NCBI RefSeq assembly: GCF_937873615.1 | Contig: NZ_CALMYP010000024.1 | Span: 1-64,000 of the forward strand | DNA: 64,000 nucleotides | Direction of reading: 5' to 3' | Source: an uncultured Paracoccus sp. | Lineage (GTDB): Bacteria > Pseudomonadota > Alphaproteobacteria > Rhodobacterales > Rhodobacteraceae | Made by a program: the position numbers and the translations under genes | Notes under the pieces: generated by a model | Told to the model about the DNA's origin: nothing | The model's input: the letters and a program-made list of their open reading frames with translations, nothing else | Database searches by the model: none | Shown: in pieces, positions 1 through 64,000 of the stretch | How the letters are laid out: each line of letters opens with the position of its first letter | Position numbering within the stretch: position 1 is the first letter of the stretch

Positions 1-85
1 AGAAAAAGGCCGCATGAAAGAGCAAAGAAACCGGCACCTTTTCGAGACAAGTCCAGCGCCGAAGAATCCGGGGCCGGAAATGAGA

Positions 86-114
86 AACGCCCCGGGCTGG
101 CCGGGGCGTTTTTT
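86..114 (+). terminator. Rho-independent terminator
   Basis: A perfect 10-bp stem (AACGCCCCGG / CCGGGGCGTT) with a GCTGG loop is followed on the plus strand by six T residues. It would end a plus-strand gene lying left of the window and could also help stop lpdA transcripts arriving from the right. No gene could be supported in bases 1-85. Confidence 0.85.
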
Positions 115-129
115 CGTGAGAGCGCGCGA

Positions 130-1521
130 TCAGAAATGGATGGCGCGACCGTAGGCGGACAGGACCGATTCGTGCATCATTTCCGACAGGGTCGGATGCG
201 GGAAGACGGTTTCCATCAGCTCGGCCTCGGTGGTTTCCAGCGTGCGGCCGACGACATAGCCCTGAATCAGTTCGGTCACCTCGGCGCCGATCATATGGGC
301 GCCCAGAAGTTCGCCGGTCTTGGCGTCGAAGACGGTCTTGACCAGCCCGTCAGGCTCGCCAAGCGCAATCGCCTTGCCATTGCCGATGAAGGGGAAGCGG
401 CCGACCTTGACCTCGTAACCGGCTTCCTTGGCCTTGGCCTCGGTCAGCCCGACAGAGGCGACCTGCGGGTGGCAATAGGTGCAGCCGGCGATGGAGTTCG
501 GCTTGATCGCGTGCGGATGGCCGCCGGCGATCAGTTCCGCGACCATCACGCCTTCATGGCTGGCCTTATGCGCCAGCCAGGGCGCGCCGGCCACGTCGCC
601 GATGGCATAAAGCCCTTCAACCCCGGTGCGGCAGAATTCGTCGGTCACGACATGGGTGCGGTCGATCTTCACGCTCAGTTTTTCGAGGCCCAGATCCTCG
701 ACATTGCCGACGATGCCGACAGCCGAGATCACGGTGTCGAATTCGACCTTCTCGGTCTTGCCGCCCGATTCGATCTCGGCGATGACCTTGTCGGCCTTGC
801 GATCCAGCGACTTCACCGTCGCCTTTTCCATGATCTTCATGCCCTGTTTCTCGAACTGCTTCTTGGCCAGGGCCGAGATTTCGGCATCCTCGACCGGCAG
901 GACCCGGTCCATCACCTCGACCACGGTCGTATCGACGCCGAGCGTGTTGAAGAAGCTGGCAAATTCGATGCCGATGGCGCCCGAGCCGATGACCAGCAGC
1001 TTCTTCGGCATATGCGGCGGTTTCAGCGCGTGCTTATAGCTCCAGACCCGCTTGCCGTCGGCTTCCAGCCCCGGCAGGTTGCGCGCCCGCGCCCCGGTGG
1101 CGAGGATGACCGACTTGGCGGTCAGTTCTTCCGTGCCTTTGTCGGTCTTGACCGAGACCTTGCCCGGCGCGGTGATCGTCGCCGCACCCATGATCACCGT
1201 GACCTTGTTCTTCTTCAGCAGATGGCCGACCCCGGCCGAAAGCTGCTTGGCCACCCCGCGCGAGCGTTCGACCACCTTGTCGATGTCATAGCCCGGTTTT
1301 TCGACCGACAGGCCGAATTCCTTGGCGCGATGCATCAGGTGAAAGACCTCGGACGAGCGCAGCAGCGCCTTGGTCGGAATGCATCCCCAGTTCAGGCAGA
1401 TGCCACCAAGGTGTTCGCGTTCCACGCAAGCCACCTTGAGGCCAAGCTGTGCCGCGCGGATCGCCGCGACATAGCCGCCGGGGCCTGCACCGATCACGAT
1501 CACGTCGAAATTCTGCGCCAT
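130..1521 (-). CDS. lpdA: Dihydrolipoyl dehydrogenase
   Basis: E3 flavoprotein that reoxidises dihydrolipoamide for the pyruvate and 2-oxoglutarate dehydrogenase complexes, passing electrons to NAD+. The 463-residue length is normal. An FAD-binding GAGPGG lies at residues 11-16, the redox-active disulfide CLNWGC at 42-47, a second Rossmann GSGAIG near 180, an ATGARARNLPG-type FAD segment near 140, and the C-terminal HPTLSE with the catalytic His-Glu pair. The ATG is preceded by GAGGAGG. It stands alone here, 40 bases downstream of a DUF924 gene on the same strand, and is not adjacent to E1/E2 genes in the window. Confidence in the family is very high; which complex it serves cannot be read from the sequence. 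Confidence 0.97.
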   Translation of the reverse strand: MAQNFDVIVIGAGPGGYVAAIRAAQLGLKVACVEREHLGGICLNWGCIPTKALLRSSEVFHLMHRAKEFGLSVEKPGYDIDKVVERSRGVAKQLSAGVGHLLKKNKVTVIMGAATITAPGKVSVKTDKGTEELTAKSVILATGARARNLPGLEADGKRVWSYKHALKPPHMPKKLLVIGSGAIGIEFASFFNTLGVDTTVVEVMDRVLPVEDAEISALAKKQFEKQGMKIMEKATVKSLDRKADKVIAEIESGGKTEKVEFDTVISAVGIVGNVEDLGLEKLSVKIDRTHVVTDEFCRTGVEGLYAIGDVAGAPWLAHKASHEGVMVAELIAGGHPHAIKPNSIAGCTYCHPQVASVGLTEAKAKEAGYEVKVGRFPFIGNGKAIALGEPDGLVKTVFDAKTGELLGAHMIGAEVTELIQGYVVGRTLETTEAELMETVFPHPTLSEMMHESVLSAYGRAIHF

Positions 1522-1560
1522 GAAAACCTCCTCGGCTAAGATAGTTCAGCGTTAAACCAA

Positions 1561-2133
1561 TTACCCGGGGTCAGCAAGCGACAGGCTGCCCTTGACCAGG
1601 GCCGCATAGCCGCCCTGATCGAGGAACATACGTTCCTGCGGTGTCGTCTCGCGGCCGAGCGGGTCGTTTCGCCACGGAAAGCGACCGAAACGGCGGATCA
1701 CCTCGCGATGCAGCCGCGCATGGCGCAGGTTCTCGCCGGGCATGCGGTCCTCGAACAGGGTGACGGCGCGATTCTGATCGCCCATCTCCTCGGAATGTTC
1801 GAAAGGCAGATAGAAGAACTGCCGCTGCGGCTCTGGGGTGGCAAGGTCGTGCCCCTCGGCGATAGCGGCATCGGCGATGCGGCGGGCCAGCTTGTCGGTG
1901 GCAAAGCTGCGGGCATCGCCCCGGAACATATTGCGCGGGAACTGATCGGCCAGGATCAGCAGCGCCAGCGAGGCGTCGCGCCCCTTTGGCCAATCGCCCG
2001 CCAGAGCGTCGATCTTTTCCCAGGCGGGGCGGAAACGCGTGCGGATGTCATCGTCAAGCGTCGGGCCGGGCTGATACCAGCCCTTTTCGCCAACCTCATC
2101 CAACCAGAACGAGATCACGTCATCCGGCACCAT
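1561..2133 (-). CDS. DUF924 family protein
   Basis: 190-residue soluble protein matching the DUF924 family: the FWLDE segment near the N-terminus, ADQFPRNMFRG around residue 63, and the FYLPFEHSE helix around residue 107 are hallmarks of this TPR-like alpha-helical family. Its biochemical role is not established. The start is supported by GGGAGGG upstream of the ATG. It lies between lpdA and an MFS carrier on the same strand with short gaps, so co-transcription is possible but no functional link is evident. Confidence 0.85.
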   Translation of the reverse strand: MVPDDVISFWLDEVGEKGWYQPGPTLDDDIRTRFRPAWEKIDALAGDWPKGRDASLALLILADQFPRNMFRGDARSFATDKLARRIADAAIAEGHDLATPEPQRQFFYLPFEHSEEMGDQNRAVTLFEDRMPGENLRHARLHREVIRRFGRFPWRNDPLGRETTPQERMFLDQGGYAALVKGSLSLADPG

Positions 2134-2198
2134 TGGCTGCCCTCCCCTCTTCTACGGGTATGGTTGCAGCAGCGGCGCGCAGGTGCAAGCCGCTATCG

Positions 2199-3515
2199 TC
2201 AGGAGGGGTGTTCTTCGCCGGCTTCGGCAGGTGCGACCTCGTAATCTGCCGGGGCGATGTCTTCCTGATCCTCGACCGGGGGGGGGTCGTCCTGCGCGTT
2301 TTCCAGCGCCACCTCGACCGCGACCGTGGTCGCGGCGGGGGCGATGACGGCGAAGCTGCCTGTCTCCTCCGGGGTCAGGGCCACGCGCTGCGTCATCCGC
2401 CAGGCGGTATAGGCAGCCAGTGCCGCCATCAGCAGCAGGATATAGATCCAGAAGCCGTTCGGCCCGATCACCGACATCATCCGCCCGACGATCAGCGGGC
2501 CGCCGACCGCGCCGAGCCCGTTGAGGAACAGCAGCCCCGCCGAGGCCGCCGCCATGTCGTCGGCATCGAGGTAGTCGTTGGTATGGGCCAGCAGCAGCGC
2601 ATAGACCGGGTTGGCCACGCCGCCGGCGATGCCGGCCACGATCAGCGTGCCCCAGATGCCGGGATCGAGCAACAGTTGCAGGGCGATGGCCAATACGCCG
2701 AGGACCAGCAATTGCAGGATCAGCAGGCGCCGGTCCATGCGGTCTGACAGCCAGCCGATGGGGAATTGCGCCACCAGCCCGCCCAGATAGACCGCCGCGA
2801 CGATGGCCGAGATGTCGCGCACGCTCATCCCCTTGACCGTGCCCCAGACCGAGGTCATGCCGAGCATGGCCGAGAACACCCCGCCCATGACGAAGATCCC
2901 GATACAGCCAAGCGGCGAGACCTGATAAAGCCGCTTGAAGCTCATCCGTTTCAGCGCCCCGAAGGCCGGCGCGGGCTGGGCCGACAGCAGGATCGGGGTA
3001 AAGGCCAGCGAGACCAGCACCGAAGGCACAATGAACAGCATGAAGCCGCCCGGATCGCCGAAATTGATCAGGAACTGCGCGCTGACCAGCCCGATCATCT
3101 GCACGATCATATAGGCGGACATGGCCTGACCGCGATTCTCGTTGGTGGTCGAGGCGTTCAGCCAGCTTTCGGCGGTGATATAGACGCCCGAGAAGGAAAA
3201 CCCGATCAGCACACGCAGCAGCGACCAGACGATCCAGTTCGGCACGGCGGCGTAAAGGATCAGCACCGCCGAGATAAGCGAGCCGAGCGCGGCGAAGACC
3301 CGCACATGCCCGACCCGCTGGATCATCCCCGGCACCATCCGGCTGCCGAGCAGGAAGCCCGCGAAATAGCCGGACATGACCACGGCCATATGGTCGGTCG
3401 ATATCTGCTCATAGCCGCCGCGGATCCCCAGAAGCGTGCCCTGCATCCCGTTGCCAACCAGAAGCAGCATGATGCCGAGCAGAAGCGGCCAGGTGGTGCG
3501 AAGAACGGAAATCAT
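2199..3515 (-). CDS. MFS transporter (YcaD-like)
   Basis: 438-residue inner-membrane carrier with about twelve hydrophobic helices. A conserved loop, [16 protein letters not shown] near residue 105, is typical of the YcaD-like branch of the major facilitator superfamily, and a WLSDRMDRR motif sits between helices in the second half. A roughly 50-residue acidic, alanine-rich tail ([12 protein letters not shown] and similar) follows the last helix and is probably cytoplasmic. Its ATG overlaps the queA stop by four bases (ATGA), so the two are probably translationally coupled, although substrate and relation to queuosine are unknown. Confidence 0.85.
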
Positions 3516-4570
3516 GCGGACCTCTCGGGGATCAGAAGCGAGGCATCTCCGTAGGAGAAGAAGCGATAACCCGTGTCAACCGCGTGACGATAGATCTCGC
3601 GGATCGCATCCTGCCCCATCAGCGCCGAGACCAGCATCAGCAGGGTGGATTTCGGCAGGTGGAAATTGGTCATCAGCGCATCGGTGACGCGGAAGCGAAA
3701 GCCGGGATAGATGAAGATGTCGGTGGCGGCGGCGAAGGGGGCGACGCGGCCGTCATCGGTTGCAGCCGATTCGATAAGGCGCAGCGCGGTGGTGCCGACC
3801 GGGATCACCCGCCCGCCTTGCGCTTTGGTCTGGTTGATAAGGGCCGCCGCCTCGGGCGTGACCTCGCCCCATTCGGCATGCATCCTGTGGGTGGTCACAT
3901 CCTCGACCTTGACCGGCAGGAAGGTGCCGGCACCGACATGCAGGGTGACATGGGCAAAGCGGATGCCGCGCGCGTCCAGTTCGGCCAGCAGGGATTGATC
4001 GAAATGCAGGCTGGCGGTCGGGGCCGCGACAGCGCCCGAATTCTTCGCCCAGACGGTCTGGTAATCGCTGCGGTCGGCGGCGTCGGGGGCGCGCAAAGCC
4101 GCGATATAGGGCGGCAGGGGCATGGCGCCGACCTGATCGAGCGCCGCATCCAGCGCATTGCCCGCCGCATCGAAATCCAGAATCAGATCGGTCTCGCCCA
4201 TCTCGGCCACCCGGGCCGAGAGCGTCTTGCCGAAGCGGATCACCTCGCCCGGTTTCAGCTTGCGCAGCGGCTTCGCCAGCGCCCGCCAGCCGGTTGCCAC
4301 GGGTTCGAGCAGCGTGATCTCGACCTTCGCCGTCACCTCGCCCTGCAGGGTCTGGCGCAGGCGCTGACCGCTCAGCCGCGCCGGGATCACCTTGGTGTCA
4401 TTGAGCACCAGCAGATCGCCGGGGCGCAGGATGTCGGGCAGATCGAAGACATGCCGGTCCGCGATCGTCTGCCCCTGTGCCAGAAGCAGGCGCGCGGCGC
4501 TGCGCGGCCGCGCGGGTCGCGTCGCGATCAGGCCTTCCGGCAGGTGAAAATCGAAATCCGACAGCTTCAT
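3512..4570 (-). CDS. queA: S-adenosylmethionine:tRNA ribosyltransferase-isomerase
   Basis: Transfers the ribosyl moiety of AdoMet to 7-aminomethyl-7-deazaguanine in tRNA, giving epoxyqueuosine at the wobble position of GUN anticodons. The protein begins [16 protein letters not shown], the invariant QueA N-terminus, so the internal ATG at 4570 is preferred over the ORF opening 36 bases upstream. Other family blocks are [13 protein letters not shown] near residue 55, the HVGAGTF segment with downstream EWGEV, and the [16 protein letters not shown] block near the C-terminus. Length 352 residues is typical. It is coupled by an ATGA overlap to the downstream MFS gene. Confidence 0.96.
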
Positions 4571-4643
4571 GCGGCGGCTTCTCTGCCTGCAAAACCGGCA
4601 GGTCAACCCCCGGTCAGGGACCGCCGATGCAAATGCCGGTCAA

Positions 4644-4780
4644 CAGGCGTTGATGCGGGCGGAAAATGACAGAGATGCAAGGGGTTCCAGCCCCGGGGCC
4701 AGACCCCGGCCCCCAACGCGCCCCGATGGCCACCGCGCGTATCGGAGCGGTTCCGGCCTTCTCGCCGCGATCAACGCCTG
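4644..4780. repeat. Intergenic inverted-repeat element, about 137 bp
   Basis: Exact 11-base inverted arms CAGGCGTTGAT (4644-4654) and ATCAACGCCTG (4770-4780) bracket a GC-rich core that contains an internal hairpin (CCGGGG-CCAGA-CCCCGG around 4694-4710). It fills most of the 253-base gap between the BadF-type kinase and queA. It resembles a small intergenic repeat or miniature element; there is no coding capacity and no transposase nearby. Whether copies occur elsewhere in the genome cannot be told from this window. Confidence 0.4.
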
Positions 4781-4823
4781 ACCCGCAATACCGATTCGAC
4801 GCAAAGCGGAAGCGGTTCGGATT

Positions 4824-5666
4824 TCAATCGGCGCCGGGCCTTCCGCCCGCCCGCGCCAGTGCCAAAGCCCCGTCGAGCGGCCCGCCCAGAGGGTCGAGGA
4901 TCGGCCAATGCCCGGCCAGAAGCCCGGCATAAAGCGGGCCGAGACCGCCGGTAAAGACCACAGGCAGATCCGCATCGCCGCGCAAGCGCGAGATCGAGGC
5001 CGCCACCGTCCGGGCCGCCTCTGCCAGCAGCCTTTCGGCGGCAGGGTCTTCGCGCGCAGCCATGATATGGCGGATCTCGGCACCGAATTCGGCCCCGGTG
5101 GCCCGACGGGCGAAGGCCACGATCCCGGCCGGCCCGCCATGCCGGGCAAGGGTCGCATGGGTCAGGGGCGTGGCCACCGACAGCCCGTCATGGGCGCGCA
5201 GCACATCGGCAAGAAAACGTCTGCCCAGCCAGTTGCCCGAGCCTTCATCGCCCAGCACCGGCCCCCAGCCGCCAAGCGTCGCGACCTTGCCCTGCACCTG
5301 CCGGATGAAGACCGAACCCGTGCCCATCGCCGCCACGATCCCGTCCCGTGGACCGAGCGCACCGGCAGCGGCGGTCTGGGCATCCTGGAGGACCCGGGTC
5401 CGAGCGAAGGGCAGCAATGCCGGCAACCATTCGGCGGCACCGGAGGTATTCGCCCCCGCCAGCCCCAGCACCGCGCTGACCTGTGCCGGATCGTGACCGC
5501 CAAGGGCCTGGCTCGCGCAGGCACTCAGCGCCGCGACGGCACCTTCGGGGTCGGACATGATATTGCAGGGACCGCCCTCGCCCCGGCCAAGCACATGGCC
5601 CTGATCGTCGGCCAGCACCGCGCGGCAACCGCTGCCGCCGCCGTCCAGCCCCAGAAACAGCGTCAA
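4824..5666 (-). CDS. BadF/BadG-type ATPase, probable N-acetylglucosamine kinase
   Basis: 280-residue ASKHA-fold kinase. The phosphate-1 motif FLGLDGGGSGCRAVL at the N-terminus and the later MGTGSVFIR and FTGGLGPLYAG adenosine-type motifs mark the BadF/BadG/BcrA/BcrD family, whose soluble single-domain members include GlcNAc and glucosamine kinases. The only plausible start is TTG at 5666, inside a TTGA overlap with the map stop, so translation is probably coupled to map. The specific substrate is inferred from the family only. An unrelated ROK-family amino-sugar kinase sits at 53883-54803. Confidence 0.75.
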   Translation of the reverse strand: MTLFLGLDGGGSGCRAVLADDQGHVLGRGEGGPCNIMSDPEGAVAALSACASQALGGHDPAQVSAVLGLAGANTSGAAEWLPALLPFARTRVLQDAQTAAAGALGPRDGIVAAMGTGSVFIRQVQGKVATLGGWGPVLGDEGSGNWLGRRFLADVLRAHDGLSVATPLTHATLARHGGPAGIVAFARRATGAEFGAEIRHIMAAREDPAAERLLAEAARTVAASISRLRGDADLPVVFTGGLGPLYAGLLAGHWPILDPLGGPLDGALALARAGGRPGAD

Positions 5667-6466
5667 TCCATATCCGGGAAGAACCTGCCGCCGGGCGAGA
5701 GGGTGAAAATCTCGGCCCCGGTGGCGGTGACGCCGATCGAGTGTTCGAACTGCGCCGACAGCGATTTGTCGCGGGTCACTGCCGTCCAGTCATCGGCCAG
5801 AACCTTGGTCTCGGGCCGGCCGAGATTGATCATCGGTTCGATGGTGAAGAACATGCCTTCCTCGATCACCGGGCCTTTGCCGGGGCGACCGAAATGCAGC
5901 ACGTTGGGCGGGGCGTGAAAGACCCGGCCAAGGCCGTGGCCGCAGAAATCGCGCACCACCGACATGCGCTGCCCCTCGGCATATTCCTGGATCGCCCAGC
6001 CGATATCGCCGAAGGTGGCACCGGGGCGCACGGCCTCGATCCCCTTCATCAGCGCGTCATGGGTGACCTGGATCAGCCGCTTCGCCTTTACCGAGGGCTT
6101 GCCGGCGACATACATCCGGCTGCTGTCGCCGAACCAGCCATCGACGATCACGGTCACGTCGATATTCAGGATATCGCCGTCTTTCAGCAGCTTGTCGCCG
6201 GGAATGCCGTGGCAGACGACATGATTCACGCTGATGCAACTGGCATGTTGATAGCCGCGATAGCCGATGGTGGCCGAGGTCGCGCCCGCAGCCTCGACCC
6301 GGTTCCGGATGAAATCGTCGATCTCGCCGGTCGTCGCGCCGGGCTGGACCAGGGCGGCCACCTCGTCGAGGATCAGCGCGGCAAGCGCGCCGGCCTTCTG
6401 CATACCCGCGAAATCGCCGGGCTGATGAATGCGGATACCTTCCCGCGTGACCGTGCCGTCGTTCAT
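5663..6466 (-). CDS. map: Type I methionine aminopeptidase
   Basis: Removes the initiator methionine from nascent proteins. The five metal ligands of the pita-bread fold are visible: the two Asp in NIDVTVIVDGWFGDSSR, His in CGHGLGRVFH, Glu in FFTIEPM and Glu in QFEHSIGVT; the substrate-gating His is in VCHGIPGD. Length 267 residues fits the bacterial enzyme without an N-terminal zinc finger. It is the first gene of a two-gene unit with the BadF-type kinase. Confidence 0.96.
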   Translation of the reverse strand: MNDGTVTREGIRIHQPGDFAGMQKAGALAALILDEVAALVQPGATTGEIDDFIRNRVEAAGATSATIGYRGYQHASCISVNHVVCHGIPGDKLLKDGDILNIDVTVIVDGWFGDSSRMYVAGKPSVKAKRLIQVTHDALMKGIEAVRPGATFGDIGWAIQEYAEGQRMSVVRDFCGHGLGRVFHAPPNVLHFGRPGKGPVIEEGMFFTIEPMINLGRPETKVLADDWTAVTRDKSLSAQFEHSIGVTATGAEIFTLSPGGRFFPDMD

Positions 6467-6559
6467 GATCCTACCTTTCCTTCACCGTCACATAACCACG
6501 GCGGGCGGCTTGTTCCAGCCCCGTGGCGCGCGTAGTCTCGCCCGAAAACGGAGACACAG

Positions 6560-7300
6560 ATGCAATCCGACAACAAGACCGCCGCGATTCTGGTCATCGG
6601 CGACGAAATCCTTTCGGGCCGCACCCGCGAGGGCAATGCCCATCACCTGTCCGGCGTGCTGAACGCGGTCGGCATCGACCTGAAGGAAATCCGCGTCGTC
6701 GCCGACGAGCAGCCGTTGATCGTCGAGGCGATCCGGGCGCTCGATGGCTCGCTTGGCGGGCGCTACGACCTGCTGTTCACCTCGGGCGGGATCGGCCCCA
6801 CCCATGACGACGTGACCGCCGATGCGGTGGCCGAGGCTTTCGGTGTCGGGATCGAGATGAATGACGAGGCTCTGGCCGTGATGCGCGCCCGCTGGGAGGC
6901 CCGCGGGGTCGAGGTCAGCGGCAACCGGCTGCGCATGGCCCGTATCCCGCTGACGGCAAAGCTGATCCCGAACAGTTTCAGCGCCGCCCCCGGCTTTCAT
7001 ATCGGCAATACCTATGTGATGGCCGGCGTGCCCGAGGTCTTCCGGGTCATGGTCGAGGCGATCCTGCCGGAATTGCCAACGGGCCGGATACCGGTCAGCG
7101 AATCGCTCGATGTGCATCGCGGCGAATCGGACGTGGCCGACGATCTGAAGGCGGTGGCGGACAGCTATGGGGATCTCTCGCTCGGCTCCTATCCCTGGCA
7201 TCGGGACGGGACCTACGGCACGGTGCTGGTGATCCGGGGCCTCGACGGGGGCCGCGTGGCCTCGGCCATGGCCGAGTTGAAGCAGCGGATCGGGATGTGA
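6560..7300 (+). CDS. CinA/MoaB-domain (molybdopterin-binding) protein
   Basis: 246-residue stand-alone MoCF-biosynthesis (MoaB/Mog-like) domain as found in the N-terminal part of CinA. Visible motifs are the N-terminal AAILVIGDEILSGRTREGN and the phosphate-binding TSGGIGPTHDDVT near residue 75, plus PGFHIGNTYVMAGVPEV, all typical of the short CinA form. The C-terminal nicotinamide-nucleotide deamidase domain of full CinA is absent, as is common in alphaproteobacteria. It is coupled to the GNAT gene by a GTGA overlap and diverges from map. Confidence 0.85.
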   Translation: MQSDNKTAAILVIGDEILSGRTREGNAHHLSGVLNAVGIDLKEIRVVADEQPLIVEAIRALDGSLGGRYDLLFTSGGIGPTHDDVTADAVAEAFGVGIEMNDEALAVMRARWEARGVEVSGNRLRMARIPLTAKLIPNSFSAAPGFHIGNTYVMAGVPEVFRVMVEAILPELPTGRIPVSESLDVHRGESDVADDLKAVADSYGDLSLGSYPWHRDGTYGTVLVIRGLDGGRVASAMAELKQRIGM

Positions 7301-8016
7301 GCCGGCCCGGCCCCGAGATCGAGGCCGCCTTCGAGGGCAGTTGGCCGGCCGCAGAATATGCCGAGGCCGGGGGCTTTCGCATCGGTCGCGGTCTTGGCGG
7401 CGGCAAGCGCGTCGGCTCGGCCCGGGCGACGGGGCCGGATTGGACGGCGGCGGGGATCGACCGGGCCGTGGACGTTCAGAAGATGTGGGATCAGTCGCCG
7501 ATCTTCCGGGTTTCGGACAGCGAGCCCCGTCTGGCCGAAGCCCTGTCCGCCCGTGGTTTCCGCGACCATACGCCGACGGTGATGATGACCGCGCCGGTCG
7601 CGGCGCTGACCGATATCGATGTGCCGCCGGTCACCAGCTTCGCGCTCTGGCCGCCGCTCGCCATCCAGCGCGAATTGTGGGAGGAACAGGGCATCGGCCC
7701 GGCCCGGCAGGCGGTGATGGCGCGGGTTGCGGCACCGAAGGCGGCGCTTCTGGGGCGGATCAAGGACCGCGCCGCTGCCGTGGCCTTTGTGGCCGAGGTG
7801 CAGGGAATTGCGGTGCTGCACGCGCTTGAGGTGCTGCCGTCGATGCGCCGCGAGGGGTTGGCCACCTGGACCCTGCGCGAGGCCGCATTCTGGGCCGAGG
7901 CGCGGGGAGCCGATACGATGCTGCTGGCGGTCACAGCCGGAAATGCCGGTGCCATCGCGCTTTATCGCAAGCTGGGTTTTGCGCCCGTCGCCGGCTATCG
8001 CTATTTCGAGGCCTGA
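7297..8016 (+). CDS. GNAT family N-acetyltransferase
   Basis: 239 residues; starts at GTG overlapping the previous stop (GTGA). The C-terminal third holds the acetyl-CoA-binding GNAT core: VLPSMRREGLATWTL (variant of R/Q-x-x-G-x-G/A) followed by LLAVTAGNAGAIALYRKLGF, the standard beta5-alpha segment. The N-terminal 120 residues are poorly conserved and may carry acceptor specificity. The acceptor is unknown; coupling with the CinA-like gene is the only functional hint. Confidence 0.82.
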   Translation: MSRPGPEIEAAFEGSWPAAEYAEAGGFRIGRGLGGGKRVGSARATGPDWTAAGIDRAVDVQKMWDQSPIFRVSDSEPRLAEALSARGFRDHTPTVMMTAPVAALTDIDVPPVTSFALWPPLAIQRELWEEQGIGPARQAVMARVAAPKAALLGRIKDRAAAVAFVAEVQGIAVLHALEVLPSMRREGLATWTLREAAFWAEARGADTMLLAVTAGNAGAIALYRKLGFAPVAGYRYFEA

Positions 8017-8019
8017 GCC

Positions 8020-8397
8020 TCAGCCCCGCCCGAAACGGCGGAATTCGCGCTTCAGCAGTTCAAGCTCGGCCCGGACGAGGTCCAGCTCGGCCAGCAGGTC
8101 GCGCTGCAGCGCCCGCCCGGCAGAGACCGAGAGGCTGGCCAGAGGCTGGCCCCGCCCGACCGGCGCTTCATCGCCCGCGACCTCCTCGAACAGCAGGAAG
8201 CTGGTCACGCCGTCGCCCAGACGCTCGGCCGGCAGATCCACGTCGATGCGCCAGATGCCTTCGCCCGCCGCCGCGATCCGGGCCTCGGCAACGCGTTCGC
8301 CGTTATGGACCAGCCCGGCCTGTGCCGGGGCGGCAGCGCGGTGCAGAAGCCCCGACCAGGTGCCCGCCTTCAAACCGAGATTTTCGAAGTCAGACAT
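8020..8397 (-). CDS. Conserved hypothetical protein
   Basis: 125-residue protein without membrane segments. A beta-rich N-terminal two thirds is followed by a basic C-terminal helix (LLAELDLVRAELELLKREFRR) of coiled-coil character. I do not assign a function; it looks like a lineage-conserved Rhodobacteraceae hypothetical. It follows the DUF6478-like gene after only seven bases and is probably in the same operon, converging on the GNAT gene with a 3-base gap. Confidence 0.7.
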   Translation of the reverse strand: MSDFENLGLKAGTWSGLLHRAAAPAQAGLVHNGERVAEARIAAAGEGIWRIDVDLPAERLGDGVTSFLLFEEVAGDEAPVGRGQPLASLSVSAGRALQRDLLAELDLVRAELELLKREFRRFGRG

Positions 8398-8404
8398 GGC
8401 TCAC

Positions 8405-9226
8405 CTATACATTCGCCCGCAAATGCCGCGAGAAGATCATTTCGCGGACGGTCACGGCATTCATGGCCGGCTTTTCGAAGATCAGGTCCAGCCAGATCTT
8501 GTCCAGCCGCTTTTCGTTCATCTGGGTCAGGGCGAGGTCGAATTCCACGACCTTCGAACAGGTCCGGCCCGGCGCTATTTCGCCCAGATGGCGAAGCAGT
8601 TCTTCGGTATTCGGGCCATTTCCGATATTCAGCCGGGCATAGATATTCTGGCTGGCCTCGACCTGCAGAACGAGTGCCAGACGAATGATGTGATTGTGGG
8701 TCAGCCCGTCCAGAACCTCGGGCGCGAGATCGATGGACAGCGAAAGGAAGCTTCCAGAAAAGCCGAAGGTCTCCAGCCGCAGCCCGAAAGCCGCCAGATC
8801 GGTCACATCGACATTGCGAATCTGGTGCAGGATCAGTGTGCAATCGGTGCAATCGTGCCAGAGGGCGGTGCCGTCGGTCAGCTTGCCGCCACTTTGTGGC
8901 GCGACCATTCCCGGCTGACGAAGCGCCGCGTCAAGCAGTTCGGGTCGCCACCGCCAATCGGTGCCAGCAGGCAGGGGCAGCGCAGACAATGCGGCACGGC
9001 TGGCAAGAACACGGTCGGTCGAGATCAACAGAAACTGGTCGAGTTCGCGCTGCAACTGCCTGGCTTCGGCGCGCAGATTGCGCAGCCGTGCCGGGCGCAG
9101 ATTCTGGATGTCGCGGCGCATCGCAGCCCAGATCGCGGCAACGCGCTGCCGTGCCATGCGATCCAACCAAATGCGCGGACGTAAGGGCAAACCCGATCCT
9201 GTCAACCAAATATCTCGACCTGCCAC
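8405..9226 (-). CDS. DUF6478-like family protein
   Basis: 273-residue soluble protein that I recognise as the Rhodobacteraceae DUF6478 type: a basic N-terminal helix (ARLRNLRAEARQLQRELDQF), then WRPELL, HDCTDCTL, FSGSFLSLSIDL, and a C-terminal FDLALTQMNEKRLDKIWLDLIFE block. Function is unknown. The longest frame begins at GTG 9226; a TTG about 50 bases in or an ATG at 9157 are alternatives and none has a strong ribosome binding site, so the start is uncertain. Co-directional with the small hypothetical downstream. Confidence 0.75.
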   Translation of the reverse strand: MAGRDIWLTGSGLPLRPRIWLDRMARQRVAAIWAAMRRDIQNLRPARLRNLRAEARQLQRELDQFLLISTDRVLASRAALSALPLPAGTDWRWRPELLDAALRQPGMVAPQSGGKLTDGTALWHDCTDCTLILHQIRNVDVTDLAAFGLRLETFGFSGSFLSLSIDLAPEVLDGLTHNHIIRLALVLQVEASQNIYARLNIGNGPNTEELLRHLGEIAPGRTCSKVVEFDLALTQMNEKRLDKIWLDLIFEKPAMNAVTVREMIFSRHLRANV

Positions 9227-9344
9227 GGAATAAACAAGCCAATGGCCTGCGGCAAGCCTTCATTGGGGGATAACGCGTCCAACTCCTCGGCAGGGACCTC
9301 GCCTGAATCGTCGTTGCAGCGCCGGGTCAACCGCGTCCCACCCC

Positions 9345-10796
9345 TCACAACAGGGGCGCCGCCAGGGCCAGAAGGTTGTTGCGGATCCGGCGCCAGAAGG
9401 ACCATGACTGGACTTCGCTGAGGCTCAATTCGCGCGACCGCCCGACATAGCTGTCCTGCCGTTCGTCCACGATTTCCGCAAAGTTTCCACCCGAGACGAC
9501 AAGGTTCATCTCGTAATTCAGCTCGAAACTGCGGCGGTCGAGATTGCCGCTGCCCAGCATGGTGATGCGCCCATCGACGGTGACCAGCTTGGCGTGAAGC
9601 AGCCCGCCCTCGAACAGGCGAATCTGCACGCCGGAGCGCAGCAAACCGTAATAGAACCCTTCGGAGGCGCCGCGCACCAGCAGCGAATCGTTGCGCGCCG
9701 GCAGGATCAGCGTCACCTCGACCCCGCGCCGTGCGCAGGCCTGAATGGCCGCGTCCAAGGCCGCTGTCGGCACATAATAGGGCGTCGTGATCGTCACCCG
9801 ATGACGGGCGATGGCCAGCATGGCCAGGATGCAATCCTGCACGCTGCCCTCGCGCCGGTCGGGGCCGGTCGCCAGCACCTGCGCCACCAGCCCGGGCCGA
9901 TCCGCCGCCGGCACCGTGGCCAGCATCTCGGCCCCCAGATCCTGTCCGGTATAGCTCATCCAGTCGGCCAGGAAGACGCCCTGCATCTGCCGCACGACCG
10001 GGCCTTCCACGGACAGCCAGACATCGACCCAGGGCGCATATTTCGGCTTCATCGAAAAGGCCATGTCGGCGGCATTGCGGCTGCCGGTAAAGCCGATCCG
10101 GTTGTCGATCAGCACGATCTTGCGGTGATTGCGCAGATCCAGCCGCCGGCTGAGCGCGCGCATCGGCGAAAAGCCCGCCGGCATGGCCACGTCAAGCTCG
10201 ACCCCGCTGTCCAGCATCTCGCGCCATGCCGTCGTCCGGGTGAACTTCCGCGACCCGATGGCATCGACGATCACCCGGCAGGCCACCCCGCGCCGCGCCG
10301 CCGCGCAAAGCGCCGTGGCCACGCGCCGGCCGCTGGTATCGTCCAGCCAGATATAGAACAGCACATGGACATGATCCTCGGCCGCGTCGATGGCGTGGAT
10401 CATGGCATCGAAACCGTCATCGGCCTCGGCCAGCAGCGCCAGGCGATTGCCCGAAAGCGGCATCATCCCCCCCACCGCCCGCACGGTCGAACTGATCCCG
10501 GCCAGCCAGTCGGGCGGATCGGTCACCGCATCGGGGCTGGGTTCCCATATGCCGGACAGGTGATCGCGGATGTCGCGGGCGCGCTGACGCTCGGCATGGG
10601 CGATTCGCACCTCTCCGAACAGCAGATAGGCGATGATGCCGACGACCGGCAGTGTCGAGACGATCATGATCCAGGCGATGCGGGTCGAGGATTCCATCCG
10701 CTGGCGCGTCAGCACCCGCAGCACGACCGCCCAGGCCAGGACATAGCTCAGCGCCAGAATGAATGTCGTCCACATGACCGCCATCAAAGCCTGCAT
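9345..10796 (-). CDS. cls: Cardiolipin synthase (phospholipase D family)
   Basis: Joins phosphatidylglycerol molecules to cardiolipin at the inner membrane. Two N-terminal transmembrane helices ([16 protein letters not shown] and a following segment ending [10 protein letters not shown]) precede two HKD motifs: [18 protein letters not shown] in the first PLD domain and [20 protein letters not shown] in the second, with an intervening [11 protein letters not shown] segment. The ATG at 10796 is my choice; ATG 10817 and a further upstream in-frame start are possible and none has an obvious ribosome binding site. It diverges from accD. Confidence 0.92.
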
Positions 10797-10873
10797 CGGG
10801 GGCGCATGCAATTGCATTTCGGGGCCGCAGCGCCTATCTCTGGGCGCGCCCACCGGGTCAGGAGCCAAGGCAT

Positions 10874-11836
10874 ATGAACTGGATCACCAATTACGTCCGT
10901 CCGCGCATCAATTCGCTGTTTTCGCGGCGCGAAGTGCCTGAAAACCTTTGGACGAAATGCCCCGAATGCGGCACCATGCTGTTCCATCGCGAACTGGCCG
11001 AGAACCTGCAGGTCTGCATGAATTGCGGCCATCACCTGCCGATCACGCCGCGCGACCGCTTCGCCTCGCTGTTCGATAACGGCATTTTCAAGGACGTGGC
11101 CGTCCCCGAGCCCATCGCCGACCCGCTGCAATTCCGCGACCAGAAGAAATATCCCGACCGGATGAAGGCCGCGCGCCTCGCCACCGGCGAGAAAGAGGCG
11201 ATGCTGGTCGCCGAGGGCGAGATCGGGCGCACCCCCATCGTGGCGGCGGCGCAGGATTTCAGCTTCATGGCCGGCTCCATGGGCATGTATGTCGGCAATG
11301 CGATCATCGCCGCCGCCGAACGCGCGGTCGAATTGAAGCGCCCGCTGGTGCTGTTTTCCGCCGCAGGCGGCGCCCGGATGCAGGAAGGCATCCTGTCGCT
11401 GATGCAGATGCCGCGCACCACCGTCGCCATCGAGATGCTGAAGGAAGCCGGCCTGCCCTATATCGTCGTGCTGACCCATCCGACGACCGGCGGCGTCACC
11501 GCCTCCTATGCCATGCTGGGCGATGTCCAGATTGCCGAGCCCAATGCGCTGATCTGCTTTGCCGGTCCGCGCGTGATCGAACAGACCATCCGCGAAAAAC
11601 TGCCCGAGGGCTTCCAGCGCGCCGAATATCTGCTGGAACACGGGATGCTCGACCGCGTCACCAAGCGCGGCGACCTGCGCGAGGAACTGATCGTGATCCT
11701 GCGCATGATGGGCGGCCTGCCGCCGGCGGTGATGGGCGAATTGCCGGCACCGGGGGCGGCGACCTCGACCCTGGCCATTGCCGCGGCCCCTGCCCCGGCC
11801 GAAGCCGCAGCGGCTCCGGTCGAACCGAAGGCCTGA
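10874..11836 (+). CDS. accD: Acetyl-CoA carboxylase carboxyltransferase beta subunit
   Basis: Forms, with AccA, the carboxyltransferase that makes malonyl-CoA for fatty acid synthesis. The N-terminal zinc ribbon is complete ([10 protein letters not shown] and CMNCGHH), and the crotonase-type core shows [12 protein letters not shown] and the [15 protein letters not shown] block. A 30-residue Ala/Pro-rich tail extends past the catalytic domain, common in alphaproteobacteria. Length 320 residues. folC follows 34 bases downstream on the same strand. Confidence 0.97.
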
Positions 11837-11870
11837 CCACCCGCAGCCCGTCCTTGAGGGGGAGTCCGAG

Positions 11871-13145
11871 ATGGACCATTCCGACACCATCCTTGCGCGG
11901 GTGATGGGCCTGCATCCGAAGATCATCGACCTGTCGCTGGACCGGATGCTGCGCCTGCTGGACGAACTCGGCAATCCGCAGGGCCAATTGCCGCCGGTGA
12001 TCCATATCGCCGGCACCAATGGCAAGGGCTCGACCCAGGCGATGATCCGCGCCGGGCTGGAAGCGGCGGGCAAGCGCGTCCATGCCTATACATCGCCGCA
12101 TCTCGCGCGCTTTCACGAGCGCATCCGGCTTGGCAGCACGCTGATCCCCGAAGACGCGCTGTCCGCCATCCTGACCGAGATCGAGGGGGTGAATGCCGGT
12201 CGCCCGATCACCTTTTTCGAACTGACCACCGCCGCCGCATTCCTGGCCTTCGCCCGCAGCCCCGCCGATTATACGCTGCTGGAGGTGGGCCTCGGCGGGC
12301 GGCTGGACGCGACCAATGTGGTGAGCGCGCCGGCGCTGACGATCATCACCCCGATCAGCATCGACCATACCCAATATCTGGGCGAGACCCTGCCCGAGAT
12401 CGCCGGCGAGAAGGCCGGCATCCTGAAACGCCGGGTTCCGGTGATCGTTTCGCGCCAGCCCGAGGAAGCGCTGACGGTGATCGAGGATCGCGCCGCACGG
12501 CTTGGCGCCCCGGTCATCGCCTGCGGCCAGCAATGGCAGGTCGCAACCGAAGGCGAGGGCATGATCTTTCAGGACGAGAACGGCCTCATCGACCTGCCGC
12601 GCCCGAATCTGCCGGGCCCCCACCAGATCGACAATGCCGGCACCGCCATCGCGGCGCTGCGCGCGATGGGCTTCGGCGCGCCCGAGGCACTGGCGGCAGT
12701 CACCCGTGCCGAATGGCCGGCACGGATGCAGCGCCTGAAACACGGCCCGCTTGTCGATCTGGCCCATGCGCATGGCTGCGAATTGTGGCTGGATGGGGGG
12801 CATAACCCCGCCGGCGGTCAGGCCATCGCGGCCACGCTGGCCGGCATGGCCCGCAAGCCCACGCATCTGATCTGCGGGATGCTGAACACCAAGGATGTCG
12901 CGGGCTATCTGCGCCCGCTGGCGCAGGTCGCGCAATCGCTGACCGCCGTCTCGATCCCGGGCGAGGCGAACACCCTGCCCGCCGAGGAAACCCGCAAATC
13001 CGCCGAAGCCGTCGGGCTTTCCGCGACCGAGGCCGCGACCACGACCGAAGCCGTCGCAAGACTGGCCGCCGCCCATCCCGGCGCAAGGCTGCTGATCTGC
13101 GGCTCGCTTTATCTTGCCGGGCAGGTCTTGCGCGAGAACGGCTAG
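11871..13145 (+). CDS. folC: Folylpolyglutamate synthase / dihydrofolate synthase
   Basis: Adds glutamate to dihydropteroate and folates. The Mur-ligase ATP loop HIAGTNGKGST near residue 45, the FFELTTAAAF and LLEVGLGGRLDATNV blocks, and WLDGGHNPAG near residue 305 are FolC signatures. The ATG at 11871 is chosen over an earlier in-frame ATG because GAGGGGGA precedes it and the upstream stretch belongs to accD in another frame. Length 424 residues. The accD-folC order is common in proteobacteria. The stop overlaps the convergent zapE end by a few bases. Confidence 0.95.
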   Translation: MDHSDTILARVMGLHPKIIDLSLDRMLRLLDELGNPQGQLPPVIHIAGTNGKGSTQAMIRAGLEAAGKRVHAYTSPHLARFHERIRLGSTLIPEDALSAILTEIEGVNAGRPITFFELTTAAAFLAFARSPADYTLLEVGLGGRLDATNVVSAPALTIITPISIDHTQYLGETLPEIAGEKAGILKRRVPVIVSRQPEEALTVIEDRAARLGAPVIACGQQWQVATEGEGMIFQDENGLIDLPRPNLPGPHQIDNAGTAIAALRAMGFGAPEALAAVTRAEWPARMQRLKHGPLVDLAHAHGCELWLDGGHNPAGGQAIAATLAGMARKPTHLICGMLNTKDVAGYLRPLAQVAQSLTAVSIPGEANTLPAEETRKSAEAVGLSATEAATTTEAVARLAAAHPGARLLICGSLYLAGQVLRENG

Positions 13146-14242
13146 GCTTCCTGCCCCCAATGCGCATCCTGCATCTCGCGCAAGCGCGAGGCGGTGCGTT
13201 CGAATTCGAAACTGCCCTCGCCCTCGATATAGAGGCTTTCCGGTTCCGCCGCAGCCGAGGCGATGACGCGCACCTTCGCCTCGTAAAGCGCGTCGATCAG
13301 GGTCACGAAACGCTTGGCCTCATTGAAATTCGACGAAGAAAGCTGCGGAATGTCGTCGATCAGCAGCAGCTCCACCGCAGCCGCCAGGGCCAGATAATCC
13401 GCCGCACCGAGCGCGCGCGAACAGAGGTCCCAGAAACGCGCCCGCGCCAACTTTCCCTGATGCTGCGGGATCTCGACCTTGCGGCCATAGACATCGAGGA
13501 TCAGCGGCGGGGTCGGCGCGCCGCCGGTCAGATCCTTCCAGATCGCCGCCATTTCGGCATGGGTTTCGCGGTTCAGCGGGCTGAACCAGACCGGATCGCC
13601 CGCCGCCCGGCCCTGCCGGTGATCGCGCGGGCTGTCGAGGGGCAGCACCTCCATCTTCTCGCGCAGCAGGTCGATGAAGGGCAGGAAAAGCTGGCGGTTG
13701 AGGCCGTTCTTGTAGAGATCCTCGGGCGGGCGGTTCGAGGTAGTGACGATGCAGACCCCGCGCGCGAACAGCCCTTCGAACAGCCGCCCGACGATCATCG
13801 CATCGGCGATATCGGTGATCTGCATCTCGTCGAAGCAGAGAAGTCGCGCCTGTTCGGCAACCGCTTCGGCCACCGGGCGGATCGCGTCCTGTTCGCCGCG
13901 CTTGCGGGCCTCGTTCAGGCCGGCCTGGATTTCCTGCATGAATTCGTGGAAATGCACCCGCCGCTTGGCGCTGATCGGGGCGGCCTCGGTCAGCAGGTCC
14001 ATGAGCATGGACTTGCCGCGCCCGACCCCGCCCCACAGGTAAAGCCCGCGCGGTGCCTGCGGCGCGGGTGCGCCCCCGCCGCCGAACCAGCCGCGCCAGC
14101 CCGCGCGCGGGGCCGGCTGGTCGTCCTGCACCAATGCGACCGCAACCCGGTCCAGTTCCGGCAGCACATCACGCTGCGCGGCGTCATCCTTGAGTAGCCC
14201 TGCCGCAACGCGGGCATCGTAAAGTGCCGTGACCGAAGACAT
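13142..14242 (-). CDS. zapE: Cell division protein ZapE (AFG1-like ATPase)
   Basis: P-loop ATPase of the AFG1/ZapE family. Walker A GGVGRGKSMLMD lies near residue 72 and Walker B LLCFDEMQITDI near residue 132, followed by TTSNRPPEDLYKNGLNRQLFLPFI, the family hallmark. ZapE associates with the Z-ring in E. coli. The start at 14242 shares one base with the stop of the upstream phosphodiesterase gene (TGATG), implying coupling. Length 366 residues is normal. Confidence 0.93.
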   Translation of the reverse strand: MSSVTALYDARVAAGLLKDDAAQRDVLPELDRVAVALVQDDQPAPRAGWRGWFGGGGAPAPQAPRGLYLWGGVGRGKSMLMDLLTEAAPISAKRRVHFHEFMQEIQAGLNEARKRGEQDAIRPVAEAVAEQARLLCFDEMQITDIADAMIVGRLFEGLFARGVCIVTTSNRPPEDLYKNGLNRQLFLPFIDLLREKMEVLPLDSPRDHRQGRAAGDPVWFSPLNRETHAEMAAIWKDLTGGAPTPPLILDVYGRKVEIPQHQGKLARARFWDLCSRALGAADYLALAAAVELLLIDDIPQLSSSNFNEAKRFVTLIDALYEAKVRVIASAAAEPESLYIEGEGSFEFERTASRLREMQDAHWGQEA

Positions 14243-14988
14243 CAGGGCCTGAAATTCTCGAAGGTGATGCCATCGGCGACATGCCGGGCCTCGACTGCCG
14301 CTTCCGCGCTGCGGACGGTCCAGCACTGCACCGGCACGCCCCGCGCCTTCAGCGCCGCCACCGCCGGATTGGTCAGGTCCGCCCGGTCGTGAGAGATGAA
14401 CTCGGCCCCGACACGGTCGTAATCCGACAGCGCCCCCAGCTTCGCCCGCGCGGCATCGTCCAGCATCGGCCAGTCGCCCTTGCCGAAGGCGCAGGTGGTC
14501 AGCCCGCGCGTGACATCCGGGGCCGCCTCGCCGAAGGCCGCGACGGTATTCGGGTTGAAGGACATTACCGCAACCGGCCCCTCATAGGCTTCCAGCAATG
14601 CGGCGACGCGCTTGTGCACCTCTCCGATGCCGGTGCCAAGCCGGCCATCCTGATCCTTGATCTCGATCAGCAGCGGCACCTGCCCGGCGATCTCGCGCAG
14701 GGTTTCGGCCAGCGTCGGGATCGGCTCGTCGGTGCCGGCCAGCCTTTCCTTGGCCAGATCGTCCAGATCCATGTCGCTGATATAGCCCTCGTCGTCGCAC
14801 ATCCGGGTCAGGTCGTAATCGTGAAAGACCATCGGCGTGCCATCGGCGGCGGGCTGGATGTCCAGCTCGATCCCGTAGCCCGCTTCGATGGCGGCGCGGA
14901 AGGACGCCAGGGAATTTTCCGGCACGCCCTCGGAATGCAGCCCGCGATGGGCGATCGGGATGCGGGTGAAATCCGGGTGCAGGGCCAT
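14242..14988 (-). CDS. Glycerophosphodiester phosphodiesterase family protein
   Basis: 248-residue GDPD TIM-barrel without signal peptide, hydrolysing glycerophosphodiesters or a related substrate. The signature IAHRGLHSEGVPENSLASF holds the catalytic His and the R/E pair, ELDIQPAADGTPMVFHDYDL holds the metal ligands and second His, and IEIKDQDG the later Glu. The ATG at 14988 shares a base with the stop of the upstream RidA gene (TGATG). It is the middle of a RidA-GDPD-ZapE operon. Confidence 0.9.
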   Translation of the reverse strand: MALHPDFTRIPIAHRGLHSEGVPENSLASFRAAIEAGYGIELDIQPAADGTPMVFHDYDLTRMCDDEGYISDMDLDDLAKERLAGTDEPIPTLAETLREIAGQVPLLIEIKDQDGRLGTGIGEVHKRVAALLEAYEGPVAVMSFNPNTVAAFGEAAPDVTRGLTTCAFGKGDWPMLDDAARAKLGALSDYDRVGAEFISHDRADLTNPAVAALKARGVPVQCWTVRSAEAAVEARHVADGITFENFRP

Positions 14989-15443
14989 CACGCCACCTCG
15001 AAGATCGCTTCGATCTCGACCGCGACACCGCGCGGCAAAGCCGGGGCCGAGACGGCGGCGCGGGCATGGCGTCCGGCATCGCCGAACACCTCGACCATCA
15101 GGTCGGAACAGCCGTTCACCACCTCGGGCTGATCGCCGAAATCGGGGGTGGAATTGACGAAGGCGGTCAGCTTGACCACGCGCGCAACCCGGTCGAGCGA
15201 GCCGAGCGCCGCCCGCGCCTGCGCCAGCAGCCCCAACCCGCAGGTCCGCGCCGCAGCCGCGCCCGCCGCGACATCCATATCGTCGCCGAGCTTGCCACGG
15301 ATCAGCCCATCGGCGCCATTCGAGATCTGGCCCGAGATGAAAAGCAGATTACCCGACAGCTGGTAGGGCACGTAATTGGCGACCGGGGCGAGCGCCTCGG
15401 GCAGGACAATCTTCAGCTCGGCCAAGCGGGCATCATGGGACAT
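14988..15443 (-). CDS. RidA family protein
   Basis: 151-residue YjgF/YER057c/UK114 protein of the longer UK114-like-1 subgroup. Visible are LSGNLLFISGQI near residue 28, NLxxxLA-type helix AARTCGLGLLAQARAALGSLDRVARVVKLTAFV, and a C-terminal ALPRGVAVEIEAIFEV strand. RidA enzymes deaminate reactive enamines/imines, but this subgroup has poorly defined activity. First gene of the RidA-GDPD-zapE unit. A second, different RidA lies at 55611-56003. Confidence 0.88.
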   Translation of the reverse strand: MSHDARLAELKIVLPEALAPVANYVPYQLSGNLLFISGQISNGADGLIRGKLGDDMDVAAGAAAARTCGLGLLAQARAALGSLDRVARVVKLTAFVNSTPDFGDQPEVVNGCSDLMVEVFGDAGRHARAAVSAPALPRGVAVEIEAIFEVA

Positions 15444-15530
15444 GGGGCAGCTCCGTCATGAATTCGGGCCGATCCTAGGACGGATCGGCCCATGAGTGGA
15501 AGCCTAATCTGGGCCGTTCGGGCGCGTGGA

Positions 15531-16094
15531 TCAGCCGCGCAGCGGTTTCAGCGCCGCCGCCCATTTCGCCAGTTCGGCGATCATCACATCGGCGCTGTCC
15601 TGAACGATCTTCGGCGCGTCGAAGCGGCCATCCTTCAGGTGATCGAAGACCATCGGCACCGTGACCTGTTCGGGGACCGGCATGACCTTGACGGTGGTCA
15701 GGATTTCCTTCGCACCCTGGCTGGAACGCATCCCGCCCGAAACCCCGCCATAAGAGACGAAGCTTGCCGGCTTGTAGTTCCATTCCAGCGCCAGATAGTC
15801 GATGGCGTTGAAGAAGGCCGGCGGCGGGGCATAGTTGTATTCCGGCAGCACGAAGGCGAAGGCGTCCGAGCCGTCCACGATCCCGGCCCATTTCTTCGTA
15901 TGTTCCTTGGTGTATTTCTGCGCGCGCGGGTGATGCGGCTCGTCCAGAAGCGGCAGGTCGATTTCCTGCAGGTCCGACAGGATCACCTCGTCGAAACCGC
16001 CGGGATTGACCTTGGCGTGGTTGAAGAACCACTCGCCCACGGGTTCACCGTTACGGCCGGGGCGGGTGCTGGTGATGATGACATTCAGTTTCAT
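15531..16094 (-). CDS. NADPH-dependent FMN reductase family protein
   Basis: 187-residue flavodoxin-fold protein. The FMN phosphate-binding loop TSTRPGRNG is at residues 8-16, followed by VLPEYNYAPPPAFFNAIDYL and SYGGVSGGMRSSQ, the standard second and third blocks of the NADPH_dep_FMN_red family (quinone/azo reductase-like). GAGG precedes the ATG. It stands alone between the RidA operon and smc, all on the minus strand. Physiological electron acceptor unknown. Confidence 0.9.
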   Translation of the reverse strand: MKLNVIITSTRPGRNGEPVGEWFFNHAKVNPGGFDEVILSDLQEIDLPLLDEPHHPRAQKYTKEHTKKWAGIVDGSDAFAFVLPEYNYAPPPAFFNAIDYLALEWNYKPASFVSYGGVSGGMRSSQGAKEILTTVKVMPVPEQVTVPMVFDHLKDGRFDAPKIVQDSADVMIAELAKWAAALKPLRG

Positions 16095-16166
16095 TTAAAT
16101 ACCTCGTAAATTCACCCCGCCGACCTATGCCCGATGCTGCAGTGCCGCAAGGGCGGCGGGCCATGC

Positions 16167-16200
16167 AAAAAGCCGCCTGCGGTCCTGCGCAGACGGCTTT
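16167..16200 (-). terminator. Terminator of smc
   Basis: On the minus strand a hairpin (AAAGCCG-x-CTGCG / CGCAG-x-CGGCTTT, one mismatch, short loop) is followed by five T residues. It lies 17 bases after the smc stop. Confidence 0.8.
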
Positions 16201-16216
16201 ATCGGGTCGGTTCGGG

Positions 16217-19200
16217 TCAGGCGACCAGTTGCTCGGCGCGTTGCAGATCGACGCTGACCAACTGGCTGACGCCCTGTTCGACCATGGTCACGCCGAACAG
16301 CCGGTCCATGCGCGACATGGTGACGGCGTGGTGGGTGATGACCAGAAAGCGGGTCGCGGTGCGGCGGGTCATCTCGTCCATCAGGTCGCAGAAGCGGCCG
16401 ACATTGGCATCGTCCAAGGGCGCGTCGACCTCGTCCAGCACGCAGATCGGCGCCGGATTGGCCAGAAAGACCGCGAAGATCAGCGCCATGGCGGTCAGGG
16501 TCTGTTCGCCCCCCGACAAAAGGCTGAGGGTCGAGAGCTTCTTGCCCGGCGGCTGGCACATGATTTCAAGGCCGGCTTCCAGCGGATCGTCGGATTCGAC
16601 CAGCACCAGCTTGGCCTCTCCGCCGCCGAAAAGATGGGTGAACAGCGTGGTGAAATTGCCGTTCACCGTGTCGAAAGCGGCCAGCAGGCGTTCGCGGCCT
16701 TCCTTGTTCAGGCTGGCGATACCGGCGCGCAGCTTGCGGATCGCCTCTTCCAGATCGGTCTTTTCGCCGGCCAGCTTGCCGCGTTCCTCCTCCAACTCGC
16801 GCTTGTCCTCGTCGGCGCGCAGGTTCACCGGGCCGAGCGCGTCACGACCGGCGCGCAGCCGGGCGATCTTGTCCTCCAAAGCGGCGGCGGCCATGTCGGT
16901 ATCGGCCTCGCCCAGACTTTCCAGCAGCGCCTGAGGGGTGGTCTCGACCTCCTCGAAGATGCGGGTACGGGCAGCGGCTTCGGTGTCGCGGGCAGCCTCG
17001 GCGCGGGCCTCGCGGGCGGCACGAGCCTCGCGCGATTCCGAGGCGTGGCGTTCGGCGTCGCGCTCGGTCATGGCGGCATCGCGCAGCCGGTCTTCGGCAC
17101 CGGCAAGCGCTTCGCGCGCCCTGGCCAGACGGGCCGTCGCGGCTTCTTCGGCAGCGGCGAGGCTGCCGCGCTTCTCGGCCAGCAGGTCCGGCTGTCGCTC
17201 GGCCTCGGCCAGTTCGGCCTCGGCCGCCTCGCGCCGGCCATTCAACTCCGCCGCGCGGGTCCCGGCCTGTTCCAGCCGCAGCTTCCAGCCCGATTCTTCC
17301 TTGGCGATTTCCTGCAGGCGCCGGGTGCGGGCATTGGCCTCGCGCTTCAGCTCATCCAGCGCGCCGCGCCGGGTCATGGTGGCGATCCGCGCCGCCTCGA
17401 CCCCGGTCTTCGCCGCCTCGACCGCCGCCGCCGCCGCCGCGCGGTCGGGCAACGCATCCAGCTGGCGCTGCGCCTCGGCCAGGCGGGCGCGGGCATCGCC
17501 GGCATCCTCGCGGTGACGCTTCAATTCGCCCCGCGCCGATTCGGAACGGGCGCGGGCCATGGAGAGATCGCTTTCCGCTCGGGTCGCGGCACGGGCCGCA
17601 TCCGACAGCGCCCGTTCGGCCTCGCGCCGGGCCTCGCGGGCCGCTTTTTCGGCATTGCCGGATTCGGTCAGCGCCAACCGGGCAAGATCATGGGCGGCAA
17701 TCGCGGTCTCGGCGCGGGCGGCGGCTTCTTCGGCCACGCCGCGCATTTCGCTCAGCCGGTTCACCTGTTCCAGATGCCGCGCCGCCGAGGATGAGGCTTC
17801 GCCCGGCATCACCCGCATCCCGTCCCAACGCCAGAGCCCGCCATCGCGGGTCACCAAACATTGCCCGGGCCGCAGCGCCGGCTGCATCGCCTCGGCCGCC
17901 GCCGCATCCGCTGCGATGCCGATCTGCGCCAGCCGACGCGCCAGCAGCGCCGGTCCCCTGACCTGCCCGGCCAGCCTCTCGGCCCCGTCAGGCAGCGGCG
18001 CGGCGTCGTCGTAATCCGGCAGTTCCGCCCAGCCAGAGCCGCCCGTTGCCAGCCCGACCGTCAGATCGTCGCCAAGCGCCGCACCGAGCGCAGTCTCATA
18101 TCCCTTGGCCACGCGGACCTGATCGAGCAGCGCCGAGCCGTCGCCAGCCCCGCGCGCCACCAGCTTTTCCAGCGCCGCCATCTCGGCCTTCAACGCCCCG
18201 GCCTCGCCCTCGACCTCGGCACGGGCAGCACGGGCAGCAGATTCGGCGGCCTCGGCCTCAGCACGGGCGGCTTCCGCCCCGGCCAGCCCGTTTTCGGCGG
18301 CCTCGGCAGCGGCAGCCGCCGCCTGCTGCGCGGCCTCGGCCTGTTTCAGCGCCGCTTCGGCCTCGGCCCCGGTCGCATCGGCGCGGGTGGCGGCGGCGTC
18401 AGATTCGCCCGCCGCACGCTCGGCCCGGTCGCGCATCGCGGTCAGGTCGGCGACCAGCCGTTCCGCCGAATGGGCCTGCGCGGTCAGTCGCGCCGATTCG
18501 TCGGTCAACTCGGCCAGCTTCGCCTCGACCTCACGCAGCGCCTCGGCGGCTTCGTCTGCGGCCTGGGCGGCAGCATCCTGCTTGTCGCCCTGCCCCTGCC
18601 CGGCCTTGTCGAGTTCGCGCTTTTCCCAGGCCAGCCGTTCCACCACCTCGGCGGCGTCCCGGTTCAACTGCCCCTCGCGGTCGATATCCTTGACCAGTTG
18701 CGCGATCCGGCCACGCAGGGCGGTGATCGAGGCCTCAGCCCGGGCCTCGGCCTCGTCCAGGGCCTCGCGGTCGACCACGGCGCGCGACAGCACCGCCGCC
18801 GCGACCTGTTCTTCCTCGCGCAAGGGCGGCAGCACTGCTTCCGCGCCTTCACGCCCAGCAAGCGCGCGTTTTGCCACCGCCTCGGCCTCGACCGCCGAAG
18901 CCACCGCTTCGCGCAGGGCAAGGGCTGCGGCTTCACGGGCCTGATCGGCCTCGGCCCAACGGCGGTAAAGCAGCACGCCTTCGGCCTGACGCAGGGCCGC
19001 GCCGATCTCGCGATATTTCGCCGCCGCCCGCGCCTGCCGCGCCAGCGATGCCGCCTGCGTCGCCAGCTGATCCAGCGTGTCATCGACACGGGTCAGGTTG
19101 TTCTCGGCCCCGTTCAGCTTCAACTCGGCCTCGTGCCGGCGGGCATAAAGGCCGGAAATCCCCGCCGCCTCTTCCAGAATCCGCCGCCGCGCCTTGGGCT

Positions 19201-19666
19201 TGGCGTTGATCAGTTCGGCAATCTGCCCCTGCCGCACCAGTGCCGGCGAATGCGCCCCGGTCGAGGCATCCGCGAACAGCATCTGCACGTCACGCGCCCG
19301 CGCCTCCTTGCCGTTGATCTTGTAGGCCGAGCCGGCATCGCGGGTGATCCGGCGCACGATGTCGATCCCGTCGGTATCGTTCACCGCCGCCGGCGCCAGC
19401 CGTTCGCGGTTGTCGATGGTCAGCGTCACCTCGGCATGGGCGCGCGCACCGCGCCGCGAGGTGCCGGCGAAGATCACGTCCTCCATCCCCTCGCCCCGCA
19501 TGGCGGTCGGACGGTTCTCGCCCATGACCCAACGCAGCGCCTCCAGCAGGTTGGACTTGCCGCAGCCATTCGGGCCAACCACGCCGGTCAGCCCCTCGCG
19601 GATGATCAGATCCGTGGGGTCGACGAAGGATTTGAAGCCGTTGAGCCGTAGTCGGTCGAATTTCAC
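16217..19666 (-). CDS. smc: Chromosome segregation ATPase SMC
   Basis: Long coiled-coil ATPase that loads on and organises the chromosome with ScpA/ScpB. Walker A GPNGCGKSN lies near residue 32 with the preceding LNGFKSF; two very long Ala/Glu/Arg-rich coiled coils flank a hinge near residues 510-640; the C-terminal head carries LLSGGEQTLTAMAL and the Walker B CVLDEVDAPLDD. The start is GTG at 19666 (VKFDRLRLNGFKSF), since everything upstream lacks homology. Length 1149 residues. ScpA/B are not adjacent. The extremely regular coiled-coil codons create long spurious open frames on the other strand. Confidence 0.96.
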   Translation of the reverse strand: MKFDRLRLNGFKSFVDPTDLIIREGLTGVVGPNGCGKSNLLEALRWVMGENRPTAMRGEGMEDVIFAGTSRRGARAHAEVTLTIDNRERLAPAAVNDTDGIDIVRRITRDAGSAYKINGKEARARDVQMLFADASTGAHSPALVRQGQIAELINAKPKARRRILEEAAGISGLYARRHEAELKLNGAENNLTRVDDTLDQLATQAASLARQARAAAKYREIGAALRQAEGVLLYRRWAEADQAREAAALALREAVASAVEAEAVAKRALAGREGAEAVLPPLREEEQVAAAVLSRAVVDREALDEAEARAEASITALRGRIAQLVKDIDREGQLNRDAAEVVERLAWEKRELDKAGQGQGDKQDAAAQAADEAAEALREVEAKLAELTDESARLTAQAHSAERLVADLTAMRDRAERAAGESDAAATRADATGAEAEAALKQAEAAQQAAAAAAEAAENGLAGAEAARAEAEAAESAARAARAEVEGEAGALKAEMAALEKLVARGAGDGSALLDQVRVAKGYETALGAALGDDLTVGLATGGSGWAELPDYDDAAPLPDGAERLAGQVRGPALLARRLAQIGIAADAAAAEAMQPALRPGQCLVTRDGGLWRWDGMRVMPGEASSSAARHLEQVNRLSEMRGVAEEAAARAETAIAAHDLARLALTESGNAEKAAREARREAERALSDAARAATRAESDLSMARARSESARGELKRHREDAGDARARLAEAQRQLDALPDRAAAAAAVEAAKTGVEAARIATMTRRGALDELKREANARTRRLQEIAKEESGWKLRLEQAGTRAAELNGRREAAEAELAEAERQPDLLAEKRGSLAAAEEAATARLARAREALAGAEDRLRDAAMTERDAERHASESREARAAREARAEAARDTEAAARTRIFEEVETTPQALLESLGEADTDMAAAALEDKIARLRAGRDALGPVNLRADEDKRELEEERGKLAGEKTDLEEAIRKLRAGIASLNKEGRERLLAAFDTVNGNFTTLFTHLFGGGEAKLVLVESDDPLEAGLEIMCQPPGKKLSTLSLLSGGEQTLTAMALIFAVFLANPAPICVLDEVDAPLDDANVGRFCDLMDEMTRRTATRFLVITHHAVTMSRMDRLFGVTMVEQGVSQLVSVDLQRAEQLVA

Positions 19667-19773
19667 GCGCGCTGCCCCGGAATCGTTTCTATGCCGCTTC
19701 TGTTTCCTGCGATTGTCCGGGCCGCATGGCCGTGAGTCAACCAAAACCGCAAGATATTGGGGCGATGAGCGGC

Positions 19774-19782
19774 TTATCCACA
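19774..19782 (+). promoter_or_regulatory. Consensus DnaA box in the smc/lrgA intergenic region
   Basis: TTATCCACA, identical to the E. coli consensus DnaA box, lies 108 bases upstream of the smc start and 79 bases upstream of lrgA, in a short AT-rich stretch with an ATATC-AA-GATAT palindrome at 19796-19807. A single box can occur by chance in 64 kb, so a role in DnaA control of smc is only a possibility. Confidence 0.3.
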
Positions 19783-19860
19783 AGTTTTTGCGGGTATATC
19801 AAGATATGATGGTGCGCCGCCCTCTAGCCACTGTCTGCAATCGCGCCTAAATTTGCCGCC

Positions 19861-20214
19861 ATGATCCCAGCCCTGACCATCATCCTGTCTTTCCAACTGA
19901 TCGGCGAGGTCGCTTCGCGCGGGCTTGGCCTGCCGCTGCCCGGCCCGGTCGTAGGATTGGTGCTGCTTGTCCTGTGCTGCGTCCTCCGCCCCGAACTGGC
20001 CGAGAAGTTGCGCGGGGTTGCACAGGGTCTGCTGGGGCATCTGTCGCTGTTCTTCGTGCCGGCGGGCGTGGGCGTGATCGCCCATCTTCCGACACTGGCG
20101 CAACACGGGATCGGGCTGGCACTGGCGCTTGTCGGCTCGACCGTGCTGGCAATTGCAGCGGGCGCGCTGACCTTCGCGGCGGTGGCACGGATGACGGGGG
20201 CCGGGGATGAATGA
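19861..20214 (+). CDS. CidA/LrgA family membrane protein
   Basis: 117 residues with four predicted membrane helices; a GLPLPGPVVGLVLLVL motif near residue 20 and HLSLFFVPAGVGVIAH near residue 62 are typical of LrgA/CidA. Family members pair with LrgB and are described as holin-like proteins affecting murein hydrolase export or as pyruvate/glycolate carriers. The stop overlaps lrgB by eight bases. Confidence 0.9.
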   Translation: MIPALTIILSFQLIGEVASRGLGLPLPGPVVGLVLLVLCCVLRPELAEKLRGVAQGLLGHLSLFFVPAGVGVIAHLPTLAQHGIGLALALVGSTVLAIAAGALTFAAVARMTGAGDE

Positions 20215-20920
20215 CGCGGCGCTGATCTGGTCCTATCTCGCCAGCCAGCCGCTTTTGTGGCTGACCGCGACGCTGGCGGCCTATTGGGCGGGCGACACGA
20301 TCTTCCGCGCCTCGGGGCGGCGCAGCATCGCCAATCCGGTGCTGATCGCGGTGGTGATCCTCGCGGTCGTGCTGGGGATCAGCGGCACCGCCTATCAGAC
20401 CTATTTCGAGGGCGCACAATTCGTGCATTTCATGCTCGGCCCGGCGACGGTCTGCCTTGGCCTGCCGCTTTACGACAACCTGCGCCGGATCAGGCGGGCG
20501 GCGCTGCCGGTGATCGCGGCACTGTTCGTCGGCTCGCTGACGGCGGTGGTCTCGGCCCTGCTGATCGGGCGGGCCTTCGGGCTGGACAGGTCGCTGATGG
20601 CCTCGCTGGCACCGAAATCGACCACCGCGCCGGTCGCCATCGGCATCGCCGAAAGCCTTGGCGGCCAACCCACGCTGGCCGCCGTCCTGGTGCTGCTGAC
20701 CGGCATTTTCGGCGCAGTGATCGCCACGCCGCTGCTGAACGCGCTGCGCGTCACCGACTGGCGGGCGCGCGGCTTCGCGGTGGGCGTGGCGGCGCATGGG
20801 ATCGGCACCGCGCGGGCCTTTCAGGTCAATGAAACCGCAGGCGCCTTCGCCGGCATCGGCATGGGGCTGAACGCGGTGCTGACCGCCATCCTCGCCCCCC
20901 TGGTCCTGAGCCTGTTCTGA
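20207..20920 (+). CDS. LrgB family membrane protein
   Basis: 237-residue polytopic membrane protein; the block LAPKSTTAPVAIGIAESLGG near residue 140 and AAHGIGTARAF near residue 193 are the LrgB/CidB signatures (related to plant PLGG1 glycolate/glycerate carriers). Starts inside the lrgA gene and its TGA shares one base with the ATG of the next gene, so the three genes are translationally chained. Substrate in this organism is unknown. Confidence 0.92.
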   Translation: MNDAALIWSYLASQPLLWLTATLAAYWAGDTIFRASGRRSIANPVLIAVVILAVVLGISGTAYQTYFEGAQFVHFMLGPATVCLGLPLYDNLRRIRRAALPVIAALFVGSLTAVVSALLIGRAFGLDRSLMASLAPKSTTAPVAIGIAESLGGQPTLAAVLVLLTGIFGAVIATPLLNALRVTDWRARGFAVGVAAHGIGTARAFQVNETAGAFAGIGMGLNAVLTAILAPLVLSLF

Positions 20921-22047
20921 TGGCGCTGACCGTCACCGTCCACCAGTCCATCGCCGAGATCCCCGCCGCCGGTTGGGACGCGACCGGCGCGGGACGCAAT
21001 CCCTTCACCACGCATCGTTTCCTTGCGGCGCTGGAGGCATCGGGGTCGGTCGGCCGGGGCACAGGCTGGATTCCGGCCCATCTGGCAGCGCGCAATGGCG
21101 ACGCGCTCCACGGCGTCGCGCCGGCCTATGTCAAGCTGCACAGCCAGGGCGAATATATCTTCGATCACGCCTGGGCCGACGCCTATGAGCGGGCCGGCGG
21201 GCAATATTACCCTAAACTGCAATGCGCCGTGCCCTTCACCCCGGTCACCGGGGCGCGCCTGATCGCGGACGATCCCGCCGTGCAGCGCGGCTTGCTGAAC
21301 GCCATGGTGCAGCTTTGCCAGCAGAACGGGCTTTCCGGCGCGCATGTCACCTTCTGCACGGAAACCGAGGCCGATCTGGGTGCCGAGGCCGGCTTCATGC
21401 CGCGCGCGACCCAGCAATTCCACTGGCTGAATGACGGCTACGCCGACTATGCCGATTTCCTCTCACGCCTCTCCTCACGCAAGCGCAAGGCGCTGCGCAA
21501 GGAACGCGAGCGCGCACAGGCCTTCGGCGGCACCATCCGCCAATTGCGCGGCGATGACATCCGGCCCGAGCATTGGGACGCCTTCTGGACCTTCTATCAG
21601 GATACCGGCGCGCGCAAATGGGGCCGCCCTTACCTGACCCGCGCCTTCTTCGACCGGCTTCACGACACCATGCGCGACGATTGCCTGCTGGTGCTGGCCG
21701 AACGCGACACTCGCCCCATCGCAGGCGCCCTGAACCTTCTCGGCCCCGACGCCATCTTCGGCCGCTACTGGGGTGCCATCGAGGACCACCCCTTCCTGCA
21801 TTTCGAACTGTGCTATCATCAGGCCATCGACTTCGCGATTGCCAATGGCCTGTCGCGGGTCGAGGCCGGCGCACAGGGCGAACATAAACTGGCCCGCGGC
21901 TACCTGCCGACAGAAACCCACTCGCTGCACTGGGTCGCCGATCCCGGCTTTCGCCGCGCCATCGCCGATTACCTCGACCGCGAACGCGAGGCGGTGGGCG
22001 AGGAAATCGACGCCCTGCGCGATTGGGGACCGTTCAAGCGCGGCTGA
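20920..22047 (+). CDS. FemAB-like GNAT family protein (PF04339 type)
   Basis: 375-residue soluble protein of the FemAB_like/DUF482 family (COG3146). Characteristic segments are NPFTTHRFLAALEASGSVG, the FLSRLSSRKRKALRKERERA basic helix, and the C-terminal HFELCYHQAIDFAIANGLSRVEAGAQGEHKLARGYLP. The family folds as tandem GNAT domains and is annotated as peptidogalycan-biosynthesis related, without a firmly known reaction. Third gene of the lrgA-lrgB unit by a TGATG overlap. Confidence 0.85.
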   Translation: MALTVTVHQSIAEIPAAGWDATGAGRNPFTTHRFLAALEASGSVGRGTGWIPAHLAARNGDALHGVAPAYVKLHSQGEYIFDHAWADAYERAGGQYYPKLQCAVPFTPVTGARLIADDPAVQRGLLNAMVQLCQQNGLSGAHVTFCTETEADLGAEAGFMPRATQQFHWLNDGYADYADFLSRLSSRKRKALRKERERAQAFGGTIRQLRGDDIRPEHWDAFWTFYQDTGARKWGRPYLTRAFFDRLHDTMRDDCLLVLAERDTRPIAGALNLLGPDAIFGRYWGAIEDHPFLHFELCYHQAIDFAIANGLSRVEAGAQGEHKLARGYLPTETHSLHWVADPGFRRAIADYLDREREAVGEEIDALRDWGPFKRG

Positions 22048-22112
22048 CCGCTTGCCGAGACGATCAAAGCAGCGCAAGCTTGGCCCGGCACAGCGACCAT
22101 CGAAGGTGGGCC

Positions 22113-22772
22113 ATGACCCTGATCCTCTACGGACACCCGTTTTCCTCCTATACCCAGAAGGTGCTGATCGCGCTTTACGAGAACGCGACGCCGTTCGAGT
22201 TCCGGCTGCTGGAACCCGATCAGACCGGGAACTGGGCGGAATGGCTGCGCCGCTGGCCCATGCGGAAATTCCCGCTGCTGGTCGATGGCGAGACGCAGGT
22301 GGTCGAGACCAGCATCATCATCGAATATCTGGGCCTCAACCATCCCGGCCCGGTGGACCTGCTGCCGCAGGACCCGCGGGCGGCGCTGCCGGTGCGGTTC
22401 ATGGATCGCGTCTTCGATCTGCATGTGATGAATGCGGCGCAATATGCGGTGGATGGCGCGCTCGGCATCAATGGTATCGCGAAGGATGACGGCATGAAGA
22501 CCGCCGCCGAAAAGCTGACCCGCGCCTATGGCTGGCTGGAGGCCGAGCTTCAGGGCCGCGAATGGGCCACCGGCGCGGATTTCACCATGGCCGATTGCGC
22601 GGCGGCACCGGCGCTGTTCTATGCCGATTGGGTGCATGAGATCGGGGCAGAATATCCCAATCTGCGCGCCTATCGCAGCCGTCTGCTGGCGCGGCCCTCC
22701 TTCGCGCGGGCGGTGGACGAGGCGCGGCGCTATCGCCACTATTTCCCGCTCGGCGCGCCGGACCGGGATTAA
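22113..22772 (+). CDS. Glutathione S-transferase family protein
   Basis: 219 residues: N-terminal thioredoxin fold with LYGHPFSSYTQKVLIALYE (catalytic Ser/Tyr region), MRKFPLLVDG with the cis-Pro, and VVETSIIIEYL for the glutathione gamma-glutamate; C-terminal helical domain with ATGADFTMADCAAAPALFY N-capping box. The ATG at 22113 has AGGTGGG upstream; an earlier in-frame start reads through sequence without homology. Converges with the N-formylglutamate amidohydrolase gene by a four-base overlap. Confidence 0.92.
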   Translation: MTLILYGHPFSSYTQKVLIALYENATPFEFRLLEPDQTGNWAEWLRRWPMRKFPLLVDGETQVVETSIIIEYLGLNHPGPVDLLPQDPRAALPVRFMDRVFDLHVMNAAQYAVDGALGINGIAKDDGMKTAAEKLTRAYGWLEAELQGREWATGADFTMADCAAAPALFYADWVHEIGAEYPNLRAYRSRLLARPSFARAVDEARRYRHYFPLGAPDRD

Positions 22773-23527
22773 AGCCCGGCCTCCTCCAGCAGGCCATCCA
22801 TGACCATAGCCAGCTTTTCGGCCCATTCGGCCTGACCGGGTTCATCCCCGATCAGATCGTTGCGGACCTCGATCAGGATATTGGGACGGCCCTGCGCCAG
22901 GGCGTGACGGTCGATGGAATCGCCGTCGAGATGGCCCGAATAGGGCTGGTTGTCGCCGGTCACCCAGCCTTGCTGGCGGCAACGCTCGATCAGCAGGGGT
23001 GCGAGACGCTCGTCCTTATGGGAATAGAGAACGCCAACCGCCCAGGGCCGCGCCAGCCGACCGCGAAGCTGCGGCGTGAAGCTGTGGATGGCACAGATGG
23101 CACGGTCGGGGCGGGTGCCCGCCAGCCGTTCCAGCGCGGCGTGATAGGGGCGGTGCAACCGGTCCAGCCGCCGCTCGCGCTCGGCCTGATCGGCATCGCG
23201 ATTGGCCGGAATGACGGTGCCGTCGTAAAGCCGCATCAGCAGGGTCGGATCGTCCTCGCCCCGGTTCGGGTCGATCACCAGCCGCGAGAAATCCGAGCCC
23301 ACAACCGGCGCGCCGATCAGCGCGCCAAGCGCCTTCGCAACCCCCGCCGCGCCCACATCATAGGCGATGTGGCGGGCCATGTCGGATGCCGCGATCCCCA
23401 GATCGCCGCCGCCGACCCAATCCGGCACACGATTCGTCGCGTGGTCGCAGGTTATCAGCCAGCGGCTGTCGCGGGCCTCGCCCTCGGTCCAACAGGCATC
23501 TTCGCGGATCTGGCTGTCATCTTTCAT
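22769..23527 (-). CDS. N-formylglutamate amidohydrolase family protein
   Basis: 252-residue member of PF05013. LITCDHATNRVPDW near residue 28 carries the conserved D-H metal ligand region, DFSRLVIDPNRGEDDPTL near residue 84 and AICAIHSFTPQL near residue 140 the catalytic Glu/His positions. Family enzymes hydrolyse N-formyl-L-glutamate, but short members without hut neighbours may act on other N-acyl or formyl substrates. ATG 23527 is chosen; an in-frame GTG lies nine bases upstream. Confidence 0.85.
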   Translation of the reverse strand: MKDDSQIREDACWTEGEARDSRWLITCDHATNRVPDWVGGGDLGIAASDMARHIAYDVGAAGVAKALGALIGAPVVGSDFSRLVIDPNRGEDDPTLLMRLYDGTVIPANRDADQAERERRLDRLHRPYHAALERLAGTRPDRAICAIHSFTPQLRGRLARPWAVGVLYSHKDERLAPLLIERCRQQGWVTGDNQPYSGHLDGDSIDRHALAQGRPNILIEVRNDLIGDEPGQAEWAEKLAMVMDGLLEEAGL

Positions 23528-23628
23528 TCGCGCCACTTACGTCAATTCTTCACGCTCTGCCAGTTGTCGCGGCTGTGTCTTTCCGCCATGATAGCGGAAA
23601 CATGAACGACCCAGTCGGAGGGAACAGA

Positions 23629-25074
23629 ATGAGACGCCACCGTAATGTGAAGATCGTGGCGACGCTGGGGCCAGCGTCCTCCGACTATGATACCATCCGC
23701 GCCCTGTTCGATGCCGGTGCCGACGTGTTCCGCCTGAACATGAGCCATGGCAGCCATGAGGATCACAAGGCGCGCTATGACATCATCCGCAAGGTCGAGG
23801 CCGATACCGGCCGCCCGATCGCGGTTCTCGGCGATCTGCAGGGGCCGAAGCTGCGCGTGGGCCAGTTCACCGCCGGCGCGCATGACCTGGAAGAGGGCGA
23901 CCGCTTCCGCTTCGATCTGGAGGACAAGCCCGGCGATTCCGCGCGGGTGCAGCTTCCCCATCCCGAGATCTTCGCGGCACTGGAACCCGGCGCGAGCCTG
24001 CTGGTCAATGACGGCAAGATCCGGCTGCGGGTCGACGCCTGCGGTGCCGACCATGCCGATTGCACCGTCATCGTCGGCGGCACGATTTCCGACCGCAAGG
24101 GCGTGAACGTGCCCGACGTGGTGCTGCCGCTGGCGGCGCTGTCGGACAAGGACCGCGAGGATCTGGAATTCGCCTGCCAGCTGGGCGTCGACTGGCTGGC
24201 GCTGTCCTTCGTGCAGCGCCCCGAGGATATGAAGGAAGCCCGCGAACTGGCCAAGGGCCGCGCCGCGGTGCTGGCCAAGATCGAGAAACCCGCCGCCGTC
24301 CGCGCCTTCCAGGAAATTCTGGCGGTGTCCGACGGGATCATGGTGGCGCGCGGCGATCTTGGCGTGGAACTGCCGGTGCAATCGGTACCGCCGATCCAGA
24401 AACGTCTGGTCCGCGCCTGCCGCACCGCCGCCAAGCCGGTGATCGTGGCGACGCAGATGCTCGAATCGATGATCGAAAGCCCGGTGCCGACCCGGGCCGA
24501 GGTCTCCGATGTCGCCAATGCGATTTATGAAGGCGCCGATGCGGTGATGCTCTCGGCCGAATCGGCGGCCGGGCAATACCCGGTCGAGGCGGTGCAGACC
24601 ATGGACCATGTCGCCCGCTCGGTCGAAAGCGACCCCACCTATCGCGAGGTGATCGAGGCATCGCGCAAGGCCGACCGCAAGACCGTGGCCGACGGTATCG
24701 TCGCCGCAGCGCGCGAGATCGCCGAAACCACGGATATCAAGGCGATCTGCGCCCATACCCAGTCCGGCACCACGGTCAGCCTGGTGGCGCGCGAACGCCC
24801 GCGCACCCCGATCATCGCCATGTCGCCGATCACCCGTGTGCTGCGCCGGCTCTGCCTGACCTGGGGGACGCATTGCGTGGTCACCGACCCGCTGTCGCGC
24901 TTCCGCGAGGCGGTGATCGGCGCCGCCCGCGCCGCCCGCGATTTCGGCTTCGCGGATGAGACCCAGCAGATCGTGATCACCGCAGGCGTGCCCTTCAACA
25001 CCACCGGGACAACCAATATCCTACGCGTCGCCACCTGTGATGAACGCTTGATTTATCGCGCCGACCCGGAATAA
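23629..25074 (+). CDS. pyk: Pyruvate kinase
   Basis: Last step of glycolysis, phosphoenolpyruvate plus ADP to pyruvate plus ATP. KIVATLGPASSD at the N-terminus, FRLNMSHGSHEDH, VLAKIEKPAAV with the catalytic Lys, IMVARGDLGVELP and the VIVATQMLESMI block with MLSAESAAGQYP are all intact. The ATG at 23629 is chosen because GGAGGGA lies at ideal spacing; ATG 23602 is an alternative. Length 481 residues is standard. Diverges from the amidohydrolase and is followed by a small membrane protein gene. Confidence 0.97.
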   Translation: MRRHRNVKIVATLGPASSDYDTIRALFDAGADVFRLNMSHGSHEDHKARYDIIRKVEADTGRPIAVLGDLQGPKLRVGQFTAGAHDLEEGDRFRFDLEDKPGDSARVQLPHPEIFAALEPGASLLVNDGKIRLRVDACGADHADCTVIVGGTISDRKGVNVPDVVLPLAALSDKDREDLEFACQLGVDWLALSFVQRPEDMKEARELAKGRAAVLAKIEKPAAVRAFQEILAVSDGIMVARGDLGVELPVQSVPPIQKRLVRACRTAAKPVIVATQMLESMIESPVPTRAEVSDVANAIYEGADAVMLSAESAAGQYPVEAVQTMDHVARSVESDPTYREVIEASRKADRKTVADGIVAAAREIAETTDIKAICAHTQSGTTVSLVARERPRTPIIAMSPITRVLRRLCLTWGTHCVVTDPLSRFREAVIGAARAARDFGFADETQQIVITAGVPFNTTGTTNILRVATCDERLIYRADPE

Positions 25075-25108
25075 GCCCTTGTAGGAACTTCATGACGGGG
25101 CTTGAGAC

Positions 25109-25318
25109 ATGACCGATTATCTTCTGCTTCTCGGGACCGGGCTGTGCCTGTTGTCGGTCCTTGCAGCGATTATCGCGCTTTTGCAGACCCGCGCCCCGCG
25201 TGGGGCTGCGATCCTGCTGACAGCGGGCATTCTTGTGCTCGTTTTCGCCGCCTGGAAAGAGCCGGGCAGTGTCGGGCCGGCACAATTGCAGGCAGCCTGG
25301 GCAGGGCTTTTTCCCTGA
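25109..25318 (+). CDS. Small membrane protein, conserved hypothetical
   Basis: 69 residues with two hydrophobic helices (YLLLLGTGLCLLSVLAAIIALL and a second around residues 33-48) separated by a short basic loop. Located 34 bases after pyk on the same strand, so probably cotranscribed. I recognise it only as a small hypothetical typical of this genomic position in Rhodobacteraceae; function unknown. Confidence 0.65.
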   Translation: MTDYLLLLGTGLCLLSVLAAIIALLQTRAPRGAAILLTAGILVLVFAAWKEPGSVGPAQLQAAWAGLFP

Positions 25319-25324
25319 CGCGTC

Positions 25325-25353
25325 TTGCATTCATGGGCGTCCCTGCGTATAGG
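25325..25353 (+). promoter_or_regulatory. Candidate promoter for rpmI-rplT
   Basis: TTGCAT (25325-25330) and TATAGG (25348-25353) are separated by 17 bases, leaving a leader of about 70 bases before rpmI. The leader start can also fold as a short hairpin (GGCGT-x-CCT / AGG-x-ACGCC, 25335-25358), overlapping the -10. infC is not upstream, so the pair needs its own promoter. Confidence 0.45.
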
Positions 25354-25428
25354 AACGCCTTCAATCCCGCGCGGCCGGCCGATATGGCATTGCCGAGTCG
25401 CGCGTAAACCTCTGACAAGGAGAGTAAA

Positions 25429-25629
25429 ATGCCGAAGATGAAGACCAAGGCAGCCGCCAAGAAGCGGTTCTCGTTCACGGCTTCGGGCAAGGTCAAATCC
25501 GCCCAGGCCGGCAAGCGCCACGGCATGATCAAGCGCACGACCAAGTTCATTCGCGACGCCCGCGGCACCGATGTCCTCTGCGACGCCGATGCCAAGATCG
25601 TCAAGAAATACATGCCCTATAACCGCTGA
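25429..25629 (+). CDS. rpmI: 50S ribosomal protein L35
   Basis: 66-residue, strongly basic protein starting [14 protein letters not shown], the invariant L35 N-terminus, and ending [15 protein letters not shown] precedes the ATG. rplT follows after 15 bases. infC, which often precedes this pair, is not present here. Confidence 0.98.
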
Positions 25630-25644
25630 TCCGAGGACTGACAC

Positions 25645-26004
25645 ATGGCACGAGTTAAATCCGGCAAGGTCACCCACGCCCGCCACAAGAAGGTCCTTGA
25701 CGCTGCCAAGGGCTATTACGGCAACCGTTCGCGCAACTTCCGCACCGCCACCCAGGCCGTCGACAAGGCGAACCAGTATGCCACCCGCGACCGCAAGGCC
25801 CGCAAGCGCAACTTCCGCGCGCTCTGGATCCAGCGCATCAATGCCGCCGTGCGCGCGATCGATGCCGACATGACCTATTCGCGTTTCATCAACGCGCTGT
25901 CGAAGGCCGGGATCGAGGTCGACCGCAAGGTTCTGGCCGATCTCGCGGTGCATGAGCCCGAAGCTTTCGGCGCCATTGTCGAGAAGGCCAAGGCAGCCGC
26001 CTGA
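25645..26004 (+). CDS. rplT: 50S ribosomal protein L20
   Basis: 119-residue basic protein with the L20 signature: [18 protein letters not shown] at the start, [36 protein letters not shown], and [21 protein letters not shown]. Binds 23S rRNA and is needed early in 50S assembly. Second and last gene of the rpmI-rplT operon, followed by a terminator. Confidence 0.98.
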
Positions 26005-26034
26005 TCCCGATCCGACAGGACCGTCAAGGAATGA

Positions 26035-26058
26035 CCCGCGCCCCGGCGCGGGTTTTTT
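26035..26058 (+). terminator. Terminator of rpmI-rplT
   Basis: CCCGCG stem, six-base loop, CGCGGG, then six T residues, 30 bases after the rplT stop. The opposite strand has no T-run, so it acts only for the plus strand. Confidence 0.88.
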
Positions 26059-26062
26059 CGTG

Positions 26063-27367
26063 TCAGGACCGATCAAGGATACGGACGATCCCCGGCACAT
26101 CTTCCCCGATGCGCCCGTCCCGCGCGAAGCCGGCCCAAAGCGCGCGCAGGGGCTGGCCCGCCGCGATCAGCTCCTCCAGCGTCATTTCGGGCGGCAGAAG
26201 CGGCGTGCCCAGCCAGTCCGGCCCGGGCAGGATCAGCGGCAGATCGGCCAGATGTGCCGCGCCAAACGCCCCATGCCCCCAGTCGATGACAAAGCGCGCG
26301 ACCTGGCCGCCTGCCCCCGCGTGCCGGTCGGCGAAGCGCCGGGCCGGCTCGGCATAAAGCCGGCGCGTCAGCCGGCGCACCGCCACGCGCCGCAAGGGCT
26401 CCATCAGCCTGCCAAGCCTTCGTTCGGGCGGCGGCAGGAACAGTCCCGCCTCGTCGCGCATATGGCCGATCAGGACATTGACCTCGGGGGCAGAAGCCGC
26501 GTGCTTTTCGGCAAGCGTTTCCTCGGGCGGAAACGGTGCTGCGCCGAACTCGACCCCGAAAGGCATCTGCCCAGCCAGCCCGAATCGTCGCGCGGCGCGC
26601 CGGATCTGCTGCTGGCGTGCCAACAGATCGGCATCTGCTGCGTCGCGGTCCAGCCCCGCAGCCGCGCGACGCATGACCCGCCGCATCCGCCCGGCCCGCA
26701 ACGGCAGATCCAGCGGCGCGCTTTGGACGATGACCCGATGAAACAGGCCCCGCGCCGCGTCACAGACCATCAGCCGCGCTGCCAGATCGCCGCCCGAGGA
26801 TTGCCCGAACAGCGTGACCCGCCCCGGATCGCCGCCAAAACCCTCGATATTGCGCGCGATCCAGCGCAGCGCGGCAATCACGTCGAACGCGCCCAGATTG
26901 GCGGGCCGCCCGTCCCCCGACAGCCAGCCGAAAATACCCAGCCGATAGCTCACCGAGACGAAGACGACCCGCTCCTCCGCCACCAGCACCGAGGGATCGA
27001 ACACCGCCATGTCGGCAGCACCCGATTCGTAGCTGCCGCCATGCAGCCAGACGACCACGGGCAAGCCGTGGCAGCCTTCGGGTGCCGTGATGGACAGATC
27101 GAGACAGTTTTCACTAAATTCCAACCCCCGAAAGGCCGAGGGTAACGTCATGTCCAGACGCGGGATCGGCAGCTGCGGGCAGGCCCGCGCAGGCATGGTT
27201 GCCATCATGTCGAGAAAGGGCAGTTGCTGCGGCATTTCCCAACGATTGCTGGATGCATAGGGGATGCCACTGGCACGAAGCAGGCCGTCGGAAAGGCTTG
27301 CGCCAAAGCGCCCTGCCGGGGTCTCGATGTTTCGGGTTGGGGCGGACTCGGCCCTGAGGCACCGCAT
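26063..27367 (-). CDS. Type B carboxylesterase family protein
   Basis: 434-residue alpha/beta hydrolase of the carboxylesterase/cholinesterase family. VVWLHGGSYESGAAD near residue 105 is the oxyanion hole, LFGQSSGGDLAARL near residue 200 the nucleophile elbow, and DWGHGAFGAAHLADLPLIL near residue 365 has the catalytic His. It has no signal peptide and is shorter than the usual 500 residues, with reduced loops. Natural substrate unknown. Diverges from the STAS gene. Confidence 0.87.
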   Translation of the reverse strand: MRCLRAESAPTRNIETPAGRFGASLSDGLLRASGIPYASSNRWEMPQQLPFLDMMATMPARACPQLPIPRLDMTLPSAFRGLEFSENCLDLSITAPEGCHGLPVVVWLHGGSYESGAADMAVFDPSVLVAEERVVFVSVSYRLGIFGWLSGDGRPANLGAFDVIAALRWIARNIEGFGGDPGRVTLFGQSSGGDLAARLMVCDAARGLFHRVIVQSAPLDLPLRAGRMRRVMRRAAAGLDRDAADADLLARQQQIRRAARRFGLAGQMPFGVEFGAAPFPPEETLAEKHAASAPEVNVLIGHMRDEAGLFLPPPERRLGRLMEPLRRVAVRRLTRRLYAEPARRFADRHAGAGGQVARFVIDWGHGAFGAAHLADLPLILPGPDWLGTPLLPPEMTLEELIAAGQPLRALWAGFARDGRIGEDVPGIVRILDRS

Positions 27368-27456
27368 GACTGACCTTTCGGATCCTGTGGCCGTTCACCA
27401 TATGGCAAGCAATTCGCGCTAGTGTTCCAGAACAGGCGCAGAAGGGCGAGGATAGA

Positions 27457-27786
27457 ATGAACGTCACCATCGAAGATCAAACCGACCATATTCTTGTCAG
27501 AATGGGTGAACGACGCCTGGACGCCGCGATTGCTGGCGAATTCAAGGATACGGTGCGCCCGCATATCGTTGCAGATGGCCCCGATCTGGTGCTCGACCTC
27601 TCTGCGGTCGAGTTTCTGGACAGTTCGGGCCTCGGCGCGGTCATCGCGCTGAAGAAGGCCCTGCCGGAAGGGCGGCGCATGACACTCTGCGGCCTTACCC
27701 CGAATGTCGAACGCGTGTTCCGGCTGACACGGATGGATCAGATCTTCGACGTTGCCATCCCCAATGCAGGAGATGTCGGCCGATGA
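27457..27786 (+). CDS. STAS-domain anti-sigma factor antagonist
   Basis: 109-residue RsbV/SpoIIAA-like domain. The phosphorylatable Ser is expected in VEFLDSSGLGAVIALKK near residue 55, preceded by DLVLDLSAVEF. In partner-switching systems the dephosphorylated form binds the anti-sigma kinase. Its TGA overlaps the ATG of the next gene, an ATP-binding anti-sigma factor, so the two are a matched pair. No sigma factor or PP2C phosphatase is adjacent. Confidence 0.88.
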   Translation: MNVTIEDQTDHILVRMGERRLDAAIAGEFKDTVRPHIVADGPDLVLDLSAVEFLDSSGLGAVIALKKALPEGRRMTLCGLTPNVERVFRLTRMDQIFDVAIPNAGDVGR

Positions 27787-28271
27787 GGGACAAAAGACGA
27801 CGGGGCACTGACGGGTCTCGGGCAGGCACCCCGCCGCTGGTGATCTTCACCCGCAGCTTTCGGGCCTTGCCGGGTACCGTGCGCGATACGCTGATTGCGC
27901 TTCGCGAACGCCTGCACGGCCATATCAGCAACGACCTGATGGGACGGGCCGAACTGGTATTGGCCGAGTTGCTGAACAACATCGCCCAGCACGGTCGTCC
28001 AAATCGCGACGGACCGATGCCACTTGTGCATCTGAGTGTCGTCGCCAGAAGCGACGGCCTCTCCTGCTCGGTCAGCGACAATGGCCGGTTATTGCCAACG
28101 ATCTGCCTGAACTCCCAACCGCCTGAACCTTCGGGCTATCCGGAAGGCGGCTTCGGCTGGTTCCTGATCGGCCACCTGACGCAATCGCTGGCCTATTTCC
28201 GTGAGGACGAGCAGAACTACGTTGCCTTCACAGTGCCGCTCGCCACACCCGACCCGCAGATTCACCTTTAA
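27783..28271 (+). CDS. ATP-binding anti-sigma factor / serine kinase (RsbW-like)
   Basis: 162-residue GHKL ATPase of the HATPase_c_2 type. N-box ELLNNIAQHG near residue 63, G1 SDNG near residue 98 and G2 GGFGWFLIGHLTQSL near residue 122 are present. It would phosphorylate the STAS protein encoded immediately upstream (ATGA overlap) and hold a sigma factor or other target. The first 18 residues are a basic, poorly conserved extension. The regulated target is not encoded nearby. Confidence 0.85.
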   Translation: MRDKRRRGTDGSRAGTPPLVIFTRSFRALPGTVRDTLIALRERLHGHISNDLMGRAELVLAELLNNIAQHGRPNRDGPMPLVHLSVVARSDGLSCSVSDNGRLLPTICLNSQPPEPSGYPEGGFGWFLIGHLTQSLAYFREDEQNYVAFTVPLATPDPQIHL

Positions 28272-28347
28272 CCCTGACACCAGCATTCCTTGCGAAACCG
28301 AAGCGGGCAGATTATATCGGCGCCCTTGACCGGCCTGCGGGGGAATG

Positions 28348-29445
28348 ATGTCGCTGCAAACGCCCTTCTACCTGATGGATATCGCGGCGCTGCGCCGCAA
28401 TATGGAGACCGTCGCCCGCCTGCGAGAAGCGTCCGGCGCCAAGGCCCTGCTGGCCCTGAAATGCTTCGCCACTTGGTCGGTCTTCGACCAGATGCGCGAT
28501 GCCATGGATGGGACCACCTCCTCCTCGCTCTATGAATTGCGCCTGGGGCGCGAGAAATTCGGCAAGGAAACCCATGCCTATTCCGTCGCCTGGGCCGATC
28601 ACGAGATCGACGAAGCCATCGGTTACGCCGACAAGATAATCTTCAACTCGCTCGGCCAGCTCGACCGTTTCGCCGACAAGGCCAGCCATATCGAACGCGG
28701 ACTCAGGCTGAACCCGCGCTTCTCGACCTCGGGCTTTGATCTGGCCGATCCGGCGCGGCCGTTTTCGCGGCTTGGTGAATGGGACCCCGCCCGGCTGGAG
28801 GCGGCGGCGGGTCGGATCAGCGGGGTGATGATCCATTACAATTGCGAGAACCGGGATTTCGACCTTTTCTCGACCCAGCTCGACCGGATCGAGGCCGAAT
28901 TCGGTGCCTTCCTCAAGCGGCTCGACTGGGTCTCGCTTGGCGGCGGCATCCATTTCACCGGCGAGGGCTATCCGCTGGACCGGCTCGCCGACCGGCTGAA
29001 GGCATTCAGCGACCGGCTGGGCGTGCAGGTCTATCTGGAGCCAGGCGAGGCCAGCATCACCGGCACCGCCTCGCTGGAGGTGAGCGTTCTCGACATCATC
29101 GACAATGGCAAGAAGATCGCCGTGGTCGACAGCAGCATCGAGGCGCATATGCTGGACCTGCTGATCTATCGCGAGACCGCGAAGCTGCCGCAATCGGGCG
29201 ATCACGCCTATCAGATCGCCGGCAAGACCTGTCTGGCGGGCGATATCTTCGGCGATGCGCGCTTCGATCGGCCCTTGCAGATCGGCGACCGGATCAGCAT
29301 CAGCGATGCCGCCGGTTACACGATGGTCAAGAAGAACTGGTTCAATGGCGTGAACATGCCGGCCATCGCCATCCGCGAGGTGGACGGGAGGATCCGTCCG
29401 ATCCGCGAATTCACTTACGACGACTATCGGGACAGCCTGTCCTGA
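28348..29445 (+). CDS. nspC: Carboxynorspermidine decarboxylase
   Basis: PLP fold-III decarboxylase that converts carboxy(nor)spermidine to (nor)spermidine. ALLALKCFATWSVFD near residue 35 holds the PLP Lys; SLGGGIHFTGEGYPLD near residue 200, VYLEPGEAS near residue 230 and VVDSSIEAHMLDLL near residue 260 follow the family pattern. Two consecutive ATGs follow GGGGGA; the second gives better spacing. The next gene encodes the matching dehydrogenase, so together they make spermidine-type polyamines from diamines and aspartate semialdehyde. Confidence 0.92.
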   Translation: MSLQTPFYLMDIAALRRNMETVARLREASGAKALLALKCFATWSVFDQMRDAMDGTTSSSLYELRLGREKFGKETHAYSVAWADHEIDEAIGYADKIIFNSLGQLDRFADKASHIERGLRLNPRFSTSGFDLADPARPFSRLGEWDPARLEAAAGRISGVMIHYNCENRDFDLFSTQLDRIEAEFGAFLKRLDWVSLGGGIHFTGEGYPLDRLADRLKAFSDRLGVQVYLEPGEASITGTASLEVSVLDIIDNGKKIAVVDSSIEAHMLDLLIYRETAKLPQSGDHAYQIAGKTCLAGDIFGDARFDRPLQIGDRISISDAAGYTMVKKNWFNGVNMPAIAIREVDGRIRPIREFTYDDYRDSLS

Positions 29446-29459
29446 CACCGAAGGGGGAA

Positions 29460-30686
29460 ATGTTGACCAAGAACGTTCTCATCATCGGCGCCGGCGGCGT
29501 CGCCCAGGTCACCGCGCATAAGATTGCGCAATGGGCCGGCGAATTCGGCGCGCTGCATATCGCCTCGCGCACACAGTCCAAGGCCGATGCGATCATCGAC
29601 AGCCTGCGCGGCAAGGGCCACGAGATGGATTTCACCAGCCACGCGGTCGACGCCATGGACAGCGCCGCCGTGGCGGAACTGATCCAGAAGATCGACGCGG
29701 CGATCTGCATCAATGTCGGTTCGGCCTTCATCAACATGACCGTGCTGCGGGCCTGCATCGACACCAGATGCGCCTATATCGACACCGCGATTCACGAGGA
29801 TCCGGCGAAGATCTGCGAGATCCCGCCCTGGTATGGCAATTACGAATGGAAGCGGCGCGACGCGGTCGAGAAAGCCGGCATGACCGCGATCCTTGGCGCG
29901 GGCTTCGATCCGGGCGTGGTCAATGCCTATGCCCGGCTGGCCGAGGATGAATATTTCGACGAGCTGAGCTCCATCGACATCGTCGATATCAATGCCGGCA
30001 GCCATGGCCGTTACTTCGCGACGAATTTCGACCCCGAGATCAATTTCCGCGAGTTCACCGGCACCGTCTATGCCTGGCAGGACGGCAAATGGACCGAGAA
30101 CGCCATGTTCGAGGTCGGTCGCGACTGGGACCTGCCCGTGGTCGGCAAGCAGACCGCCTATCTCTCGGGCCATGACGAGGTGCATTCGCTCTCGGCCCGC
30201 TATCCTTTCGCGGATGTCCGGTTCTGGATGGGGTTCGGCGCGCATTACATCAATGTCTTCACCGTGCTGAAATCGCTGGGGCTGCTGTCCGAACAGCCGG
30301 TCACCACCGCCGAGGGGCAAGAGGTCGTGCCGCTGAAACTCGTGAAAGCGGTGCTGCCCGACCCGGCCAGCCTGGCACCCGACTATACCGGCAAGACCTG
30401 CATCGGCGATCTGGTCAAGGGCCGCCGCAATGGCGAAGACGGCGAGGTTTTCATCTACAACGTCGCCGATCACAAACAGGCCTATGAGGAGGTCGGCAGC
30501 CAGGGCATCAGCTATACCGCCGGCGTGCCCCCGGTCGCCGCCGCCATCCTGATCGCGCGCGGCATCTGGGATGTGAAACGCATGGTCAATGTCGAGGATC
30601 TGCCGGCCCGCCCCTTCCTGGAGCTTCTGGGCGAAATGGGCCTGCCGACCCGGGTCATCGACGCGACCGGCGATCATCCGATCTGA
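29460..30686 (+). CDS. Saccharopine dehydrogenase family, probable carboxynorspermidine synthase
   Basis: 408-residue oxidoreductase starting MLTKNVLIIGAGGVAQVTAHK (Rossmann GAGGVA), followed by ASRTQSKADAI, INVGSAFINMTVLRACID, GAGFDPGVVNAYARLA and EFTGTVYAWQDGKWTE. In alphaproteobacteria this family member next to nspC condenses a diamine with aspartate semialdehyde to give carboxyspermidine-type products. The ATG is preceded by AAGGGGGA, 15 bases after nspC. Much open frame upstream of this ATG is only a shadow of nspC. Confidence 0.9.
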   Translation: MLTKNVLIIGAGGVAQVTAHKIAQWAGEFGALHIASRTQSKADAIIDSLRGKGHEMDFTSHAVDAMDSAAVAELIQKIDAAICINVGSAFINMTVLRACIDTRCAYIDTAIHEDPAKICEIPPWYGNYEWKRRDAVEKAGMTAILGAGFDPGVVNAYARLAEDEYFDELSSIDIVDINAGSHGRYFATNFDPEINFREFTGTVYAWQDGKWTENAMFEVGRDWDLPVVGKQTAYLSGHDEVHSLSARYPFADVRFWMGFGAHYINVFTVLKSLGLLSEQPVTTAEGQEVVPLKLVKAVLPDPASLAPDYTGKTCIGDLVKGRRNGEDGEVFIYNVADHKQAYEEVGSQGISYTAGVPPVAAAILIARGIWDVKRMVNVEDLPARPFLELLGEMGLPTRVIDATGDHPI

Positions 30687-30798
30687 TCGCCCTGCCGAGG
30701 CATCGAAAATGGGATCCATGTCTCCGAAAAGAGGCATGGACCTTTCGCGCCACCTTCTGCGTTGGGCGAAACCAGTCGCGAACAAAGGTTGACCCTGA

Positions 30799-32121
30799 AT
30801 GCCGCAACAGCCCAGCTATTCGGCCAAGCATCGTTTTCCCCGCATCGCCCATGACACCGCCGAGAGGCGCGGCGCGCCGACCTGGGCGGTGATCGGCATC
30901 TTTCTGATCCTGCTTTTCTACTTCATCACTTCTGCCGCCGCTTTCCTGATGCCGGTGACGCTTGGCGCGCTGTTGTTCTTCGTCTTCGTGCCCTTCCGCC
31001 GCATGATGGGGCGGATCGGAGTCAGCGCCGGCATCTCTGCCGCCATCATCACCCTTGGCATGGTGCTACTGGTCGGCGGGCTTGGCTATGCCATATCCGG
31101 CCCGATCAGCGACATCGCCGAAAACAGCCCGCGCATCACCCAAAGGCTTGAGGACCGTTTCCAGACCATGCGCGAGAACTTCCGCCCTCTGGAGGAGGCC
31201 GCGGCCCGCATCGAAAAGGCGACGGCGGGCGGCGGCGAAACACAGGAAGATACCGCAAGTCCCTCGCTTGAGAAGGCTGACGATACCGGCAACCCTACGG
31301 TCGACCGCCCTGTCATGGATGCCGAGATCACCGCACCCGCCGCGGACCAGCCGCAGGAGGTCAAGGTAAGCGTCGAGACTGAGCGAACCTCGGCGCTGGA
31401 AGCGATCATGGCCTCGGGCCCGTCGATCATCGGACAGATCGTCTTCACGCTGTTCCTGTTGTTCTTCCTCCTGGCCTCGGGCGACCTGCTCTACCTCAAA
31501 GTCGTGCAGAGTTTCGACACGCTCAGCGAAAAGCGCGCCGCCTATATGGCCATGCGCGAGATCGAAGCCGCGCTCGGCTCCTATCTCGGGGCAATCACGC
31601 TGATCAATGCCGGGCTGGCGGTCTGCATCGGGGGGACGATGTGGCTCTGGGGCATGCCGCAACCGCTGCTTTGGGGCGTTGCGGCCTTCGTCCTGAACTT
31701 CATCCCCTATCTCGGTGCGGTCACCGGGGTCGCGGCCTGTTTTCTGGTTGGGCTGGTCAGCTTCGACGACCTCGCCACGCCAATCTTCGCCGCCTGCAGC
31801 TATCTGGCGCTGACCGCGATCGAGGGGCAATTGGTGACGCCCTACTTCGTCTCGCGCCGGTTGCAGTTGAACACGGTCGTCGTCTTCGTGACGGTGGCGC
31901 TCTGGGCCTGGCTGTGGTCGGTCCTGGGCATGGTCGTGGCCGTGCCGATACTGGTGGTGCTGAAGGTGCTGGCCGACCATATTCCGGGGCTCGAGCGGCT
32001 TGGCAATTTCCTCGCCGGTGGGCCACCCCCGGTGTTGGAGGAGCAGAGCGAGATGCCCCCCGCCGAGAAGTCAGAACTGCCCGAGACCACAATAATACCT
32101 AAGCAGAGCGCCCAGACATGA
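30799..32121 (+). CDS. AI-2E family transporter
   Basis: 440-residue inner-membrane protein of the AI-2E_transport (PerM/TqsA) family: N-terminal helices IGIFLILLFYFITSAAAFLM and following, then a block of C-terminal helices containing WGVAAFVLNFIPYLGAVTG, the family signature, and VPILVVLKVLADHIPGLERLG. Between the helices, residues about 130-195 form an acidic Ala/Thr/Glu-rich, probably disordered extracytoplasmic or cytoplasmic insert, unusually rich for the family. Substrate unknown. It follows the polyamine genes after 112 bases. Confidence 0.87.
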   Translation: MPQQPSYSAKHRFPRIAHDTAERRGAPTWAVIGIFLILLFYFITSAAAFLMPVTLGALLFFVFVPFRRMMGRIGVSAGISAAIITLGMVLLVGGLGYAISGPISDIAENSPRITQRLEDRFQTMRENFRPLEEAAARIEKATAGGGETQEDTASPSLEKADDTGNPTVDRPVMDAEITAPAADQPQEVKVSVETERTSALEAIMASGPSIIGQIVFTLFLLFFLLASGDLLYLKVVQSFDTLSEKRAAYMAMREIEAALGSYLGAITLINAGLAVCIGGTMWLWGMPQPLLWGVAAFVLNFIPYLGAVTGVAACFLVGLVSFDDLATPIFAACSYLALTAIEGQLVTPYFVSRRLQLNTVVVFVTVALWAWLWSVLGMVVAVPILVVLKVLADHIPGLERLGNFLAGGPPPVLEEQSEMPPAEKSELPETTIIPKQSAQT

Positions 32122-32174
32122 CCGAATGGTCGAGAATGACTGAAGGCATCACTTGCATTGTCATCATTCGGTCA
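32119..32174. repeat. 10-bp perfect inverted repeat upstream of hspQ
   Basis: TGACCGAATG (32119-32128) and CATTCGGTCA (32165-32174) are perfect inverted arms separated by 36 bases, with a shorter ATGAC/GTCAT pair inside. The left arm includes the stop codon of the AI-2E transporter gene. There is no T-run, so it is more likely an operator or RNA structure in the hspQ leader region than a terminator. Confidence 0.45.
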
Positions 32175-32238
32175 AACCTGTTCATGGACAGTATTGCCCG
32201 AAACGCGTAAACCTAGACCATTGGGAAAGAGGCGCCGG

Positions 32239-32565
32239 ATGGAAGCTCGCACGGCAAAATACATGATCGGACAAGTCGTTCGGCACCGCCAGCACCCGTT
32301 TCGCGGCGTCGTCTTCGATATAGATCCCCAGTTTTCCAATACCGAGGAGTGGTTCGAATCCATCCCTGAGGATCATCGCCCCAATCGCGACCAGCCGTTT
32401 TATCACCTCTATGCCGAAACCGAGGCGACCTATTACGTTGCCTATGTCTCGGAGCAGAACCTTCTGCCCGATATGTCGGGCGAGCCGGTCGAGCATCCCG
32501 AACTGACCGGGTTGTTCGGTGAATTCCGCGATGGCTATTATCCGCTGCAAGCGGCGATCAACTAG
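32239..32565 (+). CDS. hspQ: Heat shock protein HspQ
   Basis: 108-residue YccV/HspQ family protein (hemimethylated-DNA-binding domain fold). Diagnostic segments: KYMIGQVVRHRQHPFRGVVFDIDP near residue 8, EEWFESIPEDHRPNRDQPFYHLYAE near residue 38, and TYYVAYVSEQNLLPD. In E. coli HspQ modulates Lon. The ATG at 32239 has GGGAAAGAGG upstream and the upstream in-frame ATG is rejected. A lysine 2,3-aminomutase-like gene follows 17 bases downstream. Confidence 0.93.
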   Translation: MEARTAKYMIGQVVRHRQHPFRGVVFDIDPQFSNTEEWFESIPEDHRPNRDQPFYHLYAETEATYYVAYVSEQNLLPDMSGEPVEHPELTGLFGEFRDGYYPLQAAIN

Positions 32566-32582
32566 GCCGCGCACCCCCGTTC

Positions 32583-33611
32583 ATGACGACGAAAGCCGAT
32601 GCAATAACCACCGTCGAGGGATTGGCGTCCGGGGGGCATGTCGATGCAGCCAATCTCGACGATCTGGACCGCGTGGCGCGTGCCTTCCGCATCCGGGTGA
32701 CACCGGCCATGCAGCAGCACACGCCCGGCATCGCCGCGCAATTCGTTCCCGACCGGCGCGAACTGACCATCCGCGACGAGGAACTGGCCGATCCGATCGG
32801 CGATCATGCCCATAGCCCCGTCGCCGGCCTGACCCATCGCTATCCCGACCGGGCCATCCTGCATGTCACCCAGACCTGCGATGTCTATTGCCGATTCTGC
32901 TTCAGGCGCGAGGCCGTCGGCGGTGCCGGCCCCCTGCCCCCGGACCAGCTTCACGCAGCACTGGATCACATCGCCGCCACCCCTGCCCTGCGCGAGATCA
33001 TCCTGACCGGCGGCGACCCGCTGACGCTGTCGCCGCGCCGGCTGTCCGAGATCATGGGTCGGCTCGACGCGATTCCGCATGTCGAGATCATCCGCATCCA
33101 CAGCCGCGTCCCCGTGGTCGCACCGGAACGGATCGCATCACTTCTGCCGCATTTGAAGCGCCGCAAGGCATTGTTTCTGGTCATCCACACCAACCACCCG
33201 GACGAACTCACGCCCAAGGGCCGCGCGGCCATCGCAGCCCTTGCAGATGCCGGTGTCGCGCTCCTGTCGCAAACCGTGCTGCTGCGCGGCGTGAATGACG
33301 ATGCCGAGACCCTCGCCCGGCTGTTTCGCGCGCTGACCGCGCTCCGGGTGACGCCCTATTACCTGCATCACTGCGACCTCGCCCGCGGCACCAGTCATTT
33401 CCGCACCACCATCGACGAGGGGCTGGCGATCATGCGCGCGCTTGCCGGCCACCTGTCCGGCGTGGCCATTCCGCGCTATGTCCTCGACCTGCCGGGCGGA
33501 TATGGCAAGGTGGCGCTGGAATCGGATGCCGTCCGTCGCGACGGACCGGGCCGCTGGAAGATCCGCGACTGGCAAGGCAGGGTTCACGAATATCTGGATA
33601 TTGCTCGCTGA
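32583..33611 (+). CDS. Lysine 2,3-aminomutase-like radical SAM protein
   Basis: 342-residue radical SAM/PLP enzyme of the KamA/EpmB group. The iron-sulfur cluster motif is CDVYCRFC near residue 99, followed by RREAVGG; EIILTGGDPLTLSP near residue 139 binds AdoMet; YYLHHCDLARGTSHF and the PLP-Lys region DLPGGYGKVALE are intact. At 342 residues it matches the short EpmB-like/YjeK form acting on EF-P rather than the clostridial lysine mutase of about 415 residues, but EF-P genes are not in this window, so the substrate stays open. Confidence 0.85.
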   Translation: MTTKADAITTVEGLASGGHVDAANLDDLDRVARAFRIRVTPAMQQHTPGIAAQFVPDRRELTIRDEELADPIGDHAHSPVAGLTHRYPDRAILHVTQTCDVYCRFCFRREAVGGAGPLPPDQLHAALDHIAATPALREIILTGGDPLTLSPRRLSEIMGRLDAIPHVEIIRIHSRVPVVAPERIASLLPHLKRRKALFLVIHTNHPDELTPKGRAAIAALADAGVALLSQTVLLRGVNDDAETLARLFRALTALRVTPYYLHHCDLARGTSHFRTTIDEGLAIMRALAGHLSGVAIPRYVLDLPGGYGKVALESDAVRRDGPGRWKIRDWQGRVHEYLDIAR

Positions 33612-33699
33612 AATCCCATCATCGGGCGATGCAGAATTGAGGCGCCGCCACCCAAGCCCGACCCAGTCCAACGCTTTCGCGATTCCAAACCGGGTTCAC

Positions 33700-33715
33700 A
33701 TATGCAACAGCATAT
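33700..33715. promoter_or_regulatory. Palindrome upstream of the DMT transporter
   Basis: ATATGC-AACA-GCATAT, a perfect 6-4-6 palindrome, lies 24 bases before the transporter ATG at 33740. Its AT content and position fit an operator overlapping the promoter. No regulator gene is adjacent. Confidence 0.45.
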
Positions 33716-33739
33716 ATCCGGGGACCTACGGAGATCGGG

Positions 33740-34651
33740 ATGAGCCAATCGGCACAGACAGGCGACGGCATTGCCAAGGGCGTGATGTGGATGTGCGGCA
33801 GTCTGGCCTCGTTCATCGGGATGGCCATTGCCTCGCGCGAGTTGTCGGCGAATCTCTCGACCTTCCAGATCCTGTTCTTCCGATCCGTCGTCGGACTGGT
33901 GGTCGTCGCAGCGCTTTTGCCCCGGCTCTGGCCCGAGATGCGGCTGATGCGCAGCCTCAAACTGAACCTGCTGCGCAACGCGGTGCATTTCGGGGCGCAA
34001 TATTGCTGGACGCTCGGCGTGGCGTTGCTGCCGCTGGCCGAGGTCTTCGCGCTGGAATTCACCATGCCGGTCTGGGTCGCGGTCTTCGCCCTGCTGATTC
34101 TGGGAGAGCGGATCACCCGGCCGCGGCTGATCGCCGTCGGGCTCAGCTTTCTGGGGGTGCTGGTCATCCTGCGACCGGGGGTCGAGGTGATGGACCCGGC
34201 CTCGTTCGTCGTACTGATCGCGGCGGCGGGCTATGGCATGTCGGCGGTGCTGGTGAAGCTGCTGACGCGCAGCTGCTCGGCCGGCGTCATCGTCGCCTGG
34301 ATGATCGTGATGCAACTGCCGATGGGGCTGGCTCTGGCGGTTTTCGACTGGCGACCGGTGGTGCCCGGCAATCTGCCCTGGATGGTGCTGGCCGGGCTGA
34401 CGGGGCTAAGTGCGCATTACACCATGGCCCGCGCCTTCCGGCATCTGGATGCCTCGGTCGCCATCCCCATCGACTTTCTGCGCGTCCCGCTGATCGCGCT
34501 TGTCGGCTATTACGTCTATAGCGAGGTGGTCAGCCCCTGGCTGCTGGTCGGCGCTGCGATGATCCTTGCCGCAAATTTTTATGGTTTCCGTGCCGAGGGG
34601 CGGCGCGCACGCCTGGCGGCCAGCACCGGCGCCGCAAAGGAAACCCCATGA
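33740..34651 (+). CDS. DMT superfamily (EamA) transporter
   Basis: 303-residue membrane protein with ten predicted helices in two EamA repeats; LPLAEVFALEFTMPVWVAVFALLILGERITRPR around residues 95-135 is the classical end of the first repeat, and GLTGLSAHYTMARAFRHLDASVAIPIDFLRVPLIAL the second. Family members export amino acids, drugs or metabolites; substrate unknown. Its TGA overlaps the ATG of the next gene (ATGA), suggesting the hypothetical zinc-ribbon protein is co-produced. Confidence 0.9.
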   Translation: MSQSAQTGDGIAKGVMWMCGSLASFIGMAIASRELSANLSTFQILFFRSVVGLVVVAALLPRLWPEMRLMRSLKLNLLRNAVHFGAQYCWTLGVALLPLAEVFALEFTMPVWVAVFALLILGERITRPRLIAVGLSFLGVLVILRPGVEVMDPASFVVLIAAAGYGMSAVLVKLLTRSCSAGVIVAWMIVMQLPMGLALAVFDWRPVVPGNLPWMVLAGLTGLSAHYTMARAFRHLDASVAIPIDFLRVPLIALVGYYVYSEVVSPWLLVGAAMILAANFYGFRAEGRRARLAASTGAAKETP

Positions 34652-35190
34652 AGCCCGCGCCACCGAAGATAGGGCCTCCCGCCAGGCTGTTGACCCGCAC
34701 ATGGCTGGTCAGTCTGAGTTCGCGAGCCTTTCATGCGCCGTCTGACACGGAACACCCCTCTGTCTGGATCTCGCTATATTTGCGGGACCTGCCGCAATGG
34801 CTGCGGCAGCTTGCCGAAAAGGAACTTGAGATCTGCCTGCGCTACGACTACCCGCTTGACGGCGTTTCGCAGAAGGCCGAGGCGTACAGGCACTACCGCG
34901 ACTTGTATCGCGCATATCGTGGGCTTCGGGGGTTCGCCCGTTATGCCCAGCTCGGCCCGTCATCCCTGCGCTATTACAGCAACGATTTTCACCAGCTGAT
35001 GGATCGGATCTTCGGCGGCCATATTCTGGGCTTTACTTGCGATAAATGCGGCGCCAGCGGCGGGGCCACAGACCTGATCCCCGGAAGCTGGACCGATGGC
35101 GAGGGGCGCGGTTACCGGTGGGGCGATACGCTGAGCTGCCCTGGTTGCGGCACCCGCGCCGCAGCGCGACTTGCAGGAGTTACAGACTGA
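34648..35190 (+). CDS. Hypothetical protein with C-terminal zinc ribbon
   Basis: 180 residues that I do not recognise. The N-terminal two thirds are helical and rich in Tyr, Arg and Trp. The C-terminal 50 residues contain FTCDKCGASGG and, about 40 residues later, LSCPGCGTRAA, a C-x2-C...C-x2-C arrangement expected to bind zinc. No signal peptide or membrane helix. It is translationally coupled to the DMT exporter and ends 12 bases before the rpsI terminator hairpin of the opposite strand. Confidence 0.65.
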   Translation: MKPAPPKIGPPARLLTRTWLVSLSSRAFHAPSDTEHPSVWISLYLRDLPQWLRQLAEKELEICLRYDYPLDGVSQKAEAYRHYRDLYRAYRGLRGFARYAQLGPSSLRYYSNDFHQLMDRIFGGHILGFTCDKCGASGGATDLIPGSWTDGEGRGYRWGDTLSCPGCGTRAAARLAGVTD

Positions 35191-35201
35191 CTTCTGCAAC
35201 G

Positions 35202-35231
35202 AAAAAGGCGCGACCCCGAGGGGCCGCGCCT
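35202..35231 (-). terminator. Terminator of rplM-rpsI
   Basis: On the minus strand AGGCGCG-x-CCCC-TC-GGGG-x-CGCGCCT forms a long hairpin followed by five T residues, 24 bases after the rpsI stop. Confidence 0.88.
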
Positions 35232-35254
35232 GATTCTGTAGATCCCCTGAAGGA

Positions 35255-35767
35255 TCAGCGCTTCGAGAACTGGAAGCTGCGGCGGGCCTTGGCCTTGCCG
35301 TATTTCTTCCGTTCCACGACGCGGCTGTCGCGGGTCAGGAAGCCGGCGGCCTTCAGCGCGGCGCGCAGGCTGGGTTCATGCAGTTGCAGCGCTTTCGAGA
35401 TGCCGTGCTTGACCGCACCGGCCTGACCCGAAAGGCCGCCGCCGGTCACGGTCGCGACAACGTCATACTGACCGGCAACGCCGGCCACGTCGAAGGGCTG
35501 GCGCAGGATCATCTGCAGCACCGGACGGGCGAAATACTCGTTCATCGGCTTGCCGTTGACGGTGATCTTGCCGGAGCCGGCCTTCACCCAGACGCGGGCG
35601 ACGGCATCCTTGCGCTTGCCGGTGGCATAGGCGCGGCCGTGCTGATCGCGCACCGGCTCACGCGGGGCGGCCGGGGTTGCGACGGTTTCAGCGGCGGCAG
35701 CGGCGGGCGCTGCGGTTTCCGTGACCGCCTCTTTCAGCTGGTCGAGGGATTTGATGTCTTCGGCCAT
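35255..35767 (-). CDS. rpsI: 30S ribosomal protein S9
   Basis: 170 residues. The conserved body begins at [22 protein letters not shown] near residue 47 and ends with the invariant RSFQFSKR that reaches the P-site tRNA. The first 45 residues are an Ala/Glu-rich extension ([14 protein letters not shown]) typical of alphaproteobacterial S9. Follows rplM after two bases. Confidence 0.97.
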
Positions 35768-35769
35768 GA

Positions 35770-36234
35770 TTACGCGCTCCGGGTGTTCTTCTTGTTCAAC
35801 GCCTTGACGTCGAGGACTTCGGGCTGCTGAGCTTCATGCGGATGCTCGGTGCCGGCATAGACGCGCAGATTCGACATCTGCTGCTTGCCCAGCTTGTTGC
35901 GCGAGATCATGCGCTCGACCGCCTTGGTCACGACGCGCTCGGGATGGGCGCCTTCCAGGATCTGGCGGGCCGTGCGGTGCTTGATGCCGCCCGGGTGGCC
36001 GGTATGCCAGTAGTATTTCTTGTCATCGCGCTTGGCGCCGGTCATCTGCACCTTGTCGGCGTTGATGATGATGACGTTGTCGCCCATGTCCATGTGCGGG
36101 GTATAGGTCGGCTTGTGCTTGCCACGCAGGCGCATCGCAACGATCGAGGCGAGACGGCCCAGAACGACGCCCTCGGCGTCGATCAGGATCCACTTCTTCT
36201 CGATCTCCGCCGGTTTTGCGGTATAGGTCTTCAT
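35770..36234 (-). CDS. rplM: 50S ribosomal protein L13
   Basis: 154 residues starting [20 protein letters not shown], with [30 protein letters not shown] and [24 protein letters not shown], the L13 signature. An in-frame ATG 24 bases upstream is less likely because AAAAGGGCAG stands before ATG 36234. First gene of the L13-S9 operon. Confidence 0.97.
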
Positions 36235-36272
36235 GTCGCTGCCCTTTTGGGGGTTCAAATTCGAGATGGCGG

Positions 36273-36301
36273 TGTATCCGCGATCCCGCCCCGCAGGTCA
36301 A
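36273..36301 (-). promoter_or_regulatory. Candidate promoter for rplM-rpsI
   Basis: On the minus strand TTGACC (36301-36296) and GATACA (36278-36273) are spaced by 17 bases, giving a leader of about 32 bases to rplM. The -10 is a weak match. An AT-rich tract further upstream (36305-36365) could act as an UP-type element or hold the thioesterase end. Confidence 0.35.
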
Positions 36302-36381
36302 GCCGTTATAGCCCCATATTTCACAGCAAAAACAACGTCATACAAAATAGGTATCTATTTACCGCGCTCTAAACCGCCGTC

Positions 36382-36807
36382 TCACAGGCTTTTTGGCGGA
36401 ATCGCATAGGTCATCGAGGCGCGGGCGACCGGTTCCTCGACCCCGTCCGAGAAGATCAGCGTATCGGCGATGGCCAGGTTGCGGCCCAGCTTCAGCACCC
36501 GGCATTCGGCCCGCATGTCCTGCCCGGCGGCAGGCTTGCGCAGGAAGTCGATCGAGGCATTCGTCGTCACCGCCAGCGGCACTTTCCCGATCCGCGACAG
36601 GATCGCGCAATAGATCGCCAGATCGGCAAGCGCGAACATCGACGGCCCCGAGACGGTGCCGCCCGGCCGCAGATGCGCCTCGCGCACGCGCAGCCCGGCG
36701 ACCAGACGATCCTCGCTGGCCTCCAATATGGTGAAATCCGGCGCGACCTGCGCGAAATCCTCGGCCAGGAAGGCGTTCAGCGCCGCCGCATCCATTTGCA
36801 AACCCAT
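36382..36807 (-). CDS. PaaI/YbgC-type hotdog thioesterase
   Basis: 141-residue hotdog-fold acyl-CoA thioesterase. HLRPGGTVSGPSMFALADLAIYCAIL near residue 45 is the usual glycine/active-site helix, TTNASIDFLRKP near residue 83 and ARASMTYAIPPKS at the end complete the family pattern. GGGGAAAG precedes the ATG. It diverges from an enoyl-CoA hydratase with a 60-base gap, consistent with shared acyl-CoA metabolism, but the acyl specificity is unknown. Confidence 0.87.
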   Translation of the reverse strand: MGLQMDAAALNAFLAEDFAQVAPDFTILEASEDRLVAGLRVREAHLRPGGTVSGPSMFALADLAIYCAILSRIGKVPLAVTTNASIDFLRKPAAGQDMRAECRVLKLGRNLAIADTLIFSDGVEEPVARASMTYAIPPKSL

Positions 36808-36867
36808 GTCTTTCCCCTCGTCCGTCTTTGTGCCTATGCTGCGTCGAGCCGAGGGAGGAAAGCAACG

Positions 36868-37656
36868 ATGTCGGACCTGATCTTACGCAACGACACGGGC
36901 GGCGTGGCACGATTGGTGCTGAACAGCCCGAAGAATTTCAACGCCCTGTCGGCCGAGATGATCGCGACGCTTTATACCACCCTCGCCTCGGTCAGCGCCG
37001 AGGAACATGTCCGCGCCATCATCCTGGCCGCCAATGGCAAGGCCTTCTGCGCCGGGCACGACCTGCGCCAGATGCAGGCCGCCCGCGCCAATCGCGACCG
37101 GGGCCGGGCCGGCTTCACCGCGCTGTTCGAGGGTTGCGGGCAGTTGATGCAGCTTATCACCTCCCTGCCCCAGCCGGTCATTGCCGAGGTGCAGGGCATC
37201 GCCACCGCCGCCGGTTGCCAGCTGGTCGCGGCCTGCGATCTGGGCGTGGCCGCGAAGACGGCGAAATTCGGGGTGAACGGAATCGATGTCGGCCTGTTCT
37301 GCTCGACCCCTGCCGTGGCGCTGTCGCGCGCGATCCCGCGCAAAGCCGCCTTTGAGATGCTGGTGACCGGCGACTTCATCACCGCGATCGAGGCCGAGCG
37401 GCTGGGCCTGATCAACCGCGTGGCCGCGCCCGAGAAGCTGGAAGCCGAGACCATGGCGCTTGCCCAGCAGATCGCCGCCAAGCTGCCCGCCGCCATCGCC
37501 ATGGGCAAGCGCGGCTTCTATGAGCAGCTGTCCCATGACACGCCCGAGGCCTATGAGGTGGCGGGCGACACGATGTGCGCCAATATGATGCTGGCCGAAA
37601 CCGAGGAGGGCATCAGCGCCTTCCTGGAAAAGCGCAAGCCGGCCTGGGCCGATTAA
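36868..37656 (+). CDS. Enoyl-CoA hydratase/isomerase family protein
   Basis: 262-residue crotonase. The oxyanion-hole segments AFCAGHDLRQM near residue 60 and ATAAGCQLVAACDLGVAA near residue 112 are present, followed by KFGVNGIDVGLFCSTPAVALSR and the C-terminal FLEKRKPAW. The Glu pair of classical hydratases is not obvious (the segment reads GIDVGLFCS where hydratases usually have PEv/i), so it could be a hydratase, isomerase or other crotonase. The ATG at 36868 follows GGGAGGAA. Confidence 0.87.
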   Translation: MSDLILRNDTGGVARLVLNSPKNFNALSAEMIATLYTTLASVSAEEHVRAIILAANGKAFCAGHDLRQMQAARANRDRGRAGFTALFEGCGQLMQLITSLPQPVIAEVQGIATAAGCQLVAACDLGVAAKTAKFGVNGIDVGLFCSTPAVALSRAIPRKAAFEMLVTGDFITAIEAERLGLINRVAAPEKLEAETMALAQQIAAKLPAAIAMGKRGFYEQLSHDTPEAYEVAGDTMCANMMLAETEEGISAFLEKRKPAWAD

Positions 37657-38354
37657 CGCCGGCGCAGCGCGGCCATGGCCCGTGCCCAGCCCCCGGGCAC
37701 CAGCACGAAGCACAGCAGGAAGCCGAAGACGAAGCCGGCGATTTCGGCGATCCAGCTATAGCCGGCATTGCCGAACAGCAGCCCGAAGACCAGCTGGAAG
37801 GCCAGCAGCATCCCGATCAGGGTGAAGGCGCGCATACGGTTGGCGTGTTCGATCCCCAGCCGCACCCAAAGCAGGAAGGTGAAGGCGCCGACCAGCCCGT
37901 AAACCGCCGGATAGCCGCCGATCAGCGGCTCGACCGGCAGGCCGCTGATGGCGAAGAACAGCGTATAGACCGCCGCCCCGCCCACGGCCGCGCCGAAGAA
38001 CAGCGCGATGACGGCCCAGGGGCGGAACTGCTCGGCCACCATCTTGCCAAGCGCCAGGGTGAAGACGATGACGAAAAGCGCATGGGTGACAGAGCCGTGG
38101 ATGAACGGATAGGTCAGCACCCGCGCCGCCGCCCTGGCGCTGAAAATCCGCGCCTCCCACATGCGCAGCGGCAGTTGCGGGTAATAGGCCGTCATCTCCA
38201 GCGCGTTCAGCCTGAGCCCGATCCCCTGCGCGCCGCCGATCAGCCCGATCTGGCCCAGCCCGAACACGATTTCCGAGGCGATCATCGGCAGAACCAGCAG
38301 CCAGATCACCGGCGGCAACGCATTGATGGGCGATTCGTCATATCCGGGGCGCAT
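37653..38354 (-). CDS. Rhomboid-family membrane protein lacking catalytic residues
   Basis: 233 residues with six to seven membrane helices in rhomboid order. The region that normally reads G-x-S-G reads LIGGYPAVYGLVGAFTF (near residue 147), so the nucleophilic Ser is absent; the helix-2 H/N site reads FIHGSVTHALFVIVF without the Asn; and the helix-6 His is Glu in SWIAEIAGFVFGF. It should therefore be a pseudoprotease. The start at 38354 (MRPGYDES) is chosen because the longer frame runs through the opposite-strand trpS. Overlaps the end of the enoyl-CoA hydratase gene by four bases, convergently. Confidence 0.85.
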   Translation of the reverse strand: MRPGYDESPINALPPVIWLLVLPMIASEIVFGLGQIGLIGGAQGIGLRLNALEMTAYYPQLPLRMWEARIFSARAAARVLTYPFIHGSVTHALFVIVFTLALGKMVAEQFRPWAVIALFFGAAVGGAAVYTLFFAISGLPVEPLIGGYPAVYGLVGAFTFLLWVRLGIEHANRMRAFTLIGMLLAFQLVFGLLFGNAGYSWIAEIAGFVFGFLLCFVLVPGGWARAMAALRRR

Positions 38355-38435
38355 ATCTTCCTCCTGCTCTGGGCGGTTGCGCCCGGTTGTCGGCAGGGTT
38401 AAGCCACCAGCACGGATTTTCCAAGCAGGCCTGTC

Positions 38436-39455
38436 ATGACCGAAGCCAAGACCCAACGCATCTTTTCCGGTATCCAGCCCTCGGGGCACCTGACGCTCGG
38501 CAATTATCTCGGCGCGCTCAAGCGTTTCGTCGAACGCCAGAACGAGGGGATCGAGACCGTCTATTGCCTTGTCGACCTGCATGCGATCACCGTCTGGCAG
38601 GAGCCCGAAGCCCTGCGCCAGCAGACCCGGGAAGCAGCGGCGGCCTTCATGGCGGCAGGGATCGACCCGGCGCGCTCGATCCTCTTCAACCAGAGCCAGG
38701 TGCCCGCCCATGCGGAGCTGGCCTGGCTGCTGAACTGCGTGGCGCGGCTTGGCTGGATGAACCGCATGACCCAGTTCAAGGACAAGGCCGGCAAGAACAG
38801 CGAAAAGGCGAGCCTCGGGCTTTACGCCTATCCGGCGCTGATGGCGGCGGACATCCTTGCCTATCACGCCACGCATGTGCCGGTGGGCGAGGATCAGAAG
38901 CAGCATGTGGAGTTGACGCGGGACATTGCGGCGAAGTTCAATCACGACTATGGCGTTGATTTCTTTCCACTTCCCGAGCCTGTGATCGAAGGTGCCGCGA
39001 CCCGGGTCATGTCGCTGCGGGACGGGTCGAAGAAGATGTCGAAATCGGATCCGAGCGATGCCAGCCGCATCAACCTGACCGACGACGCCGACACCATCGC
39101 GCAGAAATTCCGCAAGGCGCGCACCGATGCCGAGCCGCTGCCCGGCAGTATGGAGGGGCTGAAGGACCGGCCCGAGGCACGCAATCTGGTCAATATCTAC
39201 GCGGCACTTGCCGGTGAAACACCAGATCAGGTGTTGACGCAGTTCGAGGGCCAGGGCTTCGGGGCCTTCAAACCGGCGCTGGCAGATGTCGCGGTTTCGG
39301 TGCTTGCGCCGATCTCGACGCGGATGACGGAATACCTGGCCGACCCTGCCGAGATTGATCGGATCCTGGGCGCGGGGGCGGTCCGGGCCGAGGCGATCTC
39401 TGCCCCGGTCGTCGGCAAGGCGCGCGAGATCATGGGCATGATCCGCTCTCGATAG
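38436..39455 (+). CDS. trpS: Tryptophanyl-tRNA synthetase
   Basis: 339-residue class I aminoacyl-tRNA synthetase. [20 protein letters not shown] near residue 10 is the HIGH-type motif, LVDLHAIT near 45, [30 protein letters not shown] near 125, and KKMSKSD near 199 the KMSKS loop. The C-terminus [20 protein letters not shown] is standard. Diverges from the rhomboid gene. Confidence 0.97.
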
Positions 39456-39467
39456 GCGGCGGCAACC

Positions 39468-39511
39468 CGTACACAGGGCGTACACAAGCCGTACATATCG
39501 CGTGCATACAT
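39468..39511. repeat. Four degenerate 11-bp tandem repeats
   Basis: CGTACACAGGG, CGTACACAAGC, CGTACATATCG and CGTGCATACAT stand head to tail between the trpS stop and the terminator. The first two share eight leading bases, and all share the CGT-CA frame. The unit is close to one helical turn. No coding role. Confidence 0.6.
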
Positions 39512-39540
39512 AAAAAGGGCCGGGAAGATCCCGGCCCTTT
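39512..39540. terminator. Bidirectional terminator between trpS and ggt
   Basis: Perfect 11-bp stem AAAGGGCCGGG / CCCGGCCCTTT with an AAGAT loop. Five T residues follow on the minus strand (serving ggt) and three on the plus strand (trpS). Confidence 0.85.
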
Positions 39541-39564
39541 GCATTTCCGCGAGGTCGCGCCGGA

Positions 39565-41307
39565 TCAATATCCGACGGTCGCCGCCCCGGCGCGGCGCGG
39601 ATCGGAAGCGCCCAGCAGGTAGCCCGTCTCGGGGTCCTTCATCACCGATTGGGTCGAACCCATGACCTCTTGCAGCGAGATCACATGACCCTTGGCCTGC
39701 AAAGCGCGTTGGGTGTCGAGGCTGATGCCCTCCTCGATGCGCAACTCGTCGGGCAGCCATTGGTGGTGGATGCGCGGCGAGGTCGAGGCCTCGGCCACGT
39801 TCATCTGATGGTCGACCATGTTCATGATGACCTGCAACACCGTGGTGATGATGCGCGCCCCGCCCGGAGAGCCGGTGACCAGCCAGACCTGCCCGTCCTT
39901 GTTGACGATGGTCGGCGTCATCGAGGAGAGCGGGCGCTTGCCGGCCTCGACCGCGTTGGCGTCGCCGCCGATCAACCCGTAAGCGTTGGGGACGCCGGGC
40001 TTGGCGGAAAAATCGTCCATCTCGTTATTCATCAACACGCCGGTCCCATCCGCGACCAGCCCCGAGCCATAGCTGAAGTTGATCGTGTAGGTGTTTGAAA
40101 CTGCGTTGCCTTCCTTGTCGATGATCGAGAAATGCGTGGTCTGATCGGATTCGTAGGGGGCAAGATCGGCAGGCTTGATCTGCTCGGACGGGGTCGCAAA
40201 GGCCTGGCTGATCTTGGCGCGCATATCGGCGGCATATTCCTTGCTGGTCAGTGCCTTGATTGGAACATCTACAAAATCGGGATCGCCCAGATATTCCGAA
40301 CGGTCGGCATAGGCCAGCTTCATCGCCTCGGCCATGAGGTGGATGGTCTCAGCCGAGTTTTCGCCCAATGCACCGATGGGATAGCCTTCCAGCGCGTTCA
40401 GGATCTGGATCAGGTGCACCCCGCCCGAGGAGGGCGGTGGCATCGAGACGATCTCGTAACCGCGATAGGTGCCCTTGATCGGTTCGCGCGAGACGGCCTT
40501 GTAATTGGCCATATCCTCGACCGTCATATTGCCACCGGCGGCGGTGACTGAGGACGCGATGGCTTCGGCCACCGGGCCCTTGTAGAAGCCGTCCGGGCCC
40601 TGTTCGGCCACGGCTTTCAGCGTGGCGGCCAGATCGGCCTGCACCAGCGTGTCGCCGGGGCGGTAAAATTCGCCGCCTTCCTTGTAGAAGATCGCGGCGG
40701 CGGACGGGTATTTCGTCAGCCGGTCCTTCATCGCCTCCAGACTGTCGGAAAGATCGGGGGTGACGGTGATGCCTTCCTCGGCCAGCTTGATGGCGGGGGC
40801 GATGACTTCGGCCCAGGGCATGGAGCCGTATTCGTCCAGCACCATTTTCATGCCGGCGACGGTGCCGGGCACGCCCGAGGCCGCGCCGGAATAGCGCGAC
40901 AGCTCGCTGTCGGCATTGCCATCGGCGCCCAGGAACATGTCGCGGGTCGCCCCGGCGGGGGCCATCTCGCGATAGTCGATGGCGTGGGTTTCGCCGGTTT
41001 CGGCGTCATGGACCAGCATGAAGCCGCCACCGCCGAGATTGCCGGCGCGCGGCAGGGTCACGGCGAGGGCGAAGGCGACGGCAACGCCCGCATCGACGGC
41101 ATTGCCACCGGCGGCGAGGATGTCGCGCCCGACTTCGGCGGCGACACGTTCCTGCGCCGAGACCATGCCGTTTTCGGCCCAGACCGGGTGCACGCGGTCC
41201 ATGCCGGAATAGATCGCGGCCTCCTGCGCGGTCGAGGGAAATGCCGAAACCGTGGCGAGTGCCAGCGCGAGCGTGCCGCTGCGGCGGATATTATCCAACA
41301 AACTCAT
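39565..41307 (-). CDS. ggt: Gamma-glutamyltransferase
   Basis: 580-residue N-terminal-nucleophile hydrolase that cleaves gamma-glutamyl bonds of glutathione and similar compounds. A signal peptide (SGTLALALATVSAFPSTAQEA) predicts periplasmic location. The autoprocessing site and catalytic Thr lie in SDQTTHFSIIDKEGNAVSNT near residue 385; GTGVLMNNEMDDFSAKPG and MTPTIVNKDGQVWLVTGSPGG follow as in known GGTs. AAGGAGAT precedes the ATG at 41307. It is last in a co-directional series of racemase, carrier, TRAP and dehydrogenase genes, which suggests use of the released glutamate. Confidence 0.95.
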   Translation of the reverse strand: MSLLDNIRRSGTLALALATVSAFPSTAQEAAIYSGMDRVHPVWAENGMVSAQERVAAEVGRDILAAGGNAVDAGVAVAFALAVTLPRAGNLGGGGFMLVHDAETGETHAIDYREMAPAGATRDMFLGADGNADSELSRYSGAASGVPGTVAGMKMVLDEYGSMPWAEVIAPAIKLAEEGITVTPDLSDSLEAMKDRLTKYPSAAAIFYKEGGEFYRPGDTLVQADLAATLKAVAEQGPDGFYKGPVAEAIASSVTAAGGNMTVEDMANYKAVSREPIKGTYRGYEIVSMPPPSSGGVHLIQILNALEGYPIGALGENSAETIHLMAEAMKLAYADRSEYLGDPDFVDVPIKALTSKEYAADMRAKISQAFATPSEQIKPADLAPYESDQTTHFSIIDKEGNAVSNTYTINFSYGSGLVADGTGVLMNNEMDDFSAKPGVPNAYGLIGGDANAVEAGKRPLSSMTPTIVNKDGQVWLVTGSPGGARIITTVLQVIMNMVDHQMNVAEASTSPRIHHQWLPDELRIEEGISLDTQRALQAKGHVISLQEVMGSTQSVMKDPETGYLLGASDPRRAGAATVGY

Positions 41308-41392
41308 CGTCCCATCTCCTTGAATCCCATTGACGTCCCCGACCAGTCGACCCCCGATCCGCCGCCGGGTCAAGCGCGATCACGCCGGAGGA

Positions 41393-42070
41393 TCAGGTGA
41401 ACAGCCGCACCCCGTCGAGGATGGATTGCACCGGCCGGCCCGTCGCCTGCGCGATTGCCGCCGCATAGGGCGGCAGGTTGCCGCATTCCAGCAGGATCAG
41501 CGTGACCTCGGGATGGGCTTCGATCAGGCCTCGGGCGGCTTCGATGACGGCGGCTTCCATGGCGGCGCGGTCGAAGCGGTCGGGCTGGGCTTCCTTGGCG
41601 GCAAGGAAGGTTCCACCGAAGATCGGGACATGGTCGAGGCCGCGGATGCGGACATCTTCGGGCTTCACCCCCGCCGCCTTCAGCGCCCCCGGCCCAAGGC
41701 TCGCCGCCGAAGCGGTGAGGATGCCGAAGACGGCCTTGCGGTCGGCAAGGCGCAGCAGCGGCAGCAGGCTGAGCGCCGAGAGCATGACCGGCACCCGGAC
41801 GGCGCGGGCGATCTCGTGCTGCATCGACACCAGAAAGCCGCAGGTCGAGGTGATGAAGATCGCGCCCTCGGCTTCCAGTTCGCGGGCGGCTGCGATGAAG
41901 CGGGCGGCAAGTTCGGGGGCGGGGCGGCCATCCTGCACGATCTTCGGGCTGTCGGCGCCTTCGATCACGCGGACCCGCGCCGGCAGATCATAGCTGTCAG
42001 GATTGCCGGCATCGCCCCGGATGCGGGGGAAGCGGCTGTCGAGCGACAGGATGCCGATAAAGCCGGTCAT
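41393..42070 (-). CDS. Aspartate/glutamate racemase family protein
   Basis: 225 residues of the Asp/Glu/hydantoin racemase superfamily. The two cysteines expected at the active site are seen in FITSTCGFLVS near residue 78 and LILLECGNLPPYA near residue 194. The N-terminus MTGFIGILSLDSRFPRIRGDAGN is characteristic of a subgroup often annotated as aspartate/glutamate racemase without proven substrate. It overlaps the upstream carrier gene by ATGA and sits in the D-amino-acid-like operon. Confidence 0.82.
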   Translation of the reverse strand: MTGFIGILSLDSRFPRIRGDAGNPDSYDLPARVRVIEGADSPKIVQDGRPAPELAARFIAAARELEAEGAIFITSTCGFLVSMQHEIARAVRVPVMLSALSLLPLLRLADRKAVFGILTASAASLGPGALKAAGVKPEDVRIRGLDHVPIFGGTFLAAKEAQPDRFDRAAMEAAVIEAARGLIEAHPEVTLILLECGNLPPYAAAIAQATGRPVQSILDGVRLFT

Positions 42071-42996
42071 GGCTCGTTTCCGTCAAGGGCGCGCAGGATC
42101 AGGGGCGAGGCATAGATCGGGATCTGCGCCATGGCCACGAACAGGCTGAAGCTCGGCTCGGGCGGCAGGGCCGCGAGCATCAGCGAGATATTGCGATTGC
42201 CGAAGACGAGGCCCATGGTGCGCGCCTTCGGTCGGGCAAAGGCGCGCGCCGCCAGCGCCCGCAGGGCCAGGTTGGCACCAAGGTTCAGCGCCAGCGCCAG
42301 CACCGCGAGGCCAAGCGTCAGGCCGGGCTGGCTGGCCGCGCGCGCGCGCACCCCGTCCATGAGCGGAAACAGGAAGGCCATCATCACCAGCGCCGCGACC
42401 CCGTCGAGGGCCTTGCCCTCGGCCGCAATCCGGGCCGGGCCGAGGGTGCGGCGCAGGATCACGCCGATGGCGATACCCCCGGCGAGGATGGCGAAGACCT
42501 TCAGCGCGATGCGGGCCGGCTCGACCGGCAGGTCGATGCCCGAGGCCGCCAGCGCCAGTGGCACCGTCAGCGGCGCAATCATGTTGCTGAGCAGCATCCA
42601 GTAGAGCGCCAGCCTTGCGTCATAGCCCAGCATCAGGGCGATATTCGGGGCCGAGTTCAGCACCGGGGCGGCGGCGAAGGCGGCAAGGATCAGCAGCATC
42701 GCCGCCCTTGCCCCGCACAAGGTGCCAAGCCCGGTCAGCAGCACCGCCGCCCCGACCTGGAAAAGCGCGATGCCCGCCAGCAGCGCCGGCAGGAAGCGCG
42801 GATCGGCCAGATCGGAGAGGATCGAGGCCAGATCCAGCCGGCAGAGCGCCAGCCCGATCAGCAGCGCGATCAGGACCGGCAGCACCGGCAGGAAGAAGGC
42901 GTGACGGATCGGCAGGAACGGCACGATCAGAAGCCCCGCCAGCAGGATCAGCCGCGCATGTCGCCCCGCCCATTCGAGCGCCCGGATCGGTGTCAA
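42067..42996 (-). CDS. BASS/SBF-type sodium symporter-like membrane protein
   Basis: 309-residue protein with about nine to ten helices resembling the bile-acid:sodium symporter (SBF/ArsB-like) fold: GLGTLCGARAAMLLILAAFAAAPVLNSAPNIALMLGYD in the middle and GLVFGNRNISLMLAALP near the C-terminus. The only usable start is TTG at 42996, in a TTGA overlap with the TRAP stop, so it is translationally coupled to the TRAP permease. Substrate unknown; the context suggests an amino-acid or organic-acid anion. Confidence 0.75.
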   Translation of the reverse strand: MTPIRALEWAGRHARLILLAGLLIVPFLPIRHAFFLPVLPVLIALLIGLALCRLDLASILSDLADPRFLPALLAGIALFQVGAAVLLTGLGTLCGARAAMLLILAAFAAAPVLNSAPNIALMLGYDARLALYWMLLSNMIAPLTVPLALAASGIDLPVEPARIALKVFAILAGGIAIGVILRRTLGPARIAAEGKALDGVAALVMMAFLFPLMDGVRARAASQPGLTLGLAVLALALNLGANLALRALAARAFARPKARTMGLVFGNRNISLMLAALPPEPSFSLFVAMAQIPIYASPLILRALDGNEP

Positions 42997-44903
42997 TTCG
43001 GGGCCTGCTTCATCGCCTCGGGCAGCCAGGTTGCCAGTTGCGGGAAGGCCACCAGCACCGCCACCATCAGCACCATGATCAGGAACATGGGCAGCGCCGT
43101 GCGGGCGATATAGCCCATGTCATGTTTGGTCATGCCCTGCAGCACGAACAGGTTGAAGCCCACCGGCGGGGTGATCTGCGCCATCTCGACCACGACGACG
43201 ACGAAGATGCCGAACCAGATCATGTCGATGCCGGCACCGCGCACCATCGGGTCGATGATCGCCATGGTCAGCACCACGGCGGAAATCCCGTCGAGGAACA
43301 TGCCGATGACGATATAGAACACCGTCAGCGCCACGATCAGCGCGACCGGCGACAGCTCCATCCCGCCGATCCAGGCGGCGAGCGTGCGGGGCACGCCGGT
43401 AAAGCCCATCGACAGGGTCAGGAAGCTCGCGCCCATGAGGATCAGCGCGATCATGGCCGAGGTGCGGGCGGCGCCCAGAAGGCTCTGGCTGAAACTTTCC
43501 CAGGTCAGCGAGCGCTGCGCCAGCGCCAGCACCAATGCGCCGACGACGCCGAAGGCGGCGGCCTCGGTCGCGGTGGCGAGGCCGACATACATGGAACCGA
43601 TGACGGTCACGATCTGCAGGATCACCGGGATCAGCAGGACCGAATTCTTCAGCGCGCCGATGAAGCCGAGGCGCGGCTCTCGCTCCGGGCGCTGATCGGG
43701 GCGGGCGAAGGACCAGCCGACGATATAGAGCATGAACATCCCCGCCAGCACGAGGCCCGGCAACACGCCGGCCATGAACAGGCTGGTGATGCTTTCCTTC
43801 ACCGTCACGCCATAGACGATCAGCGTCAGCGAGGGCGGGATCATCAGGCCGAGCGTGGCCGCCCCGGCCAGCGTGCCGATGATCATGAATTCGGGATAGC
43901 CGCGCTTGCGCAGTTCCGGGATGGACATCTTGCCGACCGTGGTCAGCGTCGCCGCCGACGATCCCGACACGGCGGCGAAGACCGTGCAGCCGACGACATT
44001 GGTGTGCAGAAGCCCGCCCGGCAACCCGCGCAACCAGGGGGCGAGGCCCTTGAACATGTCCTCGGACAGGCGGGTGCGGAACAGGATCTCTCCCATCCAG
44101 ATGAACAGCGGCAGCGAGGTCAGGGTCCAGCTTGACGAACTGGTCCAGACGGTGATCGCCATGGAACTGCCCGGATTGCGCGAGGTGAAGCCGATCATGC
44201 CCATATAGGCCACGCCCATCAGCGCCAGCCCGACCCAGAGCCCGGTGCCGAGCAGGAAGAACATCACGAACAGGAAGATGCCGATCTTCAGCCCGGTGGC
44301 GTCGCGGTCGAAGCCGGTCATCATCTGCAACGCGCCGTAGACGACCAGCAGGCAGGCGCCAAGAAAGACGAAGCGCCATTTGCGCGCGCCCAGCCGGTCG
44401 GTTTCCACCGGCACGCGCGGCGGATCGACGCCGAGGCTGTCGGTCAGCAGCACCCTTATCAGGTTGTCCAGCATCGCCAGCGCCATGACGCTGGTGCCGA
44501 TGGCCATGGAAAGCTGCGGGATCCACAAGGGCGTGGCGTCCTGCCCCTGCGAGACATCGCCGAAGCGGTAACTGGTGATCGGGGTCTGGATGGCGTTCCA
44601 GGCGAAGAACAGCATCACCAGGCTGCCGATGCCATAGCACCAGATCTCGACCGCACGGCGCGAATTGCCGGCACGGTCGATGAGCAGGCCGACGCGGATA
44701 TGCTCGTTATGCACGAAGGTATAGGCAAGCCCGAAGAACGAGGCCGAGGCCATGGCATAGCCGGCATAGGTGGCCCCGCCAGGCAGAAGCCCGCCCGACC
44801 ACCTGGCCACCATCTGCGCGATCACCAGCCCGAGGATCGCCAGAAGCGAGGTCGCGGCCAGAATGCCGGTGGCGGAATAAAGGGCGTCAAGCGCGCGTCG
44901 CAT
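42993..44903 (-). CDS. TRAP transporter permease, fused small and large subunits (DctQM)
   Basis: 636-residue inner-membrane protein. Residues 1-185 are a DctQ-type four-helix domain (with HNEHIRVGLLID), and residues about 190-636 a DctM-type domain with GSSAATLTTVGKMSIPELRKRGYP, LGLMIPPSLTLIVYGV and the VEMAQITPPVGFNLFVLQG segment of the sodium/substrate site. The fusion is common in TRAP systems. It follows the dctP gene after a strong intercistronic hairpin and is coupled to the downstream BASS carrier. Confidence 0.93.
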   Translation of the reverse strand: MRRALDALYSATGILAATSLLAILGLVIAQMVARWSGGLLPGGATYAGYAMASASFFGLAYTFVHNEHIRVGLLIDRAGNSRRAVEIWCYGIGSLVMLFFAWNAIQTPITSYRFGDVSQGQDATPLWIPQLSMAIGTSVMALAMLDNLIRVLLTDSLGVDPPRVPVETDRLGARKWRFVFLGACLLVVYGALQMMTGFDRDATGLKIGIFLFVMFFLLGTGLWVGLALMGVAYMGMIGFTSRNPGSSMAITVWTSSSSWTLTSLPLFIWMGEILFRTRLSEDMFKGLAPWLRGLPGGLLHTNVVGCTVFAAVSGSSAATLTTVGKMSIPELRKRGYPEFMIIGTLAGAATLGLMIPPSLTLIVYGVTVKESITSLFMAGVLPGLVLAGMFMLYIVGWSFARPDQRPEREPRLGFIGALKNSVLLIPVILQIVTVIGSMYVGLATATEAAAFGVVGALVLALAQRSLTWESFSQSLLGAARTSAMIALILMGASFLTLSMGFTGVPRTLAAWIGGMELSPVALIVALTVFYIVIGMFLDGISAVVLTMAIIDPMVRGAGIDMIWFGIFVVVVVEMAQITPPVGFNLFVLQGMTKHDMGYIARTALPMFLIMVLMVAVLVAFPQLATWLPEAMKQAPN

Positions 44904-44925
44904 CGGTATCCCCGTTCAGCAGAAG

Positions 44926-44955
44926 GGCCGGCGCGCAACTCGATGCGCGCCGGCC
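44926..44955 (-). promoter_or_regulatory. Intercistronic hairpin between dctP and dctQM
   Basis: Perfect 11-bp stem GGCCGGCGCGC / GCGCGCCGGCC with an eight-base loop, no T-run. Such hairpins between binding-protein and permease genes usually stabilise the upstream message and lower downstream expression, giving more binding protein than permease. Confidence 0.65.
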
Positions 44956-44992
44956 GGAAGGCGTTGTCAGCGAAAATGCCGGGGGACCGGGA

Positions 44993-45958
44993 TCATTCGG
45001 CCTTGAAGGCGTCGATGATGGCCTTGCCGTCATCGCCGGTGGCTTCCAGCCATTCATTGGTCATCTGCTCGCCGATCACGGCAAGATCGGCGGCCAGTTG
45101 CTCGGACGGTTCGGCCACGCTCATGCCGTTATCGGCCAACGTCTTCAGGAAACCGTCGCTGAGGGCGGCAGCCCGTTCCGAGCCGCGGGTCTGGGCGGTG
45201 GCGGCAGCAGTCTTGACGCAATCCTGCACCTCGGCCGGAAGGGCCTCCAGTGCGGCGGTATTGGCGAAGACGGTATTGCGCGGCAGCCAGGCCTTCACGT
45301 CGTAGAAATGGCTCATGTCTTCCCAGGCCTTTTCATCGACGCCGGTCGAGCCCGAGGAGATCATCGAAGCCACGACGCCGGTTGCCAGCGCCTGTTTCAG
45401 CTCGGCCGCCTCGACCTGGGTCGGGACCATGCCGGCCAGTTCGGCCACGCGGGCGGTCGAGGAGTTATAGGCGCGGAACTTGATCCCGGCCATGTCGGCC
45501 ACGCCGTTCACTTCCTTGTCGAAATACATCCCCTGCGCCGGCCACGGCACGGAATAAAGCAGCGTCGCCCCCTGATCGGCCAGGACCTTGGCCAGAACCG
45601 GCTCTGCCGCCGCGCGCAGCTTTTCGGATGCCTCGAAGGAACTGGCAAGGAAGGGCACCGAATCATAGCCGAAGATGGCGTTTTCATTGGCATGGGCGGA
45701 CAGCAGGCGTTCGCCGATCTGGGCGTCGCCGGTCTGGACGGCGCGCTTGATCTCGTCGCCCTTGAACAGCGAGCCGCCGGGATGGACGGTGATTTCCAAT
45801 GCACCGTTCGAGCAGGCCTTCACATCCTCGGCGAAGGCCACGGCGTTCTCGGTGTGGTAATTGTCCGAAGGATAGGCCACGGGCATATCCCAGTTTTCGG
45901 CACTGGCGGCGCCAGCCGCGACGGCAGCGGCAACGAGGGCGGGAATCGAGATGTTCAT
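44993..45958 (-). CDS. TRAP transporter substrate-binding protein (DctP)
   Basis: 321-residue periplasmic binding protein. A signal peptide (ISIPALVAAAVAAGAASA) precedes the mature start ENWDMPVAYPSDNYHTEN. The conserved ligand-binding Arg lies in MAGIKFRAYNSSTARVAELAG near residue 147, and VQTGDAQIGERLLSAHANEN corresponds to the first conserved block. Second gene of a co-directional series after the D-amino-acid dehydrogenase. Ligand not known; neighbours point to an amino acid or related acid. Confidence 0.92.
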   Translation of the reverse strand: MNISIPALVAAAVAAGAASAENWDMPVAYPSDNYHTENAVAFAEDVKACSNGALEITVHPGGSLFKGDEIKRAVQTGDAQIGERLLSAHANENAIFGYDSVPFLASSFEASEKLRAAAEPVLAKVLADQGATLLYSVPWPAQGMYFDKEVNGVADMAGIKFRAYNSSTARVAELAGMVPTQVEAAELKQALATGVVASMISSGSTGVDEKAWEDMSHFYDVKAWLPRNTVFANTAALEALPAEVQDCVKTAAATAQTRGSERAAALSDGFLKTLADNGMSVAEPSEQLAADLAVIGEQMTNEWLEATGDDGKAIIDAFKAE

Positions 45959-46048
45959 CGGTGAGCTTCCTGTTGGTTGGTTTTCTTCTTTGACCCCGAA
46001 AGGGGTTAGCGGAATTTCTAGCACCCTTTCCGGCGCCGGTTCCAGTCT

Positions 46049-47308
46049 TTAGCGCGCGCGCCGGAACCGGGTCGCGGCGAAGGCGGGCGGGGCCTCGATA
46101 CGCCCGGCCAGCAGATCCGCGACCAGCCCGGCCGTGGCCGGGGCCGAGGCCAGACCGATATGGCCGTGCCCGAAGGCATGAAGGATATCGGCAGAGGCCG
46201 AGGCGCGCCCGATCACCGGCCGCCCGTCCGGGGTCGAGGGGCGATGACCGAGCCAGCGGGTGATCCTGTCGGGCGCGGGGTTCAGCCCCGGCCATGTCCG
46301 TTGCAGATGCCCCAGCAGGATATCGGCGCGGCGCCAGTCGGCGGACGCGTCGAGCGAGGCCAGTTCGACCTGGCCCGAGGCGCGCAGCTCGGTCAGGGTC
46401 GGCAGGTTGGCCATGCGCCCGTCCTGCGGCATGACCGGGATCGCCGGCCCGCCTTCGGCATCGGCGATCTGGACGAAATAGCCGCGCTCGCTTTCCAGCG
46501 GCACCCGGTCGCCGGCGGCACGGGCCAATGCTGCGGCGCGGATGCCGCAGGCGATCACGGCGGCATCGCAGGCGACGGGCCCCTGATCGGTCCGCACGGC
46601 GCGCAGCCGGTCGGCTTCGATCTCGAAGCCGGTGGCGCGGGCGCGGTGCAGCCGGACCCCCTGCCCCTTCGCCCAATCGCAGATCGCCGCGACATAGCCG
46701 CCCGGATCGGTGCAATGCCCGCCGTCGAGCACCATGACCCCGAAGCGGTAATCCGGCGAGAGGCCGGGCAGGATCTGGCGCAGGCGCGCGGCCTCCAGCG
46801 TTGCGGTCCTCAGGCCGAGGCGGTGGCGGAGGTCCCAGGAAAACGCCTCGCCCTCATAGGCGGCACGGTCGCGGAAGGCATAGACCAGCCCGTCCTGCCG
46901 GATCAACTCGGGCCGGCCGATGCGGGCGGCAAGGGCCATGTGGCGGGCGGCGGTATCGGCCAGAAGCGGTTGCAGGGCCTTGGCCGTGGCCTCGACCCGG
47001 GCCGGGGTGGCACCGGCCATCAGGAAGCGCCACAGCCAGGGCGACAGGCGCGGCAGGTGACGCCAGCGGATGGTCAGCGCGCCTTCGGGGTCGCGCAACA
47101 TGCCGGGCACCTTGCGCCAGAGCCCCGGCGCCGACATCGGAATGATCGAGGCCGGGCTGAGGAAACCGCCATTGCCGTGGCTGGCGGCATGGGGGCCGCC
47201 GGGGCTTTCGGGTTCGATCAGCGTGACCTGATGGCCGTCCTGAAGCAGGCGCGCGGCCACCGTCGCCCCGATCACGCCCGCCCCGATCACCGCCACCCGT
47301 TTCGCCAT
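46049..47308 (-). CDS. FAD-dependent oxidoreductase, D-amino-acid dehydrogenase type
   Basis: 419-residue DAO-family flavoprotein. The N-terminus KRVAVIGAGVIGATVAARLLQDGHQVTLIE is the Rossmann FAD site, HAASHGNGGFLSP follows as in DadA, and the C-terminal WLGHRPSTPDGRPVIGRA and AFGHGHIGLASAPATAGLVADL are DadA hallmarks. It would oxidise D-amino acids to keto acids with electrons going to quinone. The ATG at 47308 is preferred over an upstream in-frame start. It appears to be first in the 7.7-kb series ending with ggt. Confidence 0.88.
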   Translation of the reverse strand: MAKRVAVIGAGVIGATVAARLLQDGHQVTLIEPESPGGPHAASHGNGGFLSPASIIPMSAPGLWRKVPGMLRDPEGALTIRWRHLPRLSPWLWRFLMAGATPARVEATAKALQPLLADTAARHMALAARIGRPELIRQDGLVYAFRDRAAYEGEAFSWDLRHRLGLRTATLEAARLRQILPGLSPDYRFGVMVLDGGHCTDPGGYVAAICDWAKGQGVRLHRARATGFEIEADRLRAVRTDQGPVACDAAVIACGIRAAALARAAGDRVPLESERGYFVQIADAEGGPAIPVMPQDGRMANLPTLTELRASGQVELASLDASADWRRADILLGHLQRTWPGLNPAPDRITRWLGHRPSTPDGRPVIGRASASADILHAFGHGHIGLASAPATAGLVADLLAGRIEAPPAFAATRFRRAR

Positions 47309-47410
47309 CGCGCCCTGCCCGTTCTGTCCTTGCCGAACCGCTAGAGCAAGCCGGGGCGGCTTTCCACTGTCTTCTTCGGGTGGTTGGCGTTTCGCTTCCG
47401 CCAAGCCCGG

Positions 47411-47428
47411 CTGTCACGCCAGTGACAG
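47411..47428. promoter_or_regulatory. Palindrome upstream of the D-amino-acid dehydrogenase gene
   Basis: CTGTCAC-GCCA-GTGACAG, a perfect 7-4-7 palindrome, lies about 100 bases before the dehydrogenase ATG. Symmetry and placement suggest an operator for the downstream operon. Confidence 0.5.
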
Positions 47429-47432
47429 CCAC

Positions 47433-47482
47433 GCGCCTGCCCGCCCCAAGGCGGGCGCGTTCGCGCCCACCCGGGCAGGCGC
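47433..47482 (-). promoter_or_regulatory. Large GC-rich hairpin downstream of nirN
   Basis: Outer 11-bp arms GCGCCTGCCCG / CGGGCAGGCGC enclose a second perfect hairpin GGGCGCG-TT-CGCGCCC. There is no T-run. It lies 43 bases past the nirN stop, with a small GCATCTG-T-CAGATGC repeat (47507-47521) even closer to the stop. It may mark the 3' end of the nir message or act as an attenuating structure. Confidence 0.45.
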
Positions 47483-47524
47483 TTACCGCTTAGTGCCAAT
47501 GGAGCAGCATCTGTCAGATGCGCC

Positions 47525-49066
47525 TTAATGGCTGGTGCCGTCCTCGAAACTGATCTTGTTCCAGACGTTATACTTGCCCGAGGGCTTGCGCATCGGCAGG
47601 CGCTTCACCTCCTCCAGCGTCTTCGCGTCATAGATCACAACGGCACCGTCATCCTCCCACAGCGAGGCCAGCACATGGCTGCCGTCGCGGGTGAATTCGG
47701 TATGGGCGAAGGTCTTGCCGGGGAAAGGTGTCAGCACCTTGACGATCTCAAGCGATTGCTTGTCGATCACCAGCATCTCGTCCTTGTGCGGCCCGAAGAA
47801 GACATCGGCCCAGAGGTAGGGGCTGGCCGAATGGCTGCGCAGGAAGAAGCCCGGCCCGTCGGTCTGGATCTGCTTGACCAGCGACCAGTCGTCCATGTCG
47901 ATGACCGAGATCACGCCCTCGTTCAGATGCGGGGTGGCCATGACCCGGTGGCCGTCGCGTTCCCAGGTGATGCCCGAGCCCAGATGCGGCATCCCCGGCA
48001 GCGGCAGTTCGGCGATCTCGCGACCGACATCGAGGTTGACGACCACGCCCTTGTCGCCCTCTCGATTGGTGCCGATCAGGTTGCGGTAATCGGGGGTGAA
48101 GAAGAAATCGTCCAGCGGTTCATCGGTCAGGATGCGGCGGCGGGCGAAAAGCCCTTCCTCGGCGCCGAGCGCTTCTTCCATGTCCTTTTCATAGCTGTGC
48201 ACGAAACCGTCATGGAAGGGGCCGGCCTCGGGGTCGGTGGCGATCTCCCAGATCTCGGGGGCGTCCTTGAGCGCCAGCACGAAGGACTTGCGATCCGGTG
48301 CCTGATAGACCGCCGAGACCCGGCTTTCGCTGCCGTCGCGGGCCACGACCGGAATGATCTTCTCGGGCGAGAGGTCGTCGGTCGACAGGATGGTCAGGCT
48401 CGCCGGCAGGTAATTCGCCACCGCGAGCCATTTGCCGTCATGGCTCATGGCGATATTGCGGCTGTTCAGCGCGGCGCGGATGCGGCCCACTTCCTGCAGC
48501 GACCAGATGTCGTATTTCTGCACCCAGCCGTCGCGGGACATGATGAAGACATAGCGCCCGTCGGGGCTGAATTTCGGCCCGCCATGGACGGCGAAGGGGG
48601 TGGCGAAGCGGTCCAGCACCTCGAACGTGTCGCCGTCGAGCACGCTGACATGGTGATCGCCGGTTTCCACGACAAGGGTGATGTTCAGCGGATCCGCGCT
48701 GAAGACCGGCGCCTCGGCGGGCTGGTAATCCGGGTTCATCTGCCGGCTTTCGGCCATCTGTTCGGGCGTCCATTCGGGATGGAAGCCGAGCGGCGCGGTC
48801 ACATATTCGACCAGCCCGGCAATCTGATCCTCGCTCAACTGGTCCGCGAACCCGGCCATCTGGGTCGAGGGACGGCCCTGCGAAATCACCGCATCGAGGC
48901 CCTTCACCCGCCCCAGCGTTTCGGGAATCAGCGCCGGGCCGGTGCCGCCAAGGCGATCCTCGCCATGGCAGGCGGCGCAGTGATCGGCGAAATCGGTGGC
49001 GGGATCGGCCCCGGCGGCCAGCGGCAGCAACGCGAGAAGACTAGACGAAACGATGCGCCGGATCAT
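47525..49066 (-). CDS. nirN: Cytochrome c / d1-domain protein NirN
   Basis: Periplasmic dehydrogenase thought to introduce the acrylate double bond in the last step of heme d1 synthesis. A signal peptide ([20 protein letters not shown]) is followed by a cytochrome c domain with CAACHGED near residue 30 and a later Met (STQMAGFAD), then an eight-blade beta-propeller of the NirS/NirN/NirF type ([45 protein letters not shown]). At 513 residues and last in the operon it fits NirN, not the roughly 600-residue NirS. Its start overlaps the end of nirJ by 26 bases. Confidence 0.9.
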
Positions 49067-50258
49067 GGCTTTTTCCCCGGAAAGGCGTGACAGAGAGGCG
49101 GGCGGCATCGGCATCGCCGATCCCGATTTCGCGCGCGGACAGATAGCAGGCGGGATCTTCGGCCCAGGGGTCGCCGGTCAGTTGCAGGGCGCGGATGCGG
49201 GTATTGCCGCCGCAGACCGCCTGATGGGCGCAGGCCCCGCAACGCCCGGTCAGCGGGCGCGGGCGGGTGCGCAGCGTTTTCAGGATCGGGTCATCCCCGG
49301 TCCAGATCGCAGAGAAGGGCTGCTCCTTCACCGAACCGACGGTGTAATCGGACCAGTAGGTATCGGGATGGACCTTGCCCTGCGGGTCGATATTGCCGAC
49401 GCCGAGCCCCGAGGAATTGCCGCCCCAGGCCTCCAGATGTTCGCGCAGGTTGGCGACCGCATCGGCGGGGAAGTTCCGCGCCGCCCAGTTCAGGAAATAG
49501 ACCGCGTCGGCATCGTTATTGCCGGTCACGACCTCGAAAGGCGCGCCGGCCTGAACGGCGGCCCAGGCACGCTCGATCAGCAGGTCCATGGCGCGGCGGG
49601 TATGGTCGTGCTCTGCATCCTCGCCCCGGTGCTTGTCGCCGCGCCCGGCATAGACGAGGTGCGAGAGATAGAACTTGTCCACGCCCTCGTTCTGGCACAG
49701 GTCCAGCATCGCCGGCAGGTGATGGGCATTGCCATCGGTGATGGTGAAGCGCAGCCCGACCTTGACGCCACGCGCCTTGCAGGCCCGCACCCCTTCCAGC
49801 GCCTGATCGAAGGCACCTTCGACGCCGCGGAACCAGTCATTGACCTCACCGATGCCATCGAGCGAGATGCCCACATAGTCGAAGCCCAGATCGGCCAGCC
49901 GGTCGATATTGCCGGCATTGATCTTGGTGCCATTCGTGGACAGCGACAGGTGGCGGAAATTCAGCCGCCGGGCTTCCTCGGCCAGCTCCCAGAAATCGAA
50001 GCGCGACATCGGCTCTCCGCCCGAGAGGATCAGCGCCGGGATCCGGAAATCCGACAGGTCGTGCAGCACACCCATCGCCTGTTCATGCGTCAGCTCGCCC
50101 GGAAAGGGGCGGTCGGCGGAAACGGTATAGCAATGGCGGCATTTCAGGTTGCAGCTGCGCGTCAGGTTCCAGATCACCACCGGCTTGACCGGCCCCGAGC
50201 GGCGGCGGGCCGGCGTCGGCGTGACAAGCTGGTGCATGTATTGGGTCAGGCGGAACAT
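49041..50258 (-). CDS. nirJ: Heme d1 biosynthesis radical SAM protein NirJ
   Basis: 405-residue radical SAM enzyme that removes the propionates at C3 and C8 of the didecarboxysiroheme precursor and installs the oxo groups. The N-terminal cluster motif is CNLKCRHC near residue 36, [10 protein letters not shown] near residue 76 binds AdoMet, and a C-terminal SPASM-like region carries [13 protein letters not shown] for an additional cluster. Twelve bases separate it from nirH, and it overlaps nirN. Length is normal. Confidence 0.95.
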
Positions 50259-50269
50259 GGAGCTTCCTT

Positions 50270-50752
50270 TCAGCCGTTCTGCAGGCGCAGGCCGGTCTTT
50301 TTCAGGATCCGGGTGGAATAGAGGATATCGCAGGCGGTGCAGGCATCGCCAAGCATCTTGCGGATGATGGCGCGCTTCTCCTCGACCTCCTGCCGCGAGG
50401 TGCCGTGCAGCATCGCGAACAGGTTATAGCGCCAGACCGGCGCGCGCGGGCGCAGGTAGCAATGGGTCACGAAATCGAGCGCCCCGATGCGGCGACCGAA
50501 ATCCGAGGCGCGGGCATCATCCACGTCCCAGACGCTCATCCCGTTGGCGACCATGCCAAGTGCGTAGTGGTTCGGGGCCAGTGCGATGCGCCGTATGATA
50601 CCGCGTTCCTGCATCGCGGCGAGGCGGTCGATCACCTCCTGCTCGCTCAGCCCCAGGGTTTCGGCGACCTGCGCATAGGGGCGGTCGGTCAGCGGCAACC
50701 CGGCCTGGGTGGCGGCGATGACGCGGCGGTCGATGCTGTCGATCATGCTCAT
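50270..50752 (-). CDS. nirH: Siroheme decarboxylase subunit NirH
   Basis: 160-residue AsnC/Lrp-like protein that with NirDL and NirG decarboxylates siroheme to 12,18-didecarboxysiroheme. The N-terminal winged helix ([35 protein letters not shown]) is followed by an alpha/beta domain with [19 protein letters not shown]. It begins in an ATGA overlap with nirG. NirG and NirH are assigned by order; the two are paralogs, so a swap of names is possible. Confidence 0.85.
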
Positions 50753-51222
50753 GCGGGCACCCGGAAGCCGATGAAGAATTCTTCGAGTTTGGGGAATTGC
50801 CAGACCTTCAGCCCGGTCTCAGCCTCGATCCTCTCGCAGGTCTCGCCGATGGCCTCGGGCCGGTCGGTGGCCAGCACGAACCACATGTTCAACTCGTGAT
50901 CGCGGCGGTAATTATGCGCGACCTCGGGATGGGCGTTCACCAGGGCGGCGACACCGTCGAACAGCGCCTCGGGCGCCGAGAGCGCGCACAGGCAGAAGGC
51001 CCCGCCCATGGCCGCCGCGTCATAGAAGGGGCCGAAACGGGTGATGGCACCGATATGGCGCAGATGGGTCAGGCGCGAGACCAGGTCCTCGCCCGGGATG
51101 CCAAGCGCGCGCCCGGCCTCCTCGAACGGTTCGGGGACCAGCGGAAAGCCGTCCTGCAACGCGTTCAGGATGGCGCGGTCGGTGGCGTCGAGCGCGTCTT
51201 CGGGAAGAACCTGACGGCGCAT
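50749..51222 (-). CDS. nirG: Siroheme decarboxylase subunit NirG
   Basis: 157-residue paralog of NirH, NirD and NirL. The helix-turn-helix part reads FPLVPEPFEEAGRALGIPGEDLVSRLTHLRHIGAITRFGPF, then YRRDHELNMWFVLATDRPEAI in the alpha/beta domain. The ATG shares one base with the nirDL stop (TGATG) and the gene ends in an ATGA overlap with nirH. A longer in-frame opening upstream runs inside nirDL and is not used. Confidence 0.87.
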   Translation of the reverse strand: MRRQVLPEDALDATDRAILNALQDGFPLVPEPFEEAGRALGIPGEDLVSRLTHLRHIGAITRFGPFYDAAAMGGAFCLCALSAPEALFDGVAALVNAHPEVAHNYRRDHELNMWFVLATDRPEAIGETCERIEAETGLKVWQFPKLEEFFIGFRVPA

Positions 51223-52214
51223 CACGCGGCCCTCCCCTTGCGGGGGGGCGGGGCATCGGCGATCAACGCGCCGCGTTGGCGGAAGCAGCGGGTCGAGAAC
51301 AGGACCTGATGCGGCACCTCGTGCAATTGCGGCAAGGCCCTTGCGCAATCGAGGGTGGCCAGCGCCTCCTCGCGGCTGCGGGCGTGGATCATGCAGAAAA
51401 GCGGCCAGTCCCAGAGGCCCGGCACGGTGCGGCGCTGATAGCACAGGGTCACGCCGGGCAGGCCGGCAAGGGCGCGGCCCGCGTCTTCGATTTCAGCTTC
51501 GGGCAGGCGCCAGGTGACCATGGCATTCTCGCGCCAGCCAAGGGCGCGGTGGCGCACGATCACGCCGACGCGGGTCAGGATGCGGGCTTGCGACAGGGCT
51601 TCGATGCGGGCGATGATCGCGGCCTCGTCCCGACCCAGATCGCGGGCCAGCGCGGCGAAGGGATGCGGCACCAGCGCCAGACCCGAGGACAGCGCCTGCA
51701 TGATCTCGCGGTCCCCGGGGCGGATCGCGCCTTCATCGGCGGGCCGGTCGAGGCCCATGCTGCGCCGCGGCCCCTCCAGCGGGAAGCCGAGGTCGATATT
51801 GAAGGCGCGCACCAGCGGCAGGGACAGCACGTTCAGCCCCGAGGCCGCCTCGATCCGCGACAGGCTTTCGGCCAGCGCGGCCTGATCCGGCGCGGTGGCC
51901 ACGAACCAGATATTCCAGGCATTCTCGCGCAGATAGGAATGGTTCACGCCCGGCTCGGCGCCGACGATGGCGGCCACCTCCTCGATCCGGCCCTCGGGGG
52001 CGCTGAGCGCCGCCAGCGTCGAGGCCCCGGCCGTATTCGGCCGGCAGGTGGCGCCGACGCGGGCGATGCGGCCGGCCTGATGCAGGTGGCGCAGCCGGGC
52101 GATCACCTCGGCCTCGGTCACGCCCAGCCGCGCGCCCATGGCGGCGAAGGGTTGCGGCACCAGCGGCAGGTCGCGCTGGAAATCGTCGAGCAGATGCAGG
52201 TCAATATCCATCAT
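51222..52214 (-). CDS. nirDL: Fused siroheme decarboxylase subunits NirD-NirL
   Basis: 330 residues made of two tandem AsnC-like units. Unit one (residues 1-150) has LVPQPFAAMGARLGVTEAEVIARLRHLHQAGRIARVGATCRPNTAG; unit two (from about 165) has LVPHPFAALARDLGRDEAAIIARIEALSQARILTRVGVIVRHRALG. Each unit also carries the WNIWFVA/NAMVTWR strand. Fusion of nirD and nirL is known from Paracoccus. The start is MMDIDLHLL; two adjacent ATGs are possible. Tightly placed after nirF. Confidence 0.9.
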   Translation of the reverse strand: MMDIDLHLLDDFQRDLPLVPQPFAAMGARLGVTEAEVIARLRHLHQAGRIARVGATCRPNTAGASTLAALSAPEGRIEEVAAIVGAEPGVNHSYLRENAWNIWFVATAPDQAALAESLSRIEAASGLNVLSLPLVRAFNIDLGFPLEGPRRSMGLDRPADEGAIRPGDREIMQALSSGLALVPHPFAALARDLGRDEAAIIARIEALSQARILTRVGVIVRHRALGWRENAMVTWRLPEAEIEDAGRALAGLPGVTLCYQRRTVPGLWDWPLFCMIHARSREEALATLDCARALPQLHEVPHQVLFSTRCFRQRGALIADAPPPRKGRAA

Positions 52215-52216
52215 GA

Positions 52217-53374
52217 TTACAGCCCTGTCCGATGTGCGCGGTCGGTGAAGAAGATGCCCGAAGGTGCCTGCGCCGGGATTTCGCCCAGCACCTCGCGCGT
52301 ATGGGCATCGCGGATCTCGATGCGGTTCTCGTCACGCACCGACAGCCAGACCTCGGTGCCGCGCGGGGCGAATTCCATGTGCAGCACGCCCTTGCCGGGG
52401 GTCAGGGTATCGGTGACCTCATGGGTCAGCGCATCGACCACCTGGACCGAGCCATTGTCGGGCGGGGCGAAATTCACCCAGATCTCGCGCTTGTCGGGGC
52501 GTGCCACGGCAAAGACCGGCTGGCCCAGAAGATCGGTGCGCCCGATCTCGTGCAGGTTTCCGGCATCGACCCAGAGCAGCTGGTGCAGACCCACCGCCGG
52601 CAGCGCGAAAACCCCGTCGGCCAGCGTCCAGCCCTGCAGATGCGGCATCTTGTAGACCGGCAGGTCGGGCTGGTCCTTGCCGTAATCCGGCAGGAAATGC
52701 GTGACCTCGGGCGGGTCCTTCCACAGGTCGATGGCGGTCAGCCCCTTCTCGCCGAAAAGCCCGACGATATAGGTGCGCCCGTCGCCGGTCAGCAGCGCGT
52801 CATAGGGATTGGCCCCGATCCCTTCCAGCCGGGTGATGGCCGGGTCAGTGTCGCCGGCTGAGAAGTCCAGCAACCAGACCTCGCCCGTGTCCCAGGTGGC
52901 GACGGCGAAACGGCGGCCCGGCACATCGGCGATGCCCACGGTCTTGGAGTTCATCGGGATATCGGCAACCAGATCCAGCGTCTCGGCATCGAAGACCTTG
53001 ACCCCGCCGGGTTCGTAATTCGACACCGCAACCAGCCTGCCATCGTCGGAAATCGCGCCGCCGATGGAATTGCCGCCCTGCACCACGCGCTTGACCACGC
53101 TTCGGGTCAGGATATCGACCTTGGTCAGCCCGCCGTCGCGACCGAAGACATAGGCGAAACGCTCGTCCGGGGCATAGACGAGGCTGGCATGGGACAGATC
53201 GCCCAGCCCCTCGATCCGGCCAAGGGCGGCGCGTTCGGAACGGTCGACGACCAGAAGCGAGCCGGCCTCGCGTTCGACCACCAGCCCGAGATCGCCGGTG
53301 CCGCGCAACTCCTCGGCCCCGGATGGCAGGGCCATGGCAAGAAGAAGGGCTGCGGCGAGGGCGCGAAGGATCAT
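52217..53374 (-). CDS. nirF: Heme d1 biosynthesis protein NirF
   Basis: 385-residue periplasmic beta-propeller related to the d1 domain of NirS. The signal peptide ILRALAAALLLAMALPSGAEE is followed by repeated blades such as LRGTGDLGLVVEREAGSLLVVD, HASLVYAPDERFAYVFGRDGGLTKVD, GAISDDGRLVAVSNYEPGGVKVFD. No cytochrome c motif. It is required for d1 heme assembly, acting on a late intermediate. Its ATG overlaps the nirC stop (ATGA). Confidence 0.93.
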   Translation of the reverse strand: MILRALAAALLLAMALPSGAEELRGTGDLGLVVEREAGSLLVVDRSERAALGRIEGLGDLSHASLVYAPDERFAYVFGRDGGLTKVDILTRSVVKRVVQGGNSIGGAISDDGRLVAVSNYEPGGVKVFDAETLDLVADIPMNSKTVGIADVPGRRFAVATWDTGEVWLLDFSAGDTDPAITRLEGIGANPYDALLTGDGRTYIVGLFGEKGLTAIDLWKDPPEVTHFLPDYGKDQPDLPVYKMPHLQGWTLADGVFALPAVGLHQLLWVDAGNLHEIGRTDLLGQPVFAVARPDKREIWVNFAPPDNGSVQVVDALTHEVTDTLTPGKGVLHMEFAPRGTEVWLSVRDENRIEIRDAHTREVLGEIPAQAPSGIFFTDRAHRTGL

Positions 53375-53787
53375 GGCTGGTCCCCTTTCAGAAGATATTC
53401 GGCGATCCAGCGCGCCTCGTTTTCCTCAAGCAGCGGGCGCCAGCCGGGCATGGCGGTGCCCGGCATCCCGTCGAGGATCAGCAGCGCGAGATCGTCGGGA
53501 TCGCGGCCTTCCAGCGCCTCGGCGGTGATCGGCGCGCCGAGGCCGCCGGTCAGCCTGAGCCCGTGGCACGATCCGCAATCCTGACGGACCAGGTGGCGCA
53601 GCTCATCGGCGCGGGAATCGGTGATGGCCTGCGCGGCAAGCGGGGCGACAAGCGCGGAAAGCGCCGCCAGAGCCAGGGCCGCGCCGGCAAGGCCTGCGCG
53701 CCGCAGCCCGGTGCGAAAGGTCGCGCCGGTATTCAAGCGGTTGCGGAAATATCTTGCGCGGGTCGACATGCCGTCTGGCAGCCCCAT
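53371..53787 (-). CDS. nirC: Periplasmic cytochrome c NirC
   Basis: Small c-type cytochrome, 138 residues with a hydrophobic export segment (AGLAGAALALAALSALVAPLAAQA, partly shown as its core) and a single heme site CGSCHGLRLTGGLG near residue 71, with a Met ligand candidate in GMPGTAMPGW. NirC is an electron carrier for NirS or its maturation. ATG 53787 gives the longest protein; ATG 53769 is also possible. First gene of the nirCFDLGHJN operon, downstream of an FNR-type box. Confidence 0.9.
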   Translation of the reverse strand: MGLPDGMSTRARYFRNRLNTGATFRTGLRRAGLAGAALALAALSALVAPLAAQAITDSRADELRHLVRQDCGSCHGLRLTGGLGAPITAEALEGRDPDDLALLILDGMPGTAMPGWRPLLEENEARWIAEYLLKGDQP

Positions 53788-53837
53788 CTTGCTGGATTAC
53801 CTGCGCATCTTCCTGCCCGAACTCGGCACGGCGGGCT

Positions 53838-53851
53838 TTGACGTCGGTCAA
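53838..53851. promoter_or_regulatory. FNR/NNR-type box upstream of nirC
   Basis: TTGAC-GTCG-GTCAA is a perfect palindrome of the FNR/CRP-family type used by NNR/DNR regulators in denitrifiers. Its centre lies about 57 bases before the nirC ATG, compatible with class II activation (centre at -41.5) and a leader of 16 bases. It implies control by low oxygen and nitric oxide. Confidence 0.8.
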
Positions 53852-53882
53852 CAGGGGGCGGGAATTTTCCCGGCGCGGGCGA

Positions 53883-54803
53883 TCAGCCCCCGTCGCGCAG
53901 GCTGTTCAGCCCGAGGATGGCGGCACCGACCAGACCCGGCTCGATCCGGCATTCGGCGGGCACGATCAACGGCTGATCGCGCTTCCACAGCACCTTGTCG
54001 CGAACCGCAAGATCGAGCGCCGCGACCAGCGGGCGCGAATTGGCCAAACCGCCACCCACGGCGATGATCCCGGCGCCGATCATGTTCTGGACCATGGTCA
54101 GCGGGCCGGTCAGTATCTCCAGCCAGAGGGCGATGCTGCGGCTTTCCTCGGCCCTGTCCGCCTCCCATCCGGCGACGATGGCCGGGCAGTCCAGCACCGC
54201 GCCGGGGTGAAGATAGCTGTGCAGCCGTTCCAACCCGCGCGCGCCGCAGACCGCGTCGAGGCAGCCGGAACTGCCGCAGCCGCAGGGAAAGGCCGGCAGC
54301 ACCACGGGCGGGTCGCCGACGACGCGCTGCGCGACGGCGCCGTGACCCCATTCGCCGGCCACGCCGCCCGCCGCGTTGATCAGCCGTCCGCGCACCACCA
54401 GCCCGCCGCCGATCCCGGTGCCGAGGATCACGCCCAGCACTACCTCGTGCCCCCGGCCCGCGCCGATGGCGGCCTCGGCCAAGGCGAAGCAATCGGCATC
54501 GTTGCCGAGATCGACCGGCAGACCAAGTGCCGCGCTGAGATCGTGGGCCAAGGGCCGCCCGCCGAGGCAGGGAATATTGGCGACGGTGGCGTGCCCGGTT
54601 GCCGGATCGACGGCGCCGGCGATGGAAAAGGCCAGCCGCGCCGGCGGCTCGGGCGCGGACGCGATGGCGGCGCGCAGGGCCTCGGTAAAGGCCGCAAAAT
54701 CATGGCCGGGCGTCGGCACGCGGCCCTGCGGGCGCAGATCGTCCACGGCATAGGCATGGCCGATCTTGATGGCGCTGCCGCCGATATCGAAACACAGGAT
54801 CAT
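53883..54803 (-). CDS. ROK family sugar kinase, probable N-acetylglucosamine kinase
   Basis: 306 residues. The N-terminus ILCFDIGGSAIKIGHA is the ROK phosphate motif, LGVILGTGIGGGLVVRGRLINAAGGVAGEWGHG the central block, and the zinc-binding motif CGCGSSGCLDAVCGARGLERL near residue 177 is typical of bacterial ROK kinases such as NagK. The gene follows nagB and ridA on the same strand, supporting phosphorylation of an amino sugar. ATG 54803 is chosen because the protein begins directly with the phosphate-binding strand. Confidence 0.85.
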   Translation of the reverse strand: MILCFDIGGSAIKIGHAYAVDDLRPQGRVPTPGHDFAAFTEALRAAIASAPEPPARLAFSIAGAVDPATGHATVANIPCLGGRPLAHDLSAALGLPVDLGNDADCFALAEAAIGAGRGHEVVLGVILGTGIGGGLVVRGRLINAAGGVAGEWGHGAVAQRVVGDPPVVLPAFPCGCGSSGCLDAVCGARGLERLHSYLHPGAVLDCPAIVAGWEADRAEESRSIALWLEILTGPLTMVQNMIGAGIIAVGGGLANSRPLVAALDLAVRDKVLWKRDQPLIVPAECRIEPGLVGAAILGLNSLRDGG

Positions 54804-54834
54804 CCGGCACCCTTCACTTGTCACCTGAACGCGC

Positions 54835-55614
54835 TCAGATCGCCGCCTCGCGCCCCTCGGGATGCACCTCGTCATAATAATCGCGGAGCTTCAAGCCAGA
54901 GGCCGCCGCCTGATCGAGCACGATCACCGCCTTGCGGTGCATCTGCAGGGCGGATGCCGGGCAAGAGGCCGAAAGCGGCCCCTCGATCATCGCCGCAGCG
55001 GCCTCGGCCTTGGCGGAGCCATAGGCCAGCAGCACGATCTGATCGGCGCGCAGGATGGTGCCGATGCCCATGGTGATGGCCAGCCGGGGAACCTCGGCCG
55101 GGTCGTCGAAATAGCGGGCATTGGCCTCTCGGGTCGAGCGGGTGAGCGTCTTGATCCGCGTCAGCGAGGCAAGGCTGGAGGTCGGTTCGTTGAAGCCGAT
55201 ATGCCCGTTCGCGCCCAGGCCCAGCAGTTGCAGACCGATATCGCCGGCCTCGCGGATCGCCTGTTCGTAAGCCTCGGCCTCGGCCTCGGGGTCGGCGGCG
55301 TCGCCGCGCGGCAGGTGGGTCGCACCGGGGGCGAAATCGACATGGTCGAACAGTTGCTCGCGCATGTAGCGCCAGTAGGAGCGGGGGTGGTCCGGCGACA
55401 GCTCGACATATTCGTCGAGATTGAACGAGCGTGCCCGGGCGAAGCTGACCCCGCCGGCGCGATGGGCGGCGATCAGGCGGGCATAGACCGCCTCCATCGT
55501 GCCGCCGGTGGCAAGACCCAGCACCGTCGCTGGCTGCGCCTCAAGCCGCGCCGCGATCAGCCCGGCGGCGCGGGCGACGGCGAGTTCCGGCGTCGGATGG
55601 ATCAGGACCTTCAC
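54835..55614 (-). CDS. nagB: Glucosamine-6-phosphate deaminase
   Basis: 259-residue isomerase/deaminase converting glucosamine 6-phosphate to fructose 6-phosphate plus ammonia. LGLATGGTMEAVYARL near residue 33 is the phosphate loop, FNLDEYVEL near 64 carries the catalytic Asp, and LGLGANGHIGFNEPTSSL near 130 the Asp/His/Glu relay. The start is GTG at 55614 in a GTGA overlap with the ridA stop. Middle gene of ridA-nagB-kinase. nagA is not in the window. Confidence 0.93.
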   Translation of the reverse strand: MKVLIHPTPELAVARAAGLIAARLEAQPATVLGLATGGTMEAVYARLIAAHRAGGVSFARARSFNLDEYVELSPDHPRSYWRYMREQLFDHVDFAPGATHLPRGDAADPEAEAEAYEQAIREAGDIGLQLLGLGANGHIGFNEPTSSLASLTRIKTLTRSTREANARYFDDPAEVPRLAITMGIGTILRADQIVLLAYGSAKAEAAAAMIEGPLSASCPASALQMHRKAVIVLDQAAASGLKLRDYYDEVHPEGREAAI

Positions 55615-56003
55615 AGGGGTTTCCAGGCGAGGGCGTCGATCTCGATCTTGGCGTCGATCATCAGCCGCGACTGCACGGTCGAGCGGGCCGGCGGATGGTC
55701 GATGAAATGCTTCTCAAACACCGCGTTGAAGCTGGTGAAATCGCGCGGATCGTCGAGCCAGCAATTGACCTTGATGACATCTTCCAGCCCGCATCCGGCA
55801 AGCGCCAGCACGGATTTGATATTCTCGATCACCTGTTCGGTCTGGGCGACGATGCCGCCCTGCACGACCTCTCCGTCCACGGTCGGCACCTGGCCCGAGA
55901 CATGCACATAATCGCCCGCGCGCACGGCCTTGGCAAAGGGGCGACGGGTGCCGCCGGCCTGCGCATCGGCGGTATCAAAGCGGATCAGGCGGGGGTCGGT
56001 CAT
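55611..56003 (-). CDS. RidA family protein
   Basis: 130-residue RidA/YjgF protein: PFAKAVRAGDYVHVSGQVPTVDGEVVQGGIVAQTEQVIENIKSVLALAG is the canonical N-terminal block, and VQSRLMIDAKIEIDALAWKPL the C-terminal one, where the Arg in AxSRLMID-type position is the expected catalytic carboxylate-binding Arg. Placed first in an operon with nagB, it may deaminate reactive imine intermediates of amino-sugar metabolism. A TTGACA at 56046-56041 on this strand is a candidate -35, without a convincing -10. Confidence 0.9.
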   Translation of the reverse strand: MTDPRLIRFDTADAQAGGTRRPFAKAVRAGDYVHVSGQVPTVDGEVVQGGIVAQTEQVIENIKSVLALAGCGLEDVIKVNCWLDDPRDFTSFNAVFEKHFIDHPPARSTVQSRLMIDAKIEIDALAWKPL

Positions 56004-56159
56004 GGCGGCGCTCCTAGGTAATTCATTTTCACAATACTGCTGTCAAATGGCGAAATCCAGCGATGACATGGACGAAATCGCCTGCATGAGTAAATAATTT
56101 TCTCTCGTGACATGCGAAAGCTTGCTACCCGCCCGGCCCTTTGCAGGTGGCCGGCACGC

Positions 56160-59100
56160 TCAGCCGGTGACAGCCCCGCCGGGCGCAGCGCCGGCAGGCT
56201 CGGCCGACCGGCGCTTTGATGCACGGTTGTCGCGCAGCATCAGCATGGCCGGGGTGACGATCAGGGTCAGCACCGTGGCTATGACCAGCCCGCCGGCAAT
56301 GGCCGAAGACAGCTCGGTCCAGTACTGGGTCGAGGGCGCGCCATATTCGATGCTGCGATCGACAAAGTCGATATCCAGCCCGATCACCATCGGCATCAGG
56401 CCAAGCGCGGTGGTGATCGAGGTCAGAAAGACCGGGCGCAGACGCTGCGCCCCGGTGCGCAACGCAGCCTCCAGCGGGACCATGCCCTGCTTGCGGAAAT
56501 CGTTATAGGCGTCGATCAGCACGATATTGTTGTTCACCACGATCCCGGCCAGGGCGATCACCCCGACCCCGCCCATGACGATGCCGAAGGGACGCCCGGT
56601 CACCACCAGCCCCAGCAGCACCCCGGCGATGGAGAAGATGATCGCGCTCATCACCACGAAGGCCTGATAGAAGCTGTTGAACTGCAGAAGCAGGATCATG
56701 AACATCAGCACCACGGCGGCGAAAAAGGCGCTGATGAGGAAGGTCATGGCTTCGGTCTGGTCCTCGGCCTCGCCGGCGAATTCATAGGTGGTTCCCTCGG
56801 GCAGATCTGCCGATGCCAGCGCCTGTTGCAGCTTCACCACCTGATCGTTGACCAGCAGGCCGGGGCCGACATTGGCCTCGACACTGATGACACGGCGCTC
56901 GTTGATATGGTGGATCACCCCCACCCGCTCGGCCGGAGCGAAGGAGACGAAGTTCGAGATCGGCACCAGCCCCGAGGTTGTCGGCACCCGCAAATTAGCC
57001 AACTCTCCCAAGGACCGCGCCTCGGCAGGGAAGCGGACGCGGATATCCATCTCGCCCTCGGCATCGGTGGGGCGGTAATCGGTCACGGTGATGCCCTGGG
57101 TCAGCAATTGCACCGCCTGCCCCAGCAGGCTGACATCGGCCCCGAAGCGCGCCGCCTCGGCGCGGTTCACATTGATGGCGATCTCGACGCCCGCAAGCGG
57201 CCTGTCGTCGGTCACATCGACGAAGCCGCCGATTTCCTGCATGATGCCCAGCACCTGATCGACCGCCGCATTCTGGCTGTCCAGCGTGCGGGCGGTGACG
57301 CGCAGATTGACCGGCTTGCCCTCGGGCGGGCCACCGGCGGCGATCTCGATCTGGATTTCGATGCCGGGGATGTCGTCGACATTCGCGCGGATCGTCTCTC
57401 CGATATCCTTGGCGGTGGCGCGGGTATCCCAGTCTTCCAGGTCGAGTTGGATGGTGCCGGCGATATCCTCGTCATCGCTGCCGGTGCTGCCGAGATTGGA
57501 GCGCGCATAGACCCGCTCGATCCCATCCATGCCGAGAATGCGCGCCTCGACCTGACGCACCAGATCGTCGCGTTCGTAGATCGAAAGATTGTCCTTGGTG
57601 CGGATCTGGACCTGCATGAATTCCGGCTCGACATCGGGAAAGAAGCTGAGCCCGCGCCCGAACTGACCGTACAGCGTGAACGAGCCGATCAGCAGCGCCA
57701 GTGCCAGAACCACCACCGTCCAGGGTCGCAGGATCGCCTGTTCCAGCACCTTCACGTAAAGCCCGGTCGCGCCGGGCGCGCGGCGCGGATCGCCGTATTC
57801 GGAGGCATGAAGCGCCATCTTCTCATTCGCCGTGCGCGGCCGGGCGCGACCGATGGCGCCACCGACCACGGGAATGAAGATCAGCGCCGTGAACAGCGAC
57901 GCCGTCAGCGTCATCAGCACGGTGATCGGCAGGTATTTCATGAAACCGCCGATGATGCCGGGCCAGAAAAGCAGCGGGAAGAACACGCTGAGCGTCGTCA
58001 GCGTCGAGGAGATGATCGGCCAGGCCATGCGCTTGGCGGCGAAGGAATAGGCCCGTTTCGGCGCATCCCCTTCCTGAAGGCGGCGGTCGGCAAGCTCGGC
58101 GGTGACGATGGCACCATCGACCAGCATCCCCACGACCAGGATCAGCGCGAACAGCACGACGATATTCATCGTATAGCCCATGGCCCAGATCACCGCGACC
58201 CCGGCCATGAAAGCGCCCGGAATCGACAAACCGACCAGCACCGCCGAACGCAGGCCAAGCGCGATCACGATGACGATCATGACCAGAAAGATCGCCACCA
58301 GTACGTTGTTTTCCAGACTGGTCAGCAGGGTGTCGACCTCGGTGCTCTGGTCCTGCAGATAGGCCACGTCGACGCTTTCGGGCCAATCGGCGCGCATCGC
58401 CTCGACTGCCTGTTTCACCGCCGCCACGGTGTCGATGATATTGGCGCCTGAGCGCTTCTTGATCTCCAGCGACAGGGCCGGCTGGCCGTCGATGCGGGCA
58501 TAGCCGGTCGGGTCCTCGAAGGTGCGCCGCACCGTCGCCACATCGGCGAAGGTCACGACCGTATCGCCATTGACCTTGACCGGCATGGCCATGACATCGG
58601 CCACATCCTCGATCAGGCCGGGCACCTTCAGCACCATGCGACCGCCGCCGGATTCGATGGCACCTGCCGCGATCAGCTGGTTGTTGCGCGTCAGTTGCGA
58701 GATCAGCGTGCTGAATTCGAGATTGTAGGTCTGAAAGATCGTCGGGTCGATCAGCACTTCCAGAAATTCGTCGCGCTCGCCGCCGATATCGGCTTCGAGC
58801 ACGCCCGGAATGGCCTCGAACGCGTCCTGTGCCTGTTCGGCCAATTGGTTCAGCGTGCGCTCGGGCACCGGGCCGGACAGGACCACGGTGATGATCGGGA
58901 AAAGCGCGGTATTGATCTCGACCACGGAAATTTCGGTCGCATCGGCAGGCAGTTCGTTCTGCGCCGTATCGGCCGCCTCGCGAACCTTGTCCAATGCCTC
59001 GTCGATATCGCCGCCGGCGGCGAATTCGATCAGGATGCCGGCATAGCCCTCGGTCGCGGTGGCCGTCATCAACTCGACCCCCTCGATATTGCCGAACTCG

Positions 59101-59309
59101 GTCTCCATCGGTTCGACCAGCAGACGCTCGGAATCCGAGGGACTGATCCCGTCCAGCGTGGTCACGACATAAACCAGCGGCAGCGGCACTTCCGGATTCG
59201 CCTCTTTCGGGATCGAGACATAGGCGATGGTGCCGACCAGCAGCACCAGGATCAGCGTGATGATGACCGCCCGGCTGCGCTGAAAGGCGGCGTCGATGAT
59301 CTGGTTCAC
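56160..59309 (-). CDS. RND efflux permease
   Basis: 1049-residue inner-membrane proton-driven exporter of the AcrB/HAE superfamily with twelve helices and two large periplasmic loops. The N-terminus NQIIDAAFQRSRAVIITLILVLLVGTIAYVSIPKEANPEVPLP is of the branch related to heavy-metal/hydrophobe RND pumps; VVGMLVDGAIVTAELADRRLQEG near residue 400 carries the acidic residue of the proton relay in helix 4, and GVIALAGIVVNNNIVLIDAYND the second half. Coupled to its adaptor by a four-base overlap. No outer membrane TolC-like gene is adjacent. Substrates unknown. Confidence 0.93.
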   Translation of the reverse strand: MNQIIDAAFQRSRAVIITLILVLLVGTIAYVSIPKEANPEVPLPLVYVVTTLDGISPSDSERLLVEPMETEFGNIEGVELMTATATEGYAGILIEFAAGGDIDEALDKVREAADTAQNELPADATEISVVEINTALFPIITVVLSGPVPERTLNQLAEQAQDAFEAIPGVLEADIGGERDEFLEVLIDPTIFQTYNLEFSTLISQLTRNNQLIAAGAIESGGGRMVLKVPGLIEDVADVMAMPVKVNGDTVVTFADVATVRRTFEDPTGYARIDGQPALSLEIKKRSGANIIDTVAAVKQAVEAMRADWPESVDVAYLQDQSTEVDTLLTSLENNVLVAIFLVMIVIVIALGLRSAVLVGLSIPGAFMAGVAVIWAMGYTMNIVVLFALILVVGMLVDGAIVTAELADRRLQEGDAPKRAYSFAAKRMAWPIISSTLTTLSVFFPLLFWPGIIGGFMKYLPITVLMTLTASLFTALIFIPVVGGAIGRARPRTANEKMALHASEYGDPRRAPGATGLYVKVLEQAILRPWTVVVLALALLIGSFTLYGQFGRGLSFFPDVEPEFMQVQIRTKDNLSIYERDDLVRQVEARILGMDGIERVYARSNLGSTGSDDEDIAGTIQLDLEDWDTRATAKDIGETIRANVDDIPGIEIQIEIAAGGPPEGKPVNLRVTARTLDSQNAAVDQVLGIMQEIGGFVDVTDDRPLAGVEIAINVNRAEAARFGADVSLLGQAVQLLTQGITVTDYRPTDAEGEMDIRVRFPAEARSLGELANLRVPTTSGLVPISNFVSFAPAERVGVIHHINERRVISVEANVGPGLLVNDQVVKLQQALASADLPEGTTYEFAGEAEDQTEAMTFLISAFFAAVVLMFMILLLQFNSFYQAFVVMSAIIFSIAGVLLGLVVTGRPFGIVMGGVGVIALAGIVVNNNIVLIDAYNDFRKQGMVPLEAALRTGAQRLRPVFLTSITTALGLMPMVIGLDIDFVDRSIEYGAPSTQYWTELSSAIAGGLVIATVLTLIVTPAMLMLRDNRASKRRSAEPAGAAPGGAVTG

Positions 59310-60532
59310 TGGCCCGGTCCCAGATTCGAGGACATTTCGGCACTGCCAGGCACATCATTGGCCGTCATCGCCGATGTGTCGATATCCGACTCAGCGGCCT
59401 CGGCCGCAGCCTCGCCGGCACCCGCAACCTCGCTTTCCAGCTGCGCGCGCACGGCCTCGCCATCGCGGACGAAACCCTGACCGATGGTGACGATCCGTGC
59501 CGTTTCGGGCAGGCCGGTGGCCCAGAACCCGCCCTGCTGGGCATCGGCGACCTCGATCGGGACGAAGCGGACGATGCCGTCTTCCTCGATCTTGACGCCG
59601 ATATTGCCCTCGGGGTCCAGCGAGACGATGGAGGGTTCGATGAAATGCGCCTGTTCCTCGCCGGTGGGAATGGTGATCTCGGCCGAGATGCCCGCCGGGA
59701 TCGCCCCATCGGGGTTGTCGATCTCGATCTCGGCCAGAAAGGTGCGGGTCGCGGCCTCGGCGGCGGTGCCGACGAAGCTGACCACGCCGTCGCGTTCCTG
59801 GCCGGTGATGAACTGGACCTTGGCCATCTGCCCGGTCCTGATCCGGTTCAGCGATTGCTGCGGCACCTGAATGGTGACGGTCAGCGGATCGTTATCGACC
59901 AGCCGCGCGACTTCCTCGCCCGCGGCGACAAATTCGCCTTCATTGATCGGCAGGGTCTCGATCCGGCCCGAGAAAGGTGCCAGCACGGTCAGATCATCGA
60001 GCGCCACCTCGGCTGCCGTCACCTGCGCCTGGGCCGAGGCCAGATCGGCGCGCGCCTCGCTGACGCGGTCGCTGGTGGCCACGCCGCGTTCGCGCAACTG
60101 GCTGGCATTGTCGAATTCGCGCTGCGCCCGCACCAGTTCCTCGCGCGCCTGTTCCAGCGTCGCCTCGGCATGGTCCGAGGAAAGATGCGCGATCACCCAG
60201 CCGGCCTCGATATCGGTGCCCTTCTCGGCCAGCACCTCGATCACCGTGCCCGAGGTCTCGACCCGCACCGCAGTATCCCGGTCGGGCTGGGCCTGACCCT
60301 CGGCGCGGAAATTCAGCGTCACCGGCCCGGCATGGGATTCGCGCACCAATACGCGGGGCGGCAGGATCTCGGCTGCGGCGCTGTCTTCGGGCGCGGGCGG
60401 GGCCAGAAAAATACTGCTCGCCATCCAGCCCACGACCAGCAACAGCAACAGAAGCGCGATCCAGATCGAGCGCGAGGCCCCCTTGTCGGTCTCGAATTTC
60501 AGCGGGACGCGGCCCGTGTCGTGATCGGTCAT
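59306..60532 (-). CDS. RND efflux periplasmic adaptor (membrane fusion protein)
   Basis: 408 residues: a single N-terminal membrane anchor (SIWIALLLLLLVVGWMASSIFLA), lipoyl half-motifs around TSGTVIEVLAEKGTDIEAGWVIAHL and LTVLAPFSGRIETLPINEGEFVAAGEEVARL, an alpha-helical hairpin between them (ATLEQAREELVRAQREFDNASQLRERGVA), then beta-barrel and a C-terminal Ala/Glu-rich tail. It links the permease to an outer-membrane channel. First gene of the pump operon. Confidence 0.93.
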   Translation of the reverse strand: MTDHDTGRVPLKFETDKGASRSIWIALLLLLLVVGWMASSIFLAPPAPEDSAAAEILPPRVLVRESHAGPVTLNFRAEGQAQPDRDTAVRVETSGTVIEVLAEKGTDIEAGWVIAHLSSDHAEATLEQAREELVRAQREFDNASQLRERGVATSDRVSEARADLASAQAQVTAAEVALDDLTVLAPFSGRIETLPINEGEFVAAGEEVARLVDNDPLTVTIQVPQQSLNRIRTGQMAKVQFITGQERDGVVSFVGTAAEAATRTFLAEIEIDNPDGAIPAGISAEITIPTGEEQAHFIEPSIVSLDPEGNIGVKIEEDGIVRFVPIEVADAQQGGFWATGLPETARIVTIGQGFVRDGEAVRAQLESEVAGAGEAAAEAAESDIDTSAMTANDVPGSAEMSSNLGPGQ

Positions 60533-60921
60533 GCTCGTCTTGATCCATTGCTGACGGCGAATCGCGCCGCGTGCCTGTGCCCCCGGTTACTACAGAATTT
60601 ATGTTAATGACATAAACATACCTCTGTTCGTCGTCGCAGCTGCCAAAATGCTGCCGCATTCAACTGGCAGGCGAGAACCTGCGCGGATGCTCTGAACGGC
60701 GCGGGATGGGCAGAACCGTTGCCGCTTCAACTGCGAAGGCGACAGGACGGTTCCCTGATGGCGCAGGCTATCGCCACGTCACCATCTCACGATATCGCGA
60801 GAGCCGGCCAGGATCGACCGGCGGGGCTATAGCATGTGTTTTGAAACGGGAACAGGCGCACAGGCCGCCATCCGTATGGAGCGACGGCCCATGTGCGTTC
60901 GCAATGCGGCAATCCGATGGC
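60533..60921. other. 389-base intergenic region upstream of the RND operon
   Basis: No gene is supported. The proximal part is AT-rich and holds the 19-base palindrome described separately; TTGGCA on the minus strand near 60643 could be a -35. Further right is a near-palindrome CTCACGATATCGCGAG (60786-60801). The stretch from 60700 to 60921 is GC-rich with no coding signal and no T-run terminator after the dehydratase stop. Confidence 0.6.
60598..60616. promoter_or_regulatory. Operator-like palindrome upstream of the RND pump
   Basis: TTTATGT-TAATG-ACATAAA is a perfect 7-5-7 palindrome centred 75 bases before the adaptor ATG in an otherwise GC-rich genome. Its form fits a TetR- or MarR-type repressor site. 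No such regulator is encoded in the window. Confidence 0.65.
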
Positions 60922-61821
60922 TCAGATCAACCCGTTGGCCTTGAGAAAACCGCGCATCTTCGCCTGCTGCGCCTCGGTCAGCGGCCAGGCCGAAGGCGGG
61001 CGCGTCGGGCCGCAATCGTCGCCCATTGCCTGCAGCGCGGCCTTGACGCCGGTGACATTGGTGCCGTTCATTTCCTCGGCGCGGATATCCTCGAAGGCGC
61101 GCATCCCGGCGATCAGGGCATTGGCGCGGGCGTAATCCCCGGCCTCCAGCGCGGCATGGATCGCGAGCGAGCGTTCCGGCCAGAGATTGATCAGCCCCGA
61201 GGTGAAGCCGCGCGCGCCCACCGCATAGAAGCTGGGCGCCCAGACCTCGGCCAGCCCGCCAACCCAGACGATATCCGGATCGCAGGCCTCTTTCGCCTCG
61301 GCCAGGCGCATCGGGTTCGGCGTCGCCCATTTGACGCCCTTGACGCCGGGGGCGGAACAGAAGGCCTCGATGGATTTCGTGCCCACCGCGTCGTTGCGCA
61401 GATAGAGCATCATCGGCAGCCCGCCCGAGGCATCGGCGATGGCCTTGAGGTAATCGACCACGCCGCGCGGGGCGGTGAACGGGTCCGGCGGCTGGTGGAT
61501 CATCAGCGCCGCGGCCCCGGCATCGGCACTGGCCCGGGCCAGCCGCACCGCGTCGCGGATGCCGCGCCCGACGCCGGCCAGCACCGGCGCCCGGCCCCCG
61601 ACCATGTCGCAGACGGCCCCGGCCATGGCGCAGGCCTCGTCCGTGGTGAGCGCGTAGAATTCGCCGGTATTGCCGTTCACAACCGGCATGTGCAGCCCGG
61701 CCCCAAGCGCGCGGTCGATGATCGGGACCAGCCGGTCGGGCGCGATCTCTCCATCGTCGCCGTAAGGGGTCACCAGAATGCCGGAAATGCCGGTCAGGGC
61801 TTCATCGAGTGTCAATGTCAT
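60922..61821 (-). CDS. DHDPS-family sugar-acid dehydratase/aldolase
   Basis: 299-residue TIM barrel of the dihydrodipicolinate synthase/N-acetylneuraminate lyase family. VVNGNTGEFYALTTDE near residue 47, the proton-relay Tyr in MLYLRND (Tyr140) and the Schiff-base Lys in VKGVKWATPN (Lys164) are intact. Context next to an enolase-superfamily enzyme and a uronate dehydrogenase suggests a keto-deoxy sugar-acid dehydratase rather than DapA. GGAG precedes ATG 61821 (ATG 61824 also possible). It lies 12 bases after the enolase-family gene. Confidence 0.82.
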   Translation of the reverse strand: MTLTLDEALTGISGILVTPYGDDGEIAPDRLVPIIDRALGAGLHMPVVNGNTGEFYALTTDEACAMAGAVCDMVGGRAPVLAGVGRGIRDAVRLARASADAGAAALMIHQPPDPFTAPRGVVDYLKAIADASGGLPMMLYLRNDAVGTKSIEAFCSAPGVKGVKWATPNPMRLAEAKEACDPDIVWVGGLAEVWAPSFYAVGARGFTSGLINLWPERSLAIHAALEAGDYARANALIAGMRAFEDIRAEEMNGTNVTGVKAALQAMGDDCGPTRPPSAWPLTEAQQAKMRGFLKANGLI

Positions 61822-61833
61822 CATCTTCTCCAA

Positions 61834-62997
61834 TCAATCCGAGACATAGCCCGCGCCATGCGCGGCCCGGTCCCATTCCACCAGCGGCGCGCGCAGGGCT
61901 TCCAGCGCGTCCTCGTCCAGTTCCATGCCAAGGCCGGGGCCTTCGGGCAAAACGATGCGGTTGCCCTCGAAACGGATGCGCTTTTTCACGATATCCTCGA
62001 CGTAAAGCAGCGGCCCGACCGGGTCCGAGGCGGCGGACAGTTCGGCCATCGACACCCCCAGATGCGCCTGCGCCGAAGTGCCGATGGAAAGCTCCTGCGT
62101 GGTTCCGATCAGCGCCTTGATCCCGGCGAGTTCGGCCAGATGCGCCAGCTTCTTCGCCGGCAGGATGCCGCCCGAATTCACCGTGATGTTGAAGATGTCG
62201 ACCGCGCCCGCCCGGATCAGCGCCATCGCCTGCGCGGCGGATGAGGCATGTTCGCAGACATCGGCCTCGACCCGGCGGCGGATCTCGGCCATGCCGGCCA
62301 GATCCTCGCGCCAGCTGACGCTTTCGATCACCTCGAAGCCGAAGGGCTTCAGGCACTCATAGGCGCGCAGCACGTCCTTCCAGTAATGGCGGGCCTGGAA
62401 ATCCAGCGCCTTGAGGATGACGCGTTGCCCGAAACGGTCGCGCAAAGCGGTCAGGAATTTCTCGTCCTTGTCGAAATCGACCCCGACATAATAACGGAAG
62501 CGGGAAATCCCCTGATCCAGAAGCTCCTGAATATAGCCGAGATTGCGTTCGTAATCGGCCTCGGCCTTCACCTGGAACAGCGGATAGCAGATCTCGATCC
62601 CGTCGCGCACGCGGCCGCCGAACAGGTCGCAGGCCGGCACATCCAGCGCCTTGCCCATGATGTCATAGCACGCCATGTCGATGCCCGCCGCGATCTGCGA
62701 GCCGGGCGTGAAGGGCGGATAGCTGGGCGCCGAGGCGAAGTAGTTATGCAGGTAATTCGCCATCTCGCGATGCATCGCCTCGATCGCGAAAGGGTCGCGG
62801 CCCAGCACGACCTTTTCGATTCCCATGCGCACGGCCTCGATATCGGGCATGTACATACGGTACATGTCGAGATCCGAAATCTCGCCCAGACCCGTCACCC
62901 CTTCATCGGTATGCATCTGCAGGATCAGGTGCGAACTGATGGAACCTGTGCGCCGATGCGTCTGGATCGGCGTCAGCGTGATACCCGAGATCTTCAT
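61834..62997 (-). CDS. Mandelate racemase/muconate lactonizing enzyme family protein
   Basis: 387-residue enolase-superfamily protein: capping domain with GEISDLDMYRMYMPD, barrel with GIDMACYDIMGKALDVPACDLFGG. Predicted magnesium ligands are Asp199 (ALDFQ), Glu225 (VIESVSW) and Glu249 (VCEHAS). However the usual K-x-K on the second barrel strand reads RFRYYVG (Arg168, Tyr170), and the lysine of MLE-type enzymes on strand six is replaced (FNITVNSGG). Activity is thus unclear; context suggests an aldarolactone or sugar-acid isomerase/dehydratase. Its ATG follows the stop of the dctM remnant directly. Confidence 0.8.
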   Translation of the reverse strand: MKISGITLTPIQTHRRTGSISSHLILQMHTDEGVTGLGEISDLDMYRMYMPDIEAVRMGIEKVVLGRDPFAIEAMHREMANYLHNYFASAPSYPPFTPGSQIAAGIDMACYDIMGKALDVPACDLFGGRVRDGIEICYPLFQVKAEADYERNLGYIQELLDQGISRFRYYVGVDFDKDEKFLTALRDRFGQRVILKALDFQARHYWKDVLRAYECLKPFGFEVIESVSWREDLAGMAEIRRRVEADVCEHASSAAQAMALIRAGAVDIFNITVNSGGILPAKKLAHLAELAGIKALIGTTQELSIGTSAQAHLGVSMAELSAASDPVGPLLYVEDIVKKRIRFEGNRIVLPEGPGLGMELDEDALEALRAPLVEWDRAAHGAGYVSD

Positions 62998-63199
62998 TCA
63001 GTCCCCCAGCAGCAGATTGGGCAGCCACAGCGAAATCTGCGGCACATAGGTCACCAGCATCCATCGCGATCGAGCCGGGATAATCCGGCACATGCAGGTT
63101 CCAGCCGCGCTGGTCGCGGGCCTCTGCCGCGACGGCAAGACCCAGCACCGAGACCGAGGCCGGTATGGCCATACGGTCAAGTTTCCAGAACATGGGCAT
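62998..63199 (-). pseudogene. TRAP transporter deletion remnant (dctP start fused to dctM end)
   Basis: Behind a good ribosome binding site (GAGGAGTGA) an ATG opens MPMFWKLDRMAIPAS with a hydrophobic signal segment and RDQRGWNLHVPDYPGSIAMD, the mature N-terminus of a DctP of the WNLH/DYP type. At about 63058 the homology stops; in the next frame the sequence reads MLVTYVPQISLWLPNLLLGD and a stop, which is the C-terminal end of a DctM. The middle of dctP, all of dctQ and most of dctM are missing. The final TGA abuts the enolase-family ATG as an intact dctM would. Confidence 0.8.
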
Positions 63200-63251
63200 C
63201 CGTCACTCCTCTGCCGTTGTCGAAAAGGCCTTACTCCCCAGCCTTTCGGGA

Positions 63252-63279
63252 AGTGTAGGAAGGGCGGGTGAGATGTCAA
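63252..63279 (-). promoter_or_regulatory. Promoter of the TRAP remnant/sugar-acid operon
   Basis: On the minus strand TTGACA (63279-63274) and TACACT (63257-63252) are separated by 16 bases, a near-consensus sigma-70 promoter. The -35 hexamer forms one arm of the TGTCAA/TTGACA operator. Confidence 0.6.
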
Positions 63280-63291
63280 TCATATTTGACA
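63274..63291. promoter_or_regulatory. Operator palindrome at the uronate locus
   Basis: TGTCAA-TCATAT-TTGACA, a perfect 6-6-6 palindrome covering the -35 of the leftward promoter. This placement predicts repression by a dimeric regulator such as a GntR-family protein; none is encoded in the window. Confidence 0.6.
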
Positions 63292-63474
63292 ATATAAATT
63301 ACATCTTGATGTTGCGCGGAATACACTCAGAATGGAAATCCCGTGCAATACATTGCAAATACGTAACAAATCATGCCGCCCGTCTGACTTCGCGCCAAGA
63401 CACACGCCGTTCATTAGTTAGACCTTCACTTCAATATTGGAAAAGTTGTTAATTAGAATTACTTTCAAAAACTC

Positions 63475-63480
63475 TATAAT
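63475..63480 (+). promoter_or_regulatory. Candidate -10 element for the uronate dehydrogenase gene
   Basis: Consensus TATAAT, 36 bases before the ATG. The -35 region 16-18 bases upstream matches poorly (TTAGAA), so activation by a regulator would be expected. Confidence 0.4.
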
Positions 63481-63516
63481 CGGGCGGAAGGATACGAATC
63501 GTTGGGGGAGGAAATG

Positions 63517-64000
63517 ATGACCGACAACAAGGCGTTTCCACAGTCGATCCTGATCACCGGAGCGGCGGGCAATCTGGGACAGGTCACCGCCCGCGCGCTG
63601 AGCGACCGGCTGCGCGCCGGCCAGATCAGGCATCTGCGGCTGGCCGATATCCGGCCCATCCCCGCCGTCGAGGGGGTCGAGGCGATCCAGACCCCGATCA
63701 GCAGCCGCGAGGTCGCCTTCGACCTGGCCGAGGGCATGGACGCGATCATCCACCTGTCCGGCATCCCGACCGAAGGCACATGGGAAGCGCTGATCCCCGC
63801 CAATATCGCGGCCACCGCGCATCTCTGGGATGCGGCTGTGGCGCATGGGGTGGACCGGGTCCTGTTTGCCAGTTCGAACCACGCGGTCGGCATGTATCCG
63901 GTCGATCGGACCGTCGATCACAGCGCCCCGCCTTGCCCCGACAGCCGTTACGGTCTGACCAAGGCCTTCGGGGAACAGCTTGCCGCGCTTTACGCCGCCA
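63517..64000 (+). CDS. Uronate dehydrogenase-like NAD-dependent epimerase/dehydratase family protein (partial, 3' end outside window)
   Basis: 161 residues are visible before the window ends. ILITGAAGNLGQVTARAL (GxxGxxG at 15-21) is the NAD site; VLFASSNHAVGMYPVD near residue 116 and PDSRYGLTKAFGEQLA with Tyr145 and Lys149 match uronate dehydrogenases, which oxidise glucuronate or galacturonate to aldarolactones. GGGGGAGGAA precedes two adjacent ATGs, of which the second is better spaced. It diverges from an enolase-family and a DHDPS-family gene, matching the oxidative uronate pathway. Confidence 0.78.
   Translation, partial: MTDNKAFPQSILITGAAGNLGQVTARALSDRLRAGQIRHLRLADIRPIPAVEGVEAIQTPISSREVAFDLAEGMDAIIHLSGIPTEGTWEALIPANIAATAHLWDAAVAHGVDRVLFASSNHAVGMYPVDRTVDHSAPPCPDSRYGLTKAFGEQLAALYAA

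Follow-up and report, generated by a model that had tools for sequence, protein, structure and literature searches.

An apparent deletion scar of a TRAP importer operon in a sugar-acid gene cluster of an uncultured Paracoccus

Two ends of a TRAP operon upstream of an enolase-superfamily gene

The window studied here is a stretch of 64,000 nucleotides from an uncultured Paracoccus sp.; its contig continues past the window end, and coordinates beyond 64,000 are contig coordinates. We found that the 202 bases preceding an enolase-superfamily gene (63199-62998, minus strand) fall into two pieces, each in a frame of its own. Judged by comparison with intact operons of relatives, they read as the remnant of a TRAP importer operon removed by a deletion of ~2.68 kb. 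Minus-strand translation from 63199 gives MPMFWKLDRMAIPASVSVLGLAVAAEARDQRGWNLHVPDYPGSIAM (the first piece, the dctP remnant), and the translation ending at 62998 gives MLVTYVPQISLWLPNLLLGD followed by a stop (the second piece, the dctM remnant). The two short open frames that span the scar are not genes in their own right. It is highly probable that one deletion of this size left the scar and that the loss was tolerated because a TctAB importer in the same cluster serves the same or overlapping sugar acids.

Table 1. Features of the scar and of the surrounding cluster (positions beyond 64,000 are on the contig)
Feature	Position	Strand	Evidence
DHDPS-family gene, 5-dehydro-4-deoxyglucarate-dehydratase-like, intact	60922..61833	-	PF00701 E 3e-41; 86% to L061
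Enolase-superfamily (MR_MLE) dehydratase-type gene, intact, 387 aa	61834..62997	-	PF13378 E 1e-32; PF02746 E 2e-10
dctM remnant: last 20 codons and stop TGA, abuts next start codon	62998..63060	-	16/20 residues as in L021 DctM C-terminus
Ribosome-binding site GGGGGA of enolase-family gene, within dctM remnant	63002..63007	-	read from sequence
Deletion junction, 2-bp overlap GA	63059..63062	-	both arms of L021 and L026 compared base by base
dctP remnant: start codon, signal peptide, first mature residues, 46 codons	63061..63199	-	tblastn vs L021/L026; own-genome search
Ribosome-binding site GAGGAG of former dctP	63206..63211	-	read from sequence
Promoter-like site TTGACA-16-TACACT, sigma-70-like, upstream of remnant	63252..63279	-	suggestive only
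Inverted repeat TGTCAAATATGATTGACA, overlaps -35 of promoter-like site, possible operator	63274..63291	not applicable	sequence
NAD-dependent epimerase/dehydrogenase gene, divergent	63502..64317 (past window end)	+	PF01370 E 1e-16
GntR/FCD regulator	64314-65039	-	
SMP-30-type lactonase	65096-65968	+	
GDSL/SGNH hydrolase	65965-66600	-	
LacI-type regulator	66620-67699	-	
TctA	67706-69202	-	PF01970
TctB	69216-69635	-	PF07331
TctAB-associated binding protein	about 69715-70764	-	no Pfam family
IlvD/EDD-type dehydratase	70970-72736	+	above NCBIfam L-arabinonate dehydratase cut-off, 1101.6 vs 882 bits
Aldehyde dehydrogenase	72752-74266	+	
RraA-type gene	74278-74988	+	

A scan of the enolase-family protein against genome contigs returned nine loci, seven of them at 78–81% identity. 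Two loci, L021 (Mesorhizobium microcysteis) and L026 (an Aquamicrobium MAG), carry an intact dctP-dctQ-dctM directly before the orthologous enolase-superfamily gene; in L021 all three subunits are recognized by Pfam (DctP 275 bits, DctQ 71 bits, DctM 374 bits). The 46-residue DctP piece aligns over its whole length, start on start, with the DctP of L021 (tblastn, 67% identity, E 1e-16) and of L026 (59%, E 2e-11). Conversely, the intact L021 DctP used as a query against the window's own genome matched the scar itself (65%, E 4e-13). The DctM tail shares 16 of its 20 residues with the C-terminus of the L021 DctM, a number reached by none of 100,000 shuffles (best 9). Pfam and NCBIfam scans of both pieces gave no meaningful match (the sole row was a sub-threshold Lipoxygenase, E 0.047) because both are too short; the identification therefore rests on the intact orthologous operons. 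With similarity to DctP and DctM found through these operons, the original prediction of a dctP start joined out of frame to a dctM end is confirmed.

The L021 and L026 operons have the same gene order and are homologous at both ends to the scar, which occupies the orthologous place. Since the two pieces align, in order, with the dctP start and the dctM end of one operon, one deletion explains the join, as had been proposed. Whereas the TRAP genes of both relatives are intact, the window keeps only 46 of 328 codons of the DctP-type binding protein (PF03480, with no Pfam match left) and 20 of 428 codons of DctM, and dctQ is absent. By comparison, a single deletion of ~2.68 kb would have taken dctP from codon 47 to its end, all of dctQ, and dctM except for its last 20 codons. 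Aligned base by base, the window is short of 2,676 bp versus L021 and versus L026, at the same offset in both. Hence the predicted loss of dctP-dctQ-dctM stands but not its size of about 3 kb; likewise, the frame does change, but at the junction (63062-63059) and not at about 63058. Only GA (2 bp) is common to both arms at the junction, and on the relatives' sequence a longer repeat is absent; the join was illegitimate. L021 and L026 have ~15 bases between the dctM stop and the enolase-family start; in the window the two are directly adjacent (62998-63000), and a further small change may thus have occurred close to the scar.

We consider it highly improbable that dctPQM is still present in the isolate or population and that the assembler, or the library, joined its two ends wrongly. 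Such an error is conceivable in a draft of 74 contigs with an estimated contamination of 1.9%. However, the junction sits 38 kb deep in a contig of 101,654 bases, and with only 2 bp common to the ends there is no repeat for the assembler to collapse on. Moreover, the lost genes occur on no other contig above 42% identity, though completeness is 99.63%: nothing in the assembly closely resembles the lost part, the best other DctP being 37% and the best DctM 42% identical. The genome (3.86 Mb) is TRAP-rich, with 23 matches for DctP and 33 match rows for DctM, where some rows are pieces of one gene; one DctP and one DctM match lie inside the window at about 43035-45868.

Expression signals and constraint on the downstream genes

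The original prediction held that the deletion had kept the promoter, the ribosome-binding site and the downstream genes. The last two are in place. The promoter is represented by a promoter-like site that does not exceed chance (1 found versus a shuffle mean of 0.5, sd 0.7). The inverted repeat overlapping this site was considered as an operator, but the relatives do not have the exact pattern TGTCA-N6 to N9-TGACA in their equivalent upstream sequence, and conservation lends the idea no support. The enolase- and DHDPS-family genes are now the first to remain intact downstream of the old dctP leader, so transcription from the original promoter probably still reaches them. The dN/dS of the enolase-family gene is 0.08–0.19 in five comparisons; such pairwise values average over the time before the deletion and therefore reflect long-run constraint of this gene, not selection since the deletion.

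One could also expect the remnant to have been kept as a short leader regulating translation of the enolase-family gene. A frame of 98 codons from 63199 is indeed open, runs over the enolase-family start and stops at 62903, and the mature-part residues of the dctP remnant (AEAR-QRGWNLHVPDYPGSIAM) are well kept. However, this conservation is inherited from before the deletion, past the junction the leader frame is off-frame and matches nothing, and no relative has the same frame. We give this possibility almost no credence.

The surrounding cluster and its candidate second importer

The genes around the scar appear to form a divergently transcribed cluster for sugar-acid oxidation and dehydration. 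As in the window's cluster, the neighbors in L021 and L026 include divergent epimerase-type, GntR and SMP-30 genes. The window's epimerase/dehydrogenase gene is 57–62% identical to its counterpart beside dctP in these two loci and is, by context, putatively uronate-dehydrogenase-like. The DHDPS-family gene scores below the NCBIfam cut-off (NF002958, 134 versus 278 bits). The name RraA for the gene at the far end is our own assumption from its sequence and does not come from a family scan. Among solved structures, 3hpf/2oqy matches the enolase-family protein best (294 bits); it is deposited as 'Muconate cycloisomerase', and we take it to be the galactarate dehydratase of Oceanobacillus iheyensis. 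A literature search found no primary paper on the galactarate dehydratase. The closest solved relatives of the L021 DctP are 4p1l/4p3l and 4pf8. These presumably bind hexuronates; in a literature search on the ligands of 4p3l and 4pf8 neither code was found.

Just past the window end, the same cluster contains an importer of another family, the tripartite tricarboxylate transporters (TTT), in a module of LacI, TctA, TctB and binding-protein genes (contig 66620-70764). TctA (PF01970, 437.5 bits) and TctB (PF07331, 50.3 bits) both score above the cut-off. The binding protein is unusual: it matches neither PF03401, the TctC type, nor any other Pfam family, resembles the TctC of L023 weakly (23%, E 9e-10) and has a weak TAXI match under the cut-off. 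When a profile of six orthologs of this protein was searched against the PDB, a binding protein of the TTT family was the sole match, and a weak one (E 0.028). Judging by gene order in relatives, the TctA-TctB-binding-protein importer may take up the same or overlapping sugar acids as the lost TRAP system. However, this TctA shares only 40–42% identity with its counterparts in enolase-family clusters elsewhere, and the binding protein falls in no Pfam family, so that the same substrate is not assured. The original prediction had left uptake to another system or to decay of the locus; an intact TctAB importer with its binding protein in the cluster favors the former.

Importers in related clusters

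We compared the importers of eight fetched enolase-family clusters (L021-L027 and L052). Two carry TRAP (L021 and L026) and six carry TctABC (L022, L023, L024, L025, L027 and L052); none has both (E 1e-5). Since most of these clusters carry TctABC and not TRAP, the enolase-family gene often works without TRAP.

Orthologs of the TctAB-associated binding protein were found in five of 124 other genus genomes (G037, G066, G049, G081 and G115) at 71–77% identity, each with LacI, TctA, TctB and an IlvD-type gene, and their TctA is 89–91% identical to that of the window's cluster. In all five the module adjoins an IlvD-type L-arabinonate dehydratase and a DHDPS-family gene, and full aldehyde dehydrogenase and RraA-type genes were present in four of the five stretches read. 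These LacI-TctABC/L-arabinonate dehydratase clusters thus have the importer module and the catabolic genes of the window's cluster. Unlike the window, they lack the enolase-family gene and, in the stretches read, any TRAP remnant; the three-gene TRAP did not turn up in their 15-kb stretches. The window's cluster therefore pairs the TctAB module of its genus relatives with a segment of the TRAP/enolase type seen in L021 and L026, but with its TRAP since lost.

An intact copy of the lost operon was sought in the genus, as the original prediction had called for, and none was found. The enolase-family protein has no ortholog in the 124 other genus genomes (best 28%), one in 393 other family genomes (G163, 63%) and none at E 1e-100 in 384 other class genomes. 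Relatives of the DctP at E 1e-60 occur in 65 of 125 genus genomes, at no more than 52% identity among full-length rows and 56% over a partial row. No cluster gene lies within 1.5 kb of any of the best ten of these genus relatives, which hence belong to other TRAP systems.

Tentatively, and at a little under even chances, the locus may preserve an importer swap in progress. The ancestor would have had both TRAP and TctABC for overlapping sugar acids, a one-step deletion of TRAP would have put the enolase-family dehydratase behind the importer promoter, and the unusual TctAB binding protein would now serve alone.

Alternatively, the locus could be decaying, with the downstream genes being unselected leftovers of a lost importer and the next to go. 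We regard this as rather unlikely. It would fit the distribution of the enolase-family gene, which has no ortholog in the 124 other genus genomes, and the state of G037 (L061), in which the epimerase-type, GntR and SMP-30 genes are ordered as in the window. In G037 only 445 bp separate the DHDPS-family and epimerase-type genes (L061:1014-1460), with a trace of neither TRAP nor the enolase-family gene: the remnant search gave nothing better than E 0.2. The segment with both was either lost whole or never present there, and if G037 never had this insert, it is no example of decay. Furthermore, the window's enolase-family gene is intact, full length and 81% identical to all its nearest relatives, including those with working importers; the enzyme genes of the cluster have open, full-length frames; and five of the seven nearest relatives have TctABC without TRAP beside the enolase-family gene. 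Loss of TRAP tolerated because a second importer would serve the cluster accords better with these observations.

Remnants of genes and displacement of importers are both familiar; the finding is real and well supported but ordinary. In PMC5507952, TctABC is predicted in Halomonas for galactarate/glucarate uptake and TRAP for L-arabinonate and hexuronates, and non-orthologous displacement of importers (TRAP, TTT and ABC families) in sugar-acid clusters is described as common. Displacement of importer families is usually inferred across genomes, and that in Halomonas from different genomes. Here, in contrast, what is left of the lost importer still sits next to an intact one from a different family, and the swap can therefore be tested directly. 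Among TRAP ligands, PMC5812351 names D-glucuronate/D-galacturonate and cites GaaPQM of Agrobacterium. A literature search for importer-deletion scars found only unrelated work, which is no proof of absence in print. For annotation, the implication is that this TRAP system should not be ascribed to the cluster.

Among plasmid records, none covers 80% of the query, and the best, a plasmid of Martelella mediterranea, aligns with it over the enolase-family gene alone. This plasmid, from the same genus as L022, provides a ninth case of the importer comparison: TctABC lies beside its enolase-family gene, and a second TctABC is found further on.
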